64,000 nt of DNA. It comes from Gammaproteobacteria bacterium. Its GTDB lineage: Bacteria; Pseudomonadota; Gammaproteobacteria; Pseudomonadales; Azotimanducaceae. Both the position numbers and the translations under genes were made by a program. The first letter of the stretch is position 1; every line of letters begins with the position of its first letter. Positions 1 through 64,000 of the stretch are shown in pieces. The notes under the pieces are model-generated. The model searched no databases and had not been told where the DNA came from. It saw only the letters and a program-made list of their open reading frames with translations. Where the stretch lies: contig JAPOVK010000032.1 of NCBI GenBank assembly GCA_026708185.1, positions 1-64,000 of the forward strand, written 5' to 3'.

Positions 1-1128
1 AATGGAGCCCTGACCGGAAAACGCGCCGTAGTAGAACCACAGTTCGTCGCCAACCACCAGGCAGACACCACCCGCCGCATGGATATAGCCGTAGTTCCAG
101 CTTCCCCACCGGCGGCTAGCGCCGATAAAGGCTTCCCGGTGGGGTCGATGCCAATGGAACCCGTCGCGGCTGTAGGCCAGTTGCAGGTCGTTGATCTTCG
201 GTCGGCCCAACTCCGCGGCGCGGGCGTTCTCGGGCCCGTGGAAGATCGCGAACGCGCCCAGCATGAGACTCTCGTAGGCGACGGCATTGAGGTCGTAGAG
301 TTGCGGCGCAATGCCGACAAGCGGGTCCGGCCGGTCGAGGCGGTCGGTGCGAGCCCAGCGAACGGGGTCGTCATCGCGCCAGCGGGCCGCGCGCAGGAAA
401 TCATCGTGTTCGTGGTAGGACCGGGCGCGCTGTTGCCATTTATGGCGGATGCTGAACACGAACTTGCGCCGAAACGGGTTGTGGAAAAACGTGGTGTTGT
501 CGCCGGATGGCGAGGCCATCCCACGTTCCGTCCAGCGAATACCGTCCGGCGAGGTGTAGACCTTGCCGCCCTGGCTATGACCGATCCAGCGCCAATAGAC
601 GAACATCTTGAAGCGTTCTTCCGGCGCGGCGTCGTGGTCCAGCCAGACCATGACGCCGTCTCGAAGATGCCCCGGTGGGCGGGGGATCACGGCATTCGTG
701 CCCGGGACGGCGGCTAGTTCCGGGCGTCGCCAGTTGATCCCGTCGTCGCTCGTTGCCATTGCCGCACCGTCGTACCAACCGGCTTGGTAGAAGAGCTTGA
801 AGGTCCCGTCCGCCGGGTCGTACCAGGCACCGTCGTTGAACGGCGCCGCGACGGGGCATTGGCCGTGGTTCAGTTCCAACTCGGTCTCCGGCGAGAGCAC
901 CGGTGCGGCGTCGTGGACCTTGGCGGCGTGATAGGCGCGCTTCAAGGTCGTGGACTCGATCAGGAAATCGTCGACGAACAACTGCCGGCCCACATCCACG
1001 GGAATGACGGCAGGAGGACTCGACAGGTAGGGAACCGGCAACGGGTCGTCGCCGATGTCGACGTGACCGGGCGGCCACTCGTCCGGGAACGCGATGCCGT
1101 TGTAGGAAGTCGTCATATCGTCCCTCAT
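1..1128 (-). CDS. Glycoside-hydrolase-like protein, C-terminus cut by window edge
   Basis: An uninterrupted minus-strand frame runs from an ATG at 1128 off the left edge (376 codons). It reads like a five-bladed beta-propeller glycosidase-type protein (GH32/43/130-like families): an early VGRQLFVDDFLIE segment, then recurring aromatic-rich blade motifs such as WYDPADGTFKLFYQAG, ATSDDGINWRRPEL, KVYTSPDGIRWTERG and AYSRDGFHWHRP. The repeated S-x-DG-x-x-W signature is typical of sugar-cleaving propeller proteins and their uncharacterised relatives. No signal peptide is evident. The ATG at 1128 has AGGGG just upstream; an in-frame ATG at 1116 is an alternative. The substrate cannot be inferred and the C-terminus is missing from the window. 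Confidence 0.7.
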   Translation of the reverse strand, partial: MRDDMTTSYNGIAFPDEWPPGHVDIGDDPLPVPYLSSPPAVIPVDVGRQLFVDDFLIESTTLKRAYHAAKVHDAAPVLSPETELELNHGQCPVAAPFNDGAWYDPADGTFKLFYQAGWYDGAAMATSDDGINWRRPELAAVPGTNAVIPRPPGHLRDGVMVWLDHDAAPEERFKMFVYWRWIGHSQGGKVYTSPDGIRWTERGMASPSGDNTTFFHNPFRRKFVFSIRHKWQQRARSYHEHDDFLRAARWRDDDPVRWARTDRLDRPDPLVGIAPQLYDLNAVAYESLMLGAFAIFHGPENARAAELGRPKINDLQLAYSRDGFHWHRPHREAFIGASRRWGSWNYGYIHAAGGVCLVVGDELWFYYGAFSGQGSI

Positions 1129-1430
1129 CGTCCCCTATTCGACGGCGCGCAGTCTGTCACATCTGTTATGGTGCGGTACGAGCGCGCTTCGCGCCTGACC
1201 TCGTCCGGCCTTCCCCAGCAAGGCCGACCCAAGGAGGTAAAGGGGACGTGTGTCCTCGAAGCGTCATCGTCAACCCGTTCCGGCGGGCCCGCTGGGGGAG
1301 CCATGACCGGGGCTGATTGGGGTGACCGACCGCACGCAAATCCCTCAAACGACTGGTTCGCGCACGCATGCGCAAGACGGGTGAGTCCTATTCGTCGGCC
1401 CGTCGGTACTTCCATACCGAGGACTACGAA
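1129..1430. other. Intergenic region with a mini-ORF behind a perfect ribosome-binding site
   Basis: This 302-base gap separates two divergent genes. It holds a 6-bp hairpin (GGCCTT/AAGGCC, 1207-1225) and a perfect AAGGAGGT at 1231-1238, nine bases before a GTG at 1248 that opens a 22-codon frame ending at 1316. It may be a leader peptide or chance. No clear sigma-70 promoter was recognised. Confidence 0.4.
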
Positions 1431-1808
1431 ATGACCAACGCAACCAACAAACTGCAACCAGACCTGTGGCCGGATTGGGTCCAGGGCCATCCATGGCTCG
1501 TCTCATTCCTCACGAAGGCAGAGGCCGAGGCCCGCAACCGCGGCGACACCCGATGCGACCACTTCCACGTCGCACTTGCTTTTCTCGGACTCGGACCGCC
1601 GGTATCCGCGTGGCTGGAGACGCTGGGGCTCGACGCGCGGGAAGCCCGGGAAGATACCTTCGAGATCCTGGGAATGAACGCCGAGGTGACATTCGGTGCA
1701 AACCGTCACGAGGCATCAATGGCGAGAGGCGAACGAGCGCGTGCAGCGCGGCGCAGCGACAACCCGGTCGCCGAGTGTCCCCTCGAGTCGGTGCTCTGCG
1801 CCATCTGA
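1431..1808 (+). CDS. Stand-alone Clp N-terminal (repeat) domain protein
   Basis: A 125-residue protein from the ATG at 1431, with GAGGA upstream. Residues about 15-80 resemble one and a half Clp_N repeats: HPWLVSFLTKAEAEA, then GDTRCDHFHVALAFLG and WLETLGLDAREAREDTFEIL, the helix pattern found at the N-terminus of ClpA/ClpB/ClpC and in small stand-alone Clp-N proteins that bind substrates or adaptors. No AAA ATPase module follows. The last 45 residues (Arg/Ala-rich) look unlike the family and may reflect a frameshift. A decayed dioxygenase gene lies directly downstream, so this locus may be eroding. Family assignment is by eye. Confidence 0.5.
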   Translation: MTNATNKLQPDLWPDWVQGHPWLVSFLTKAEAEARNRGDTRCDHFHVALAFLGLGPPVSAWLETLGLDAREAREDTFEILGMNAEVTFGANRHEASMARGERARAARRSDNPVAECPLESVLCAI

Positions 1809-1940
1809 CAGGCATCTCGTCGACCGAGGACACGTCCTACGACGTTCGAGTCGATGACGCCAGGAGTGGATGCGGAGTCTCGCTGCGTCGCATGGCGCGG
1901 ATCCCGCAGTGTCCCCTACGACATCCACCGGCCGCGGCCC

Positions 1941-2387
1941 TAAGTCAGGCCCACGCTTCGGCATCGAACTTCTCAGCCGTGCTGGTTCCGCTCCGTGCCC
2001 TGCTGGAAATACCTGCCAAAACGTTTGGCAAGAAAGTCCTTCAGGCGAATATGCTCTGGCGAAACGACGACTCCGGCGCCCTCTCGGCGGTGCCCGGCTC
2101 CCACCACTGGCTCGACCGCGAGCCTCCGCTGCGCCACGAACCAGTGCCCGGGGAGCAGACGCTGCGGCTACCGGCCGGCAGCATGGTGATCATTCACTCG
2201 AACCTCTGGCACCGGGCTCTGTCCACACGCACGGGGAAGCGTCGCGTGCTCATCTTGTCCTACACGCTGCTGGTTGCGCGAGTCGCCCCACGGCGGCCCG
2301 GCGCCCGACGACGGTCTGACACGCAAGCTAATCGCCGATGGCGACGAGGAAATCCGAGAGCTGCTTGGCCTCACGGGGCACTCGTAA
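1941..2387 (+). pseudogene. Phytanoyl-CoA dioxygenase (PhyH family) remnant
   Basis: The frame through 2051 encodes a typical C-terminal half of a PhyH-family Fe(II)/2-oxoglutarate oxygenase: SGALSAVPGSHHWLD, then LPAGSMVIIHSNLWHRAL with the distal metal-binding His, then KRRVLILSYT. The usual family ending (DDGLTRKLIADGDEEIREL, stop at 2385-2387) continues in a different frame, so a frameshift lies between about 2265 and 2305. The N-terminal half with the H-x-D metal motif is absent, and upstream sequence in this frame is unrelated Arg-rich translation. The gene is therefore truncated and frameshifted. Such genes are abundant in many marine and sponge-associated bacteria. Confidence 0.75.
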
Positions 2388-2588
2388 CGGCTCCTTTCCG
2401 CCGGCGGTCAACGCGACCACACCCGACATTGCCTTGACGGCAGCCTCGATTTCCCGCGCACCGACGGCCATTCGATGTCGCGGATTATGAGTGGCATCGG
2501 TTCCTCGCGTTGTCGAACCACACTAGGTGCGCCGACGGACACACCGGGACGAGGCAAGCCTGTACGCTAGGCTGTTCTATTCGGCAGC

Positions 2589-2609
2589 GGGACGGGACAA
2601 GCCCGTCCC
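2589..2609. repeat. Perfect GC-rich palindrome (REP-like hairpin)
   Basis: GGGACGGG and CCCGTCCC form an 8-bp perfect stem around the 5-base loop ACAAG, 56 bases upstream of the enolase-superfamily gene. No T-tract follows on either strand, so it is not a classic terminator. It could be a REP-type intergenic hairpin. Confidence 0.5.
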
Positions 2610-2665
2610 CTACGGCCGTGATTCGACAATTGGGCGGTATAGCCCGAACCCGACGAGGAGCCATC

Positions 2666-3781
2666 ATGAACATTACGGACATTCGTACCGTTGTAGCCCG
2701 CGTGCCGGTCGAGAAACCCACCGCTATCGCCACGCGACAGCTTGCGGCACGGGAGTACATGCTCGTCTGGATCGACACCGATGCGGGTCATACGGGCATC
2801 GGTTATACCTACGCGGGCACGGTCGCAGGCGGGGCAACCTACGAGTTCGTGCAGGATGCGTTCCGACCCCTGTTGCTCGGCCAGGATCCACGACTCATCG
2901 AGGGACATTGGGCCGCAATGTACCAGCAAGTACTGCTGTCCGGTCGGCGGGGGGCTGCGCTCAGGGCAATATCGGCCCTCGACATCGCTCTGTGGGATCT
3001 CCTGGGCAAGATCGCCGGACTACCGCTCTACCGTCTTCTCGGAGGCTGGGCCGACGAGGTGCCGGCCTATGCCTCGGGCGGCTACTACCGGCCCGGCGAC
3101 CCACTCGACAACGTCCGCGACGAAATCCTGTCCTACAAGACACTCGGTTTCACGGATTTCAAGATCAAGGTCGGCGGTGCCGCCTTCGAGGTCGACGTCG
3201 AGCGGATACGCACCGCACGGGAATCCATTGGTCCAACGGGACGCCTGGCGTTGGATGCCAACAACGCCTGGCGCTGGCCACACGATGCGATCCGCTTTGC
3301 GCGCGCGGTCGAAGACTGCGACATCTGGTGGTTGGAGGAACCGCTGTCTCCCGATGACATCGCAGGCCACGCCGAGATCGCGCGTACCCTTGAAATGCCA
3401 GTGGCGACCGGGGAAATCCACGCGACCCGTTGGGACTTCCGCGACCTCATCGCCCAGCAGGCGGCCAACATCCTGCAACCCGATGCCGGTGTCCTCGGCG
3501 GCATTACGGAATGGATGAAGGTGGCGCACACGGCCGCATCGTTCAATCTGCCGGTGGCGCCGCACTGGCACGCGAACGTCCATGCCCACCTCGTGGCGGC
3601 GGCACACAACGGCATCACCGTGGAGTACTTCGCGCTCGAGCAGGATATCTACAACTTCGAGCGCCTAGTGACACCCGAGACGCGTTTGCGAGTCGTGGAC
3701 GGTCGCATCCCGGTGTCAGACCGACCGGGACTCGGAATGGAGTTTGACGACGAGGCGATCGCCCGATGGCGAGTGGGCTGA
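2666..3781 (+). CDS. Mandelate racemase/muconate lactonizing family enzyme
   Basis: A 371-residue enolase-superfamily enzyme. The N-terminal capping domain spans about residues 1-125 and the barrel follows. Visible catalytic elements: K166-x-K168 (FKIKV) at the end of barrel strand 2; metal ligands D198 (LDANN), E224 (WWLEEP) and E250 (ATGE); D273 (QPDAG) paired with H300 (APHWHAN). The KxK plus Asp-His pair is the mandelate racemase subgroup pattern, used for proton abstraction from acid sugars or hydroxy acids, with Mg2+ holding the enediolate. The substrate is not inferable; acid-sugar dehydration is likely. The ATG at 2666 is preceded by GAGGAG. A longer in-frame extension to 2510 lacks family similarity. 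It stands alone, convergent with the ABC genes. Confidence 0.88.
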   Translation: MNITDIRTVVARVPVEKPTAIATRQLAAREYMLVWIDTDAGHTGIGYTYAGTVAGGATYEFVQDAFRPLLLGQDPRLIEGHWAAMYQQVLLSGRRGAALRAISALDIALWDLLGKIAGLPLYRLLGGWADEVPAYASGGYYRPGDPLDNVRDEILSYKTLGFTDFKIKVGGAAFEVDVERIRTARESIGPTGRLALDANNAWRWPHDAIRFARAVEDCDIWWLEEPLSPDDIAGHAEIARTLEMPVATGEIHATRWDFRDLIAQQAANILQPDAGVLGGITEWMKVAHTAASFNLPVAPHWHANVHAHLVAAAHNGITVEYFALEQDIYNFERLVTPETRLRVVDGRIPVSDRPGLGMEFDDEAIARWRVG

Positions 3782-3884
3782 TCCACCCATGCAATCAACC
3801 CGGCAGGGGCAGCGGCAGGGGGAGGTTCGGGGAGGAGACGAATCGTGCTCGACCGGCTGGCTCCTGCGCCGTTGTCGTGGTTCG

Positions 3885-5912
3885 CTACGCGGCGATGGTC
3901 TGCAAGTCGACGAAGCGCCGGTAGTGCCCGTCCGGCAACGCCATCAGCTCTTCATGGCTACCGGACTCGCGCAGTCGACCGTCCTCGAGGAACACGATCT
4001 TGTCCGCGCAGGCGATGGTGGACAGACGGTGCGCGATAATGATCACCAACCGGTCGCGGGCCGCCTCCTGGAGCGACTGCACGAGGTATCCCTCGGTTTC
4101 CGGGTCGAGGGCGGAGGTCGGTTCGTCGAGGATGAGGATACGCGAGTCGCGCAGGAGGCCCCGGGCGATCGCGAGGCGCTGCTTCTGGCCGACGGAGAGC
4201 TTGCTCATGCTGGTTCCGAGCCTGGTGTCGTAGCCCTCGGGCAAGGCGACGATGAAGTCGTGGGCGCCGGCAATCCGCGCGACGCGTTCGACCTCTTCCG
4301 CACTGGCGTCCGGTTTGCCGAAACGGATGTTGTCGGCGATGGAGTCCGAGAATAGCTGCGTCTCCTGGAACACGTAGGTCACCTGGCCGCGCAGGCTCTC
4401 GAGCGTCGCGTCGTTGGCGTTGATGCCGTCGAGGAGCACCTCGCCTCCCGTGGCGATGCGGTAGCGCGGGATGAGGCTCGCGAGTGTGGTCTTGCCGGCC
4501 CCCGTTGGACCCGCGATGGCGAGGATCTGGCCGATGGACGCATCGAGGTTGATCCCGGTAAGCGCCCGGCGGCCATCGGGGTAGACGAAGCCCACGTCGC
4601 GGAACTCGACGCCGCGCTCGATTCGGGGCAGGGTGGTTCCGCCCAGATCCTCCTCGCCGGGCATGTCGATGATGGCGAATACGCGTCGCATCCCCGCCGC
4701 GTGGTACTGCAGATGCACCCACGTCAGGCCCATGCTTCGCGCCGGGCCCCGAATCCATTTGAAATAGAACAGGAGTGCCCCGTAGTCGCCCGGCGACATC
4801 ACTCCGTTGATCACTTGTGTGGAGGCGTACACGACGGAGCCCATGACGATCAGGTAGTAGCCGATCTCGACCAACTGACCCACCGTGATGCCCACCCAGA
4901 CATAGCCGCGGTAGCGCTTGAAGGACTCGTCGCTGTCGTCGTCGAAGCGCTGCTTCTCCTTGCGGTTGCCGCCCAGGCTCTGCACCGCGAGGATGTTGTC
5001 CATCCCCTCCTCGATGGTGCTGGTGGTGATGGCGCCCGCCGCCCGGGACGACTGGGCCCGGCGTCGCGCCATGCGCGAGAAGCCCACCGAGAGGAGGAAG
5101 ATGCAGGGGAACACGCAGGCGAGGAGGAGGATGAAGCCGGGCGAGTCGGGGTAGGCGCTCATGAACGTGCCGATGGCCATGAACATGACCGCCATCGCCA
5201 TCACGATGGCATACCAGGTGCCGTAGAACCCCTGGTTGATGGCCGGCGCGTCGTACATGACCCGGTAGACGCTGTCGCCGATGCGCTGCTCCTCCAGGGT
5301 GGTCATCGGCAACGCCTTGATCCGCTCGAACAACCGGGCCCGGAAGTAGTGGTTCACCGATTGGGTGAGGCGCGTGTTGATCATGAAGTCGATGTAGCCG
5401 TAGATCCCACCGACGTAGCTGTGCGCGCCATGCAGGCTGTTCTCGACCTTGGTGGCGGTGTCGTGGCCCTCCGCCAGGTTCCCCTCCGTCTCGTCCCGCG
5501 CGTTGTCGCCCTGTGCATAGCCACCGATCAAGAGGACGAACAGCGCGAGAACGGCCATGACCGCCAGCAGCACTTCGAGCGGTCCGGACCCGGCGAGGGC
5601 ATCGAGGAACGGGCGCCAGATCGGCGGATAGCCGGTCGCCTCCTCGATGGGCGTGCCCAGCACCACGTGATCGATGATGATCTTGATCGGCCAGGGGAGC
5701 ATGACCACCGGCACGGCAATCGCGAAGAACATCAACGTGAGCTTGAGGAGGAAACGGCCGAGGAAATGACGGGCGAGGAACATCCCCCGCGCCGCAACCT
5801 CCAGCGTCTCGCCGAAGCTCAAGTCGGTGTGCGTGTCGATGAGGCTCGCGCGTCGGTCGAGTTCGGCCTCGCGTTCGCGCAGCGTGGACTTACGAGCTAC
5901 GACGTCCGTCAC
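3885..5912 (-). CDS. ABC exporter half-transporter (partner of the 853-residue subunit)
   Basis: A 675-residue membrane-domain plus ATPase fusion. The transmembrane domain (about residues 45-400) starts with LTLMFFAIAVPVVMLPW and carries an unusually long hydrophilic stretch of some 60 residues between its first helices. The ATPase has Walker A GPTGAGKTT, signature LSVGQKQ (for LSGGQ), Walker B ILILDEPTSALD with the catalytic Glu, and the H-loop IIIAHRLST. The GTG start at 5912 overlaps the upstream gene's stop (GTGA), so the two are translationally coupled and probably form a heterodimer in the inner membrane. The open frame extends upstream to 6137, but that part is antisense-like Arg/Pro-rich sequence. 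The cargo (lipid, drug or peptide) is unknown. Confidence 0.85.
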   Translation of the reverse strand: MTDVVARKSTLREREAELDRRASLIDTHTDLSFGETLEVAARGMFLARHFLGRFLLKLTLMFFAIAVPVVMLPWPIKIIIDHVVLGTPIEEATGYPPIWRPFLDALAGSGPLEVLLAVMAVLALFVLLIGGYAQGDNARDETEGNLAEGHDTATKVENSLHGAHSYVGGIYGYIDFMINTRLTQSVNHYFRARLFERIKALPMTTLEEQRIGDSVYRVMYDAPAINQGFYGTWYAIVMAMAVMFMAIGTFMSAYPDSPGFILLLACVFPCIFLLSVGFSRMARRRAQSSRAAGAITTSTIEEGMDNILAVQSLGGNRKEKQRFDDDSDESFKRYRGYVWVGITVGQLVEIGYYLIVMGSVVYASTQVINGVMSPGDYGALLFYFKWIRGPARSMGLTWVHLQYHAAGMRRVFAIIDMPGEEDLGGTTLPRIERGVEFRDVGFVYPDGRRALTGINLDASIGQILAIAGPTGAGKTTLASLIPRYRIATGGEVLLDGINANDATLESLRGQVTYVFQETQLFSDSIADNIRFGKPDASAEEVERVARIAGAHDFIVALPEGYDTRLGTSMSKLSVGQKQRLAIARGLLRDSRILILDEPTSALDPETEGYLVQSLQEAARDRLVIIIAHRLSTIACADKIVFLEDGRLRESGSHEELMALPDGHYRRFVDLQTIAA

Positions 5913-8470
5913 GAGCCGGCGTCCCCCGCCGCACGGGAAAGGTTCGACTCCGCCTCGACGAACGCCCGGTAGCGGCCGTCTTCGAGAGCCATCAAGGCGT
6001 CGTGGTCGCCGTTTTCGATGATGCGGCCGTCGTCGAGATAGAGGATGTTGTCGGCACGGCGAATCGTGGAGATGCGGTGGGTGATGAGGAAGATTGCCCG
6101 CTTGTCCGCCACGTTCCCCGTCCGGCCGGCGGCCCACTCCGAGAGGTTCGTCATGACACGGTTCTCCGTTGCCGCATCGAGCGCCGCCGTGGGTTCGTCG
6201 AGAATCAGCAAGGGCGTGTTGCGCACAACGGCGCGTGCGATGGACAGTCGCTGGCGCTGGCCCGTCGAGATGCGGCCGCCGCGGTCGCCGAGGACGGTAT
6301 CCAGACCGTCCGGCAAGGCGTCCACGTAGTCCTCCATGCAGGCGATGCGGATGGCTTCGCCGACCTCGCCGTCGTCCGCATTGGGGGCCGCGTAGCGGAT
6401 GTTGTCGCGCACGGACATCCCGAACAGGACGTTCTCCTGCAGGGCGATGGCGATGTTGCCGCGCACCGAGGCCACCGTGTAGGCGCGCAGGTCAACGCCG
6501 TCGATAGAAACGGCGCCGACCGCGGGATCGTAGAGGCGCAGCAGAAGCCCCATCAGCGTGCTCTTGCCGGACCCCGTGGGACCCACGATGGCGGTGATGG
6601 TGCCGCTTTCGGCGGCGAAACTGGCACCGTCGAGTACCGGGCGATCCGGCTCGTAGGCGAAGGTCACGTTGTCGAACCGCACCTGCCGGTGAAACCGGGT
6701 CAGAGGAACGGCGTCCGCGGCGTCCACGACATCGGGCTCGCGATCCAGGATGTCGAAAACCCGCTTCAGGCCCATGGCGATGTCCTGGGCGGCCATCCAG
6801 TTCTGGATGCCCCAGCGTATGCCGGCGGCCGCGCCCTGGAACTCGTCCCGCGACCACTGGTGGGCGGTGAGGTTCCAGATCACGAAACTCAAGCCCACGA
6901 AGGCGATCAGTTCGACGGAGAAGGTCGGGACTCCCAGGTAGGCCCACCGCGCGACCAGGTACTCGCTGGCGAGCATGGCCCCCGCGACGATGCTGAACGT
7001 GATGATGCCGACCAGCGCCATCAGCACCCGGACCCGGTACGCGGTGTTGAACAGGATCACCGAGTCTTCCTCGAGTTGCCGCTGGATGGAGTCCTCGGCC
7101 CCGTACGCCTTGATCAGCCGGATGGCGCTGAACGACTCCTGAAGGCGGGAGGTCACGTCGGACGTCGCGGCCCTCGCCGCCAGCGCCTTCGTGCGCATGC
7201 GCGGCATGGCCCACTTCGCCCAGGCCAGCGTCGGCACGACGACGGACAGCATGATGAGTCCGATCCAGGGACTTAAGAGCGACAACAGGAAGATGCCGGC
7301 GACGTAGCTGAAGATGAGCATCAAGATGCCGAGCAGGCTGTCGATCACGGACGTCACCTGGGCGCTGTCCTGGTAGATGCGGAAGATCGAGTCGCCGGTC
7401 CGGTGGTCGCTGTGATAGCTGAGCGACAGCGTGTGCCATCGCTCGACCAGCGCCGTGCGCAAGTCCTGGTTGATGCGCTGCAGGATCCAGATCCTGTACC
7501 AGCCCGCCCCCGTGCCGGACATGATCCAGCTGTATTCGCCGCCGCCGATCATGATGCGAAGGGGCGTCAAGGCCACGATCAACGTTACGCTGATCCCGAC
7601 GTAGACCCACTGGAAGTAAAACCGCTCCTCGGCTGTCAGGGTTCTCTCCAGGATGCCTCGTGCCAACTCGCCCCGGCCGAGGGCGTCCGCCAGCAACGGG
7701 ATCACCGGGTCCGCCTGGAGGATCGACTGGAACAGGAGATCGGCCAGCACGAGCCCCACGCCCAAACTGATCAGCTTCTGCAGGTAGACCAAGAAAAAGT
7801 AGTACACCAGGTGCGTCGAGGCGCGAACGCGCATGCCGATTCGACCGTTGTCGTAGCGGAACTGCACGAGCCAGCCGAGCGCGCAGGCACCCGTCACCCA
7901 CGCGATCCACTTGCTGGCGGCGAACTCCGGCATGGCGGCGGGGGCCACGACCACGTTGCCGTACGCGGCGAGCAGGAGCGCCGCGACCGTGCCGACGACG
8001 CGCAACCGGGGGTTGCCGCTGAAGGCGATGATCCAACTCCACACGGCAAGGCCGGCGACGCAGACACACACGGCGATTGGATAGAGGACGTGTCGCTCGG
8101 TATCGGCCCGGTCGTCGAGCGCGGTCGTCACGAAGCGGAAAACGTCGTAGTAGAGCAAGCCCCCGACGGCCAGCGCCGTGACCAGGAACGGCAAGTAGGT
8201 GTAGGAGAACCCGCCAGCAGCCTCGCCGGTGGCCCTCGCGCTCGAAGCCAGCGTCCGCTCGGTAGTTAGCCAGCGACCGAAGAACTGCGGCTTGATGTAG
8301 GGCCACGACCGCAGGAACAGCTTGACGATGGAGACGAGGTTGTCGCGATCGTCTGCAACGGTCAGGTCCCGATCCGCCGGCACCGGCCCGTCGCCCATGA
8401 TCGGCAGCGCACGTGCCAGCGCGCGCCTCTCGGCGTGCTCCTCGTCGGGGGTCTTTCGCGGATCCGGCAT
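5909..8470 (-). CDS. ABC exporter half-transporter with extended membrane region, 853 aa
   Basis: Much longer than the usual 580-600 residue half-transporter. About ten hydrophobic segments can be counted before the ATPase; four (roughly residues 90-240) precede the conventional six-helix bundle, which starts near YYFFLVYLQKLISLG. The ATPase has Walker A GPTGSGKST, Q-loop ALQENVLFG, signature ISTGQRQR (degenerate at the first and third positions), Walker B LLILDEPTAALD and H-loop FLITHRIST. Gene order is small membrane protein, this gene, then the 675-residue partner, with 6-base and overlapping junctions, so one operon. The extra N-terminal helices recall the TMD0-like regions of some eukaryotic transporters, here only as an analogy. 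Substrate unknown. Confidence 0.85.
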   Translation of the reverse strand: MPDPRKTPDEEHAERRALARALPIMGDGPVPADRDLTVADDRDNLVSIVKLFLRSWPYIKPQFFGRWLTTERTLASSARATGEAAGGFSYTYLPFLVTALAVGGLLYYDVFRFVTTALDDRADTERHVLYPIAVCVCVAGLAVWSWIIAFSGNPRLRVVGTVAALLLAAYGNVVVAPAAMPEFAASKWIAWVTGACALGWLVQFRYDNGRIGMRVRASTHLVYYFFLVYLQKLISLGVGLVLADLLFQSILQADPVIPLLADALGRGELARGILERTLTAEERFYFQWVYVGISVTLIVALTPLRIMIGGGEYSWIMSGTGAGWYRIWILQRINQDLRTALVERWHTLSLSYHSDHRTGDSIFRIYQDSAQVTSVIDSLLGILMLIFSYVAGIFLLSLLSPWIGLIMLSVVVPTLAWAKWAMPRMRTKALAARAATSDVTSRLQESFSAIRLIKAYGAEDSIQRQLEEDSVILFNTAYRVRVLMALVGIITFSIVAGAMLASEYLVARWAYLGVPTFSVELIAFVGLSFVIWNLTAHQWSRDEFQGAAAGIRWGIQNWMAAQDIAMGLKRVFDILDREPDVVDAADAVPLTRFHRQVRFDNVTFAYEPDRPVLDGASFAAESGTITAIVGPTGSGKSTLMGLLLRLYDPAVGAVSIDGVDLRAYTVASVRGNIAIALQENVLFGMSVRDNIRYAAPNADDGEVGEAIRIACMEDYVDALPDGLDTVLGDRGGRISTGQRQRLSIARAVVRNTPLLILDEPTAALDAATENRVMTNLSEWAAGRTGNVADKRAIFLITHRISTIRRADNILYLDDGRIIENGDHDALMALEDGRYRAFVEAESNLSRAAGDAGS

Positions 8471-8476
8471 CGGTGG

Positions 8477-8767
8477 CTAGTGCGAATCCCCTTCGCCTCG
8501 CCCCCCGCGCAACCTGGCGAGCAGCATCGCCAGGTAGCCAACCAACGCCGCGAAGGAAAGGACCAGCGCCGCCGACCCTAGGGCCCACCCGTAGGGAACG
8601 AGGATGTTGGTGGCGACCGAATCCGCAAAGAAACGCCAGAGCCGATCGTTCAAGGCGATGAGGACCAACGCGGCTATGGCGAGGATCGGCGCCACGAATA
8701 CCAGCGTGGCGACGAACACCCGTGCACCGAGGGCCGACGCGCGGCTCTTGAATCCCGTGTCGCTCAT
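8477..8767 (-). CDS. Small two-helix membrane protein at the head of the ABC operon
   Basis: A 96-residue protein with two strong hydrophobic helices, VFVATLVFVAPILAIAALVLI and GWALGSAALVLSFAALVGYL, separated by a polar loop, with a Gly/Arg-rich C-terminal tail. I do not recognise a family. The ATG at 8767 has AAGGGG seven bases upstream; an in-frame ATG at 8773 is too close to that site. It ends six bases before the 853-residue ABC subunit on the same strand, suggesting an accessory or assembly role for the exporter. Confidence 0.65.
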   Translation of the reverse strand: MSDTGFKSRASALGARVFVATLVFVAPILAIAALVLIALNDRLWRFFADSVATNILVPYGWALGSAALVLSFAALVGYLAMLLARLRGGRGEGDSH

Positions 8768-8867
8768 GCTCATCCCCTTCGAGCGGCCACTATAGCGTAG
8801 CGGGGTCTCGGGCAACCGCCGTACGACGGTTCTCGGGGACGAGCTACGAAACGCGTAGCAGGGCCAT

Positions 8868-8897
8868 GTGCGGACGTGGACGTCCGCGCACCGCCAT
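8868..8897. repeat. Dispersed intergenic repeat, copy 1
   Basis: A 30-base segment built around GCGGACGTGG and CGCGCACCG. It matches 59632-59661 at 25 of 30 positions by eye. This copy contains the perfect palindrome GCGGACGT-GG-ACGTCCGC (8870-8887). It lies in the gap between the two exporter loci. Confidence 0.5.
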
Positions 8898-9001
8898 GCG
8901 GCGTGTGGGAGTTTGCAGAACGGCGAGGGCTCGCACAGCGCCAGGAGGTTGGTTGACGACCGCCATCGGTGTATACCGGCGTGGCACGCTGCGAGGTTGC
9001 G

Positions 9002-9229
9002 ATGATCAAGACCCTGGAATGCTTTGGCGACAGCCATGTGCTCGTACTCGACGAGCCCATCCTGAAGATGCTTGGGGTAGGCCGCGATACGCTGCTGCAG
9101 CTGACGATCTCCGGCGGCTCGCTGGTGGTGACGCCGGTCAACGTGGGCGTTGGACGGGCGGACATCGACGCGGTCTTCGACGAGCTGGAACCACGATATG
9201 GCGAGATGTTGCGTCGCCTAGCGGAGTAG
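9002..9229 (+). CDS. AbrB/SpoVT-like DNA-binding domain protein, no adjacent toxin
   Basis: A 75-residue protein from the ATG at 9002. The N-terminal 45 residues fit the swapped-hairpin AbrB/MazE fold: IKTLECFGDSHVLVLDEPIL, a short helix with LGVGRDTLLQL, then the strand GGSLVVTPV. The C-terminal part is an acidic helix (AVFDELEPRYGEMLRRLAE). MazE-type antitoxins look like this, but no PemK/VapC-like reading frame follows: the next gene is a convergent ABC subunit 20 bases away. It may be an orphan antitoxin or a small regulator of the flanking exporters. Confidence 0.65.
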   Translation: MIKTLECFGDSHVLVLDEPILKMLGVGRDTLLQLTISGGSLVVTPVNVGVGRADIDAVFDELEPRYGEMLRRLAE

Positions 9230-9249
9230 TCCCACTCTGTCGACAACGT

Positions 9250-11123
9250 TTACCCGTTCCCGACCGCCTCCCACTGTCGCTTCGTCTCGTCCAAGCCCTG
9301 TCGCCGGTAGAGTTCCGCGTAATGCCCGTCGGCGGCCATCAATTCGACGTGGCTCCCGGTCTCGGTGATCCGGCCGTCCTCGACCACGACGATGCGGGTC
9401 GCGTTGCGGATCGTCGACAGCCGGTGCGCGATCACGAAGCTGATGCGGCCCTGGAAGACGTGCTTCATCCCCTGCTGGATCTTGAGCTCGGTCTCCGTGT
9501 CCACGGACGACGTCGCCTCGTCCATGACGAGGATCTGCGGCTCGGCGAGAATCGCCCGCGCGAACGACACGAGCTGCTTCTGTCCTGCCGACAGCCGGCT
9601 GCCGTTCTCGCCGACCTCGGTGGCGTAGCCGTCCTCCATCTTCGTGATGAACTCGTGCGCGCCGGCTAGCCGCGCGCACCACTCGACTTCCTGGTCGCTC
9701 GCGGTCAGCCGTCCGTAGCGGATGTTGTCCATGATCGAACCGCTGAAGACGTGGGCGTTCTGCAGCACCATGCCGAGGCTCGACTGCAGCCAGTGCAGGC
9801 TGCGGCCGCGGTAGTCGATGCCGTCGATCAGCACTTGCCCCGCGGTCGGCTCGTAGAATCGACAGATCACGTTGACCAACGTGCTCTTGCCGCCGCCCGT
9901 CGGGCCGACGATGGCGACGGTCTCGTCCCTGCCGACCTTGAGGTTGATGTCGCGCAGCACCGGCTTGGCCGGATCGTAGGCGAAGGACACGTTCACCAGT
10001 TCGATCTCGGTGATGCGCACCGGACCGCCGTCGGGGGCGATGTCGCTGCGCGGCGGCGCACCACGCTGGACGGCTAGCGCGCGTTTCACGCTCGGCGAGT
10101 CCTCGATCTCGGGCTCGGCTTCGATGAGCGAGAGCACCCGCTCGGCGGACGCCTGCGCCATCTGCATCTCCGCGAACCAGTGGCCCATCACGTGCACAGG
10201 CTCGAAGAAGGTGCGCGTCAACGTGAAGAACGCGATCAGCGTCCCGGCGCTGATGGCGCCGATGTACAGCAAGGCGCCGCCGACGCCTAGGGTCAGGTTC
10301 ACGGCGATTGCGGACAGCGTCAGTACGAGCGGCAGGAACACGGCCGCCAGCACGAGGTTGCGCACCGAGGCGCGGTACATCGTCCCGGTAAGGCCCGCGA
10401 AGTCGCTGGCGTTGGCTTCCTCGCGCACGAACGCCTTGCTTGTCGTCATGCCCATGATCGACTCGTTGTAGGACCCGGTGATGCGCGAGTTGGTGCTGCG
10501 CACGAGGCGCGCGGTCGACAGGATGCGCTTGCGGAACTTCGCGGACAGCCAGCCGACGGCGGGCATGACGGCCATCGCCACGAGGGCAAGCTGCCAGTGC
10601 ATCACCAGCATGGCTGCCGCGATGCCGACCATCATCACCGTGCCCCAGACGAGATCGAGGAAGGCCCAGGCGAGAATGTCCGTGAGCTTGCGGCAGTCGG
10701 CGGTGAGGCGAGCCATCAACCAGCCCACCGGGCGGTGGTCGAAATACGAGAACGACAGCCGCTGTAGGTTCGCGAATGCGTCCTGGCGAATGTCGTGGCT
10801 GGCGAACGCGTCAATCTTGCCGGCCATCCAGACGAACAGCATGCCGCCGAGGGCGAGCAGGAAGTTCGCACCGGCGTAGGCGGCGGCCCACAGTCCGAAC
10901 GAGGCATCGATGCCGTTCTGTTCGACGTCGTCGACGACGCCCTTGGCGATGAGCGGCAGGGTGATTTCCATGAGCGCAGTCAAAGCGCCGCCGGCTCCGA
11001 GCAGCACGAGCTCCTTCTTGTAGGGCAAGGCGTAGCGCAGCAGGCGCTTCCAGAGCTCGATCTGGATGCCGTCCGCCGCCGCGTGCTCGTCGAAGCCGTC
11101 GGCCTGGTCGTGGTCTTGCATCG

Positions 11124-11127
<4 letters not shown>
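9250..11127 (-). CDS. ABC exporter half-transporter, MdlB-like (catalytic-site subunit)
   Basis: A 625-residue half-transporter with six helices (about residues 35-345) and an ATPase domain: Walker A GPTGGGKST, Q-loop VLQNAHVFS, signature LSAGQKQ, Walker B ILVMDEATSSVD with the catalytic Glu, and H-loop FVIAHRLST. The ATG at 11127 overlaps the upstream stop (ATGA); a second ATG at 11121 has better spacing from GGAGGGG and may be used. It pairs with the preceding gene, whose Walker B carries Asp instead of Glu, the asymmetric pattern of heterodimeric exporters such as MdlAB, BmrCD and TM287/288. Role: export of lipids or drugs across the inner membrane; cargo unknown. Confidence 0.88.
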
Positions 11128-12977
<1,850 letters not shown>

Positions 12978-13325
12978 GGCGGTGTTCCTTCGTTGTTCTT
13001 GCGTGATGGCGCGTTCGGACGCGCGCCTCAAGGGCGCGAAAACGAACGAGCGCGCCGTCTGGACGGTTCGAGTAATCGAGAACTTAAGATGCTCGAACCC
13101 GCTTGAAGCGGGTCGGTGGCGGGGACGCCCTATGGCGGCTCCGTGAGGGCCCCTAACCCGGCTTCAAGCTTGCGCGGCTCCGCTATTCGGGACGTCGCGC
13201 GACGCGTTGTGGTTGGAGAAGTGCATCGGAAATCTCCTTGGGCCGGGTTCGGGAAGGCGCGGACTATACGCTCATTCGTTGACGAGCGATAGTGCTGTTT
13301 CGTCTCGGCGGTTGCCGCGCCATCG
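12978..13325. other. 348-base intergenic region with a hairpin, no gene seen
   Basis: This gap lies upstream of the MdlAB-like operon and downstream of the CurA-type oxidoreductase, both on the minus strand. It contains the inverted repeat ACCCGC-TTGAA-GCGGGT (13097-13113, extendable) and a related CCCGGCTTCAAG at 13157-13168. No convincing promoter or coding frame was found; the frames that cross it lack family features. Confidence 0.4.
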
Positions 13326-14324
13326 CTAGCTGATCTGTACGACCATCTTGCCGGTATTCGCGCCGGTGAACAGCCCGATGAAGGCCTCCGGGGCCTTGTC
13401 CAGGCCATCGAACGTCGTCTCCCGGTACTTCAGCCGACCGCTGGTCACCCAGTCCGTCATGTCGCGCATGAAGTCGTCGCGGAGGTGGTTGAAGTTCGAC
13501 ACGATGAAGCCTTGCAGGGTGAGTTGCATGCCGATGGCGATGGTGAGGTTGTTCGGCCCCGGTACCGGTTCGGTGGCGTTGTATTGCGCGATCGCCCCGC
13601 ACAGCGGGATGCGACCGTTCGGCTTCATGCAATTGAGCGCGGCCTGCAGGTGGTCGCCGCCAACGTTGTCGAAGTAGACATCGAGACCGTCTGGCGCGCC
13701 GTCGCGGATCTGTCGTTCGAGGTGGCCGTCGTGGTAGTCGAAGGCGTGGTCGAAGCCGAGATCGTCTACCAGGTGGCGGACCTTCTCGGCGCTGCCCGCG
13801 CTGCCGATGGCCGTGCAGCCCTTGATCTTGGCGATCTGGCCGACCGCGCTGCCCACGGCACCGGCCGCCCCGGAGACGAACACGGTGTCGCCTTCGGCGA
13901 GGGCGCCGACGTCGAGCAGGCCGACGTAGGCGGTCATTCCCGGCATGCCGAGAACGCCGAGATAGGCGGACGCCGGCGCCTTGAGTTCGCCGAGTCGCCG
14001 CAAGCCGGCGGCCCTGGCGACGAAGGCGTCCCGCCAGCCGAAGTGCGACTCTACGTGCTCGCCCTCGGGCAGTTCGGGGTCGTTCGACTGCACGACGCGG
14101 CCGATCGCGCCGCCGGTGAGCGCTTCGCCGATCTGGAATGGCGGCGTGTAGGACTTGCGGTCGATCATGCGCCCGCGCATGTAGGGATCGACGGACATGC
14201 ACAGGTTCTCGACCAGAACTTCACCAGGACCGGGCTCAGGCAACTCCGCCTCGCGGACGGTGAAGTCCTCGACCTTTGGAAGCCCTACGGGGCGGCTTTG
14301 CAGGACGACCTGGGAGGATTTCAT
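13326..14324 (-). CDS. NADP-dependent CurA-type oxidoreductase (MDR superfamily)
   Basis: A 332-residue zinc-independent medium-chain reductase. The N-terminal substrate domain contains LCMSVDPYMRGRM, diagnostic of the CurA/prostaglandin reductase/leukotriene B4 dehydrogenase branch. The Rossmann motif is VFVSGAAGAVGSAVGQIAKI, followed by the family segment YFDNVGGDHLQAAL. Members reduce alpha,beta-double bonds of enones and alkenals with NADPH in the cytosol, often for detoxification. Length is typical (about 330-345). Stand-alone gene, 48 bases downstream of the transglutaminase on the same strand. Confidence 0.9.
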   Translation of the reverse strand: MKSSQVVLQSRPVGLPKVEDFTVREAELPEPGPGEVLVENLCMSVDPYMRGRMIDRKSYTPPFQIGEALTGGAIGRVVQSNDPELPEGEHVESHFGWRDAFVARAAGLRRLGELKAPASAYLGVLGMPGMTAYVGLLDVGALAEGDTVFVSGAAGAVGSAVGQIAKIKGCTAIGSAGSAEKVRHLVDDLGFDHAFDYHDGHLERQIRDGAPDGLDVYFDNVGGDHLQAALNCMKPNGRIPLCGAIAQYNATEPVPGPNNLTIAIGMQLTLQGFIVSNFNHLRDDFMRDMTDWVTSGRLKYRETTFDGLDKAPEAFIGLFTGANTGKMVVQIS

Positions 14325-14372
14325 GCGTTGTGTTCCTTGCGCGAGACGGCGCGCATCTTAGCGCATCGCCGG

Positions 14373-15815
14373 TCAGTACACGGCCTCGACGACGCGCAAG
14401 CTCAAGTTCGGCAGCTCGGCGATCAAGGCGAGCGCGAAAGCCTCGGGCAGGCGCAGGTGAGTCAAGTCCGCCGAGTCTTGGTTCCAAGTCGGGTCTACGC
14501 CTCGCCAAACACCCCCGATGGCGACTTCGTTCCACGCGTGCAGCGCGAAAGCGCCCGCGCCTTCCCCGGGTTCCTCGCGGTAGGCGAGTCCGACGACCGT
14601 GCGCGCCGGTAGTCCCACGGCACGTGCGAGCGTCGTGTAGAAGTCGGCGAACTCCGTGCAGTCGCCAACCCGACGGCGCATGGTGTCCAGGACACCGCCC
14701 GCGTGATCGGTGTCGCGGTAACGAAGGTGGCCGTGCACGAACCCGGCGAGGGCCGCCGCGCGGTCGGCGTCGTGCGCCAACCCGGCGACAGCCCGTTCGG
14801 CGAGCGCGGTCAGGTTCAGGTCATCGGCCGGGTAGCTCACAGTTGCGGCCGAGGCGCGAGTCACGTCGTGGGGGTCGGCGATGGACAGGGCGTCGGAGTC
14901 GCTGATGAACATGGATGGCATGGCCTGGATCCACCGAGGAGTCTCGTCGCCGGTATGGATGATGGCCACCACGAGGCGCCGCAGCGCATGAGGTTGCGGA
15001 ATCGGTCGGTCGACGGCGACGCTCTGCGCGGTCGAAAACACCGCGGGTCGCTGCTCCCATAGCCGGGCGAGGCTTTCATCGGCAACGGCTTCGAGGGAGA
15101 ACAGCGCGCCGATCTGCATCCGTCGCGGTACGAGGTCGTTGTCCATCCTGACATAGGTGGAGTCGGCCACGGAGTCCTTGCCTACCTCGACGCCGTCCGC
15201 GTCCCGGGCGTGGAGGCGCCAGGTGTCGGTGACCACCGTCAGCCGGTCGAAATCAACGGCGCGCGCGGACCGGGTCGCGCCGACCTGTGGTTCGTCCTCG
15301 GCGAGCCAGCGCTCGATCGCGAGGTAGTCGTCCATGGCAAGGTCGTCGTCGAAGTCCGTCCGTCGTTCGTGGGTTGCCTCGTTGACGGTTGCGAAACCGT
15401 CCGCGATGCGCACGCGGGTTGGCCGGGTTTCTCCCGACGCCGCCGTATGCTCAGCGCGCACCAGCAGATGCGGTGGTTGCCGGTCGAAGACGAGCGTGTC
15501 CTCCATGCGCGTGACGACGTCGCCAACCAGCTTGAAATGCAGCTGTGTCTGGAATTCGTAGCCGCCGTCCGGGGTCCGTCTGGTTTCTGCGCGGTAGTGG
15601 CCGACCGGTCGATGGCGGAACATGACCGCATACCAGCGCTCGCCGGCGAGCCGGTCGGCGATCGCAGAGGCTGGACTGGGCGGTTTTGCGAGAAACAGCG
15701 CGGCCAGGACGAGAGCGACGAGTCCACCGAGGCAGATGAGTCCATAGACAGCCCACCGAGACGGGAACACCCGACGGTGAGGGACCGTTGGCCGGTCTGT
15801 GGGGATCTTTGGCAT
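14373..15815 (-). CDS. Membrane-anchored transglutaminase-like cysteine protease family protein
   Basis: A 480-residue protein with one N-terminal anchor (YGLICLGGLVALVLAALFLA, about residues 24-43) and the rest probably periplasmic. The C-terminal transglutaminase-like core has C386 in GDCTEFADFY, H426 in FALHAWNEV and D441 in GVDPTWNQ, the papain-type triad of this superfamily. The middle 300 residues are beta-rich and lack a recognised name. Such proteins cleave or crosslink amide bonds, but substrates of bacterial members are mostly unknown. The divergent neighbour glnS starts 140 bases away. Confidence 0.82.
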   Translation of the reverse strand: MPKIPTDRPTVPHRRVFPSRWAVYGLICLGGLVALVLAALFLAKPPSPASAIADRLAGERWYAVMFRHRPVGHYRAETRRTPDGGYEFQTQLHFKLVGDVVTRMEDTLVFDRQPPHLLVRAEHTAASGETRPTRVRIADGFATVNEATHERRTDFDDDLAMDDYLAIERWLAEDEPQVGATRSARAVDFDRLTVVTDTWRLHARDADGVEVGKDSVADSTYVRMDNDLVPRRMQIGALFSLEAVADESLARLWEQRPAVFSTAQSVAVDRPIPQPHALRRLVVAIIHTGDETPRWIQAMPSMFISDSDALSIADPHDVTRASAATVSYPADDLNLTALAERAVAGLAHDADRAAALAGFVHGHLRYRDTDHAGGVLDTMRRRVGDCTEFADFYTTLARAVGLPARTVVGLAYREEPGEGAGAFALHAWNEVAIGGVWRGVDPTWNQDSADLTHLRLPEAFALALIAELPNLSLRVVEAVY

Positions 15816-15955
15816 GAACGCGGGCCGGACCGCACGCGATGAGTGGTCGGGGATTCTCGCACGGTTCGCGCCTGGCTTTGACAGCGAGCGGACGGCTTGT
15901 TACAAGGCTCGCCGCCGCGCGCCCAAGCCGCTTTGCCGCGCCTCAGGACCCACCC

Positions 15956-17596
15956 ATGCCAGCCGATCTACGCGACTTCATCCGCGACCGCATCCGCCGC
16001 GACTTGGACGGTGGTTCCGCCGGCGTCGTCACGCGGTTCCCACCGGAGCCCAACGGCTACCTGCACGTCGGCCACTCCAAGTCGATCTGCCTAAACTTCG
16101 GTGTCGCGCAGGAGTTCGGCGGCAAGACGTATCTGCGCTACGACGACACGAATCCGGAAAAGGAGAGCGAGGAGTTCGTCGAGTCGATCCAGCGCGACGT
16201 CGCGTGGCTGGGTTTCGACTGGGAGGGTCCCACCTTCGCCTCCGACTACTTCGACGAGTTGTACGGGTTTGCCGAGCAACTCATCGAGCGCGGCAAGGCC
16301 TACGTCTGCAGCCTGACGGCGGACGAGATACGCAAGACGCGAGGCACGCTGACCGAGCCCGGTACGCCGAGCCCGTATCGCGACCGGGGGATTGCCGAGA
16401 ACCTGGACCTCTTCCGCCGCATGCGCGCCGGCGAGTTCGCGGACGGCGAGCACGTCCTGCGTGCGAGGATCGACATGGCCTCGCCGAACGTGAACATGCG
16501 CGACCCGGTCCTCTACCGCATCCGGCACGCCACCCATCACCGGACCGGCGACGACTGGTGCATCTACCCGATGTACGACTTCACCCACTGCATCTGCGAT
16601 GCGCTCGAGGGCATCACGCACTCGCTGTGCACCCTGGAGTTCGAAGACCACCGCCCGCTCTACGACTGGGTGCTGGACAACATCGCGGTCAACTTCCACC
16701 CGCCGCAGATCGAGTTCTCCAGGCTCGAGGTCGAGTACGTGGTGATGTCCAAGCGCCTGTTCGCCGCGCTCGTTGACGGCGGCCACGTCACGGGCTGGGA
16801 CGATCCGCGCATGCCCACGCTCGCCGGCATGCGCCGCCGCGGCTACACGCCCGCGGCGATCCGCGAACTGTGCCGCCGGATCGGCGTGACGAAGTCCGAG
16901 AACCGCATCGAGTACGAGTTGCTGGAGTTCTGCGTACGCCGGGATCTTGAACGAGCGCCCCGGGGGATGGCGGTGCTCGACCCGTTGCGCGTGGTCCTCA
17001 CCAACTTTCAGCCCGATGCCGAGACGCTGACCGCCGCATGGCATCCCCAACATCCGGACCTCGGCGTCCGGGAGATGACCTTCTCGGAGGTGCTCTACAT
17101 CGACCGCGACGATTTCATGGAGACGCCGCCGCCCAAGTACCGGCGGCTGACGCCGGGCGGGATGGTGCGTCTACGCTACGGCTACATCATCATCTGCGAC
17201 GAGGTCGTCAAGGATGCGTCTGGCGCGATCGTGGAACTGCGTTGCCGCTACGTGCCGGAGTCGAAGAGCGGTAGCGACACGAGCGGCTTGAAGCCGAAGG
17301 GCGTGATCCACTGGGTGGACGCCGAAACCGCGCGGCCGGCAAGCATTCACCTCTACGAGCGCTTGTTCACGGAGGCGAATCCGAACAGCGCGAACTATCT
17401 CGATGTACTCAATCCGGACTCCCTACGCGCCATGGAGGGCTGGGTGGAACCCGCGGTCGTGGCGAGCGATCAGCGTGCCTTCCAGTTCGAGCGGCTGGGC
17501 TATTTCGTCAAGGATGCGGTCGACTACGCACCGGCGCGGCCGGTCTTCAACCGGACGGTGGCCCTGCGCGACAGCTACAAGCCAAAGGTTCCATGA
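15956..17596 (+). CDS. glnS: Glutaminyl-tRNA synthetase
   Basis: A 546-residue class Ic aminoacyl-tRNA synthetase, the normal length. The HIGH-like signature is PPEPNGYLHVGHSKS (near residue 29) and the KMSKS-like loop is VVMSKR (262-267). The glutamine- and ATP-site region YLRYDDTNPEKE and the GlnRS-type IYPMYDFTH are present, and the C-terminal anticodon-binding beta-barrels follow (LRYGYIIIC; KGVIHWV). It charges tRNA-Gln directly, a route found mainly in beta/gammaproteobacteria and a few others, which supports the taxonomic guess. The ATG at 15956 begins the conserved N-terminus. Its last four bases overlap the next gene (ATGA). Confidence 0.96.
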   Translation: MPADLRDFIRDRIRRDLDGGSAGVVTRFPPEPNGYLHVGHSKSICLNFGVAQEFGGKTYLRYDDTNPEKESEEFVESIQRDVAWLGFDWEGPTFASDYFDELYGFAEQLIERGKAYVCSLTADEIRKTRGTLTEPGTPSPYRDRGIAENLDLFRRMRAGEFADGEHVLRARIDMASPNVNMRDPVLYRIRHATHHRTGDDWCIYPMYDFTHCICDALEGITHSLCTLEFEDHRPLYDWVLDNIAVNFHPPQIEFSRLEVEYVVMSKRLFAALVDGGHVTGWDDPRMPTLAGMRRRGYTPAAIRELCRRIGVTKSENRIEYELLEFCVRRDLERAPRGMAVLDPLRVVLTNFQPDAETLTAAWHPQHPDLGVREMTFSEVLYIDRDDFMETPPPKYRRLTPGGMVRLRYGYIIICDEVVKDASGAIVELRCRYVPESKSGSDTSGLKPKGVIHWVDAETARPASIHLYERLFTEANPNSANYLDVLNPDSLRAMEGWVEPAVVASDQRAFQFERLGYFVKDAVDYAPARPVFNRTVALRDSYKPKVP

Positions 17597-18495
17597 CGCC
17601 GACGCGGGCCGACGTGGTCGCGGCGGCCGCGCGCATTCGCCACCACGTGCACCGCACGCCCGTGCTGACGAGCCGAACGATCGACGGCCTGCTCGGGGCC
17701 GAGTTTCACTTCAAGTGCGAGAACCTGCAGCGCATGGGCGCATTCAAGATCCGTGGCGCGACCAACGCCGTGCGGATGTTGCCCGACGTCGTCGAGACGG
17801 TCGCAACGCATTCGTCCGGGAACCACGGCGCGGCCCTGGCGCTCGCCGCCGCCGAAGCCGGGCTGCGCGCGATCATCGTCGTGCCGAGCGACGCGCGAGA
17901 ATCGAAACGACGCGCGATCGAACGCTACGGCGCCGAGGTCGTGACCTCGGCGCCGACGTTGGCGAGTCGGGAAGCGACGCTCGAACGGGTCGTCGCGGAC
18001 ACCGGCGCGACGTTCGTGCCGCCGTACGACCATGCGGACATCATCGCCGGTGCGGGGACGAGCGCGTTGGAACTGCTCGAGCAGTGCCCCGGGCTCGACC
18101 AAATCTGGGTGCCGGTGGGCGGCGGCGGCTTGGCGGCCGGCACGGTGCTCGCTGTCGGTGACGAGGCGCAGGTGATGCTGGCGGAGCCTGAGCTTGCGGC
18201 CGATGCTTGGCAGTCGCTCAACTCCGGCGTCCTGCAGGGCGCGATGCCGCCGGTCACGGTGGCCGACGGCCTGCGAACAGCCCTCGGCAAGCTCAATTTC
18301 GCGATTCTCCGCGAGGCCGGCATGACTGTGCGATTAGCGTCGGAAGCGGGCATCGAAGCGTGGGTGGCGCGCCTGTCGGCGATCCTGAAGGTCGTCGTCG
18401 AACCATCCGCCGTGGTCACATTGGCGGCGATGGCGGAGAACGCCGATGTGGCACGTGGCCGGGTGGGCGTGATCCTGAGCGGGGGCAACGTCTAA
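17593..18495 (+). CDS. PLP-dependent threonine dehydratase/serine racemase-like enzyme
   Basis: A 300-residue fold-type II PLP enzyme. The Schiff-base lysine is K52 in GAFKIRGA; SSGNHGAALALAA binds the substrate carboxylate; the glycine loop VPVGGGGLAAG binds the cofactor phosphate; the C-terminal LSGGNV is typical. Family members deaminate threonine/serine or racemise serine. There is no ACT regulatory domain, so it is of the catabolic or racemase type. Its ATG overlaps the glnS stop by four bases, implying co-translation; the functional reason is unclear. The chain is about 20 residues shorter than typical. Confidence 0.85.
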   Translation: MTPTRADVVAAAARIRHHVHRTPVLTSRTIDGLLGAEFHFKCENLQRMGAFKIRGATNAVRMLPDVVETVATHSSGNHGAALALAAAEAGLRAIIVVPSDARESKRRAIERYGAEVVTSAPTLASREATLERVVADTGATFVPPYDHADIIAGAGTSALELLEQCPGLDQIWVPVGGGGLAAGTVLAVGDEAQVMLAEPELAADAWQSLNSGVLQGAMPPVTVADGLRTALGKLNFAILREAGMTVRLASEAGIEAWVARLSAILKVVVEPSAVVTLAAMAENADVARGRVGVILSGGNV

Positions 18496-18566
18496 CCCGC
18501 GCCGTCCGTCGGCGATTCCGCATCTCTTATAGGATTGGCGGCATCGTCTGGTTCTTGGAGACCCTC

Positions 18567-19184
18567 GTGAAGAGCGTCGCTGGCTATGCCTTCGAAGTGT
18601 TTATCGTGTTCCTTGGCGTCTACCTAGCGTTCATGGTCACCGACTATCAGGATGAGGTCCGGGACCGGGCCGTGCGGATCAAGTACTACGACAGCCTGAT
18701 CTTCGAGTTCGGGGGTCTCATCCGTCACTTGGACGGGGAGGAAGCCAAGCTCCGTCGCCACTTGGCGGTCGTCGAGGACATCGAGAAGGGGAACCGCCCG
18801 CACATTCCCGCCAGCGATCTTCACTATGTCTACCCGGCCGCCGTGGTGGCCGCGGCGTGGGAGGGAAGGAACTTCGAGTCGCTGCGCACGCAGGATCTCC
18901 GCTCCATCATCAGCGGGACGCCGGCGCTCACCACCCTTGAGGAACTCGTGCGCATGCTGAACCAGCTTTCCGCGACAGTGTTGCTCCCGGCCCAGATCGC
19001 CTCCGAGAACTGCTGCTACCGGGACGACGGCCAGTTGCGAGAGGAGTTCGCTTGGTATCCCCGTCTGGTGGGGGAAATCCACGAACTCAACCGGGAACTG
19101 CGGACCGTCGTTGTGGAGCAGGCCTTGCCCGATCTCACGTCGAGCAAGGAGACGTTGGCCGAGGGCGGCTACTGGCCGCTATAG
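18567..19184 (+). CDS. Single-helix membrane protein with coiled C-terminal domain (DUF6090-like pattern)
   Basis: A 205-residue protein starting at the GTG at 18567, with TTGGAG eight bases upstream. An N-terminal helix (AFEVFIVFLGVYLAFMVTDY) leads directly into charged helices (DEVRDRAVRIKYYDSLIFEF), then helical sequence that includes NFESLRTQDLRSIISGTPAL. The layout, one helix ending in an acidic-aromatic turn followed by E/R-rich helices, resembles uncharacterised DUF6090-like proteins; I do not assign a function. Its end overlaps the convergent aspartic-protease gene by six bases. Confidence 0.6.
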   Translation: MKSVAGYAFEVFIVFLGVYLAFMVTDYQDEVRDRAVRIKYYDSLIFEFGGLIRHLDGEEAKLRRHLAVVEDIEKGNRPHIPASDLHYVYPAAVVAAAWEGRNFESLRTQDLRSIISGTPALTTLEELVRMLNQLSATVLLPAQIASENCCYRDDGQLREEFAWYPRLVGEIHELNRELRTVVVEQALPDLTSSKETLAEGGYWPL

Positions 19185-19574
19185 GGCGGTTAGCTCCGGG
19201 GCCGCTTGCCTGCGTTTCATGCGCACGGCCGGCCGGCGCTTCAACCGTTGCGACACCGGATCGACCTCGATGCCGACGGATTCGAGGGCCGTCAACCCTA
19301 GGATCGGTTCAACACCGGGACTGCCGAAGCAGATCGTGGCGCCGACGATCTCCCCCATGAACTCGACCTCGGCCGGCGCAATGTCCACGGTCTCCTCGCG
19401 ACCGTCGGCGAGTTCGTAGGTCCTAGTGCCCCGTGGCACGAGACCTATGCTGCGCAACGCGTCACCGGGCACGACACAGTCCGTGGATCCGGTGTCGACG
19501 AGGAAAAGCCCGTCCCAGGACCGGTCGTGATCAGCGGGATTGCGAATGGTGGCGGTGACCTGGACTACCCGCAT
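19179..19574 (-). CDS. Retropepsin-like aspartic protease
   Basis: A 131-residue clan AA protein. The catalytic signature is FLVDTGSTD with Asp at residue 27, followed by the flap-like region and the second hydrophobic glycine motif PILGLTALESVGIEVDP. It is the size of one retropepsin monomer, so activity would need a dimer. No signal peptide. The ATG at 19574 sits five bases after the SDR stop, suggesting it is the last gene of the crotonase-SDR-protease operon. Its substrates are unknown; similar small proteins are common in bacterial genomes without assigned roles. Confidence 0.75.
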   Translation of the reverse strand: MRVVQVTATIRNPADHDRSWDGLFLVDTGSTDCVVPGDALRSIGLVPRGTRTYELADGREETVDIAPAEVEFMGEIVGATICFGSPGVEPILGLTALESVGIEVDPVSQRLKRRPAVRMKRRQAAPELTAL

Positions 19575-19579
19575 GACGC

Positions 19580-20359
19580 TCAGCGGGCCGTGTAACCGCC
19601 GTCCACGGGCAAGACGATGCCCGAGACGAAGCTCGCATCGTCGCTGGCGAGGAACGCCACTGCGGCTGCGACCTCCTCGGCCTGTCCGAGGCGCCCTAAC
19701 GGGTGCAGGGACTCCAGGAACTGCTGACCTGCCGCGTTCTCGCGAATCCCCGCGGTCATCGGCGTCTCGATGTACCCGGGCGCCACGGCGTTGACCCGGA
19801 CGTTGCGCCGCCCGAACGAGATCGCGTATTGGCGCGTAAGGCCCGAAACGCCGTGCTTGGCGGCGACGTAAGCCCCCGCGCCCGGGGCCAACGGCTCGTT
19901 GGCGGGCGGGATGGCGTCGCTGTCGGTGGCACCCGTGAGTCCGACAAGGCCCGCGATCGACGCGGTCGAGATGATCACACCGCCGCCGCGGGCGGCGAGG
20001 AACGGTGCACCGTGGAACAGGCCGTAGTAGACGCCGCTCAAGTTGACCGCGATGGTCCGGTCCCAGTCCCCGCCGCCGCCGATTCCGGCGTTGTTGAACA
20101 GGATGTCCAAGCCGCCGAGGCGGTCCGCCGTGGCGGCGAGTGCGTCCTGCACCGCGGTTTCGTCGCTGACGTCCAGGGCCATGGAGGCGCTTGTGCCGCC
20201 GTCGGCGGCGATGGCTTCGGCGACTTCCTCGGCCCCGGATGCGTTTATGTCCGCACACATGACGGCAGCACCCTCGGTGGCCAGGCGGACGACCGTGGCC
20301 TTGCCGATACCGCTTGCCGCGCCCGTGACCAGCGCGGCTCGACCTACGAGACGATTCAT
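19580..20359 (-). CDS. Short-chain dehydrogenase/reductase with an insertion between catalytic residues
   Basis: A 259-residue classical SDR. NAD(P)-binding TGAASGIGK (residues 12-20), NNAG (89-92), catalytic S134 (STASIAG) and Y164-x3-K168 (YVAAK) are present, and the C-terminal VSGIVLPVDGGYTAR is typical. The acidic ADINA after strand 2 suggests NAD preference. Ser and Tyr are normally about 13 residues apart; here they are 30 apart because of an inserted segment containing GATDSDAIPPANEPLAPG. It follows the crotonase by three bases and is probably part of one CoA-ester or alcohol oxidation route. Confidence 0.88.
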   Translation of the reverse strand: MNRLVGRAALVTGAASGIGKATVVRLATEGAAVMCADINASGAEEVAEAIAADGGTSASMALDVSDETAVQDALAATADRLGGLDILFNNAGIGGGGDWDRTIAVNLSGVYYGLFHGAPFLAARGGGVIISTASIAGLVGLTGATDSDAIPPANEPLAPGAGAYVAAKHGVSGLTRQYAISFGRRNVRVNAVAPGYIETPMTAGIRENAAGQQFLESLHPLGRLGQAEEVAAAVAFLASDDASFVSGIVLPVDGGYTAR

Positions 20360-20362
20360 GGG

Positions 20363-21301
20363 TTAGTCCCCGTATCCGGCGCCCTTGCCGTCGCCGGCCT
20401 TGGGGTCCATGCCGGCGACCGCGCGGTCCTTCGGCGCGCTGGCGTAGGCGCCACGGAAGTCCCGGAACGGGCCGTCGCGCCACTCGAGAGCCGCCTTCAG
20501 GCCATCGTCGCGTACCCGGCGACCCCACTCGGATGCCGCGTCGCGTTGGGCCGACAAGGCCTGGATCTCGGTGCCGGAATGCAGGCCGTCGCGGATTCCC
20601 TGGGTCTCGTATTGGCGGTTCACGGCGCGCTTGGAGTACATCAGCATCTCGTTGTCGACATGCGCCATGCGCCGGGCGAACTTCTCGGTGAAGTCGCCGA
20701 GTTCGTCGGGCGCCACGGCGTAGTTCGCCCAGCCGAGGCGGGCCATCTCGGTACCGGAGAACGAGTCGCCGACGTAGGCGAACTCCCGGGCCTTGCACGG
20801 CGGCAGGTGCCAGGGCGTCCACATCATGTCCATGGTGGTCATCGCCCGCACCGGCGGATAGCCGATCTGCGCGTTGTCGGCGCAGATGCGGAAGTCGCAT
20901 ACGGTGGCGAGTTCCGTTCCGCCAGCGAGACAGTGGCCCTGGATCTGGGCGACAACCGGCTTCGCCAGTTCCCAGATGACCCAGTTGGTCATCACCACGT
21001 GGCGCGCCCACTGCGTCTTGCCGGGGTGGGTGGACCCGGTGTCGGGCAAACCGGAACGCGGGCTGACGAAGTCGAAGTTGTCGGCAGCGCGTGCCGGGGA
21101 CAGGTCGTAGCCGGCGGAGAATGAACGCCCTGCGCCGCGCAGCACGATCACGCCGACCTCGTCGTTGCTCTCGGCCTCGCGCATGGCGTCCATGACTTCG
21201 CCGCGCAGGTTGTTGCTGAGCGCGTTGAGCTTCTCGGGACGGTTCAGGGTGATGTAGGCGAGGCGCCCATCTGTGTCGTAGAGGATGTCTTTGTAGGCCA
21301 T
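20363..21301 (-). CDS. Enoyl-CoA hydratase/isomerase family protein
   Basis: A 312-residue crotonase-fold protein. ITLNRPEKLNALS marks the N-terminus, GAGRSFSAGYDLSPA the first oxyanion/CoA loop, and QGHCLAGGTELATVCDFRI the second, including one Glu at the position often used in catalysis. The C-terminal extension (residues about 270-312) is Gly/Lys/Asp-rich and longer than in the classical 260-residue enzymes. Reaction: hydration or isomerisation of an enoyl-CoA; substrate unknown. First gene of the operon that continues with the SDR and the aspartic protease. Confidence 0.85.
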   Translation of the reverse strand: MAYKDILYDTDGRLAYITLNRPEKLNALSNNLRGEVMDAMREAESNDEVGVIVLRGAGRSFSAGYDLSPARAADNFDFVSPRSGLPDTGSTHPGKTQWARHVVMTNWVIWELAKPVVAQIQGHCLAGGTELATVCDFRICADNAQIGYPPVRAMTTMDMMWTPWHLPPCKAREFAYVGDSFSGTEMARLGWANYAVAPDELGDFTEKFARRMAHVDNEMLMYSKRAVNRQYETQGIRDGLHSGTEIQALSAQRDAASEWGRRVRDDGLKAALEWRDGPFRDFRGAYASAPKDRAVAGMDPKAGDGKGAGYGD

Positions 21302-21324
21302 GTCGGGGTCTCTTGGAGGTAGCG

Positions 21325-21549
21325 TCAGTTCGAGGAAGCGTGAATCTTATCCGCTTCCACTTGGCGTAGGGCGTCGAGATTGAGGTCGATCTTCGCCTGC
21401 GCCGACCACTGTGCCTGCTCGGAGTTGACGGCGTTGACGTTCTCGAAGACCTGCAGGAGACCGATGCGGCGCTTGCCGCTGAACACCTTCAGGGTGCGAC
21501 CCACGACCTCCCAATGAAAGTCGCTGTAAACGCCGTTGTACTCGGTCAT
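21325..21549 (-). CDS. Small conserved-looking hypothetical protein
   Basis: A 74-residue protein if the ATG at 21549 is the start (MTEYNGVYSDFHWEVV); the frame stays open to 21642, giving 105 residues. It has strand-like segments (WEVVGRTLKVFSGKRRIGLL) and a helical, charged C-terminus (KIDLNLDALRQVEADKIH). Composition and codon use look coding. No Shine-Dalgarno sequence is visible for either start. It lies just upstream of the crotonase on the same strand. No family recognised. Confidence 0.5.
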   Translation of the reverse strand: MTEYNGVYSDFHWEVVGRTLKVFSGKRRIGLLQVFENVNAVNSEQAQWSAQAKIDLNLDALRQVEADKIHASSN

Positions 21550-21677
21550 GGGGTGGTTGATGCGAGCAAAGCCGCCGAGTTTGCGGGCTTTGCGCGCGCT
21601 GATGCAACCGCAGGGTGGCTGTCCGGCGTGGCGGCGTGGCATGCTTCGCGGCGGCGAACTCTTAACGGCGAGATGTC

Positions 21678-23150
21678 ATGCCCAATCCAAGGACGCCCGT
21701 CATCGTGGGTGTCGGCCAGTTTCTGAATCGGATCGCTGATCTCGACGAGGCGATCGAACCCCTGGAGATGATGATGCACGCCGTGCGCCGGGCGGAGGCT
21801 GACACGGGCACCGGCGGCTTCCTCGACCAGGTGCAGTCGGTTCGGGTCGTGCGGGGCATGTGGAGCTACGACAACCCGGCGGCCGTGATCGCGGAGCGGA
21901 TCGGCGCGATCGGCGCGCAGACCGTGGGCACGCTGGTCGGTGGCAACCAGAACCAGGCACTGATGAACCAGACCGCAGCGGAGATCCTCGCGGGGCAGTT
22001 CGACCTCGTGCTGATCACCGGGGCGGAGAACGGCAACAGCAGCGGCAAGGCGCGGCGTGCGAACGTCACCTTGCCGCAGACGCCGGCGCCGGGCAAACCG
22101 GACCTGGTGTTCGGCGCGGAACAACGACCCGAGCATCACGAGTACGAGGTGGCCAAAGGCATCCGGCGTGCGATCCAGGTCTACCCGATGTACGACAACG
22201 CCCTGCGCCACGAGCGCGGCGAGTCCCTTCAGGCGCACATCGAGCGCGTCTCCGAACTCTGGTCCCGGTTCAACGACATAGCACAGGACAATCCGAACGC
22301 CTGGGTGCGCGACAACATGACCGCCGAGGACATCCGCACGCCATCGGCACGCAACCGGCAGATCAGCTTTCCCTACACCAAGTTCATGAATGCCAACATG
22401 TCGGTGGACATGGCCGCCGCGCTCATCGTCTGCACGCTCGAGACGGCAAAGCGCCTCGGCATCCCCGAATCCAAGTACGTGTACCCGCACTCGGGCGTCG
22501 AGGGCTACGATCACTTCTCGGCCTCCGTGCGCGACAACTTCCACACCTCTCCGGGCGTGCGCATCACCGGCACGAGGGCGATGGCGCTCGCCGGGATCGA
22601 TGTGGACGATCTCGACTTCGTCGATCTCTACAGTTGCTTCCCGTCCGCGGTGCAGGTTGCTGCGGCCGAGCTTGGCCTTGGCGAGGACCGGCCGCTGACC
22701 GTCACCGGCGGTCTCACGTTCGGCGGCGGGCCACTCAACAACTACGTCATGCACAGCATCGCGCGAACCGTCGAACTGCTGCGCGAAAAGCCCGAGGGCT
22801 ACGCGCTGGTCACCGCCAACGGCGGCAATCTCTACAAGCATGCCCATGGCATCTACTCGGGCCAGCCGCCGGAACGGGAGTTTCGGAAGGACGACGTCAA
22901 GGCGGAAATCGCCGCTTTGCCATCCCGTGAATGCCTGCCCGAGCACGATGGCGACGCGACCATTGAGTCGTATACCGTCATGTACGAGAACGACGAGCCA
23001 CGCATCGGCCACGTCTCGTGCCTGACCCCGGGAGGGTCGCGCACCTGGGTCAACACCGAGGATGCCGACCTCGTTCGGGCCATGGTCAGCGAGGAGTTCT
23101 GCGGCCGTTCGGCACGGCTCCGCGGCGGCGAATTGATAGTCACAAACTAG
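21678..23150 (+). CDS. Thiolase-superfamily acetyl-CoA acetyltransferase-like protein
   Basis: A 490-residue thiolase-fold protein. It opens with TPVIVGVGQFLNR and has the fold landmarks FDLVLITGAENG, DVDDLDFVDLYSCFPSAVQ and TVTGGLTFGGGPLNNYVMHS. The nucleophilic Cys expected after the first glycine-rich turn is absent: the segment is GTLVGGNQNQALMNQTA. Related long (about 500-residue) proteins in actinobacteria and proteobacteria act or are annotated as lipid-transfer-type thiolases and carry a C-terminal OB-like domain; here residues about 400-490 fit that. It forms a pair with the following hydrolase (13-base gap). Substrate unknown. Confidence 0.82.
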   Translation: MPNPRTPVIVGVGQFLNRIADLDEAIEPLEMMMHAVRRAEADTGTGGFLDQVQSVRVVRGMWSYDNPAAVIAERIGAIGAQTVGTLVGGNQNQALMNQTAAEILAGQFDLVLITGAENGNSSGKARRANVTLPQTPAPGKPDLVFGAEQRPEHHEYEVAKGIRRAIQVYPMYDNALRHERGESLQAHIERVSELWSRFNDIAQDNPNAWVRDNMTAEDIRTPSARNRQISFPYTKFMNANMSVDMAAALIVCTLETAKRLGIPESKYVYPHSGVEGYDHFSASVRDNFHTSPGVRITGTRAMALAGIDVDDLDFVDLYSCFPSAVQVAAAELGLGEDRPLTVTGGLTFGGGPLNNYVMHSIARTVELLREKPEGYALVTANGGNLYKHAHGIYSGQPPEREFRKDDVKAEIAALPSRECLPEHDGDATIESYTVMYENDEPRIGHVSCLTPGGSRTWVNTEDADLVRAMVSEEFCGRSARLRGGELIVTN

Positions 23151-23163
23151 GGGAGACTTCCAC

Positions 23164-23886
23164 ATGGCGCGATTCGATCGCGGGGATATCAGCCTGCATT
23201 ACGAGATCCACGGCGAGGGATTTCCGATCCTGCTGTTCGCGCCGGGCGGCATGCGCTCCGCGATCCCGTTCTGGCGAGGCTCCGAATGGGATCCCATTGA
23301 AACGCTCTCACCGCACTTCCAGGTGATTGCCATGGACCAGCGCAATGCCGGCCAGTCCACGGCGCCGGTATCGGGTGACGACGGCTGGCATACCTACACG
23401 GCGGATCACATCGCGCTTCTCGACCATCTCGGTATCGAGAAGACGCACCTCCTAGGTGGTTGTATCGGCGGTCCCTACTGCTTCGGCGTCATGCACGACG
23501 CGCCGGACCGGGTGGCCGCCGCCGTGCTGCAGCAGTCGATTGGCGACAGCGGAGAGAACCGGGAACTGTTCCACGCCATGTTCGACCAGTGGGCCGATGA
23601 CGTGAAGGCGGCCAAGCCGGAGGTGCCGGAGGCCGACTGGGCCAGTTTCCGCAGCAACATGTTCGACCACGAGTTCGTCTACAACGTCTCGCGGGAGTTC
23701 GTTGCAGGCTGCGCGACGCCGCTCCTGGTGCTGATGGGCAGCGACCCGTACCACCCGGAAGTCACGTCTCGGGAGATCGCCGAGATCGCGCCGAATGCGC
23801 GCTTGGTCGAGCAGTGGAAGAATGCCGACGAAGACGGCACGGTGGCCACCGTCGTCGAGTTCCTGAAGGGGCATACGCCGAACTAG
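23164..23886 (+). CDS. Alpha/beta hydrolase with cysteine at the nucleophile position
   Basis: A 240-residue alpha/beta-hydrolase-fold protein: oxyanion region LLFAPGG, strand 4 region VIAMDQRNAGQS, nucleophile elbow GGCIGG with C100 where Ser is usual, and acid-loop MGSDPYHPEV (D194). The region that normally supplies the catalytic His (after about residue 215) reads LVEQWKNADEDG with no His; the only late His is H237. A Cys nucleophile occurs in dienelactone hydrolase relatives, but loss of His suggests altered or lost hydrolysis. Likely co-transcribed with the thiolase-like gene upstream. Confidence 0.82.
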   Translation: MARFDRGDISLHYEIHGEGFPILLFAPGGMRSAIPFWRGSEWDPIETLSPHFQVIAMDQRNAGQSTAPVSGDDGWHTYTADHIALLDHLGIEKTHLLGGCIGGPYCFGVMHDAPDRVAAAVLQQSIGDSGENRELFHAMFDQWADDVKAAKPEVPEADWASFRSNMFDHEFVYNVSREFVAGCATPLLVLMGSDPYHPEVTSREIAEIAPNARLVEQWKNADEDGTVATVVEFLKGHTPN

Positions 23887-23960
23887 CCTGGGTGACGGCG
23901 GTTAGCGCAGGCGAGCTACGTGTTGCGTACGCCCCAGCCGCCGACCTGGGCGACCGTGAC

Positions 23961-24167
23961 ATGAGCGTATCGAGGGCAACGGCCGTCGCGGCCGTGCCGG
24001 CGTGCATCGTCGTTGCCGGCTGCGGCGACACGTGCACGCACATCTTGCAGGTCGGCGACGCGTCCTGCGCCACCAACTGCCCCGATGATTCGACGGCGGA
24101 CCCGGCCGGGCTATGCCGATGCGATCCCGGTTTCGAGGCGGGAGGAAACCGATGCGCCTTTCGTTGA
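23961..24167 (+). CDS. Small cysteine-rich lipoprotein with an EGF-like motif
   Basis: A 68-residue protein from the ATG at 23961. The N-terminus is a short signal peptide ending in a lipobox (VVAGC), so the Cys after cleavage would be lipidated. The mature part has seven further cysteines, with CATNCPDD and then LCRCDPGFEAGGNRC, the C-x-C-x-x-GF spacing of EGF-like modules, which are rare in bacteria. The next gene's ATG lies inside its 3' end (16-base overlap), so the two are probably co-translated. Partner or function unknown. Confidence 0.6.
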   Translation: MSVSRATAVAAVPACIVVAGCGDTCTHILQVGDASCATNCPDDSTADPAGLCRCDPGFEAGGNRCAFR

Positions 24168-24766
24168 GCGTGGCGAGCGCCGTGTTGCTCGCGGCAACGG
24201 CGTGGTCGCAATCGGAGACGGCGGCGGTTGACGATGAAATCATCGTCAACGCGCCTCCCGCGAACACCGGGATCGCGGTGGAAATCCAAAGGATGCACAA
24301 CGCCTACCACGACGGCGAGCAAGGATCGAGGCTCTACCGCGTGAAGCGTTACGCCGAGGCGTTCCCGTACCTGCTGCGCAACGCCAAACGGGGATTCAAG
24401 GGCGCGCAAGCACGCATCGCGTACTACTACCTTTCGGGCATGGACCCAGTTGCCGAAGACCTTGAGCGCGCTGTGGGTTGGTTCGGCGTCGCGGCGCACG
24501 GCTCTAGCGCGCCCTGGATTCGGGCCTGGTATCACGACGTGTTGCGCCAGATCCCGGACCAATCGCAGCCCAGGGCGCGGGAGGTGGTCGCCTGGTACGT
24601 GGCGCACTACGCGGCCCGCGACCTGGGCGTGTGGTGCGACATGGCGGCCCACGCCGGAACGCACATAAAGCGCCTGCGCTGCCGCTACGAGCGCGAGATC
24701 GACTACAACCGGCTTTTCGGCGGCTCACTCATGGACGCCGCCGCCGCTGCGGGATCGTCGCCCTAG
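24152..24766 (+). CDS. Secreted Sel1-repeat-like protein
   Basis: A 204-residue protein. The ATG at 24152 has an excellent GGAGGAAACCG site. A signal peptide (LSLSVASAVLLAATAWS) is followed by helical repeats; FPYLLRNAKRGFKGAQARIA and YYYLSGMDPVAEDLERAVGW match the Sel1 (TPR-like) pattern of G-x-A-A/Q-A-x-x-x-L-x-x-x-Y. Two to three repeats are visible. Sel1 proteins in the periplasm scaffold protein-protein contacts. It overlaps the preceding lipoprotein gene, suggesting a functional pair. Confidence 0.7.
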   Translation: MRLSLSVASAVLLAATAWSQSETAAVDDEIIVNAPPANTGIAVEIQRMHNAYHDGEQGSRLYRVKRYAEAFPYLLRNAKRGFKGAQARIAYYYLSGMDPVAEDLERAVGWFGVAAHGSSAPWIRAWYHDVLRQIPDQSQPRAREVVAWYVAHYAARDLGVWCDMAAHAGTHIKRLRCRYEREIDYNRLFGGSLMDAAAAAGSSP

Positions 24767-24952
24767 AGAGCACGCCACAAAAACTCTGGACTTCAGCTAT
24801 TGCCTATGTGACGACTCGCCCGGCGAGTGGCAGACCATCGACCGCTGCAAGCACGTGCGACGATGACGACTGCCCGGGCGACATGAGGCACCCCTGCTTC
24901 TTGCGTACGGCGTAGCCCCGCTAGCGCTCCGTGCACGGCTGAGTGGGAGGGT

Positions 24953-25900
24953 TTACGCGCCACTGAAGAACCGCTTCGGGTTGTCGACGAACAGCGTGTC
25001 GATGGTGTCCTCGTCGACGCCCATGGACTTGAGGTCCGGAATCACGTGGCGGTGCATGTAGAGGTAGCCGTCCGGATTGCGCAGCGCCAGCGCGTGCTCC
25101 TCCGGCAGGGTGCCGTCGGCGCGCTCGTTGAGGATGTGCAGGCAGATGCAGTCGTGCGCCGGGCATAGGCGCTCTGCGTAGCCATCATCGATCAGCGCCT
25201 TCATCGTGACCGTGCGCATGTGCGGGCTCACCAGGTGCCCGGGATACCGGTCGAGGCCGAGGAAACAGCCTTGGTCCAGGATCCACTTCAGGTACTCGGT
25301 GTCCGTGGTGTCGTTGGAGTGGTCGATCTTCACACGCTCGAGGTCGACGCCTTCTTCCTTGAAGATAGCGATCTGCCGACGCGCCACGTGACCCGTCGGA
25401 TAGGAGTGCACCATGATCGGCACGCCGGTCTCGTTGTGCGCCCGGGCGACCGCGCGCGCCATGATTTCGAGGTCGGGCGTGACGCCCTCGAAGTCGGCGG
25501 CGCACTTCAGCACGCCGGCCTTGATGTCCGTGCCCCGGAATCCCTCTTCGATGTCGCGGACGAACTCGCGCGCCATCTGGTTGGGCGAGACGTTTCGTAT
25601 GAACCGCGGCACGTCCAGCCACCAGCCGGTGACGTTGATGATGTTGACGCCGGACGCTTCCGATACGGTGCGCAGCAACTCGGGGTCGCGGCCTAGGTCG
25701 AAGGTCGTGGCGTCGACGAAGGTGTCGATCCCCGCGGCCTTGGCCTCCCTAAGCCGCTCGATGGCGCGCTGTTCGCGATTCGGCCCGAGCAGATCGGGGT
25801 AGCTGCGGTACATGCCGCTTGCGCTCACCATGACGTGTTCGTGCATGAGTGTGAAGCCGAGGTCCTCCTCGGAGATGGGACCGGTGACGGAATTGATCAT
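24953..25900 (-). CDS. Phosphotriesterase-family metal-dependent hydrolase
   Basis: A 315-residue amidohydrolase-superfamily protein of the phosphotriesterase branch. Metal ligands: H20-x-H22 in LMHEHVMV, bridging lysine K131 in AGVLKCAA (normally carboxylated), H164 (MVHSYPT), H193 (KIDHSND) and D249 (CPAHDC). The C-terminal DNPKRFF is typical. Natural substrates of related enzymes are mostly lactones; organophosphate activity is usually incidental. The ATG at 25900 follows GAGGGAAG; the open frame extends far upstream without family similarity. Stand-alone gene, divergent from the MerR-like regulator. Confidence 0.88.
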   Translation of the reverse strand: MINSVTGPISEEDLGFTLMHEHVMVSASGMYRSYPDLLGPNREQRAIERLREAKAAGIDTFVDATTFDLGRDPELLRTVSEASGVNIINVTGWWLDVPRFIRNVSPNQMAREFVRDIEEGFRGTDIKAGVLKCAADFEGVTPDLEIMARAVARAHNETGVPIMVHSYPTGHVARRQIAIFKEEGVDLERVKIDHSNDTTDTEYLKWILDQGCFLGLDRYPGHLVSPHMRTVTMKALIDDGYAERLCPAHDCICLHILNERADGTLPEEHALALRNPDGYLYMHRHVIPDLKSMGVDEDTIDTLFVDNPKRFFSGA

Positions 25901-26023
25901 GGCGCTTCCCTCGATGGCTGGCCGGCGCAGAACGGGCCGTTTCGACCATGGGGAGGTTACCCAGCCCAACGGACGCTGTTCAACAGACGAACGGCGAAGC
26001 GATGTCCAAATGACGTCCAATGG

Positions 26024-26031
26024 TGTACAGT
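26024..26031 (+). promoter_or_regulatory. TGTACAGT motif upstream of the LitR-like regulator
   Basis: TGTACAGT at 26024-26031 is shared with the small-RNA promoter (26990-26997). TACAGT here can also serve as a -10 element, with a weak TGTCCA 17 bases upstream (26003-26008). It may be an autoregulatory operator for the regulator that starts about 25 bases downstream. Confidence 0.4.
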
Positions 26032-26056
26032 GTTGGGCCGCGTTGTGAGACATGAC

Positions 26057-26947
26057 GTGACCGAGGATCTCTACAGGATCGGGGCCGTAGCCAAGCGGAC
26101 GGGCATCTCTCCGGAGTGCCTGCGCGCGTGGGAGCGCCGCTACGGCCTCGAACCGGCGGAGCGGGCCGGCAAGACGCGCTTCTACGATGGCGCCCAGATC
26201 GAGCGGCTGACGGTCATCAAGGCGTTGCTCGACCAAGGCCATCCGATCAGCCAAGTCATCCATTTGCCGGGCGAAGCGTTGTCGCGCCGGCTGTCTCCCG
26301 GACGGGCATCGACGCTGGCGACATCGGCAACGCCGAAGGTGGCCTTGGTCGGCGCGGCGCTGGTCCGGGCCCACCGAGATGCCGAGCATGCGCGACGCGA
26401 CCGCGCGCGGTTCGACGTGGTTGCCGAGTGGGCGGGCGTTGCCGACCTGTACCGCGATGCCGTCCCCTCGCAATTGGACTGCGTCGTGGTCTACCTGCCT
26501 TCCCTTGACGCGGAACAGATTGAAAAAGTTAGATATTTTCTACAGGGACCGCACATCGTCGTCGCCTTCAAGTACGCCACGGCAGCGGATCTGGCGGCGT
26601 GCCGGGACGGTGGCTACCCGATGCTCCGCTGGCCCGCGGACTGGGACCGGCTCGAGGCGCTGGTGGTGGCCGGTGGAGTCCGCGAGATCGACGACACGGC
26701 GCGACGCTTCAGCGACGAGGAGTTGCTGCATGTTTCGCAGGCCGCTTCGAGAGCCGCGTGTGATTGTCCGCGTCACCTGGCAGTGCTCATTGGCGAATTG
26801 AACGACTACGCCTCTCATGCCGCCCGTTGCCGCGGCGACGACCGTCACGATGTGATTGGGCGCGAGGTCGAGGTGGCGCGTGCGCACCTCGAGCGAGCCC
26901 TAGAGGATCAGATCGAGGAGCACGGCCTCCTCGTGACCGCGAATTGA
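26057..26947 (+). CDS. MerR-family regulator, LitR/CarH-like, B12-binding motif missing
   Basis: A 296-residue protein. Residues 1-75 form a MerR winged-helix domain of the MlrA/CarA/LitR type: YRIGAVAKRTGISPECLRAW, ERRYGLEPAERAG, TRFYDGAQIERL. The C-terminal part has the alternating strand/helix pattern of a cobalamin-binding-like fold (DCVVVYLPSLDAEQIEKVRY, HIVVAFKYATAADLAA), but the E-x3-H and D-x-H-x2-G motifs that hold adenosylcobalamin are absent, so any sensing must be indirect. The start is GTG at 26057 (alternative GTG at 26045). It lies just upstream of the small-RNA gene on the same strand, with a shared TGTACAGT motif. Confidence 0.75.
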   Translation: MTEDLYRIGAVAKRTGISPECLRAWERRYGLEPAERAGKTRFYDGAQIERLTVIKALLDQGHPISQVIHLPGEALSRRLSPGRASTLATSATPKVALVGAALVRAHRDAEHARRDRARFDVVAEWAGVADLYRDAVPSQLDCVVVYLPSLDAEQIEKVRYFLQGPHIVVAFKYATAADLAACRDGGYPMLRWPADWDRLEALVVAGGVREIDDTARRFSDEELLHVSQAASRAACDCPRHLAVLIGELNDYASHAARCRGDDRHDVIGREVEVARAHLERALEDQIEEHGLLVTAN

Positions 26948-26969
26948 ACAAATATTAGACAAAAAGTTG

Positions 26970-26997
26970 TTGACAACCCCGAATTGTCCTGTACAGT
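26970..26997 (+). promoter_or_regulatory. Sigma-70 promoter of the small RNA gene
   Basis: A perfect -35 TTGACA (26970-26975), a 16-base spacer and a -10 TACAGT (26992-26997). Transcription would start near 27003-27005. The -10 is embedded in TGTACAGT, the motif also found upstream of the neighbouring LitR-like gene, and the -35 lies in the palindrome TTGTTGACAA. Local sequence is AT-rich compared with surroundings. Confidence 0.75.
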
Positions 26998-27002
26998 ATC
27001 TC

Positions 27003-27150
27003 TACAAACAGCAAAGGGCGACGTAAGGAAGCGTCGCCGAACCGGTATTCGGGCGTGACCACAGCAACTTTCTCCTCCCATCGACCCTTCCCCCTACGGG
27101 GTTGAGTTGCTGCCAGCGGTTGTCTGACCGCTGGCACGCCCATTTTTCTT
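27003..27150 (+). ncRNA. Candidate structured small RNA with exposed anti-Shine-Dalgarno segment
   Basis: A transcript of about 148 bases with its own promoter and no reading frame. Helices seen directly: a 5' hairpin GGCGACG/CGTCGCC (27017-27038) with loop TAAGGAAG; an outer helix GGGCGTG/CACGCCC (27051-27057 with 27135-27141); helix A CAGCAACT/AGTTGCTG (27062-27069 with 27105-27112), extended by CGACCC/GGGTTG (27082-27087 with 27099-27104, one G-U); helix B CCAGCGGT/ACCGCTGG (27113-27120 with 27127-27134). Outer, A and B abut as a three-way junction. A 12-base bulge on helix A exposes TTCTCCTCCCAT, complementary to Shine-Dalgarno sequences, as in some alphaproteobacterial anti-SD RNAs. The ATTTTTCTT tract follows the outer helix directly. 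No known family assigned. Confidence 0.75.
27112..27150 (+). terminator. Rho-independent terminator of the small RNA
   Basis: GCCAGCGGT/ACCGCTGGC hairpin (27112-27120 with 27127-27135, loop TGTCTG), then CACGCCC, then ATTTTTCTT at 27142-27150. The T-tract is seven bases from this hairpin but immediately follows the outer helix formed by CACGCCC with upstream GGGCGTG. Confidence 0.7.
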
Positions 27151-27220
27151 CCGACCGCACAGCGATCCTCGACGGCACGGGGCGTCATCGAACGGGTGCG
27201 ATGCCGGTAAGCCTACGCGC

Positions 27221-28246
27221 CTACTCCGTGAGCAACCGCAGCGCGGACTCCGCCCGTTGGTGGATGCCGAGCTTGTACTTCTCGAGGTCGAAGTCCCGGT
27301 TCTTGCCCATCGCGCCCACCAGGTAGCGCTTGTAGACACCCTGCGTGATGGCGCCGAGGCGCCAATGCGAGAAGGCGCGGTAGTAGTTGATGCGGCTCAA
27401 GCTCCGTCCGGTTCGGCGTTCGTAGACTTCCGCGATGTGATCGCGGTCGGGAAAGCCGCCGACGCCCACTGGGCTGCCAACGGCACCGCTTTCGCCCGGC
27501 AGCACCCAGTTGTTGAGCAGGTAGCCGACGTCGGCCAGCGGATCGCCCAGGGTGCACAGTTCCCAGTCTAAGAGCGCCACCATGCGGCCGTCTCGGATCA
27601 TCATGTTGCCGATGCGGTAGTCGCCGTGGACGATGCCGGCACCGATCTGCTCCGGCATGTCCTCGTGGAGCAGCCGCTCGCTTTCCTCCATCTCGGGAAT
27701 CTCGTGGGTCTTCGTCGCCTTCCACTGGGCGGTCCAGCGTTTCAGTTGCCGGGCGATGTAGCCCTCCTTGCGCGCGAGCGTGCCAAGACCGACGTCGTCC
27801 GGGTCGATGAGGTGCAACGTGGCCAGCACGTCGATGATGTGCTCACCGGCGGAGGCGCGTTCGGCGATCGGGATTGTCGCGGAGACCTCGGGTTCGTGGG
27901 GCACGGTGCCTTCCACGAACTTCATGAGAAAGAACGGAGCGCCGTTCACCTCGGGATCTTCGCATAGGCCGTAGGTACGCGGTACGGGCACGTCGGTGTC
28001 CGCCAAAGCGGAGATGATGCGGTGCTCCCGGCCCATGTCGTGCGCGCTTTCGAGAACGTGTCCGAGTGGAGGTCGCCGGAGCACATAGGCCTCGCCCGCC
28101 GCGTCCGTGAACTTGTAAGTGAGGTTGGAGTGGCCGCCTGCGATCAGGGTGAACGTGAGCGGGGGCTGCAACCCGTCGATACGGTCCGCCACCCACGCGG
28201 TGACCTTGGGCGCGTCGATGCCTTCCACTGCGTCTGCCGCTGCCAT
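27221..28246 (-). CDS. Aminoglycoside phosphotransferase-family kinase (ACAD10-like)
   Basis: A 341-residue kinase-fold protein. Glycine-rich loop IAGGHSNLTYKFTD, catalytic loop VHGDYRIGNMMI (HGD-x4-N) and the metal-binding Asp in ALLDWELCTLGDPLADVGY are clear. This branch is usually called phosphotransferase family or ACAD10/11-like and is common near acyl-CoA metabolism genes; in ACAD10/11 the domain phosphorylates 4-hydroxyacyl-CoA. True aminoglycoside resistance is unlikely. The ATG at 28246 has a near-perfect AAGGAG site. Stand-alone; convergent with the small-RNA gene. Confidence 0.88.
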   Translation of the reverse strand: MAAADAVEGIDAPKVTAWVADRIDGLQPPLTFTLIAGGHSNLTYKFTDAAGEAYVLRRPPLGHVLESAHDMGREHRIISALADTDVPVPRTYGLCEDPEVNGAPFFLMKFVEGTVPHEPEVSATIPIAERASAGEHIIDVLATLHLIDPDDVGLGTLARKEGYIARQLKRWTAQWKATKTHEIPEMEESERLLHEDMPEQIGAGIVHGDYRIGNMMIRDGRMVALLDWELCTLGDPLADVGYLLNNWVLPGESGAVGSPVGVGGFPDRDHIAEVYERRTGRSLSRINYYRAFSHWRLGAITQGVYKRYLVGAMGKNRDFDLEKYKLGIHQRAESALRLLTE

Positions 28247-28448
28247 TGGCAACTCCTTATCCGATGCGCCCGTCCGACGCGGATGTCGTCCCACGTCGCT
28301 CAGGCGACGCGCCTTGTGTTTTGATACCCGTTTGGGCGGCGTGGCGTCAACACCGGCCTCCGAAACAAATGCAACCACTGTGAAGCCAGACCGCGGTCAC
28401 GCAAACTAGCGGGTGCGCCCTTCGAGGTCAGCACGTGCAGAAACGAAC

Positions 28449-29756
28449 ATGAAGTGGCCGTTCGCTTTCAAGGCCATGCAGCCGACACGCATAGCCGCGG
28501 CGGACGGTGTCGAACTCGTGCTCGAGGACGGTCGGCGCATCCTCGATGCCGCTGGCGGCGCGATCGTCGCGAACGTTGGCCACGGCCGGCGCCAGGTCGC
28601 CGACGCCATGCGCGATGCGCTCTTGCGTTGCTCGTACGCGGTGCCACCTTGGCTGACCCCGGAGCGCGAGCGGCTTCTCGATCGCCTAGCCACCGACTGG
28701 CTGCCCGCGAACCTGACCCGCGTTCACCTGACCTGCAGTGGCTCCGAAGGCGTTGAGGCGGCGCTCAAGATCGTCGCCGCCTACCAGGCGGCTCGTGGTC
28801 TGCCGTCCAAGACGAAGGTCATCGCTCGCACCCCGTCGTACCACGGCGTCACTCTCGCCACGCTGGGGATCGGTGGCCACGAGTCCCGCAAGGCCGGTCT
28901 TCGTCACGTTCTTGTGGATGCGCCGCGCGTCCCGGCGCCTTACCCGTTACGCGACCCCGGGGGTGACGGCGTCGCGGCGTACGTCGCGGCCATCGAGGAG
29001 ACGATCACCCGCGAGGGGCCCGAAACCGTGGCGGCCCTGCTCGCGGAACCCATCGTCGGCTCGAGCGGCGGCGCGCTCGTCCCGCCGCCCGACTATTGGC
29101 CCCAAGTGCGCGCGCTCTGCGACCGTCACGACATCCTGCTGGTCACGGACGAGGTGATGACGGGCTTCGGGCGAACCGGCGCGACGTTCGCCCTCGATCA
29201 CTTCCCCGGCACGACCGCCGACGTGATGGTCGCGGGCAAGGGCATGGCCGGCGGCTACGCGCCGATCACGGGTGTGTTCGCGACCGAGGTGATCGGCAGC
29301 GCCATCGCGACCGCCGGCCTGGACGTCATGTTCCACACCTTCGCCGCCCAACCGGCGGCTTGCGCGGCGGCGGACGAGGTGTTGACCATCCTGACCGACG
29401 AGGACCTGGTACGCCGCGCGGCGGTGACGGGAAGCCGGCTGAAGGCCGACCTCGAGGAGGCGTTCGGTCAACATCCCCACGTCGCCGAGGTGCGCGGCGA
29501 GGGACTCCTGCTCGCCATCGAGATTGTCGCCGACCGCGCGACGCTCGCGCGTTTTCCAGCCTCCGCGCGACTCTCCGGACGCGTGCTCGGCGAAGCCTTC
29601 GCGCGCGGCGTGTCGTTCTACCCCGGCGGCAACGGCGAGATCCGCGACGTCGTGGTCATGGGTCCGCCGTTCACGATCACGGACGTCGATGCGGACCGCA
29701 TCGTCACGACCCTCGTGGCGGCCGTGGACGCGGCCGTCGCGGCGACCAATCGTTGA
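28449..29756 (+). CDS. Class III aminotransferase
   Basis: A 435-residue PLP enzyme of fold type I, ornithine/beta-alanine aminotransferase group. Seen: DAAGGAIVANVGHG near the N-terminus, the phosphate-binding SGSEGVEAALK, D234 in LLVTDEVMTGFGRTG and the Schiff-base lysine K264 in VAGKGMAGGYAPI. The amino donor is unknown; related proteins are annotated as aspartate aminotransferase family or omega-transaminases. The start is taken at ATG 28449; an upstream in-frame ATG at 28413 is possible. Its stop overlaps the TTG start of the next gene. Confidence 0.88.
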   Translation: MKWPFAFKAMQPTRIAAADGVELVLEDGRRILDAAGGAIVANVGHGRRQVADAMRDALLRCSYAVPPWLTPERERLLDRLATDWLPANLTRVHLTCSGSEGVEAALKIVAAYQAARGLPSKTKVIARTPSYHGVTLATLGIGGHESRKAGLRHVLVDAPRVPAPYPLRDPGGDGVAAYVAAIEETITREGPETVAALLAEPIVGSSGGALVPPPDYWPQVRALCDRHDILLVTDEVMTGFGRTGATFALDHFPGTTADVMVAGKGMAGGYAPITGVFATEVIGSAIATAGLDVMFHTFAAQPAACAAADEVLTILTDEDLVRRAAVTGSRLKADLEEAFGQHPHVAEVRGEGLLLAIEIVADRATLARFPASARLSGRVLGEAFARGVSFYPGGNGEIRDVVVMGPPFTITDVDADRIVTTLVAAVDAAVAATNR

Positions 29757-30616
29757 CCGTCGCCCGGCAGTCGACCGTCGGCCTCGGCGCGTCCTGTTTC
29801 ATCGATGGCGCGAGGCTCGCCCGGAGCAAGCCGTTGCGGCGGTTCGTGTGGGCGCCGCTGCTGGCGAGCCTGGTGTGCGTCGCACTCCTGCTCGGCGTCG
29901 GCTACACCTGGGTTGCCGACGCTTCCAGCTGGGTGGTGGCGGCCACGCCGGCTTGGCTTAGTTGGCTCGGCCACGTCGTTGCGGCGTTGCTCTACGTCCT
30001 GGGGCTCATCGTTGCGGGTTGGCTCGTCGGCCTGATCGCCGTGCTGGTTGCCAGCCCCTTTCTCGGTGCCCTGTCCGCTGGCGCGGAGCGGGAGCAGTTC
30101 GGCACGTCGCCGAGCTACGCGCCGAGCGTGGCGGCCGCCGTCTCGGAAGCGTTGCGCCGCGAAACGCGCAAGTTGCGCTATCACCTGCCGCGGCTTGCGG
30201 GCCTACTCCTGCTCACGCTGATTCCCGTGGTGAATGTCGGGGCACCGTTCGTCTGGTTCGTGTTCGGGGCGTGGATGCTCGCGGTGCAGTTCGTCGACTA
30301 CGCTGCGGAAAACCGGGGTCTGGACTTCGCCGAGACTTTGGCCGTGCTGCGCGCCAACCGCGCCGCCGCGCTCGGGTTCGGTGCCGTCGCCGGTGCGTTG
30401 CTCGCGATCCCGTTCGCTGCGCTCGTGGTGATCCCGGCCGCGGTTTGCGGCGGTGCGCTGCTATGGCGCCGCCTTGATGCGGGTAGCGCGGAGAGGCGCG
30501 GCGGCATCGGCCAACTCCGGGGACACCGGGAAGCCCGGGGTCGCGAACGTCCGCTTGAGCGACCACAGGAAGCTCGCGACACCCCAGGCGAGGCCGATGA
30601 CCACGCCGATGTCTAG
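29753..30616 (+). CDS. CysZ/EI24-family membrane protein
   Basis: A 287-residue protein from the TTG at 29753, which overlaps the aminotransferase stop (TTGA). Four hydrophobic segments fit the EI24/CysZ fold: LLASLVCVALLLGVGYTWV, VVAALLYVLGLIVAGWLV, LLLLTLIPVVNVGAPFVW and ALGFGAVAGALLAIPFAALV, with the family motif ASPFLGALSAGAE after the second. CysZ imports sulfate in E. coli; this more divergent protein is not necessarily a sulfate carrier. The last about 45 residues (Arg/Glu/Gly-rich) run antisense through the convergent gene and are probably non-native, so the original stop may have been lost. Confidence 0.7.
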   Translation: MTVARQSTVGLGASCFIDGARLARSKPLRRFVWAPLLASLVCVALLLGVGYTWVADASSWVVAATPAWLSWLGHVVAALLYVLGLIVAGWLVGLIAVLVASPFLGALSAGAEREQFGTSPSYAPSVAAAVSEALRRETRKLRYHLPRLAGLLLLTLIPVVNVGAPFVWFVFGAWMLAVQFVDYAAENRGLDFAETLAVLRANRAAALGFGAVAGALLAIPFAALVVIPAAVCGGALLWRRLDAGSAERRGGIGQLRGHREARGRERPLERPQEARDTPGEADDHADV

Positions 30617-31051
30617 TGCCGCGCGCCACGGTTGCGGGAGCGCGTGAACGACGACGATGGCCCCGACCACGAACACGGTCAACCCATAGACGCCCGCCAT
30701 CCGCCGCGGCGTGGCGTTGAAATAACCCATGGCGAAGACCGGGGCGAGTAGCGTTGACAGCCCCGAGGCGTGGTGCACGAGCCACTTCACGCGGGCGGCA
30801 GAGCGCGGCGAGAACTTCAACTGGAAGCCCCGGTAGCCTTCCGACCAGGCCATGAACGCCGCGTTGGCGGCAGCGACGGCCCAATGCCGCCATTCCCATG
30901 AAAATTCCGCGCCCTCGGCGACCACCATGGATAGCCGGACTATGGCGAACAGCAACAGCCCGCAAAGGCCGACCGCGGCCCAGCAAGCGGCCGCGACGCC
31001 GACGAGCGTAACCGGCGGCGAGTCCTGTGGCGTGGTGGTCGCCGGGGGCAC
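30461..31051 (-). CDS. Uncharacterised multi-helix membrane protein
   Basis: A 196-residue protein with about five hydrophobic segments (VGVAAACWAAVGLCGLLLFA, AVAAANAAFMAW, LLAPVFAMGYFNA, VYGLTVFVVGAIVVVHAL, GVVIGLAWGVASFLWSL). The conserved-looking loop WSEGYRGFQLKFSPRSAARV lies between helices two and three. I do not recognise a named family. It starts seven bases after the dUTPase stop, so the two are likely co-transcribed. Its 3' end overlaps the convergent CysZ-like frame by 156 bases. Confidence 0.7.
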   Translation of the reverse strand: MPPATTTPQDSPPVTLVGVAAACWAAVGLCGLLLFAIVRLSMVVAEGAEFSWEWRHWAVAAANAAFMAWSEGYRGFQLKFSPRSAARVKWLVHHASGLSTLLAPVFAMGYFNATPRRMAGVYGLTVFVVGAIVVVHALPQPWRAALDIGVVIGLAWGVASFLWSLKRTFATPGFPVSPELADAAAPLRATRIKAAP

Positions 31052-31058
31052 GGCCGCG

Positions 31059-31706
31059 TCAGACTCCAGCGGCCGGTGTCATTAGCGCGTAGCGAGCCGC
31101 GAGGGCCGCGCCGAGGTCGGCGATGAACGAGTCGGCATCGGCATCGAGGTACGCGACGATCTCGACCAAGTGCTCGTTGTCCTCCCGGCCATCGTGCCAG
31201 CGTTTGCGGTAGCTGCCGTCCTGGTAGCCATGCTCTTGGCGAAACGCGTTCAGGATGTTCTTGGCGACGTAGCCGCGGTACAACTCGTCGAAGGTCATTG
31301 GCAGCGCCCGCATGACGGCGACGAACGCCTCGAGATCGAACCGCCTCGTCGCAAGGCTCTTGAGCGCGAGGTTCTCGACGCCTGCACGGAAGCCGACGGT
31401 GTCGTCGCGCGCCAGGGCTTTGGCGAGCCGTTCGGCCAGCTCCTCGTCGAATTGGTTCGCGCGCAGCAGTTCGGACAGGCCGAAGTGCCAGATGTCGATG
31501 ATCTCCAGCCTGACCTGCTCGAGGTCGGCCCGCTGCTGCTTCCACCACTTCCAACCGTAGTGGTCGAGGAGTTCGGCGCACTCGACCCAAACGGCGCGGT
31601 AGTAGTCGTGGCCTTGTTGGCGCCAGAGAGGATGCACCAGGCGGTTGTGGTCGTCCTGCATCTCGGCCATGACCGCAAGTTGCCGCCAGATCCTGGCCAC
31701 ATCCAT
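31059..31706 (-). CDS. Dimeric-type dUTP diphosphatase
   Basis: A 215-residue all-alpha NTP pyrophosphatase of the dimeric dUTPase family. Mg-binding motifs: ECAELLDHYGWKWWK and LEIIDIWHFGLSE (paired E-x-x-E/D). The later helix YVAKNILNAFRQEHGYQDGSY and RKRWHDGREDNEHLVEI are diagnostic of the dUTPase branch and not of generic MazG. It hydrolyses dUTP to dUMP and PPi, preventing uracil incorporation and feeding dTMP synthesis. Length fits the family. First gene of a pair with the membrane protein. Confidence 0.85.
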   Translation of the reverse strand: MDVARIWRQLAVMAEMQDDHNRLVHPLWRQQGHDYYRAVWVECAELLDHYGWKWWKQQRADLEQVRLEIIDIWHFGLSELLRANQFDEELAERLAKALARDDTVGFRAGVENLALKSLATRRFDLEAFVAVMRALPMTFDELYRGYVAKNILNAFRQEHGYQDGSYRKRWHDGREDNEHLVEIVAYLDADADSFIADLGAALAARYALMTPAAGV

Positions 31707-31831
31707 CGGAGCTCCTTGTAGCCGTGGTCTACGAGTGGGCAGCGTACGCGAGCCGCTGTTCCGGTGTCATGCGACATTAATGAAAAGACGGGGTCGTGTG
31801 GCGGAATCCGCGCACTCGCGGTACGATGCGT

Positions 31832-31862
31832 GCATCGGGGTTGCTACGAACAACCCCGATGC
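31832..31862 (+). repeat. Perfect 12-bp hairpin upstream of tnpB
   Basis: GCATCGGGGTTG and CAACCCCGATGC pair perfectly around the loop CTACGAA, 28 bases before the tnpB start. It resembles the subterminal hairpins recognised by Y1 transposases at IS200/IS605 ends. It could also act as an attenuator for tnpB. Confidence 0.7.
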
Positions 31863-31889
31863 CAAACGGCTTCAGGAGAGCCGACCGCA

Positions 31890-32870
31890 GTGTCCGATCC
31901 TACAGCCATCCGCACGGTCCGCTTCCGCGTCCTGCCCGGATCGCCCGCAACGGCCCGCGCATTGAACAACATCGCGGGAGCCTGCCGGTTCGTCTGGAAT
32001 CAGACGTTGGCGGACACGGACGATCTGTACCGCATCGCCCGCATGAACGGCGCGAAGCCGCCCGGTGTCTCGTTCTTCTCGCTCGGCAAGGCATTTACGG
32101 AACTCCGCAACGCCACGCCTTGGCTGAGGGATTACTCGTTCCACGTCGTCCGGTATAGCCTCAAACGCCAAGCGGACGCGTGGGCGGCGTTCTTGGCTGG
32201 TCGGGCCGGAAGGCCTCGCTTCAAGTCCCGTTACGCCGGCGCGGACGGGTGCAACGGGCAGACCATCGGAGTCGACATGAATGTCCGGCAGATCGCAACC
32301 AGCGACGGGGTGATCGACCGGTTGCCCGACCTGTCCAGGCTCGAAGCGCGGGCGCGTCGCTACCAGCGGATGGTGTCGAGACGGCGGAACGGGAGCAATC
32401 GTCGGGCGAGGGCTAAGGCCCTGCTCTCGAGGACCGCGGCGGAGATCGCGGCGGTGCGCGGCAACTGGCAGCATCAGGCCAGCCGCCGCATCGCCGAAGA
32501 TGCCGAAGTCGTTTGTATCGAGGACCTGCGCGTCAAGGCCATGGCGCAGGGCCACAGCGGACTTAACCGCGAGATACTAGCCACCGGGTGGGGCGCAATG
32601 AGGGCTAAGCTCAAGTACAAGTGCGCAACGGTCGTCGCCGTGAATCCGGCCTACACGTCGCAGACGTGCGCCGAGTGCGGACACGCGGCTAGAGCCAACC
32701 GGCCATCGCAGTCGGAGTTCGAGTGCGCATCGTGCGGCCACAAGGCCAACGCCGACGTGAACGCGGCGCGGAACATTATGGCGTCAGGGATAGGCGCTGC
32801 TGGACGGGGAGGGCGTTCGGCGCTGGCCGACCCGGTGAACCGTCAAATCGGTGGCAGGATGGCCGCGTGA
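31890..32870 (+). CDS. tnpB: TnpB (IS605 OrfB-type RNA-guided nuclease) with internal deletion
   Basis: A 326-residue TnpB from the GTG at 31890. RuvC residues are intact: Asp in IGVDMNVRQIATSDG, Glu in VVCIEDLRVKAM, Asp in NADVNAARNIMAS. The zinc finger CAECG...CASCG is complete and the C-terminus (RQIGGRMAA) looks native. The N-terminal part reads normally to RPRFKSRYAGADG, then jumps at once to QTIGVD; related proteins carry some 50-80 residues of beta-rich WED sequence here. The stretch after VKAMAQGHS is also shorter than usual. An in-frame deletion therefore removed part of the RNA/TAM-binding domain, so activity is doubtful. Confidence 0.85.
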   Translation: MSDPTAIRTVRFRVLPGSPATARALNNIAGACRFVWNQTLADTDDLYRIARMNGAKPPGVSFFSLGKAFTELRNATPWLRDYSFHVVRYSLKRQADAWAAFLAGRAGRPRFKSRYAGADGCNGQTIGVDMNVRQIATSDGVIDRLPDLSRLEARARRYQRMVSRRRNGSNRRARAKALLSRTAAEIAAVRGNWQHQASRRIAEDAEVVCIEDLRVKAMAQGHSGLNREILATGWGAMRAKLKYKCATVVAVNPAYTSQTCAECGHAARANRPSQSEFECASCGHKANADVNAARNIMASGIGAAGRGGRSALADPVNRQIGGRMAA

Positions 32871-32997
32871 TTCGCGGACTCTGCCGCACAATTCCCAAAA
32901 AAACGATGGTGAAGACGGCGGCAAGGGCGTATCGTCGCGGTATTCGCGCGGCGAGCAGGATCGGCCCCCGCGGTCCGGCCAGCGCTAGGAGAACGCA

Positions 32998-33303
32998 TTG
33001 AAGATTTACGTTGGGAACATGCCCTATGGCGCGACGTCCGAAGATCTGTCCGAATTGTTCAGACAGTACGGGCATGTCGCAGAGGCCAACGTCATCATGG
33101 ACAGAGAGACTGGCCGCTCCAAGGGTTTCGGCTTCGTGGACATGCCCAACCAGACCGAAGCGTCGGAAGCGGTGGATGCCTTGAACTCGAGCCAGATGCA
33201 GGGGCGCACGTTGCGTGTCAGCGAAGCTCGACCGAGGGCCGACCGAGGCGCCGGACGCGATGGTGGCCGTGGCCGTCCAGGCCGCGATCGTGGCTGGCGC
33301 TGA
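32998..33303 (+). CDS. Small RRM RNA-binding protein
   Basis: A 101-residue single-RRM protein: RNP2 IYVGNMP at residues 3-9 and RNP1 KGFGFVDM near residue 42, followed by an Arg/Gly/Asp-rich tail (DRGAGRDGGRGRPGRD). It starts at TTG 32998 with AGGAG seven bases upstream. Bacterial RRM proteins of this type resemble cyanobacterial Rbp and are often cold-responsive RNA chaperones; the role here is inferred. An 8-bp hairpin AGGCACGC/GCGTGCCT (33303-33342) just after the stop may protect the 3' end. Confidence 0.88.
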   Translation: MKIYVGNMPYGATSEDLSELFRQYGHVAEANVIMDRETGRSKGFGFVDMPNQTEASEAVDALNSSQMQGRTLRVSEARPRADRGAGRDGGRGRPGRDRGWR

Positions 33304-33447
33304 GGCACGCTGAGCGTCAGCGCAGCAAGCGGCGGCGTGCCTAGCTGCTCCTCGCCGCGACCATCCCGACCACGTAACGCGCGATAGCGGTGCGCCACCC
33401 GCGCGCGGGTTGGCCTGTTCGCGAGGGGAGAGCCCCTCGTGCAGCCC

Positions 33448-33477
33448 CTTGAAAACGCCGCGTCGGGAACCACATTG
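33448..33477 (+). promoter_or_regulatory. Candidate sigma-32 heat-shock promoter for lon
   Basis: CTTGAAA (33448-33454) equals the sigma-32 -35 consensus. After 15 bases comes CCACATTG (33470-33477), six of eight matching CCCCATNT. The predicted start is about 90 bases before the lon TTG. E. coli lon is a sigma-32 gene, which fits. A CGAGGGG/CCCCTCG hairpin (33422-33439) lies just upstream. Confidence 0.55.
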
Positions 33478-33575
33478 CTTTATCGAGCGCGACTGCCGAG
33501 GACGGTCGTCGCACGGTTTCGTGTGAAAAGACCTACACTCGTCGTCAACCAATCCGCGCTCAAGGAGTCCGAGCC

Positions 33576-35921
33576 TTGACAACGCAGACGCTGCCCCTCT
33601 TACCGCTGAAGAACGTCGCGATCTTCCCGGAGTTGATCCAGGCGTTGATCGTCGGTCGGCCCGCATCCCTGGCGGCGGTGAAGGCTGCCATGGATCACGA
33701 CCGCAAGCTGGTGACGGTCCTGCAGAAAGACCGGGATCAGGAGAATCCGGACCGCGAAGGGTTGTTCGACATCGGCACCCTGGCGACCGTGACCCGTGTC
33801 GAGCAGCGTGATGGCGGCGCGCAAGTCATCGTGCGTGGTGTCCGGCGCGTCCGGGTCGAGGCCTTGAGCGCGCCGACGGCCGAAGACGCGCCCGCCGAAG
33901 TCGACGTGGTGGAACTGCCGACGCCCGTTCTCCCGGAAGCCGGGGAGCAGCGTGCCAAGGCCACGGCACTGATCCGGGAGAACCTGGACATTGCGCGCCA
34001 AGTCGCGCACATGATGTCGCAGAACCCGGACCAGCTATTCCAACAAATGGTCGGGTCGATCGAGGATCCTGTGACGCAGATGTACCGGCTCGTCGAGCTG
34101 GCCCGGAACATCGAGCAGAACGACAAGCAGCGCGTCCTCGAGATCGACGAGATCCAGGAGTTCCTGGAAGCGATCCATCGGCTGCTACGGCAGGAGCTGG
34201 CGGTCGTTGAGATGCAGCGCGACCTGCAGTCCCAGGCACGCGAGGAGGCCGAGCACGGCCAGCGCGAGCACCTGCTTCGCCAGCAGAAGCGGGTGATCGA
34301 AGAAGCGCTCGGCGAGGACGGCGACGACGAGGACATCGCGGAACTGCGCAAGCAACTGCGCAATGTCAATCTGCCCGACGACGTGCGCAAGGAGGTGGAC
34401 CGCGAACTGAAGCGGCTGTCGCGGATGTCCGCCAACGCCGCCGACTACCAGGTCTCGCGGGGCTATCTTGAACTCGTGGCGGAACTGCCTTGGAACGTGA
34501 TCACGGAAGACACCCTGGACCTCGCCAACGCCCAGACGGTCCTCGATGAGGACCACTACGGTCTGGAGGAGGTCAAGGAACGCATCCTCGAGTCCCTGGC
34601 CGTGCTACGGCTCAACCCCGACGCGAAGGCGTCGATCCTGTGTTTCGTGGGTCCGCCCGGGGTCGGCAAGACCTCCCTGGGCCAGTCCATCGCTCGCGCC
34701 ATGGGGCGGAAATTCGAACGCATGAGCTTGGGCGGACTGCACGACGAGTCGGAACTGCGTGGCCATCGACGGACCTACATCGGCGCCATGCCGGGACGCA
34801 TCCTGCAGGCCGTCAGGCGTGCCGGCGTGCGCAACCCGGTGCTCATGCTCGACGAAGTCGACAAGCTCGGCCGCGATTTCCGGGGCGACCCCGCGGCGGC
34901 GTTGATGGAGATCCTGGATCCGGCGCAGAACCGCGAGTATCGCGACAACTACCTGAACCTGCCGTTCGACCTCTCCAAGGTGATCTTCATCACCACGGCC
35001 AACCACCTGGACGGCATCCCGAGACCGCTGCTCGATCGCATGGAGGTGCTGGAACTGACGGGCTACAGCGAGATGGAGAAGCTCGAGATCGCTCGTCGCT
35101 ACCTGGTCCCGCGGCAGCGCGAGAATGCCGGTCTCGCCGACGACCAGCTCGGCTTCACCGACGAGGCCCTGTCGTGGGCCGTCCGCCGGCACACCCGCGA
35201 GGCGGGCGTGCGCGAACTCGACCGCGTCATCGGCCGGGTCGCCAGCAAGCGCGCGCGGCAGATCGTCCAGGCCGAGGTGCCCTCGGCGACCGTGACCGTG
35301 GACGACCTGCCGGTACTGCTCGGCCCGGACAAGTTCAAGACCGACCGCCAGCGGGAGAACATGGCCCCCGGGGTCGCGCCCGGCCTGGCGTACACCGAGG
35401 TGGGCGGGGATGTGCTCTACGTCGAAGCGACGCTCACGCACAAGGACGACAAGACCATCACCACGGGTCACCTGGGCAAGGTGATGCAGGAGTCCATCCA
35501 GGCCGCGCGCTCGTACATCTGGTCGGTGGCGGATCGGCTCAACATCGACCGCAGCACGATCGAGGAGAACGGCATCCACGTCCACGTTCCGGCCGGCGCG
35601 GTGCCGAAGGACGGGCCCTCAGCCGGGATCACCATGGCCACGGCGCTGGCGTCCCTGTACAGCAACAAGCGCGTGCGCGACGACGTCGCCATGACCGGGG
35701 AGCTGACGCTGTCCGGCTTGGTGCTGCCGGTGGGCGGCATCCGCGAGAAGGTCCTCGCGGCGCATCGTACCGGCATCCGCCACGTCATCCTTCCCCGCGA
35801 CAACGAATCGGATTTCGCCAAGTTGCCGCAGGCCGTGCGCGACGACATGGAGTTGACGTTGGTGGATTGCCTGGAGGACGCGGTGAAGGTGGCGATTCCG
35901 GGCCTGAAACCACCCGCTTAG
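33576..35921 (+). CDS. lon: ATP-dependent protease La (Lon)
   Basis: A 781-residue LonA. N-terminal substrate domain (LPLLPLKNVAIFPELIQAL), coiled helical region to about residue 300, AAA+ module with Walker A GPPGVGKT (359-366) and Walker B PVLMLDEVDKLG, and a protease domain with the S682-K725 dyad (KDGPSAGIT; GIREKVLAAHR). E. coli Lon uses S679/K722, so length and spacing are normal. It degrades misfolded and regulatory proteins in the cytosol. It starts at TTG 33576, with AAGGAG eight bases upstream. A sigma-32-like promoter precedes it. Stand-alone; convergent with the PEGA gene. Confidence 0.96.
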   Translation: MTTQTLPLLPLKNVAIFPELIQALIVGRPASLAAVKAAMDHDRKLVTVLQKDRDQENPDREGLFDIGTLATVTRVEQRDGGAQVIVRGVRRVRVEALSAPTAEDAPAEVDVVELPTPVLPEAGEQRAKATALIRENLDIARQVAHMMSQNPDQLFQQMVGSIEDPVTQMYRLVELARNIEQNDKQRVLEIDEIQEFLEAIHRLLRQELAVVEMQRDLQSQAREEAEHGQREHLLRQQKRVIEEALGEDGDDEDIAELRKQLRNVNLPDDVRKEVDRELKRLSRMSANAADYQVSRGYLELVAELPWNVITEDTLDLANAQTVLDEDHYGLEEVKERILESLAVLRLNPDAKASILCFVGPPGVGKTSLGQSIARAMGRKFERMSLGGLHDESELRGHRRTYIGAMPGRILQAVRRAGVRNPVLMLDEVDKLGRDFRGDPAAALMEILDPAQNREYRDNYLNLPFDLSKVIFITTANHLDGIPRPLLDRMEVLELTGYSEMEKLEIARRYLVPRQRENAGLADDQLGFTDEALSWAVRRHTREAGVRELDRVIGRVASKRARQIVQAEVPSATVTVDDLPVLLGPDKFKTDRQRENMAPGVAPGLAYTEVGGDVLYVEATLTHKDDKTITTGHLGKVMQESIQAARSYIWSVADRLNIDRSTIEENGIHVHVPAGAVPKDGPSAGITMATALASLYSNKRVRDDVAMTGELTLSGLVLPVGGIREKVLAAHRTGIRHVILPRDNESDFAKLPQAVRDDMELTLVDCLEDAVKVAIPGLKPPA

Positions 35922-35961
35922 GCGTGCGCGGGCCTGGACCGGCCACGCTGCTCTTGAAGCG

Positions 35962-37746
35962 CTAGAGGTCGCGCACGACGCGGAATCCGCGCGCCTGATT
36001 GGTGCCCGTGCTGAACGACCGGAAACTCACTGTCGCCTCCTCGGGCGCGGAGTCCCAGGCGCCCCCGCGAACGGCGTACGCGCCGCAATTGCCGGCATAG
36101 GGTCGCGCGGTACCGTCGGCGCTGCTGTAGTTGCGGCGCCAGCAGTCGGCGACCCACTCCTCGGCGTTGCCGAGCATGTCGTAGACGCCGAATGCGTTGG
36201 CCGCGAGGCGACCGACGGGACCCACGCCAAGGACGCCGTCGTCGCACTCGGCGGTGCTGTACTTGCGAAATCGCGCGGCGAGGGTCCGGTCGGCGACATT
36301 GGCGTGCCGGCACAGCTCGCTGGGATCGTCGCCGAACGGATACCGGGTCTGGCTGCCGGCCCGGGCCACGTACTCCCATTCGGCCTCGCTTGGCAGGCGG
36401 TATGGATAGCCGGTCTCGCGGCCTAGCCAGGCCGCGTACGCCTTGGCCGCTGACCAGGTCACGCCGGTCACCGGGTGGTCGGCGAGGGTCTCGGCGGGAA
36501 CGGGCAACGCGGGCTCGCCGCGGACCGGCTGCTTCAATGTTGGCACCTTGCCACGATGCTGATCGAATTCGGCGTGGGTCACCTCGAAGACGCCGACCGC
36601 AAAGGGCTGCGTGATCGCGACTTCGTGGGCCGGGCGCTCGTCGTGCGAGCCGTCCGCTGACCCCATTCGGAAGACACCGGCCGGTATGACGACGAGGTGG
36701 GGGCCATGGCCCCCCGACGCCAAGGCGTCGCGGAATCGGCGTCCGGGCTCAACGTCGAAGGCCTGCATGTGGATGTTGTGCACGTGCGGTCTGCCGGGAA
36801 GGACTAGTCGCCGAACGTAGTTGCGGTAACCCACGGCGCGGGCCTCGATGGTGACCTCACCCGCGGGTAGTGTCAGGGGTTCCGTGTAGCGGAGGTCGCG
36901 CCACGCCTGTCCGGTCCGGTAGGACACTTCGACGACCGCATCGGGTGGGTTCGACGCGATGGTCAGCCTGGCCTTGAGTCGTGTGAGCCTCACGGTCCGC
37001 TCGTTGCGTCCGCGCAACACCGGCAGTTCAAAGGTCTGGCTGGCATAGCCGTCTCGCTCCACGCGGAACACGTAGGTGCCGCGGGGCAGCCGGATCCCGC
37101 GGTGATAGGGCTCGTCCAAGTCGACGATGTCGACCCGGGCATCCGATGGGTTGAGGTCGAGAAACACCTCGCCGACCGGCAAACGTTCAAGTTCGAACGC
37201 GACCTCGGTGCGTGCGTTGGGCAGCACCTCGACGTTCCGCGTCTGCGGATGCCAGCCTTCGATCGACGCGGAGACCTCGTAGACGCCGGCGGGGTAGGGC
37301 GCGAGGAATACCGGTGCCGCGTCGTCGAGTGGCCGCTCGTCGATCGCGATGGCCGCTCCCCGGGGGTTGCTCACGATCTCCAAAGTGCCGTTTGCTGCGG
37401 CCAGGTCGACGTGGATCTCGCGGCTCTCGTCGCGCGCGAGGTGAACTCGTTGGGCGACGGCCTCGTGGTAGCGGTGTTCGACGCGAACGACGACTTCGCC
37501 CGGGCGCGTATCGTCGTAGCGGAGCGGCGTCGCCCCGACCCGCTCGCCGTCGAGCAGCACGTCGGCGCCCGGGGGCGTGGACGTGACGCGGATTGTCGCC
37601 GAGCCCAGGACCATCCGGGGACCGATTCCCCCGGCGAACCAGTCGGCCGCCGCGACGAACGCGACCAGGCCGGCAACGAGCAACCAGCGCAAGCCCTTGC
37701 CTTCCGTTCGAGGGTCCGGTCGACGTCTTCTCCGTGGTGCGTCCAC
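35962..37746 (-). CDS. PEGA-repeat protein fused to a formylglycine-generating-enzyme-like domain
   Basis: A 594-residue envelope protein: N-terminal anchor (WLLVAGLVAFVAAADWFAGG), then four PEGA-like beta repeats (TIRVTSTPPGADVLLDGERV; GTLEIVSNPRGAAIAIDE; VFLDLNPSDARVDIVD; LTIASNPPDAVVEV), then a C-terminal FGE/SUMF1-like domain from about residue 355 (VVIPAGVFRMGSADGSHDE, RLPSEAEWEYVARAG, NAEEWVADCWRRNY, RGGAWDS, GFRVVRDL). Most such bacterial domains are binding or regulatory modules without sulfatase-activating activity; the copper-binding Cys pair of true FGE is not evident. PEGA repeats are thought to bind surface polymers. The GTG start at 37746 lacks a clear ribosome-binding site. Confidence 0.85.
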   Translation of the reverse strand: MDAPRRRRRPDPRTEGKGLRWLLVAGLVAFVAAADWFAGGIGPRMVLGSATIRVTSTPPGADVLLDGERVGATPLRYDDTRPGEVVVRVEHRYHEAVAQRVHLARDESREIHVDLAAANGTLEIVSNPRGAAIAIDERPLDDAAPVFLAPYPAGVYEVSASIEGWHPQTRNVEVLPNARTEVAFELERLPVGEVFLDLNPSDARVDIVDLDEPYHRGIRLPRGTYVFRVERDGYASQTFELPVLRGRNERTVRLTRLKARLTIASNPPDAVVEVSYRTGQAWRDLRYTEPLTLPAGEVTIEARAVGYRNYVRRLVLPGRPHVHNIHMQAFDVEPGRRFRDALASGGHGPHLVVIPAGVFRMGSADGSHDERPAHEVAITQPFAVGVFEVTHAEFDQHRGKVPTLKQPVRGEPALPVPAETLADHPVTGVTWSAAKAYAAWLGRETGYPYRLPSEAEWEYVARAGSQTRYPFGDDPSELCRHANVADRTLAARFRKYSTAECDDGVLGVGPVGRLAANAFGVYDMLGNAEEWVADCWRRNYSSADGTARPYAGNCGAYAVRGGAWDSAPEEATVSFRSFSTGTNQARGFRVVRDL

Positions 37747-37881
37747 GTGAATGCGGCCATGCCGATGGGCTGCCGATACTAACCGGTAACCAACTATGCG
37801 CTCCCCTTGGCCGTTGTTCCTTGTGCAGACGCTCTGTCATACTCTTTTTTTCTTCGCACCCCCCAACACAAGGAACCCCCT

Positions 37882-38184
37882 ATGAGCGATGTGGACGGCG
37901 TCTGGGACACGGTCACCGATACCCCCATGGGACAGCAGAAGGGCACGGCGACACTCAAGGCCGACGGCGACACGCTGACCGGCACGTTGTCCGGTGCGCA
38001 AGGCACCGTCGAGATCCAGGACGGCAAGGTGGACGGCAACGCCGTATCGTGGAAGTTGGACATCACCCAACCGATGCCGCTTACGCTAGAGTTTTCCGCC
38101 AACGTGGACGGGGATGAGATGAGCGGCAGCGTCCAGCTCGGCGCTTTCGGCACCGCGACCTTCAAGGGCACGCGTGCCGGATAG
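37882..38184 (+). CDS. Small all-beta hypothetical protein
   Basis: A 100-residue protein from the ATG at 37882 with AAGGA upstream. The pattern of short strands and Gly/Thr turns (GVWDTVTDTPMGQQKGTATL, DGDTLTGTLSGAQGTVEI, SWKLDITQPMPLTLEFSANV, GDEMSGSVQLGAFGTATFKG) suggests a lipocalin- or avidin-like meander barrel. No signal peptide. It ends three bases before the GST gene, so the two are likely co-transcribed. No assigned function. Confidence 0.75.
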   Translation: MSDVDGVWDTVTDTPMGQQKGTATLKADGDTLTGTLSGAQGTVEIQDGKVDGNAVSWKLDITQPMPLTLEFSANVDGDEMSGSVQLGAFGTATFKGTRAG

Positions 38185-38187
38185 CTG

Positions 38188-39168
38188 ATGGCGGACAACT
38201 ATGTGGTCATCGGTTCGGCGGAGTCGCCGTATTCCGTGAAGGTGCGCTCGTACTTCCGGTACAAGGGCATTCCCCATGAATGGCAGGACCGCTCGCAGGC
38301 GGCGGAACTCTTCGCCAAGCACGCCCGGCTGCCGCTGGTCCCCTTGGTTGTGACGCCGGAGGACACGGGCATCCAGGACTCGACGCCGATCATCGAGGCG
38401 ATGGAGACGACGTTCCCCGAACCCGGCATCCATCCACCCGGCCGGGTGGCGCGTTTCGTGTCGGCCCTCCTCGAGGAGTTCGGCGACGAGTGGGGCAACA
38501 AGTGGATGTTCCACATGCGTTGGTGGCGCGAAGTCGATCAACTGGCGGTGTCCCGCCGGTTCGCGGCCAGCGCGCCGGCCGAGGAGCGCGAGGCCAGGGC
38601 CGAGGCGATCCGCGAGCGCATGGTGCCGCGGGTGTGGTTCGTCGGATCCAACGACTTGACGGCCCCGCAGATCGAGCAGAGCTATGCGGACGTGGTGGAC
38701 ATCCTAGAGACGCATCTTTCGAACCACCCATACCTCTTCGGTGCCCGCCCGGCGTTCGCCGACTTCGGCCTTTGGGGCCAGATCTACGAGGCCGGACGCG
38801 ATCCGACCGCCGGGGCGGTTCTCCAAGGCCACCCGAACGTCGTTGCTTGGACGGAGCGGATGCTGCAGCCGACTAACGACGGCGATTTCGAGGAATGGCC
38901 GGCCTTGGAGCCGACATTGACTCCGCTGCTGACCGATCAGGTGGGGGCGATGTTCCTGCCTTGGAGCGCCGCCAATGCACAAGCGATCGCGGAGGCGGAT
39001 GACGAGTTCGACGTCACGCTCAAGGACAAGCGCTGGACGCAGAAGCCGCAGAAATACCACGCCCGATCGTTAGGCGTTTTGCGCGCGAAATACGCCGAGG
39101 TCGCCGCCGACGCGGACCTTGACGCGGTTCTCACCGCGACCGGCTGCAAAGAGCACTTGGCCGCCTAG
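38188..39168 (+). CDS. Glutathione S-transferase-like protein
   Basis: A 326-residue protein. The N-terminal thioredoxin-like domain (GSAESPYSVKVRSYFRYKGI, LPLVPLVV, DSTPIIEAME) carries the SPYS motif and the glutathione-binding DST turn. The C-terminal helical domain contains YLFGARPAFADFGLWGQIYE, the GST helix-6 signature (A-x-ADFGL). It is longer than ordinary 200-220 residue GSTs because of extra sequence after residue 230. It presumably binds glutathione in the cytosol; the electrophile is unknown. Co-directional with the small beta protein upstream. Confidence 0.85.
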   Translation: MADNYVVIGSAESPYSVKVRSYFRYKGIPHEWQDRSQAAELFAKHARLPLVPLVVTPEDTGIQDSTPIIEAMETTFPEPGIHPPGRVARFVSALLEEFGDEWGNKWMFHMRWWREVDQLAVSRRFAASAPAEEREARAEAIRERMVPRVWFVGSNDLTAPQIEQSYADVVDILETHLSNHPYLFGARPAFADFGLWGQIYEAGRDPTAGAVLQGHPNVVAWTERMLQPTNDGDFEEWPALEPTLTPLLTDQVGAMFLPWSAANAQAIAEADDEFDVTLKDKRWTQKPQKYHARSLGVLRAKYAEVAADADLDAVLTATGCKEHLAA

Positions 39169-39197
39169 AGGCGCGCAACCACAACGGAGTAGAAGCC

Positions 39198-40310
39198 GTG
39201 TCGATTGGCGAGGGTCATCATTCGGTCGTCTTGGCCGCAATGGCCGATGGTGTTGGGGATCTCACCTTCGCATCGGAGGAATGGGTGCGCGTTGCGGCGG
39301 ACACTATGACGGCTGCTGTCGCGAAGCACGGGGCGGGTCTTGCCGACCTAGGGACATTTGCCTTCTGTGAGGTGGCGCACAATCCGCCCGCCTATCTCGC
39401 CGCAGGCGGACCGCTTGCGTGGCACGCGCAGTTCGACGGCGGCAAGGTGACGGTCGCGAGCGGGGAGCTCGAGGCGGACGCCTGCGATCTCAAGGTCGAA
39501 GCCGACCATTCGATCATGAGCAACCTCGCCCGCCTCGAGTACCAGGGGCGCGACCCCGTGGTCGTCGCAGCGGCCCGGGAGCGCCTGATGAAGTTGACCC
39601 GGGTCGAGATGCACGGCGCGTTGCCGAGCCACCCCGTGCTCGGCGTCGTGCTGCGCGGCTTGCACGACGCCTTGGCGCCCCGGACTATGCCGCGTTTCGT
39701 GTTCATGACGCCGGAGTGGGTCAGCTCGGCGCGGGCGATCCTGACCGCGCGCGCCACCTCGGCCAAGTACGCGGACAGCCTCAAGGACGTGGTGTACACC
39801 TTCTCCGAGGAGTTCACAGACACGCCTGCCTATGCGTTTCCCGACGGCAGCCACGGTGGCTTTTGGGTACACGTCAACCGCGGCCAGATCACGGTCGGCG
39901 CGGGACCGCTACCGACTGACCTGGAGCCGGCCGACCATCTCACGAAGGGCCTCTACACGCCCGTGGTGCCCGTGGGGCGAACCGTGAACGCCGCCATGAC
40001 GGATGCCGACAAGGCCGAACAAGCGACCTACAGCAAAGCCGCCTTCCGGCGTGACGCGGCGTCGGGCGAGTTCCCCGTGCAGCAGACGTCGCCTTCGGGT
40101 CGAGGGCCCATGCCCGGTGACTTGGGCCGTGTCTTCCTACCCTTGCACGACGAACTGTCCAAGCGCACGTCCGGCGAGTTGCCGGCGGATTTCGACGAGA
40201 GCATCAGAGACGAATGGGCAACCCCGCAGCACTTCGACCGCCGTCCCGACTACGATCCTTCCTGGCTCAACTACGAGGAAGTCGACATCTACGGCAACGC
40301 CCGCCGGTAG
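39198..40310 (+). CDS. Hypothetical protein with two SCP2-like halves (tentative)
   Basis: A 370-residue protein from the GTG at 39198, with GGAG upstream. No signal peptide or helix-rich membrane segment. Residues about 50-120 (FCEVAHNPPAYLAAGG, LAWHAQFDGGKVTVASGELE, LKVEADHSIMSNLARLEY) have the strand order and W-x-x-x-F-D-G-G-K-V pattern of sterol-carrier-like domains; residues about 200-260 repeat a similar layout (GFWVHVNRGQITVGAGPLP, PADHLTKGLYTPVV). The C-terminus is polar and extended. Lipid or CoA-ester binding is a guess. Lies in a run of enzyme genes on the same strand. Confidence 0.6.
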   Translation: MSIGEGHHSVVLAAMADGVGDLTFASEEWVRVAADTMTAAVAKHGAGLADLGTFAFCEVAHNPPAYLAAGGPLAWHAQFDGGKVTVASGELEADACDLKVEADHSIMSNLARLEYQGRDPVVVAAARERLMKLTRVEMHGALPSHPVLGVVLRGLHDALAPRTMPRFVFMTPEWVSSARAILTARATSAKYADSLKDVVYTFSEEFTDTPAYAFPDGSHGGFWVHVNRGQITVGAGPLPTDLEPADHLTKGLYTPVVPVGRTVNAAMTDADKAEQATYSKAAFRRDAASGEFPVQQTSPSGRGPMPGDLGRVFLPLHDELSKRTSGELPADFDESIRDEWATPQHFDRRPDYDPSWLNYEEVDIYGNARR

Positions 40311-40334
40311 GCGGGTGCCCGCCGGTAGGCGGGG
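40299..40334. repeat. Tandem 18-base palindromic repeat at a gene junction
   Basis: Two direct copies (40299-40316 and 40317-40334) of GCCCGCCGGTAGGCGGG plus one base. Each copy holds the palindrome CCCGCC-GGTA-GGCGGG. The first copy contains the stop codon of the upstream gene (TAG, 40308-40310) and the second ends on the G of the downstream GTG start. Confidence 0.75.
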
Positions 40335-40900
40335 TGACGAGCACCCGGTTCCCGGATCGGATCGAGACCGCCAGGTTGATCCTGCGTCCGCCTACCGCGG
40401 CGGACGTCCCGGGGATCGTGGCGGCCGTTAACGCATCCTTTACGGAACTCAACGAGTGGATGGCCTGGGCGAACGGGCCGTACGGTGCCGACAATGCGCG
40501 GGCATTCTGCGACGCCTCGCTCGAGGCGTTGGCTGCGGAGCGGGAGTACTCCACCGTGCTGGTCCATCGGGACGACGGCCGGATCATCGGCGGCATGGGT
40601 CTGCTCGACGCCAAGTGGGACGTGCCGCGGTTCGAGATCGGCTACTGGGTGCATACGCACTATGTCGGTCAGGGCTATTGCTCGGAGGCCGTGCGTGGCC
40701 TGACACGGTTCGCGTTCGAGCAACTCGGTGCGAAGCGCGTGGAAATCACCATGGACGACCGCAACCGTCGCAGTTGGGCCGTCGCGGAACGCACGGGCTT
40801 CGAGCTGGAAGCCGTGCACCGGTGCGACCGCAGGGACAACCAGGGCCGCCTATCGGACACCCGCGTATACGCGATGCTGGATGTCAGCCAACTGCGTTGA
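40334..40900 (+). CDS. GNAT N-acetyltransferase (RimJ/RimL type)
   Basis: A 188-residue acetyltransferase beginning TSTRFPDRIETARLILRPPT, the usual opening of RimJ/RimL-type GNATs. Acetyl-CoA binding is by FEIGYWVHTHYVGQGYCSEAV (Q/R-x-x-G-x-G/A), and the C-terminal NRRSWAVAERTGFELEA is typical of motif B. Probable acceptors are protein N-termini or small amines. The GTG start at 40334 lies on the second copy of the tandem palindrome, so initiation could be influenced by that hairpin. Confidence 0.82.
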   Translation: MTSTRFPDRIETARLILRPPTAADVPGIVAAVNASFTELNEWMAWANGPYGADNARAFCDASLEALAAEREYSTVLVHRDDGRIIGGMGLLDAKWDVPRFEIGYWVHTHYVGQGYCSEAVRGLTRFAFEQLGAKRVEITMDDRNRRSWAVAERTGFELEAVHRCDRRDNQGRLSDTRVYAMLDVSQLR

Positions 40901-40904
40901 GCGC

Positions 40905-41690
40905 TTACGGAAGCCAGCGGACGGAGACCGCCGGCATCACCCGACGGTCGATGCGCAACCGGTTCGGCCAGACCTGCTTGTGGCCGTCGTCGTAGCGGAA
41001 AGCCGCAAGCCGCGTGGCGAGGCGGACCTCCACACGATCGCTTAAGCCGTAGCTGAGCGACGGTTCAACTGTGAAGCGCGTCGCGGCCCCCTCGAAGGCG
41101 GGCGCTACGATGGCCTCGGCAGCCACGCGCCAACCTCCACCGATGGTTCTGTCGAGCACGGCGTTGACGCCTAGGGCGTACACCCGGTAGCTGCGGTCGA
41201 CGGCCGCGCCCGCCCCGTCCACGTCCAAGTCGAAGGCTGTCCAGCCGACCCACGGCCCGACCCTCAACCTCGTGTCCTCGCCGAATGCGAAGGAGCGGGT
41301 GAACGCCAGGGACAGCCCGTCCAGGCCCAGCGTGGTGCGCACGGCGCTGCCCGCGTCGAAGGCGTTGCCCTGGCTGACGAGCGCGGTGTCCAGTGTCGCG
41401 TGGCCGGAGTCGCCGATCGTCGTGTAGCGGACGTCAAGCGCATACCGTCCGAGACCAACCGTACCGGCCACCCAGCGGTAGCTGCCGTCGCCGACCGCCA
41501 GTTCGTCCACGGTTGGCCTCCCCGCGGTGGCTGTTCCGGGCTCGCCTCCGGCCGGGGTCTGCAGGAAGCCGTCGTGCGAGAGCAAGCCCATGCCCGCTTC
41601 GAAACCGAAGCGTCGGTCGGGAAGCTCTTCCGCCCCCGCCCATGCGCCGGCGAGCACCGACAGCAGCAGCATCTGGCTTTGTCGTCCCAT
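40905..41690 (-). CDS. Predicted outer-membrane beta-barrel protein
   Basis: A 261-residue protein. From the ATG at 41690 it has a signal peptide (SQMLLLSVLAGAWAGA) and then alternating amphipathic strands with aromatic ends: YRWVAGTVGLGRYALDVRYT, LSLAFTRSFAFGEDTRLRVG, WRVAAEAIVAPAFEG, RFTVEPSLSYGLSDRVEVRL, ending in VSVRWLP. About eight to ten strands are visible. An ATG at 41702 is possible. It is too divergent to name. Convergent with the GNAT gene (four-base gap) and divergent from the VOC gene. Confidence 0.65.
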   Translation of the reverse strand: MGRQSQMLLLSVLAGAWAGAEELPDRRFGFEAGMGLLSHDGFLQTPAGGEPGTATAGRPTVDELAVGDGSYRWVAGTVGLGRYALDVRYTTIGDSGHATLDTALVSQGNAFDAGSAVRTTLGLDGLSLAFTRSFAFGEDTRLRVGPWVGWTAFDLDVDGAGAAVDRSYRVYALGVNAVLDRTIGGGWRVAAEAIVAPAFEGAATRFTVEPSLSYGLSDRVEVRLATRLAAFRYDDGHKQVWPNRLRIDRRVMPAVSVRWLP

Positions 41691-41739
41691 TGCATCGATC
41701 ATAACCACCGAATCCAGCTTGGGAAGGCACCGAACGCAT

Positions 41740-42516
41740 ATGACCATCCAACTCCGCCAGATCTGCCTGGTCGCCCGAGAACTCGACGGCACCATCGACG
41801 ACTTGGAAGAGATCCTCGGCATCAAACGCTGTTTCGTCGACCCAGGCGTCGGCCGATTCGGGCTCGTCAACACGCTGCTGCCCATAGGCCGCAACATGCT
41901 GGAAGTCGTCGTGCCCGTGGAGGACAACACCGCTGCGGGGCGCTATCTCGACCGGCGCCGTGGCGACGGCGGCTACATGGTGATCTGCCAGGCCGACTCG
42001 AAGGAGAACCAGCGTGCCGTCCGGCAGCGTGCGTTGGACAACGGCGTACGCATCGCCTGGGAGGTGGACCGCGGCAACTGGAACATCTGCCAGATCCATC
42101 CCGGCGACATGCGCGCCGCGTTCTTCGAGATCGACTGGGACGAGGTCAACGATTTCAACGGCAACTGGGAGCCGGCCGGCGGCCTGCAGTGGGAGGACAA
42201 GGTGGACCAGTCCGTGACGGTGGACTACGCGGCAGTTGAACTCCAGGGACCGGATCCGGTTGGCCTCGCGGAACTCTGGGGCAAGGTGGCGGGCCTCCCG
42301 GTCCGGCGCGACGGCGCCGTGCTCACCATGGCGCTCAACAACGTCGACATCCGCTTCGTCGAAGCGACGGACGGCCGGGGCTACGGCCTCGGCGGGCTCG
42401 ACCTGAAGGTGGCCGACCGCGACCGGATCTTGGCCAAGGCCAAGGAGCGCAATGCCTACGTCTCGGACGAGCAGGTCGACATCTGCGGGGTGCGCTTCCG
42501 CCTATTGGACGCTTGA
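41740..42516 (+). CDS. Two-module VOC (glyoxalase/dioxygenase) family protein
   Basis: A 258-residue protein with two VOC half-modules: residues 1-135 (IQLRQICLVARELDGTIDDL, NMLEVVVPVED, GYMVICQADS, RAAFFEIDWDE) and 160-258 (TVDYAAVELQGPDPVGLAEL, TMALNNVDIRFVEA, GLGGLDLKVADRD). The usual N-terminal His ligand is replaced (RQICLV), so metal chemistry, if any, uses other residues. The last line DICGVRFRLLDA is typical. Function unknown. Six bases upstream of the AAC(3)-like gene and co-directional. Confidence 0.75.
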   Translation: MTIQLRQICLVARELDGTIDDLEEILGIKRCFVDPGVGRFGLVNTLLPIGRNMLEVVVPVEDNTAAGRYLDRRRGDGGYMVICQADSKENQRAVRQRALDNGVRIAWEVDRGNWNICQIHPGDMRAAFFEIDWDEVNDFNGNWEPAGGLQWEDKVDQSVTVDYAAVELQGPDPVGLAELWGKVAGLPVRRDGAVLTMALNNVDIRFVEATDGRGYGLGGLDLKVADRDRILAKAKERNAYVSDEQVDICGVRFRLLDA

Positions 42517-42522
42517 ATCCCC

Positions 42523-43347
42523 GTGTCGGAGGGTGAGGTCCTCGACGAGTCGAACGTCGCCGGCCGCAAGCCGGTGACGCCGTCGGCGCTGGCGAGGGAT
42601 CTGCGCAAGCTCGGCCTGCGTCCCGGCCTGACGGTGATCGTGCACACGTCCCTTAGCCGCCTGGGCTGGGTACCGGGCGGGGCGCAGGGCGTGATCGAGG
42701 CGCTGCTGTCCGTGCTTACCGACGACGGGACGTTGGTGATGCCGACGCACACGGGCCATCTCACCGATCCGTCGAGTTGGGTGGCGCCGCCGGTGCCCAA
42801 GGCGTGGTGGAAGACCATCCGCCGGGAAATGCCGCCTTACGACCGGGCGCTGACGCCCAGCCGGCAGATGGGCGTCGTCGCCGAGACGTTCCGCAAGCAC
42901 CCGAACGCTCGCCGCAGCGCCCACCCGCACGTGTCGTTCGCGGCAATCGGTCCGAACGCCGAGCGGGTCGTTGGCGAGCATCCGCTAGGGCACATGTTTG
43001 GCGAACGCTCCCCGTTGGCCCGCCTCTACGACCTCGACGCCCACGTGCTGCTCGCCGGCGTCACCCATGCCAACAACACGTGCATCCACCTCGGCGAGAC
43101 CCGCGCCGAGTTCCCTACCAAGGAGCGGGTCGAGGAGGGTGCACCGATGATCGTCGACGGCAAGCGGCGCTGGGTCACGTTCGAGGAACTGCGGCCCGTC
43201 GACGACGATTTCGGCGACCTCGGCGACGACTTCGCACTCACCGGGCGCGAGCGACGTGGGCCGCTTGGCTGGGGCGAAGGACGCCTGATGCGGGTTCGCG
43301 AGATCGTCGACTTCGCGCTGACGTGGCTCGCGACTCACCGTCGCTGA
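42523..43347 (+). CDS. Aminoglycoside N(3)-acetyltransferase-like protein (AAC(3)/YokD family)
   Basis: A 274-residue protein from the GTG at 42523. Family landmarks: VIVHTSLSRLGWVPGGAQGV, DGTLVMPTHTGH, LTPSRQMGVVAETFRKHPNA, SAHPHVSFAAIGPNAE and VLLAGVTHANNTCIHLGE, with the catalytic Glu/His region conserved. Chromosomal YokD-type members acetylate unknown amines with acetyl-CoA and often do not give resistance, so resistance should not be assumed. Follows the VOC gene by six bases; likely one transcript. Confidence 0.85.
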   Translation: MSEGEVLDESNVAGRKPVTPSALARDLRKLGLRPGLTVIVHTSLSRLGWVPGGAQGVIEALLSVLTDDGTLVMPTHTGHLTDPSSWVAPPVPKAWWKTIRREMPPYDRALTPSRQMGVVAETFRKHPNARRSAHPHVSFAAIGPNAERVVGEHPLGHMFGERSPLARLYDLDAHVLLAGVTHANNTCIHLGETRAEFPTKERVEEGAPMIVDGKRRWVTFEELRPVDDDFGDLGDDFALTGRERRGPLGWGEGRLMRVREIVDFALTWLATHRR

Positions 43348-43350
43348 CGG

Positions 43351-43986
43351 TTACTGGAGCGCTGCGCGAAGCTGGGCCAGAAAGGCGTCCTTGTCGTCGC
43401 CGCCGAACTCGACGTGGCAGACCGGGTTCGTGACGCTGGTGTTCGCGAGCAGCACGTCGAACTCGATACCGCCGAGCAGGTCTAGCGTCGCGAGCATGAT
43501 CGGCCGGTTCCGCTTTGACGCCAGCGCCCGCCAATCCGCCCCGTCGTGGTAGATCGAGTCGCCGGCGAATAGGCAGCGGCGCTCGCCCATCGGCACCAGG
43601 TAGCTCACCGCCCCCGGTCGGTGGCCGGGCGTCGGGATGACCTCGACCCCGGCGGCCAGTTCATGGCGTTCGAAGGGGAACGTCGCCACGTTCTTCACCT
43701 TGCGCTTCACGTCGGGCCCTTCCACCTCGCTGCACCGGGTCGGCACCCCGAAACGGTCGAACACGTCGTCGCTGTAGCGCGCCGCGAAGTGCATGTCGCC
43801 CAGGAGGTGCATCGCGACCCCGCCGAGGGCGTCGATGGCATCGAAGCTGCCTTCGATGCTGCTGTGCCCGCCGAAGCAGGAGAACAGCAGGTTGCCCTCG
43901 GCGCGCTCGGCGAAGAGGCTGACGTATTTCGACGGTGTGACCTTGGTTGGCTCGATGCGGTACACGCCAGCGAACAGTTCTTCCAT
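43351..43986 (-). CDS. Metallo-beta-lactamase-fold-like protein without the HxHxDH motif
   Basis: A 211-residue protein. The later MBL-fold landmarks are present: PTPGHRPGAVSYLVPMGERR, then CLFAGDSIYHDG. The first metal-binding motif is replaced by LLGDMHFAARYSDDVF, which retains only one His, so it is probably not a classic di-zinc hydrolase. The start is taken as the ATG at 43986 with GGAG eight bases upstream; a GTG at 43995 is nine bases earlier. Convergent with the AAC(3)-like gene (three-base gap) and followed upstream by the murA remnant. Confidence 0.72.
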   Translation of the reverse strand: MEELFAGVYRIEPTKVTPSKYVSLFAERAEGNLLFSCFGGHSSIEGSFDAIDALGGVAMHLLGDMHFAARYSDDVFDRFGVPTRCSEVEGPDVKRKVKNVATFPFERHELAAGVEVIPTPGHRPGAVSYLVPMGERRCLFAGDSIYHDGADWRALASKRNRPIMLATLDLLGGIEFDVLLANTSVTNPVCHVEFGGDDKDAFLAQLRAALQ

Positions 43987-44004
43987 CGTAATCACTCCAA
44001 GGGG

Positions 44005-44292
44005 TCAGTCTTCTACCCGCTCGATCGCCGCGCCTAGGGTCGCCAAGCGGGCATCGAGCCGTTCGTAGCCGCGGTCGATTTGGCCGATATTGTGGATTGT
44101 GCTCTCGCCGGACGCACACAGCGTCCGATGCGGTCGCCGCCGGGGCGGGCCATCGCCGATGTCGGGGACGTTGCGCAGTACCAGCGTCTCGTCGGTTAGC
44201 ACCGACGCGGCGAGGAGCGGTAGCGCCGAGTTCTTGTTGCCCATGGGAGCGATGGTGCCGGCCAGCCGGTTGAGAAAAGAGTGAGGAAACAA
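44005..44292 (-). pseudogene. murA remnant: N- and C-terminal ends joined, core deleted
   Basis: A 95-residue frame whose first 45 residues match the start of UDP-GlcNAc enolpyruvyl transferase ([20 protein letters not shown], then [14 protein letters not shown]) and whose last 35 match its C-terminus ([19 protein letters not shown], then [12 protein letters not shown]). The roughly 340 residues between, including the catalytic Cys loop, are missing; the join is the Arg/Pro-rich segment [15 protein letters not shown]. MurA makes the first peptidoglycan-specific intermediate and is essential, so a functional copy must exist elsewhere. The remnant keeps an open frame, implying a recent or in-frame deletion. 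Confidence 0.8.
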
Positions 44293-44313
44293 CGGGGTTT
44301 GCGTGGCGCCGTC

Positions 44314-45147
44314 CTAGCCGCGTGCGATGCGGTGGCGCAACGTGCCGATGGGGTCGATCTCGACCTCCACGACGTCGCCGGCGTCCATGAAGACCGGCGG
44401 GTTGCGCGCCGCGCCGACGCCGCCCGGCGTTCCCGTCACGATGACGTCGCCCGCCGCCAGTTCAGTGAAAGTCGAGCAGTAGGCGACCAGGTCGGCGAAT
44501 CCGAAGACCATTTGCGCCGACTTCGCATTCTGCATCACTTCGCCATTGAGGCGGGTGGTGATCTCGATGGCGTCGAGATCGGGAATCTCGGCCGGGCTGA
44601 CCATCCAGGGGCCGAAGCCGCCGGTCGCCGCGAAGTTCTTCCCGGGCGTGAACTGGCTGGTGTGGCGTTGGTACTCGCGCACGCTCCCGTCGTTGTAGCA
44701 ACTGAAGCCAGCGACGTGGTCGAGCCAGTCGTCCTTGCCGATGCGCCGGCCCGGCCGGCCGATGATCAGCGCGATCTCGCCCTCGTAGTCCAGCGAGTTG
44801 GACTCGAGCGGGCGCAGCATGGTCCCTTCGTGGCCCACTTGCGCCGCGGCGAAACGCACGAAGATTGTCGGGTTGTCCTCGCCACCGCGCCCTGTTTCCT
44901 CCTGGTGTTCCCGATAGTTGAGCCCGACGCAGAGGATCTTGTCGGGGTTGGTGATGGGCGGCAGGTAGGTGACCTCGTCGAGAGGGTGGTCGGGGGTGTC
45001 GAACGCCGCTGCCAGGTCGATCAGCGCCGAGTCCGCGATCGCCGCCTTGAGGTCGGCGTAGCCGGCTCCACCAGCGTCCGCCACGCCGTCGTCGATCACT
45101 GGGCCGAACGTGGCCCGACCGTCGACCTCGAAGGACATCCAGCGCAC
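44314..45147 (-). CDS. Fumarylacetoacetate hydrolase-family protein
   Basis: A 277-residue FAH-fold protein. N-terminal domain with MSFEVDGRATFGPV; catalytic domain from about residue 70: ILCVGLNYREHQEET, metal ligands in LDYEGEIALIIGRPG (E-x-E), the Lys/Thr turn and FTPGKNFAATGGFGPWM, and DVIVTGTPGGVG near the end. Members hydrolyse or decarboxylate beta-diketo acids using Mg2+ or Mn2+. The GTG at 45147 gives an N-terminus aligned with the family; an ATG at 45138 is possible. It begins eight bases after the alcohol dehydrogenase stop, forming an operon. Confidence 0.88.
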   Translation of the reverse strand: MRWMSFEVDGRATFGPVIDDGVADAGGAGYADLKAAIADSALIDLAAAFDTPDHPLDEVTYLPPITNPDKILCVGLNYREHQEETGRGGEDNPTIFVRFAAAQVGHEGTMLRPLESNSLDYEGEIALIIGRPGRRIGKDDWLDHVAGFSCYNDGSVREYQRHTSQFTPGKNFAATGGFGPWMVSPAEIPDLDAIEITTRLNGEVMQNAKSAQMVFGFADLVAYCSTFTELAAGDVIVTGTPGGVGAARNPPVFMDAGDVVEVEIDPIGTLRHRIARG

Positions 45148-45154
45148 GGCGGTC

Positions 45155-46237
45155 TTAGTCGAAGACGATGACGCTACGGGCGACCTCGCCCTTGTCGAGT
45201 GCGAGCAGGGCGTCGGTGACATCGGCGAGCTTGATGCGGCTCGAGATCATGTCGTCGAGATGCAGCTTGCCCTGCAGGTAGAAGTCCACGAAGCGGGGCA
45301 TGTCAACCCGGAACCGGTTGGAGCCCATCATCGAGCCTTGGATCTTCTTCTCCGACAGGAAATCGGGCCCGTGCAATTGCACCATCTGACCCGGCGGGAT
45401 CATGCCGATGATGGTCGCCGTACCGCCGCGTCGGATCATCCGGAACGCCTGCTCGGCGGTGACCTTGAGCCCGATGGCCTCGAACGAGTAGTGCACGCCG
45501 CCGTCCGTCAACTCGCGGACTTGCTCGACCGCATCGCCCGCGCTGGCGTCCACCGTGTCGGTGGCACCGAACTTCCGGGCGAGATCGAGCTTGGAGGCGA
45601 CCATGTCCACGGCGATGACCTTGGATGCGCCGGCGATCGCGGCGCCGTTGACGGCCGAGAGGCCGACGCCGCCGCAGCCGATCACGGCGACGGTTGAACC
45701 CGGCTCCACGGCCGCGGTATGGATCACGGCGCCGACGCCGGTGGTTACCCCGCAGCCGATCAGCGCCGCGCGGTCGAGTGGCATGTCCTTGCGCACCTTC
45801 ACCACGGCGTGTTCATGGACCAGCATCTGTTCGGCGAAGGAGCCGAGGTTCGCGAACTGCGTCAGGCTGTCGCCGCCCTTGGAGAGCCGCGGCGCATCGT
45901 CCCGGCCGCGCCGGACTTCGGGCTCCTGGCATAGCGACATGTGCCCCGTCAGGCAGTACTCGCAGTGGCCGCAGAACACGGATAGGCAGGTGATGACGTG
46001 GTCGCCGGGCTTGACGTAGGTCACGAGTTCGCCCACTTGCTCGACGATGCCCGCCGATTCGTGGCCGAGTACGCAGGGCACGGCACCGGGGTACGTGCCG
46101 TTGAAGAAATGCATGTCCGAGTGGCAGACGCCGGCGGCGGCCGTCCGTACGAGCACTTCGCGAGGCCCCGGCTTGTCGATCTCGATCTCCTCGACGTCCA
46201 TCGGCGTGTTGACGGCGCGGAATACGGCTGCCTTCAT
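45155..46237 (-). CDS. Zinc-dependent alcohol dehydrogenase
   Basis: A 360-residue MDR enzyme. Catalytic zinc ligands C38 (GVCHSDMH) and H59-E60 (LGHESAG); structural zinc cysteines C89, C92, C95 and C103 (FCGHCEYCLTGHMSLC); Rossmann motif VAVIGCGGVGLSAV; the following acidic VDMVASK indicates NAD. It resembles class III-like and NDMA-type alcohol/aldehyde dehydrogenases. With the FAH-family gene downstream it may feed a short catabolic pathway, but the substrate is unknown. Divergent from the phosphoesterase gene. Confidence 0.9.
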   Translation of the reverse strand: MKAAVFRAVNTPMDVEEIEIDKPGPREVLVRTAAAGVCHSDMHFFNGTYPGAVPCVLGHESAGIVEQVGELVTYVKPGDHVITCLSVFCGHCEYCLTGHMSLCQEPEVRRGRDDAPRLSKGGDSLTQFANLGSFAEQMLVHEHAVVKVRKDMPLDRAALIGCGVTTGVGAVIHTAAVEPGSTVAVIGCGGVGLSAVNGAAIAGASKVIAVDMVASKLDLARKFGATDTVDASAGDAVEQVRELTDGGVHYSFEAIGLKVTAEQAFRMIRRGGTATIIGMIPPGQMVQLHGPDFLSEKKIQGSMMGSNRFRVDMPRFVDFYLQGKLHLDDMISSRIKLADVTDALLALDKGEVARSVIVFD

Positions 46238-46319
46238 GATGTTCTCCCTCGAGTCCGGCGCGGATCGCTCAAGGTCAGTGTGCCACTATCCGGCCGGTTT
46301 CGTAACCGTTTGCGGGGTC

Positions 46320-46359
46320 AGCCCGGCTAGAATGAGACGCTTGCGTTAAGAACCGGGCT
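46320..46359. repeat. Inverted repeat spanning the phosphoesterase leader
   Basis: AGCCCGG (46320-46326) and CCGGGCT (46353-46359) pair perfectly across 26 bases, ending four bases before the ATG at 46364. TAGAAT (46328-46333) inside it resembles a -10 element. It could be an operator or a hairpin occluding the translation start. Confidence 0.35.
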
Positions 46360-46363
46360 GCTC

Positions 46364-48265
46364 ATGCGTAATTCCCTCTTACTTGGCACGTTGAGCTTGG
46401 TGGCCGCATCCGCAGTCGGCGGACAGATCGACGCCGAGACGACGGAGGCCCGGACGCCGTGGACTTCCTTGGCCGCCAACGACGCCGCCGAGGACTTTCA
46501 TTTCGTCATCGTCAGCGACCGCACCGGCGGTGAGCGCCCGGGCGTATTCGAGTCCGCCTTGCCGAAGGCGAATCTCCTCGAGCCCGCGTTCGTCGTGAGC
46601 GTCGGCGATCTCATCGAGGGCTACACCGAGGATCAGGCCCAGATCGATGCCGAGTGGGTCGAGTTCGAGGGCTTCGTCGATCAGTTGACCGTCCCCTTCT
46701 TCTACGTGGCCGGCAACCACGACATGGACAACGCCGTGATGGCCGAGGCCTGGCGCGAGCGTTTCGGACCCTCGTACTACCACTTCGTCTACAAGGACGT
46801 GCTCTTTCTCGTCCTCAATTCAGAGTTGTTCGGCATGGTGAGCAAGCCCGACACGCCGGTGCCGGGACCATGGACACAGGCCGAGCAGCTTGCCTTCGTC
46901 GAACGAACGCTCGAGCGTTATCCCGATCCCCGGTGGACGATCGTGCTCGTCCATCAGCCGCTGTGGGACTACGCGAGCGGCCCGCGCGGGGACTGGCCCG
47001 AAGTCGAGCGCATGCTCGGGTCAAGGGACTACACGGTGTTCGCCGGCCACTTCCACCGCTACGTCAGGCTCGTGCGCAACGACCGCCGCTACATCACCTT
47101 GGCGACCACCGGTGGCGGCAGCAGTCTGCGCGGCACGCCTTACGGCGAGTTCGACCACGTGGCCTGGGTGACGATGACGGCGTCGGGTCCACGCATCGCC
47201 AACCTCCTGCTCGACGGAATCCACGGCGAGGACGTCGTCACCCGGTCGCGCCGCGATGCCATCCGCACGCTCTCCGGAGCGGTGCGTTCGCTTCCCGTGA
47301 CCGGGGACGGCGACATCTTTGAAGCTGGCACGGTCGCGTTCGAAATCGTCAACCGCGGCCCCATGGACCTGCAGGCGTCTTATGCCATCGCGCCCGGCCC
47401 CGACCTGGTCTACCAGGGCCGGCCGCGGCTGATGACCGTGGCGCCGGGCGCCCGGGAACGCATCGAGCTTCGCGTGGCAACCGACGCGCCCGTCGCCTAT
47501 ACGGCGATCGCGCCCGGGCGCGTGATCTGGTCGCTGTCCACGGGCGAGGATCCGGTCGCGATCAAGACGGTGACGGGCCTCCTGCCGGTCGGCACGCCGG
47601 AGATTCCTCGGACCGTCGCGCCGACCCTCGACGGTCTCCTCGACGACTGGGACGAACTCCCCTTCCGCGCAGACGCGCAAGGAGACGTGGCTTCGCCGGC
47701 CACGGCGGCCACGGACGTCTCGTTCGCGTTCGCCTTGCGCGAGGCCGATGGCGACCTGTACCTCGCGGCGAGCGTGGTGGACGACAGCGTCGTCGCATCC
47801 GGGACGCTGGGGCCGCGAGTCCAAGACGCTCTGGTCGTCAACGTGGATTCACGGCCCGAACCCCAGCGGTCCGCCAATGTGCCGCTCTACCCGGCGACCC
47901 GCGACGGCCATGTCGCGCGCATGGCGCGCGCCCACCTGACGGTCGTGGAGGCGCGCCCGGAGCCGCCCGACGACTACCTGCGGCAATCGCAGGCGGATGT
48001 GCGCTGGCGGACAAGGCGCACCGAACGCGGCTACAGCGTCGAGGCCAGGATCCCGGGTTCGTTCTTGGACGCCGAGGCCAACGGCCGCTGGGACGTCCTG
48101 CGCATCGCGGTGACGGCCGTCGACTGGGACGAGGGCGAGATCACGAACCAGATTCCCTGGGATGCGCGCGGCTCGAGCGGCGTGGCCCTGCACTGGCAGC
48201 CGGATCGGTTCGGCGAGGCGCCTGTCGCGGGCTCGGGCACGTTTTTGCGGCAAGCGGAACCGTAG
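46364..48265 (+). CDS. Secreted metallophosphoesterase with C-terminal carbohydrate-binding-like domain
   Basis: A 633-residue protein. Signal peptide (LLLGTLSLVAASAVGG). Calcineurin-like core: HFVIVSDRTGG (Asp but no D-x-H), VVSVGDLIEGY, YVAGNHDMDN, IVLVHQPLWDY and VFAGHFHRYVRL, so four of the five blocks are canonical. Residues about 300-405 form a beta-rich linker. The C-terminal 210 residues, from TLDGLLDDWDELPFRADAQG through YSVEARIPGSFL to GVALHWQPDRFG, match the CBM9/DOMON-like layout seen in envelope proteins. Likely periplasmic or secreted, acting on phosphoesters of surface or environmental polymers. No operon partners. Confidence 0.85.
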   Translation: MRNSLLLGTLSLVAASAVGGQIDAETTEARTPWTSLAANDAAEDFHFVIVSDRTGGERPGVFESALPKANLLEPAFVVSVGDLIEGYTEDQAQIDAEWVEFEGFVDQLTVPFFYVAGNHDMDNAVMAEAWRERFGPSYYHFVYKDVLFLVLNSELFGMVSKPDTPVPGPWTQAEQLAFVERTLERYPDPRWTIVLVHQPLWDYASGPRGDWPEVERMLGSRDYTVFAGHFHRYVRLVRNDRRYITLATTGGGSSLRGTPYGEFDHVAWVTMTASGPRIANLLLDGIHGEDVVTRSRRDAIRTLSGAVRSLPVTGDGDIFEAGTVAFEIVNRGPMDLQASYAIAPGPDLVYQGRPRLMTVAPGARERIELRVATDAPVAYTAIAPGRVIWSLSTGEDPVAIKTVTGLLPVGTPEIPRTVAPTLDGLLDDWDELPFRADAQGDVASPATAATDVSFAFALREADGDLYLAASVVDDSVVASGTLGPRVQDALVVNVDSRPEPQRSANVPLYPATRDGHVARMARAHLTVVEARPEPPDDYLRQSQADVRWRTRRTERGYSVEARIPGSFLDAEANGRWDVLRIAVTAVDWDEGEITNQIPWDARGSSGVALHWQPDRFGEAPVAGSGTFLRQAEP

Positions 48266-48406
48266 TAAGCCGCGCCGCGCCCGCAAGGACGCGTCAGGCT
48301 CCCGCAAAACGTCCGTCGGCTACGGAGTCGGTGGCTAGCTCCGTTCCGGCGGACCACCCGTCTGCCAACTACGCGGTCGTCGTATGCCTCCCCGTTCGGC
48401 GGCGAA

Positions 48407-50914
48407 CTACTCCATTGCCGGCGCTGTGGAGAGGTTCGTGAGGTGCTTCGGGCTTGCCAGCAGACTCATCACGGTGAGCGGCTGGGCGGACTCGACCACG
48501 AGTTGCCACTTGCCTGCTCCGTCTCCGAGAGTGCCCTCGATACCGGCGCCGCCGTTCTCCAGGTCCGCGGCGCTCAGGGTGAGCGATGTCCCCGGCGCAA
48601 TGGACACGGATACGGTGCCACTCGACTGGTCCCCATGGTCGTCGATGCCGCGAATCGTGGCTTGGGCGGTCGCGTCGCCCGCGTTGACGAGCCGCAGCTG
48701 GCTCACCTGCCTGATGTTGGAGCCAGGGTTGAAGATGGCGACCCGGTAGCGGTCGTTCTCGCGCGGCACGACGTCATGCATCGCCGTCAGGAAGCCGTCC
48801 GGGGTGCGGATGTATGCCAACACCTCGATGTCGAGATCGCTCGAGAGCACTAGCCTCCAAGCTCCCTCGCCGGCGCCGGTGCCGCCGGACAGCCCCTTGT
48901 CCTCGTTGCCGATTTCGAGGTCGTCTGAGTTGAAGTGTGCCGTCTGGTTGGCGTTCAGCGACAGGGTCAACGTCGGATAGTCCCGGTCCGTGTCGTCGAA
49001 GGCGTTGATTGACACCTCGCCAGCCTCTGTAGAGTGGTTGATGACGCGGACGAATCCCTGTTGGCCCAAGGGGTCCGAAGCCGCCGGGAACATCGGCACG
49101 GTGTGGCCTGCAGCGCTTGCATTCGCGGGCACGGTCGACAGGTTGGTCAGGTGCCCCGTCAGCGGCAACGCCATGAGACTCATGACCCGGATCGGCTCGT
49201 CGGAACTCACGGTCAGCTGCCATTTCCCTGTGCCGTCGCCCAGCCCGTCGACCCTGGCCGTGGTTTCCAGCTCGTCCGCGTCGAGTGTCGCCGAGGCCCC
49301 GGGAAGGATGGAAACCGTGGCCTCACCCCCTTGGACGCCCTCATCGTCCGTCCCCGTGATCGTGACCTCGGCGGTCTCGTCGCCGGGGTTGGTCATCCGC
49401 AGTTGGCTCACCTGGTTGACGTTGCTGCCGGGGTTGAAGATCGCTACACGGTGACCGCCGTCTGCTCCCACCGGAACGAGGTCGTGCATCGAGGTCAGGA
49501 ATCCGTCAACGGTGCGGATGTAGGCAAGCACCTCGATGTCGAGAGCGCTCGACAGCTCGAGCCGCCAGTCGCCGCTGCCCACACCCGTACCCGTCGGCAG
49601 ACCCTTGTCCGCGTTGCCCTCTTCCAGGTCCTGCGAATTGAAGTGCACCGTCTCATTGGCATCGATCTCCAGCGATAGCGGCCCAACCACCATGCCCATG
49701 TCGTCGATGGCCTCGACCTCGACCGTTCCCGACTCCGCCGAGTGGTTGATGACCCGTACGAAGCCCTGCCGGTTGGCGTCCATGGCGGAAGGGAACATCG
49801 GCGCAAGGTGTGCCGCGGCGGCGGGCGCCGGACCGGGCGGGGCCGCTAGGCTCAGGTCGAAGCTCAGATCGGAACTGGTGAGATTCACCTGGTGGACTTC
49901 GACCGCCAGCACGTTGCTGCCGTCGGCGAGCGCGTCGGCGGACACGCTGTAGGTGTGGAGGTTCTGTCCGTCGTCCGAGGCGTTCATCGCGAACGTGTCG
50001 TAGGCAACCTCGCCCGCGGGCATGTTCGACCGGACGATCTCCGTGCCGTTGAGGTAGACGATTGCGCCGTCGTCGCGCTGAAGCTTGATTGCAAGGCCAG
50101 CGACTCCCGCGCTGTCGGCGCTGAAGTCGTGCCGAAAGTAGAACGTGATGGCCCCGCGTTGGATCGTGGTCGCCTCGTCGCCTTCGCCGAATCCCAGTTG
50201 CGCGGGTCCGGATGCCCAGCCGGCGTCGTCGAAGTCCGGTTCGCGCCACGCCGTGCCCTGATCGGTCCCGTCATCGAGGTAGGACCAAGTCGATCCCAGC
50301 GAGACGACCTCGTGGGCACCAGGCGCGAAATCGGTGGTCTCTAGCGCCAGGTCGAAACTGACGTCCGAGCTTGAGAGGCTGCTCTGGTGCACCTCGACGG
50401 CGATGACGTTCTTGCCGGCCACTAGGCTTCCCGCCTCGAATTCATGCTCGAAGTACTCGTCGGTCTCGACAGGCGAAGCAGCTAAAGTGTCGTACGAGAT
50501 CGGCCCTTGGGGCATGTTGGTTCGGTAGACCTCGGTGCCGTTGACGTACACGACAGCCCCGTCGTCGCGCAGGATCTCGAGCGCGAGGCCAGCGACGTCG
50601 TCCGGGCTGTCGATGGTTATCGCGTGCCGGAAGTAATAGGTGACGTGGCCGCTTTGGAGTTCGGTCACTTCGTCGCCGTCGCCGAACCCGAGTTGGGCCG
50701 CCCCGGACTCCCACGCGGAGTCGTCGAAGTCCGTTGCGCGCCACGCGGATCCCTGGTCGCTGCCATCGTCCAGGTACTGCCAGTTGGCTCCGCGCGCGAT
50801 CAGTTCTTCGGCGTTTGCACTGGGCAACGCGAATGCGAGCGCGGCGGCCACCAGCAGGATCGCCCGGAGTGAAGGATTGCGTGCAAGCTCGGGATTACCG
50901 ACGGCTTGGTTCAT
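48407..50914 (-). CDS. Secreted repeat protein: two jelly-roll domains plus two copies of a two-part beta module
   Basis: An 835-residue protein with a signal peptide (AILLVAAALAFALPSANA). Residues about 37-190 and 203-360 are two copies of a galactose-binding-like jelly roll (YLDDGSDQGSAWRATDFDDS and YLDDGTDQGTAWREPDFDDA; DDGAVVYVNGTEVYRTNMP and DDGAIVYLNGTEIVRSNMP). Then a pair of modules occurs twice: module A (GFVRVINHS through IEVLAYIRTVDGFLTSMHD) and module B (RVAIFNPGSN through VMSLMALPLTGHLTNLST). Each copy is 60-75% alike by eye. No anchor or sorting tag is visible. Surface adhesion or polymer binding is likely. The start overlaps the stop of a degraded upstream frame (ATGA). Confidence 0.8.
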   Translation of the reverse strand: MNQAVGNPELARNPSLRAILLVAAALAFALPSANAEELIARGANWQYLDDGSDQGSAWRATDFDDSAWESGAAQLGFGDGDEVTELQSGHVTYYFRHAITIDSPDDVAGLALEILRDDGAVVYVNGTEVYRTNMPQGPISYDTLAASPVETDEYFEHEFEAGSLVAGKNVIAVEVHQSSLSSSDVSFDLALETTDFAPGAHEVVSLGSTWSYLDDGTDQGTAWREPDFDDAGWASGPAQLGFGEGDEATTIQRGAITFYFRHDFSADSAGVAGLAIKLQRDDGAIVYLNGTEIVRSNMPAGEVAYDTFAMNASDDGQNLHTYSVSADALADGSNVLAVEVHQVNLTSSDLSFDLSLAAPPGPAPAAAAHLAPMFPSAMDANRQGFVRVINHSAESGTVEVEAIDDMGMVVGPLSLEIDANETVHFNSQDLEEGNADKGLPTGTGVGSGDWRLELSSALDIEVLAYIRTVDGFLTSMHDLVPVGADGGHRVAIFNPGSNVNQVSQLRMTNPGDETAEVTITGTDDEGVQGGEATVSILPGASATLDADELETTARVDGLGDGTGKWQLTVSSDEPIRVMSLMALPLTGHLTNLSTVPANASAAGHTVPMFPAASDPLGQQGFVRVINHSTEAGEVSINAFDDTDRDYPTLTLSLNANQTAHFNSDDLEIGNEDKGLSGGTGAGEGAWRLVLSSDLDIEVLAYIRTPDGFLTAMHDVVPRENDRYRVAIFNPGSNIRQVSQLRLVNAGDATAQATIRGIDDHGDQSSGTVSVSIAPGTSLTLSAADLENGGAGIEGTLGDGAGKWQLVVESAQPLTVMSLLASPKHLTNLSTAPAME

Positions 50915-51185
50915 CGTGGTGTGTCCTTGTCTAGGTATGCTGAGACGGTCTCCCGCAGCGCGATCATCGCTGGGAGCGGGTCGTGGATGGCCGTGTCGAA
51001 GTCGCCGCGCCGTCGTCGAATCTCGGATCGCGCCAGAAGACGAGGACGGAGCCCGGCTCCGCTTCTATCCTGTCGTCGGGGATCGCCAGCGTCTCTTTCG
51101 AGTCGCCGTGGGCCCGAGCCACCGTGGGGGCGATGGCGAACTGAAGGAGTAAGAGGCCGCAGAAGCGGTATAACGACTCCTAACC
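50911..51185 (-). pseudogene. Possible frameshifted small secreted-protein gene
   Basis: One minus-strand frame has a hydrophobic leader followed by a plausible mature region (FCGLLLLQFAIAPTVARAHG; then DDRIEAEPGSVLVFWRDPRF); a second frame continues with DFDTAIHDPLPAMIALRETV and SAYLDKDTPR, ending in a TGA that overlaps the ATG of the 835-residue gene. Together they read like one protein of about 80 residues broken by a frameshift near 51010-51025. No start codon is obvious for the first part. A sequencing error or real decay cannot be told apart here. Confidence 0.35.
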
Positions 51186-51209
51186 GTCGAGCGCAGCGGG
51201 GATTGACTC

Positions 51210-52295
51210 TTACTCGTATCGCGGCAGCGAGTCAACCCCGGTCCTACTGTACTTGGCGGCTACCGGTCGGACGCCGGGTTGCTGTTCGTCGTCGTAGAAC
51301 TGGCTGAACCAGCGCCGGTACTTGGCGATCGGGCCGTCGCCATCGCAGAGGATCGGCGACGATCGGCAGATCTTGTGTTCCCAGATGGGGATGTCCTGCT
51401 GCACTTGGCGGACGATCTCGGCGATCAATGCGTCGATCAGCATCGCGAACTGGCCACTGATCGCCTTCGGCTTGGTGAAGGCAAAGCGCAGCTTCATCCG
51501 CGTGGCCGTGATCGGCGTCACCGTACCGAGCATCACGGTCTTGGCGCCGAGGCGGAAGGTCTGCGTGCTCATGCCTGGGCCGCAACTTCTGGTGATCAGT
51601 TCCAACGGGGCCATCCGGGTGAGATCGACGTTGCCGCGATCGTCTATGGCTGGGGCCGTGCAGGTCAGATGCGTGGCGCGGCGATGGCCGTCGAGGGTGA
51701 TCGTGGCGCGGGGCATTTCGGGTACCCCGTGGACGGTCACGAAATGCGCGATGTCGACGGCATTCTCTCCGGTTTCCTGGATGGGGGCGGAGACCTCCCA
51801 CTCGTACCGGTCCGGCTCACCCCATTCGGGATCCGAGAGCTCCGGAACCTCGTCGAGGTCGAACAGCGGCGACCGTCGTCTGGGATGGTGCCAAGCCCAG
51901 ACCATGCCGCTTCGCTCCTGGACCGGGTAGCTGAACAGGCACGCGCCGTCCGCCGCACGGCGCGGCATCACGGAGGCATAGGGAATGTCGACACAGACCC
52001 CGCTGCCGTCGAAGCGCCAGCCGTGGAACGGGCAAACCAGGTGATCGCCCTCGACCCGACCGCCGTGCCCGAGATGGGCACCCAGGTGCGGACAGAACGC
52101 GGCCGTGGCATGCGCCACGCCGTCGTGGGTGCGGAACAGAACGAGGTGCTCGTCGAAGACGTACAGCGGTTGCACGTCTCCCGGTTCGAGGTCCGAACTG
52201 AAGGCCAGGGCGAACCAGCCAAAGGGGATCGGGAGGTCCATCGCCTCTCCTTGAACCGAAGCGTAGCGTGGCCCCGCGCACGGATCAGTCGACAT
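51210..52295 (-). CDS. Rieske non-heme iron oxygenase, alpha-subunit type
   Basis: A 361-residue oxygenase. Rieske 2Fe-2S ligands C68-x-H70 (FCPHLGAHLGHGG) and C88-x2-H91 (VCPFHGWRFDG). Mononuclear iron motif N178-x2-D181-x2-H184-x4-H189 (ENAVDIAHFVTVHG). The overall layout resembles KshA/VanA-type single-component oxygenases acting on steroids or aromatic ethers; a separate reductase is needed and none is nearby. The ATG at 52295 has AAGGAG six bases upstream; upstream in-frame ATGs lack one. A clear promoter with an operator-like palindrome lies about 90 bases upstream, facing a divergent TetR gene. Confidence 0.88.
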   Translation of the reverse strand: MSTDPCAGPRYASVQGEAMDLPIPFGWFALAFSSDLEPGDVQPLYVFDEHLVLFRTHDGVAHATAAFCPHLGAHLGHGGRVEGDHLVCPFHGWRFDGSGVCVDIPYASVMPRRAADGACLFSYPVQERSGMVWAWHHPRRRSPLFDLDEVPELSDPEWGEPDRYEWEVSAPIQETGENAVDIAHFVTVHGVPEMPRATITLDGHRRATHLTCTAPAIDDRGNVDLTRMAPLELITRSCGPGMSTQTFRLGAKTVMLGTVTPITATRMKLRFAFTKPKAISGQFAMLIDALIAEIVRQVQQDIPIWEHKICRSSPILCDGDGPIAKYRRWFSQFYDDEQQPGVRPVAAKYSRTGVDSLPRYE

Positions 52296-52372
52296 GTCGC
52301 ACTCCTTCATCGCCACGACGAACTTGAACAGCGTTCCAACGATCCGCCAGCCGACTCAACGGCCACCGTTAC

Positions 52373-52397
52373 GGAACATAAGAAGATTATTTGTTCC
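52373..52397. promoter_or_regulatory. Operator-like palindrome overlapping the Rieske promoter
   Basis: On the plus strand GGAACA (52373-52378) and TGTTCC (52392-52397) form a perfect inverted repeat with a 13-base AT-rich centre covering the -10 of the Rieske promoter. A third half-site, TTGTTCCG, is at 52433-52440. It is a good candidate binding site for the divergent TetR-type regulator. Confidence 0.5.
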
Positions 52398-52414
52398 CTA
52401 AATCGGGAAGTAAA
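52386..52414 (-). promoter_or_regulatory. Sigma-70 promoter of the Rieske oxygenase gene
   Basis: On the minus strand: -35 TTTACT (52414-52409), a 17-base spacer and -10 AATAAT (52391-52386), in one of the few AT-rich stretches of the window. The predicted start is near 52379, about 85 bases from the ATG. Confidence 0.6.
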
Positions 52415-52459
52415 GGGGTATTTGATCTTTTTTTGTTCCGCAATGACCCCTGTCGCGGC

Positions 52460-52609
52460 TCAACGGTCGCCGTTGCCCTTGGGTGACCTCGGCGGCGGTG
52501 GCGGCGGGGGTGCGGAGCGCCTTCGGCGCAGGCGGCGGATGGCCGCTTCCTCGACGCGACGGATGTGCTCGCGGACGTCAAAGGCCCCGTCCGGTTTCTT
52601 CGGTGGCAT
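52460..52609 (-). CDS. Small basic proline-rich protein
   Basis: A 49-residue frame from the ATG at 52609: PPKKPDGAFDVREHIRRVEE followed by an Arg-rich helix (AAIRRLRRRRSA), a run of seven prolines and a basic tail. It could be a genuine micro-protein or chance coding in GC-rich sequence. No clear ribosome-binding site. It sits between the TetR gene (divergent) and the Rieske promoter. Confidence 0.35.
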   Translation of the reverse strand: MPPKKPDGAFDVREHIRRVEEAAIRRLRRRRSAPPPPPPPRSPKGNGDR

Positions 52610-52676
52610 GAATCGGCCCATCGGAGCTAGCGTAACCGAACTTTGCCCGCAGGACGGTTTCTGCTAGTTTCGGCCC

Positions 52677-53372
52677 ATGGACGTCCCACGTACGCCAGCT
52701 CCCTTGCAGGCGCGTGCGGAAGACACGCGCCAGACCATTCTCGACTCGGCCGTCGCGCTCTACCTGAGCCGGGGTGCCGAGAACACCACTGTCAGCGCGA
52801 TCATCCGCGGCGCCCACGTCGGACGCACGACCTTCTATCGCTACTTCAAGGACGCGGACGACGTCCTGAACCATGCCGTGATGCGCGATTTCGCGTCGCT
52901 CATGACCGATTTCGAAACGCAACGCTACGAGCACCCTGGCCTCGACGAGCAACTCATCGAGGACACGATCTGGTTCATCCGGCAGTTTCGCCGGCGACCG
53001 GCCTTGAAGCTCTTGTTCGCCAACAACAGCCGCCAACTCTACGAGCGCATCGACGATGCGCTCGCCGGCGCCTTCCGCGCGGCGCTAGCCTGTTCGCGGC
53101 CGACCTACGAGCGTGCGCGGCGACAGGGGCGGCTGCGGGAGGGGGTCACCCTGCACAAGTACGTCGAATGGTGCATGTTCATCGTGATGTCCTTGCACAC
53201 GGTGAATTTCCCGTTCGCCGCGAACGAGTTCCGCCTGCGCGAGATGCTGAAGGACTTCGTCGTGCCGTCGCTCATCGTGACCGACGCGGGTGATGCAACT
53301 CGTGGCCACTCGCCGGCGGACGGCGGCGGAGGCGTGGAGCGCCTGTTCGGCACTGATCGACGTCCGGCTTGA
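52677..53372 (+). CDS. TetR/AcrR-family transcriptional regulator
   Basis: A 231-residue repressor-type protein. The N-terminal DNA-binding domain is clear: EDTRQTILDSAVALYLSRG, VSAIIRGAHVGRTTFYRYFK (helix-turn-helix, residues about 39-58) and DADDVLNHAV. The C-terminal ligand domain is all-helical and its last 25 residues are a Gly/Asp-rich tail. It is divergent from the Rieske oxygenase, whose promoter carries a GGAACA/TGTTCC palindrome, so local control of the oxygenase by a small ligand is the simplest inference. Confidence 0.88.
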   Translation: MDVPRTPAPLQARAEDTRQTILDSAVALYLSRGAENTTVSAIIRGAHVGRTTFYRYFKDADDVLNHAVMRDFASLMTDFETQRYEHPGLDEQLIEDTIWFIRQFRRRPALKLLFANNSRQLYERIDDALAGAFRAALACSRPTYERARRQGRLREGVTLHKYVEWCMFIVMSLHTVNFPFAANEFRLREMLKDFVVPSLIVTDAGDATRGHSPADGGGGVERLFGTDRRPA

Positions 53373-53419
53373 TTGCGAGGCGATGGAGATCCTGGACGCG
53401 CCTCACGCGTCCGCTGGCG

Positions 53420-54878
53420 TCACGGCAGCTCCGTCGACCCGGTCAGGAATCGATCCACCTCGCGCGCCGCCTCGCGGCCTTCGTTGATCGCCCGGACGAC
53501 CAGCGACTGCCCGCTGCGGCAGTCGCCGGCCGCGAACACCTTGGGGTTGCTGGTCCGGTAGTCGCCTTTCTCGGCGAGATAGTTGGAGCGCTGGTCGAGT
53601 TCCAAGCCCAAGGGCTCGCTGACGTACGGCTCCGGACCGCGGAAGCCCATGGCGAGGAGCACGAGGTCCGCCTCGAACGTCTGTTCAGTGCCGTCGATCT
53701 TCTGGAAGTTCTCGTACTCGGCGGCGGTGAGCGATGACACCTTGCCGTTGCCGTCGTCGTGGAACTCCACCGCGGAGGTCCGGTACTGGCGGGGGTCGCG
53801 GTTGAACTTGGCGGCCGCTTCCTCGTGGCCGTAGTCCACGCGGTAGATGAACGGCCATGTCGGCCAGGGGTTGTTCTCCGCGCGGTCGGGGAAAGGCTCG
53901 GGGACGATCTCGAAATTGGTCAGCGTCTTGCAGCCGTGGCGCATGGCGGTGCCGATGCAGTCGGTGCCGGTGTCGCCGCCGCCGATCACGATGACGTTCT
54001 TGTCGCGGGCGGAGATGTAGCTGCCGTCGGCGTGGTTGCTGTCGAGCAGGCTCTTGGTGTTCTGGGTCAGGAACTCCATCGCGAAGTGCACGCCGTCGAG
54101 TTCCCGGCCGGGAATGGGCAGGTTGTTGGGAACGGTTGCGCCCGTGGTCAGCAGCAACGCATCGACGTCGTCGATCAGGTCGGTAACCGGCAACGTGCCG
54201 TTGGTGCCGTCGCCCACGTCGACATTCGTCACGAAGGTGACGCCTTCCTGGGCCATCAGGTCGACCCGACGCAGAACGATGTCCTTGTCGAGCTTCATGT
54301 TCGGGATGCCGTACATCAGGAGGCCACCGATGCGGTCCGCCCGTTCGTACACGGTGACCTGGTGGCCCGCCTTGTTGAGTTGCGCCGCCGCGGCCAGTCC
54401 GGCCGGTCCCGAGCCGACTACCGCCACCGATTTGCCGGATCGGACGGACGGCGGCATGGGGACGACCCAGCCTTCGGCGAAGCCGCGGTCGACGATCGCC
54501 ATCTCGATGTTCTTGATGGTGACCGCCGGGTCGGTGATGCCGAGGACGCAGGAACCCTCGCAGGGTGCGGGACAGACGCGGCCGGTAAACTCGGGGAAGT
54601 TGTTGGTCTTGTGCAGCCGGTCGAGGGCGTCGCGCCAATGACCGCGGTAGACGAGGTCGTTCCACTCCGGAATCAGGTTGTGGATCGGGCAGCCGCTGCG
54701 GCCGTGGACCATGTCCGGCGATTGGCAGAAAGGCACGCCGCAGTCCATGCAACGCGATGCCTGGGTGGTGAGCCGCGCCTCGTCGTGCTCGGTGTAGATC
54801 TCCTTGAAGTCGACGATCCGCTCGACCGCGTTGCGGTAGGGTGCGGCTTGGCGCGCGTACTCCTTGAAACCGGTCGGC

Positions 54879-54886
<8 letters not shown>
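53420..54886 (-). CDS. gltD: Glutamate synthase (NADPH) small subunit
   Basis: A 488-residue beta subunit. N-terminal Cys clusters for 4Fe-4S centres (CMDCGVPFC, then [12 protein letters not shown], then [12 protein letters not shown]), the FAD-binding [13 protein letters not shown], and the NADPH-binding [12 protein letters not shown]. The C-terminal [20 protein letters not shown] is typical. It passes electrons from NADPH to the large subunit. The GTG at 54886 overlaps the end of gltB by eight bases; the frame reaches 54940 within gltB without support. Convergent with the TetR gene. Ammonium assimilation. Confidence 0.95.
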
Positions 54887-59504
<4,618 letters not shown>

Positions 59505-59631
59505 TGGCCTGTTTCGTCGGGGGCGCACCGCGTAAGGCCAGCGCGGCCATGCGGCGCGGCGCGCGGTCCCGATCCACTTCTCAGTGCAAGCCCGCAAAAA
59601 TGGCAGAAATGCCCCGGTCTATCAAGTGGCT

Positions 59632-59661
59632 ATGCGGACGTGGGCCTTCGCGCACCGTCAC
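59632..59661. repeat. Dispersed intergenic repeat, copy 2
   Basis: It matches 8868-8897 in 25 of 30 positions (shared GCGGACGTGG and CGCGCACCG). Here the central palindrome is broken. It ends at the 3' end of the GNAT gene, touching its stop codon, in the gap upstream of gltB. Confidence 0.5.
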
Positions 59662-60533
59662 GGCAAGGGTCGTCGGGAGAAGCGGTACCAGTACTCGTAC
59701 AGGGTGTTGAAGCCGAGTCCGTCGTAGAGCGCCAACGCGGGGGCGTTGTCCGCCAACACCTGGAGGTAGGCATGGCTTGCGCCCATCGCGGTGGCATGGG
59801 CGAGCAGGCTCTGCACGAGGATGCGCCCGTAGCCGCGACGGCGACAGTCCGGGTGGGTGACGATGTCGAACAAGCCGGCGAGTTCGCCTTCGACCACGGC
59901 CATGCCGCACGCCACGGGCTGGCCGCCGTCGGCGAGCAAGCCGAATACCGTGTCGCCGCGGATGGCGCGCAGCACGCTGCCGTGCAGGTTCGCCGCCGCT
60001 TGGCCGTCGAGTCCGCTGTTCTCCAGGTGCCCCTTGAGCCCGGTCAGCTCGGTATAGGTCGTGAGGAACGAGCCGAGCGGTGCCAGGGCGAAACCGGGGC
60101 CGGGTGCCAGCGTCCCGGTGGCGAGGTTTCGATGCAGGACGCGGGCGCTTTCCTGTTGCTCATAGCCGCGCTCAGCGAGGGCTTCGTCGAGCCCGTTCGA
60201 GTCCTGCAGCGTCGTCAGCCGGAAGTACGTCGGCAGACCCTCGCGCGCGTAGAGATTCTCGCAATAGCGGACCTTCTCGAGTGGCGGTTGCGTCGACGGA
60301 TAGACCGCGGTCACCGAGTTCGCGCGCCGCGTGAAGCCCTTGGAGAAGCGCAAAACCCAGCCGTCCAGCAGCACTTGCTGCAAGGCGGGCCAGGCATTCA
60401 GCGACGCCTCCTCGACGCGCCGCGCCAAGGCGCCGTCCGGCGTCGTCTCGCGCAGGTCTCGTAGAACTTCCGCCACTGTCGGCCGCATTTCGAAGGGCGG
60501 CAGAGTGTGCCACACGCTCCATGAACAGCGCAT
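59658..60533 (-). CDS. GNAT acetyltransferase-like protein, two-domain
   Basis: A 291-residue protein. The C-terminal half is a clear GNAT core: GMAVVEGELAGLFDIVTHPD, then CRRRGYGRILVQSLLAHA (R-x-x-G-x-G) and AYLQVLADNAPALALYDGLG, the segment typical of RimI-like enzymes. The N-terminal half (WPALQQVLLDGWVLRFSKGF, RRANSVTAVYPS) is a degenerate second GNAT module, as in MddA/Eis-like tandem proteins. The ATG at 60533 has GAAGGA eight bases upstream; an ATG at 60488 starts closer to the conserved part. Substrate unknown. Divergent from the TauD gene. Confidence 0.8.
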   Translation of the reverse strand: MRCSWSVWHTLPPFEMRPTVAEVLRDLRETTPDGALARRVEEASLNAWPALQQVLLDGWVLRFSKGFTRRANSVTAVYPSTQPPLEKVRYCENLYAREGLPTYFRLTTLQDSNGLDEALAERGYEQQESARVLHRNLATGTLAPGPGFALAPLGSFLTTYTELTGLKGHLENSGLDGQAAANLHGSVLRAIRGDTVFGLLADGGQPVACGMAVVEGELAGLFDIVTHPDCRRRGYGRILVQSLLAHATAMGASHAYLQVLADNAPALALYDGLGFNTLYEYWYRFSRRPLP

Positions 60534-60592
60534 TGCGGATTCCTTCGAACCGTTACGAACCTTTTCGAGCGTCGTCCCAACCCGGCTGCGGT

Positions 60593-61462
60593 ATGCTCGA
60601 TGCCATGGGTTCGGAGTTCACGCTCGCGCCGCTCGACGGCAACTTTGGGCTTCTCGCCCGGGACATCGACCTGCCGGTCCTGTCGGACGCCGGGCTCAAG
60701 ACCCTTCTGCTCGCGCTCTACGAGAACCGTTTCGTGGTCGTCGAGACCGGCGGGCTTGAGCCCTGCGATTTCGTCGCGTTCGCGCGCCGCGTCGGCGAGC
60801 CGATCAGGCTGAGCGGGCACGAGGAGTTCCCGGAGATTGCGCGCATCACCAATATGGGTACGGACACGCGCTCGACCCGCAAAGGCGCGGCCCATTGGCA
60901 CACTGACCAGTCCTTTCGGGAGGAGTTGTCCTCCGTCACGATGCTGTACTCCGTGCAAGCGCCGAAGCGCGGTGGCGAGACCCGGTTCTGCGACATGGCT
61001 GGGGCGTATCGCGCGCTGCCGGAAGGCCGGAAAAGGGAGATCGCCGACCTCATGGTCGAGCACCGCCACGGCGTCTCCATCGCCGCGCGGCGCGAGGACC
61101 ACACGCCGATCCCGCCGCGGGGCTGGGACTATCGCACGGTCTACCACCCGCTGGTGCGCAGTCATCCGGTCACCGGTGCGAAGACCTTGTACGCGGTCAC
61201 CGGCACGAGCCAGGGCATCCGCGGGATGGAACGCGAAGCGGCCCGGGAACTCCTGACTGAACTCGGCGACCACGCTTTCCAAGCGCGCTTCTTGGCGGCC
61301 CATGCGCACCGCGTCCACGATTTGCTGATGTGGGACAACCCGACCACCATGCACAGCGCCTCGCCGATCGGCCAAGCGACTGGCGCCGACGACACGCGGC
61401 TGATCCACCGCATCAGTCTGCGCGGCTATCCGCCGATGTTCGGGGCTCACGTTGACGCCTGA
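60593..61462 (+). CDS. TauD/TfdA-family 2-oxoglutarate dioxygenase
   Basis: A 289-residue Fe(II)/2-oxoglutarate oxygenase. Metal ligands H103-x-D105 (HWHTDQSF) and distal H254 (NPTTMHSA); the 2-oxoglutarate-binding region includes DTRLIHRISLRGYPP with its conserved Arg. TauD relatives hydroxylate sulfonates, aryloxyacids or similar small molecules. Start ATG 60593 or 60605. Its stop overlaps the TTG of the Nudix gene by 11 bases, so the two are coupled. Substrate not inferable. Confidence 0.87.
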   Translation: MLDAMGSEFTLAPLDGNFGLLARDIDLPVLSDAGLKTLLLALYENRFVVVETGGLEPCDFVAFARRVGEPIRLSGHEEFPEIARITNMGTDTRSTRKGAAHWHTDQSFREELSSVTMLYSVQAPKRGGETRFCDMAGAYRALPEGRKREIADLMVEHRHGVSIAARREDHTPIPPRGWDYRTVYHPLVRSHPVTGAKTLYAVTGTSQGIRGMEREAARELLTELGDHAFQARFLAAHAHRVHDLLMWDNPTTMHSASPIGQATGADDTRLIHRISLRGYPPMFGAHVDA

Positions 61463-61925
61463 GTCGCACGTCCCCGATGACGGTGCGAGAACGCAAAGCG
61501 TTCTCGAACGCGCCCAAAGGGCGCGCTTCCTCATCATCGTCCAGACGCTGGTCTTCGACGACGCTGGCCGGCTGCTACTGCTGCGGCGCAGCAACACCGG
61601 GTTCATGGACGGCTGGTACTCGCTGCCGGGTGGCCATCGCGATGCCGGCGAGAGCGTCGTGGACGCCGCCCGGCGCGAGTGCATCGAAGAGGCCTGCGTG
61701 ACCGTGGAGCAGATCGAGCCGGTGGTGGTGATGCCCTACGCAGGGGGCGTGGACTTCATCTTCGAGGCCACGCGGTGGTCGGGCACGCCGTCGATCGGCG
61801 AGCCGGACAAGTGCGACGCGCTGACGTTCGCGGCGCTCGATGCATTGCCGGAACCGACCACCCGGTTTGTGAAGGCCGCCCTCGAATGCCGCGGCAACGG
61901 GGTCTGGTATCGCGAGTTCGAGTAA
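61452..61925 (+). CDS. Nudix hydrolase
   Basis: A 157-residue protein from the TTG at 61452. The Nudix box is GGHRDAGESVVDAARRECIE followed by EACV (G-x5-E-x7-RE-x2-EE), preceded by LLLLRRSNTGFMDGWYSLPG. It hydrolyses a nucleoside diphosphate linked to another moiety; the NUDT/MutT-like first strand and a Tyr/Phe-rich pocket suggest a nucleotide sanitising or sugar-nucleotide role. Overlaps the TauD-family gene and precedes mdh by 36 bases, so one transcript is possible. Confidence 0.88.
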   Translation: MTPESHVPDDGARTQSVLERAQRARFLIIVQTLVFDDAGRLLLLRRSNTGFMDGWYSLPGGHRDAGESVVDAARRECIEEACVTVEQIEPVVVMPYAGGVDFIFEATRWSGTPSIGEPDKCDALTFAALDALPEPTTRFVKAALECRGNGVWYREFE

Positions 61926-61961
61926 GATGCGCCGCCGTTTGTGGAGGATGAGGAGCTACCC

Positions 61962-62936
61962 ATGACCGACCCCGTGCGCGTCACGGTGACCGGTGCGGCC
62001 GGACAGATCGGCTACGCGCTGGTGTTCAGGATTGCCTCCGGCGCGATGCTCGGGCCGGACCAGCCGGTCATCCTGCAACTCCTTGAAATCCCGCCGGCGA
62101 TGGACGCGCTGCGCGGCGTCACCATGGAACTGGACGACTGTGCGTTTCCGCTGTTGCGCGGCATGGTGCCGACGGACGAACCGGACGTGGCGTTCAAGGA
62201 CGCCGACATGGCGCTCCTGGTCGGCTCGAGGCCGCGGACGGCGGGCATGGAGCGCAGCGACCTGCTAGAAGCCAACGCAGCCATCTTTTCGGTACAGGGC
62301 AAGGCGCTCAACGACCACGCGTCGCGCGACGTCAAGGTGCTTGTCGTCGGCAACCCGGCGAATACGAACTGCCTGATCGCCCGGAGCAACGCGCCGGATC
62401 TCGATCCGCGCAACTTCACCGCCATGACGCGTCTCGACCACAACCGCGCGCTCGGACAGCTTGCCGCCAAGACGGGTACGGCGGTGGATGACATCGCTGG
62501 TCTCGCGGTTTGGGGCAATCACTCGCCCACCATGTACCCCGACCTGACCCACGCGACGGTCGGCGGACGACCGGCACTCGAGCACGTGGACATGGACTGG
62601 GTCGAGAACGATTTCATGCCGACGATTCAGAAGCGTGGCGCGGCGATCATCGAAGCCCGAGGCGCATCGAGCGCGGCATCCGCGGCCAACGCGGCCGTCG
62701 ACCACGTTCGCGACTGGGTCGGCGGCACGGAGGGCATCGTCAGCATGGGAGTCGTATCCGACGGCCGCTACGGCATCGCGGAGGGCCTGATCTTCTCCTA
62801 CCCGGTGACGTGCGCGAACGGCGACTGGCGCATCGTCGACGGCCTCGCGATCGACGACTTCAGCCGCAGCAAGCTCGACATCACGGAGGCGGAACTCGTC
62901 GAGGAACGTGACGAGGTGGCGGGACTTCTCGGGTAG
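61962..62936 (+). CDS. mdh: Malate dehydrogenase (NAD, LDH-like dimeric class)
   Basis: A 324-residue enzyme. Dinucleotide-binding [20 protein letters not shown] (residues 8-27); [20 protein letters not shown]; active-site loop [18 protein letters not shown] with substrate-binding Arg; [20 protein letters not shown] with D159; catalytic H187 in [11 protein letters not shown]. This is the cytosolic-type MDH common in bacteria with a TCA cycle, interconverting malate and oxaloacetate. The ATG at 61962 has GAGGAG upstream. Length is typical. Confidence 0.95.
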
Positions 62937-62951
62937 CCGCCGCCTCGGCTG

Positions 62952-63797
62952 CTAATTCAACCAGTCGTTGAACTTGGCCTGGCGTTTCTCGTGGAATGCG
63001 CGCACGCCTTCGCGGGCGTCGGGATGGTGATCCGAAATACCGGTCTTGGCGGCGATCTCGTCCAGGCTCTGTTCCCAGTTCATCTCGGCGGCGTTGTAGA
63101 CCGAGCGTTTCAGTAGCCGCATGGACACCTGCGGCCCGTTGGCGAACTCCGTGGCGAGTTCCATGGCCCTCGCCTCGAGTTCGTCGGCGGCCGCCACCTC
63201 GTTGACGAGCCCGAGGGCCAGCGCCTCGTCGGCGTCGACGATCCTCTTCTTCATCAGGAAGTCCATCGTCCGCGCCACGCCCATCAACTGCACGAGCAGG
63301 TATTGCCCGCCCTCGTCTGGCAGCAGCCCGAAGCGCAGCGTCGCGCTGCCCATCCGCGCACCCTCCGCGGCGATGCGGAAGTCGCAGGAGAGCGCCAACG
63401 AGAACCCGGTCTGGATGGCCACCCCGTTGATGGCGGCGATGGTCAGTTTGTCGAGCCCGCGAATGGCCGTGTTGACCCGTTGCGAGATCGTGCGTAGGCC
63501 GTTGTAGGTCCCGATCCCGCTGTCGTGCCCGTGGCTGATCTCCGGGACCAGGGCTTCGCCGGGAATCTTGGCGCCGTAGCCCTTGAGGTCGTCGCCGGCA
63601 CAGAAGGCGCGACCCGAGCCGGTGAACACCACCACGCGCACGCCGTTGTCCATCTGCGCCTGCGTCACCGCCTCGACGAGGTCGCGCTTGATGGTGGCGG
63701 TCATGCCGTTCAGCCGCTCGGGCGTCGAGAACTGGAACCACGCGATGCCCGGATCGCGCAGCGTGACGTTGAAACCTCTGAATTCGCCGGTGTCCAT
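62952..63797 (-). CDS. Enoyl-CoA hydratase/isomerase family protein, atypical active site
   Basis: A 281-residue crotonase-fold protein. FQFSTPERLNGMT, the CoA loop GSGRAFCAGDDLKGYG and the second loop AAINGVAIQTGFSLALSCDF are clear. The usual G-G-x-x-E turn in the second loop is replaced by QTGFSLAL, so the first catalytic Glu of hydratases is missing; isomerase, hydrolase or decarboxylase activity is more likely. The C-terminus ends FHEKRQAKFNDWLN, typical of the family. Convergent with mdh (15-base gap); 20 bases downstream of the MBL gene on the same strand. Confidence 0.85.
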   Translation of the reverse strand: MDTGEFRGFNVTLRDPGIAWFQFSTPERLNGMTATIKRDLVEAVTQAQMDNGVRVVVFTGSGRAFCAGDDLKGYGAKIPGEALVPEISHGHDSGIGTYNGLRTISQRVNTAIRGLDKLTIAAINGVAIQTGFSLALSCDFRIAAEGARMGSATLRFGLLPDEGGQYLLVQLMGVARTMDFLMKKRIVDADEALALGLVNEVAAADELEARAMELATEFANGPQVSMRLLKRSVYNAAEMNWEQSLDEIAAKTGISDHHPDAREGVRAFHEKRQAKFNDWLN

Positions 63798-63817
63798 TGT
63801 GTTCCTTCGTGAATGTG

Positions 63818-64000
63818 TTACGAGCCGCCCATTACCTGCTTCCAGGTTGGCAGGTCCTTGACGGCGAGGTAGGCGTTCATGCGCTTGGTCTCGCCCATCG
63901 TGGCATTCGGCACTGCGCTGTAGTTGTGCCCCGGCAGCAGCAACGTGTCGTCGGGGAGCGCCTTGAGCTTCTGCAAACTGTGGTACATCTGCTCGGTGTC
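63818..64000 (-). CDS. Metallo-beta-lactamase-fold hydrolase, C-terminal end only
   Basis: Sixty codons enter from the right edge and end at a TAA (63820-63818). The piece LKALPDDTLLLPGHNYSAVP is the C-terminal metal-binding block (P-G-H-x-Y) of glyoxalase II/persulfide dioxygenase-like enzymes, followed by TMGETKRMNAYLAVKDLPTW, typical of the C-terminus of that group. The rest of the gene lies outside the window. It precedes the crotonase by 20 bases on the same strand. Confidence 0.75.
   Translation of the reverse strand, partial: DTEQMYHSLQKLKALPDDTLLLPGHNYSAVPNATMGETKRMNAYLAVKDLPTWKQVMGGS

What the first reader, a model, noticed from the sequence alone, without database searches (positions are those of the whole stretch)
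26970..27150. Unannotated small RNA gene with anti-Shine-Dalgarno segment and an exact three-way junction
TTGACA-16-TACAGT is followed by about 148 bases without a reading frame. Helices GGGCGTG/CACGCCC, CAGCAACT/AGTTGCTG and CCAGCGGT/ACCGCTGG abut with only ACCA unpaired at the junction. CTCCTCCC lies in a 12-base bulge where it could pair with ribosome-binding sites, and ATTTTTCTT follows the closing helix. A separate 5' hairpin presents TAAGGAAG in its loop. The fit of promoter, fold and terminator is hard to get by chance. Anti-SD RNAs with CCUCC motifs are known in alphaproteobacteria; I know no match for this fold.
Basis: partly seen in the sequence, partly recalled or inferred. Interest (0 to 1): 0.85.

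Follow-up and report, generated by a model that had tools for sequence, protein, structure and literature searches.

The report
Conserved small RNA beside MerR regulator
A small RNA gene, next to the gene of a repressor that probably switches it, is kept in about half of the sampled genomes of one bacterial family and carries C-rich stretches that could block the start sites of messenger RNAs.

Summary
Homologues occur in 91 of 200 sampled genomes of the window's family; 88 of 92 copies directly follow the same MerR-type gene. The three-helix junction is supported by covariation: 16 of 22 pairs change on both sides among 48 distinct copies, 0 of 500 shuffles. A model built without the window finds it at 27049-27152, E=1.3e-10. 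The loop carries two C-rich words in 47 of 48 copies, typically GUCCUCCC and GUCCUUCCCCC. Rfam has no match. The promoters carry TGTACnGTACA (32 of 50) and 11-bp TnWACA repeats (31 of 50), the operator form reported for CarH; the MerR protein has a CarH-like HTH but no detected B12 domain. In 24 genomes, 16 of 21 strict operator sites are this RNA's promoter. The window's TAAGGAAG hairpin is a lineage-specific insertion. Best reading: a MerR-repressed, trans-acting RNA that masks ribosome-binding sites. Transcript, targets and signal are not shown; two target scans and one candidate check found no conserved target. Light is possible: related MerR genes precede photolyase genes.

The parts
26054..26947 (+). 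MerR-type regulator gene (297 aa; HTH, receiver/Rossmann-like middle domain, helical C-terminus); probable repressor of the RNA
   Evidence: Pfam MerR_1 E=9.5e-17; HTH closest to CarH among PDB sequences; NCBIfam CarH and MlrA far below cut-off; directly upstream of the RNA in 88 of 92 copies; AlphaFold model pLDDT 85.2, pTM 0.48, best Foldseek hit CarH E=3.8e-4 with TM 0.24. The GTG start at 26054 is inferred.
26970..26997 (+). sigma-70-like promoter TTGACA-16-TACAGT
   Evidence: -35 TTGACA or TTGACT in 43 and spacer 16 in 37 of 50 distinct homologous upstream regions
26984..27006 (+). operator-like half-sites TTGTCC (26984-26989), TGTACA (26990-26995) and TCTACA (27001-27006); the last two 11 bp apart; over the -10 and the start
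   Evidence: sequence; in homologous promoters TGTACnGTACA strict in 32 of 50 and TnWACA-n5-TnWACA in 31 of 50, shuffled means 0.0 and 0.08
27003..27150 (+). small RNA gene; start inferred from the -10, end from the T-run
   Evidence: inferred; no transcript data
27017..27038 (+). 5' hairpin with TAAGGAAG loop, lineage-specific insertion
   Evidence: only in L003 (own genome) and L004 (G007) among the copies read
27049..27152 (+). conserved RNA core matched by the covariance model built without the window
   Evidence: R1, 45.8 bits, E=1.3e-10
27051..27057 (+). P1 5' strand (pairs with 27135-27141)
27062..27069 (+). P2 5' strand (pairs with 27105-27112)
27072..27079 (+). C-rich motif 1, CTCCTCCC, anti-SD-like, 0.96 unpaired
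   Evidence: CCTCC in the loop of 43 of 48 distinct copies
27085..27094 (+). C-rich motif 2, CCCTTCCCCC, 0.63 unpaired in the window
   Evidence: CTTCCCC in the loop of 45 of 48 distinct copies
27105..27112 (+). P2 3' strand
27113..27134 (+). P3 hairpin CCAGCGGT...ACCGCTGG
27135..27150 (+). P1 3' strand and T-run, presumed intrinsic terminator
   Evidence: a T-rich tail follows P1 in most aligned copies, weakly in L005, L006 and L013
27224..28243 (-). APH-fold kinase gene, convergent neighbour, not part of the system
   Evidence: Pfam APH E=5.9e-53, scored on the longer frame to 28378; other genera have other genes at this side

Best explanation
The region encodes a small non-coding RNA of about 150 nt. 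Its terminator stem (P1) closes a three-way junction; P2 holds open a loop (31-42 nt in the family) with two C-rich motifs, and P3 lies next to P1. The MerR protein encoded just upstream binds TnTACA-type half-sites over the RNA's promoter and its own promoter and represses both (inferred from site placement and from the published repressor action of the related LitR/CarH proteins). When an unknown signal lifts repression, the RNA accumulates and its C-rich motifs pair with G-rich or Shine-Dalgarno segments of target mRNAs and lower their translation. Shown here: conserved RNA gene, covarying fold, conserved C-rich loop, conserved operator-bearing promoter, tight linkage to the MerR gene. Inferred: transcription, repression by MerR, trans pairing with ribosome-binding sites, the signal.
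For: Covariation: 15 of 22 pairs change on both sides in 16 sequences that exclude the window, 43 cells against 12.7 shuffled; 16 of 22 in 48 distinct copies, 143 cells against 35.1, 0/500 shuffles, slid structures drop to 32-50% paired (that alignment was fitted to the model). The model finds the window at E=1.3e-10. Family search: 91 of 200 genomes, 18 of 37 genera. MerR directly upstream on the same strand in 88 of 92 copies, gap 60-272, median 108.5; the other four have no MerR hit on the same contig at E<=1e-25, and in three of them a MerR gene or its end cut by a contig end explains it (G014, G485, G529); G566 is unresolved. G012 lacks both. Loop: two non-overlapping C-rich words in 47 of 48 distinct copies; CCTCC median unpaired 0.91, n 43. 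Promoter and operator. In 24 RNA-bearing genomes TGTACWGTACA occurs at 21 places, 16 of them this RNA's promoter (compared by hand). Repressor action and TGTACA half-sites of class II LitR (PMC9758184, passages); 11-bp TnnACA repeats of CarH (PMC9304148, passages).
Against: No transcript evidence. Target scans with two 9-mer complements before ATG gave no recurrent target apart from pairs of close relatives and paralogues; hits exceeded the reversed-pattern control only modestly (66 against 41; 49 against 29, 7 of the 49 being the RNA gene's own antisense; my sums), as any SD-like word would. A 14-nt perfect match at a response-regulator start in G455 was not kept in ten orthologues read (ten more could not be read by that script). 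Motif 2 is only half open in predicted ensembles (median 0.53, n 45). The loop as a whole (0.77 identity) is not better conserved than P2 (0.80). In one search one of five measures (further pair types) does not beat the shuffles (111/500). None of the five own-genus genomes searched, the window's included, has a strict TGTACWGTACA site; they have variants.
Confidence: 0.6

Rival explanations
1. The RNA titrates a protein (for example a pyrimidine-binding cold-shock-type protein) through its C-rich motifs, as RsmY-type RNAs titrate RsmA, and does not pair with mRNAs.
For: Two similar short motifs in one loop; no conserved mRNA target found. In genus g8 the same MerR position is followed by a different intergenic stretch with GGA motifs, the word that RsmA/CsrA decoys use (the decoy motif is recalled).
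Against: The motifs are close complements of SD-like and G-rich words, as in the mRNA-pairing RNAs NfeR1 and sX13. The GGA excess in g8 beats shuffles in 2 of 4 sequences only.
Confidence: 0.2
2. It is only the 3' end of the merR transcript: a decorated terminator or 3'-UTR with no function in trans.
For: It follows merR on the same strand at 60-272 bases in 88 of 92 copies and ends in a stem with a T-run.
Against: A conserved sigma-70-like promoter with operator words lies between merR and the core in most of 50 distinct copies, and the C-rich loop is not needed by a terminator. An RNA cut from merR mRNA could still act in trans, so this rival and the main reading can overlap.
Confidence: 0.12
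3. The RNA is a cis-regulatory leader or riboswitch for the downstream gene.
For: A structured RNA with a T-run, as in attenuators.
Against: The downstream gene is convergent in the window and is not the same in other genera, so no gene in cis is shared.
Confidence: 0.03
4. As an addition to the main reading: the signal is light, the MerR protein being a LitR/CarH-type photoregulator or the partner of one.
For: Operator form as in LitR/CarH; related MerR genes lie directly before DNA photolyase genes in L044, L048, L050 and in two genus-g44 loci, L258 and L259.
Against: Pfam and NCBIfam show no B12-binding or other sensor domain in the MerR proteins tested; the fold match to CarH is weak overall (TM 0.24). 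Genes beside the RNA locus where I looked are an AMP-binding enzyme and an APH kinase (Pfam on L245, L247, L249; others by eye), not known light genes.
Confidence: 0.35

Closest known systems
alpha-r14 RNAs (SmelA075, NfeR1) of Rhizobiales
   Same: Unpaired CCUCC-type anti-SD motifs presented by stems that vary in sequence; NfeR1 reported to occlude a ribosome-binding site (PMC3927594 and PMC10746234, passages).
   Different: Those have three hairpins, each with the identical CCUCCUCCC loop; here one three-way junction with a single large loop holding two different C-rich motifs, in a gammaproteobacterial family, tied to a MerR gene. No Rfam match.
sX13 of Xanthomonas
   Same: C-rich loops; G-rich motifs near start codons of targets (PMC3771888, abstract and passages).
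   Different: Three stems with three apical C-rich loops; no three-way junction and no linked MerR gene in the passages seen.
LitR/CarH regulators (class II LitR of Pseudomonas, CarH of Thermus and Myxococcus)
   Same: MerR-type HTH closest to CarH; TnTACA-type half-sites and 11-bp repeats over the promoter; half-sites also before merR itself.
   Different: No B12-binding domain detected. The RNA promoter is nearly the only strict site in the genomes searched outside the own genus, whereas the targets named in the passages seen are protein genes.

Membership tests
Any Rfam family | Covariance-model score above the gathering threshold | tested here: not met
   Whole window: 0 matches; 26800-27300 up to E=1: 0. 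12 relatives up to E=0.5: 3 matches, all in L040 and none at its RNA
alpha-r14 / NfeR1 RNAs | Three hairpins, each with an identical CCUCCUCCC loop | tested here: not met
   Three-way junction with one loop holding two different motifs
alpha-r14 / NfeR1 RNAs | Unpaired anti-SD motif | tested here: met
   CTCCTCCC 0.96 unpaired in the window; CCTCC in the loop of 43 of 48 copies, median 0.91 unpaired; prediction only
sX13-type C-rich RNAs | Three stems with apical C-rich loops | tested here: not met
Trans-acting anti-SD RNAs (functional class) | Represses mRNAs by pairing at ribosome-binding sites | tested here: inconclusive
   Target scans without a recurrent target
Trans-acting anti-SD RNAs (functional class) | Independent, non-coding transcription unit | tested here: inconclusive
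   Conserved promoter and T-run; longest closed ORF in the core varies from 0 to 33 aa in 48 copies; no transcript data
Hfq-dependent RNAs | Binding to Hfq | not testable with these tools
   needs pull-down
LitR/CarH regulators (for the MerR protein) | MerR-type HTH with sites made of 11-bp TnnACA repeats or TGTACA half-sites | tested here: met
   HTH match to CarH chain 5c8d E=2.3e-11; repeats in 31 of 50 RNA promoters at the 11-bp period. Binding itself not tested.
LitR/CarH regulators, class I (B12 photoreceptors) | B12-binding domains | tested here: not met
   Pfam gives no B12-binding family in 7 MerR proteins; NCBIfam CarH 39.2 bits against a cut-off of 400

The most novel reading that the evidence does not exclude
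A new RNA-output module: a LitR/CarH-like MerR repressor whose near-only regulon is itself and one structured, anti-SD RNA, so that one signal is turned straight into translational control; in sister genera the same regulator position is coupled to other outputs (a more C-rich RNA, a GGA-rich stretch, a photolyase gene, tiny hydrophobic peptides).
Probability: 0.35. Interest if true: 0.75.

Novelty: new variant of a known kind. Interest (0 to 1): 0.6.

Why it matters
It is an RNA family without an Rfam match, with strong covariation, in a bacterial family whose named relatives seen here are all MAGs (L034-L046). It would link a CarH/LitR-type transcription switch directly to a C-rich, mRNA-masking RNA; four full-text searches that joined MerR/LitR/CarH or blue light with RNA terms listed no such system (listings only, 12 of 60 shown; most subscription papers are not in the library). 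Because the strict operator is so rare in these genomes, regulator and RNA form a compact pair whose signal and targets can be tested in a transplanted reporter.

Tried and rejected
Known RNA family: Rfam at gathering level on the window and at E<=1 on the locus, and at E<=0.5 on 12 relatives, gave nothing at the RNA. Coding gene: the longest closed ORF inside the core varies from 0 to 33 aa among 48 copies without a shared length. Plasmid-borne copies: no match in the plasmid collection.

Wider spread: in 390 genomes of the order 8 have hits, 7 of them in the own family (own genome included); the eighth (G198, 26.1 bits) lies antisense inside a hemA-like gene (read by eye) and is judged chance. 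In 274 genomes of the class, the own hit and two at E about 0.009, judged chance and not inspected. So the RNA as modelled is seen in one family; these searches use strict filters that lose weak members, as G465 shows (43.6 bits with filters off).

Targets: GGAAGGACA (24 genomes) and GGGAGGACT (20 genomes), each followed within 0-9 bases by ATG; 63 ORFs of at least 35 aa were compared with each other. Recurrences: three enoyl-CoA-hydratase-like paralogues, one pair of 88% identical proteins in two species of the own genus, a 36-aa match between two proteins, and two pairs in G427 and G445 (same genus) that look like spurious frames. Seven of the 49 GGGAGGACT hits are the RNA gene's own antisense (compared by hand). 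A response-regulator start in G455 (Response_reg + GerE; GacA/UvrY-like by eye) is perfectly complementary over 14 nt, but ten orthologous starts were not; eight have z between -1.6 and 0.1, and the two best (-3.0, -2.7) lack the word. Ten of the 21 loci given to that script gave no start, so this is a weak test. Starts of merR and the AMP-binding enzyme gave duplex energies without a control and no clear case.

A first count of motifs per loop (48 of 48) counted overlapping words twice; it was redone without overlap (47 of 48) and the first is not used.

Regulator fold: a second structural library was not available.

Full report
Setting. Named relatives found with the neighbouring protein and carrying the RNA are MAGs titled Gammaproteobacteria, Pseudomonadales or Proteobacteria; the taxon of the window itself is inferred from these. 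Upstream of the finding lies a MerR-type gene (26054-26947, +), downstream and convergent an APH-fold kinase gene.

The observation. The stretch 27003-27155 folds to -63.1 kcal/mol, 4.62 standard deviations below dinucleotide shuffles, 0 of 200 as good. CTCCTCCC is open (0.96 unpaired). The promoter is the only one that the scan finds in 26900-27260; the terminator scan, limited to loops of 3-8, does not see the junction-type end.

Conservation. A DNA search of 58 relatives found the region only in the own genome and in G007, at 97%. Protein searches show the MerR gene in 15 of 16 genus genomes. Behind it, in 14 of these 15, lies an element with GGCGYG...CRCGCC closing strands and two C-rich motifs; in the fifteenth, G014, the contig ends and the RNA is found at the start of another contig. 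The sixteenth genome, G012, lacks both at the thresholds used. Of the 20 loci from named records read, twelve of the thirteen L034-L046 (all but L044) show the element, L049 and L051 show a divergent form, and L044, L047, L048, L050, L052 and L056 do not. Some of these named loci are the same contigs as G genomes (for example L043 and G005), so they are not all independent; identical rows were counted once in the pair counts.

Covariation. I aligned 16 sequences without the window, wrote the three helices by hand and counted pairs: 93.9% of cells paired, 15 of 22 pairs with changes on both sides, 43 such cells against 12.7 in shuffles, 0 of 500 for four of the five measures and 111 of 500 for the fifth (further pair types); sliding the partner by 1-3 columns drops pairing to 30-51%. 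All 8 pairs of P2 change on both sides. The model R1 built from it finds the window at 45.8 bits, E=1.3e-10, in 198 kb. With 54 copies (48 distinct) aligned to the model: 96.7% paired, 16 of 22 pairs, 143 cells against 35.1, 0 of 500 on all five measures; this alignment is fitted to the structure and leans towards it. Relatedness inflates the shuffle comparison; the slid controls keep relatedness.

Spread. R1 hits 91 of 200 family genomes (92 copies, 18 of 37 genera), one per genome except G491 with two. In the order 8 of 390, one of them judged chance; in the class 3 of 274, two of them borderline. 88 of 92 copies have the MerR gene directly upstream on the same strand at 60-272 bases. The four exceptions have no MerR hit on their contig; G014, G485 and G529 are explained by contig ends, G566 is unresolved. 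In the same 200 genomes 126 have a MerR hit at E<=1e-25. I read the DNA behind 18 MerR genes without an adjacent R1 hit: G465 has a full copy with filters off (43.6 bits), G433 and G025 (g11) and G329 (g45) have weak, more C-rich relatives (19.7-20.4 bits, E about 2e-4 in 13 kb) in the right place and strand, G501 and G568 end with the contig, four g8 genomes have a GGA-rich stretch, three g44 genomes a photolyase gene, and G463, G506, G035, G422 and the second copy of G030 nothing recognised as this RNA.

Anatomy of the family. Consensus: t-aGGCGtG, variable P2, loop, P2, P3, CaCGCC, T-run. The commonest loop reads GCAGUCCUCCCUUUCAAGUGUCCUUCCCCCAGAAG; in the own genus it differs, for example GGUCCUCCCUGUAAUGCUUGUGUCCUUCCCCCC. 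Identity is 0.95 in P1, 0.80 in P2, 0.75 in P3, 0.77 in the loop, so the loop as a whole is not better conserved than P2, but 12 of its columns reach 90% and cluster at the C-rich motifs. CCTCC is in the loop of 43, CTTCCCC in 45, and two non-overlapping C-rich words in 47 of 48 copies. The window belongs to a divergent branch: its loop differs and it has a 5' hairpin with TAAGGAAG, which could pair with its own CUUCC (inference).

Promoter and regulator. In 50 distinct upstream regions my simple finder places -35 TTGACA or TTGACT in 43 and a spacer of 16 in 37; its placement in L046, L114, L015 and L016 looks wrong by eye and in L013 doubtful. TGTACnGTACA occurs strictly in 32 of 50, a looser form in 47; TnWACA pairs occur in 31 at the 11-bp period, while gaps of 9, 13 and 14 give 1, 1 and 4 and the other gaps from 0 to 15 none; single-base shuffles give 0.0 and 0.08. 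This is the repeat form described for CarH (PMC9304148, passages) and uses the TGTACA half-site of class II LitR, a repressor relieved by a light-activated LOV protein in Pseudomonas mendocina (PMC9758184, passages). All 28 merR upstream regions examined (L015 and L043 are one contig; L044 has no RNA) carry at least one such half-site; I estimate about a quarter by chance, no control was run. In 24 RNA-bearing genomes the strict site TGTACWGTACA occurs at 21 places in 18 genomes: 16 are this RNA's promoter, 4 lie inside long frames, and 1 (G427) lies between two longer frames, within a 94-aa frame only. The five own-genus genomes and G034 have no strict site, so near-exclusive control is suggested for other genera only.

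The MerR protein has an HTH closest to CarH and below-cut-off matches to CarH and MlrA, no B12 family in Pfam, and a model (pLDDT 85.2, pTM 0.48) with a receiver- or Rossmann-like middle domain and a helical end. CarH is the top structural hit at E=3.8e-4, but with TM 0.24, so the likeness is by parts. Related MerR genes directly precede DNA photolyase genes in L044, L048, L050, L258 and L259 (Pfam) and, by eye, L265. Light is therefore a lead and not a result. In Vibrio cholerae a MerR-like gene in a predicted operon with phr is up-regulated under blue light (PMC5241685, passages).

Function. The two C-rich motifs resemble those of NfeR1 and sX13, which repress mRNAs at or near ribosome-binding sites (PMC10746234, PMC3771888, passages). 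My target scans do not establish any target. My odds: 0.97 for a real RNA gene, about 0.85 for control by the adjacent MerR protein, 0.6 for pairing with ribosome-binding sites, 0.35 for light.

Novelty. No Rfam family matches (for relatives), and four full-text searches listed no LitR/CarH/MerR-linked RNA of this kind (titles and starts of abstracts seen, 12 of 60 papers listed); two more on C-rich and anti-SD RNAs listed the known comparators. The library lacks most subscription papers. I class it as a new variant of a known kind: a new RNA family with its own fold and an apparently dedicated regulator.

Noticed in passing
L254, L255, L256, L257 (genus g8, behind the MerR gene): A TGTACAGTACA word in L254-L256, and in all four a stretch of 227-267 nt with 6-12 GGA motifs and long predicted stems (no fold control), perhaps an RsmA/CsrA-decoy-like RNA in the place of the anti-SD RNA. 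The GGA count beats single-base shuffles in 2 of 4.
   Followed up: partly
L261, L262, L263, L049, L051: A divergent relative with loops such as CUCUCCCCCUCCCCCC inside the same GGCGUG/CACGCC-type closing helix, right behind the MerR gene.
   Followed up: partly
L044, L048, L050, L258, L259 (L265 by eye): Related MerR genes directly followed by DNA photolyase genes (Pfam) and no RNA of this kind seen.
   Followed up: partly
L264 (G506, g15), L266 (G035, g21): The MerR gene is followed by very short frames for hydrophobic peptides (MSNVIHTPISVAISIVVSVGFVTTLVPLL and MSQFLKNPIVFGSSTVAWVGLLTTAMTVIA, translated by eye), possible alternative outputs.
   Followed up: no
window 27017-27038: On the minus strand the 5' hairpin scores as a terminator-like site followed by CTTTGCTGTT.
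   Followed up: no
G455:C8:222407-222420 (L316): The start region of a response-regulator gene (Response_reg + GerE) is perfectly complementary over 14 nt to the RNA of the same genome; not kept in 10 orthologues read.
   Followed up: yes
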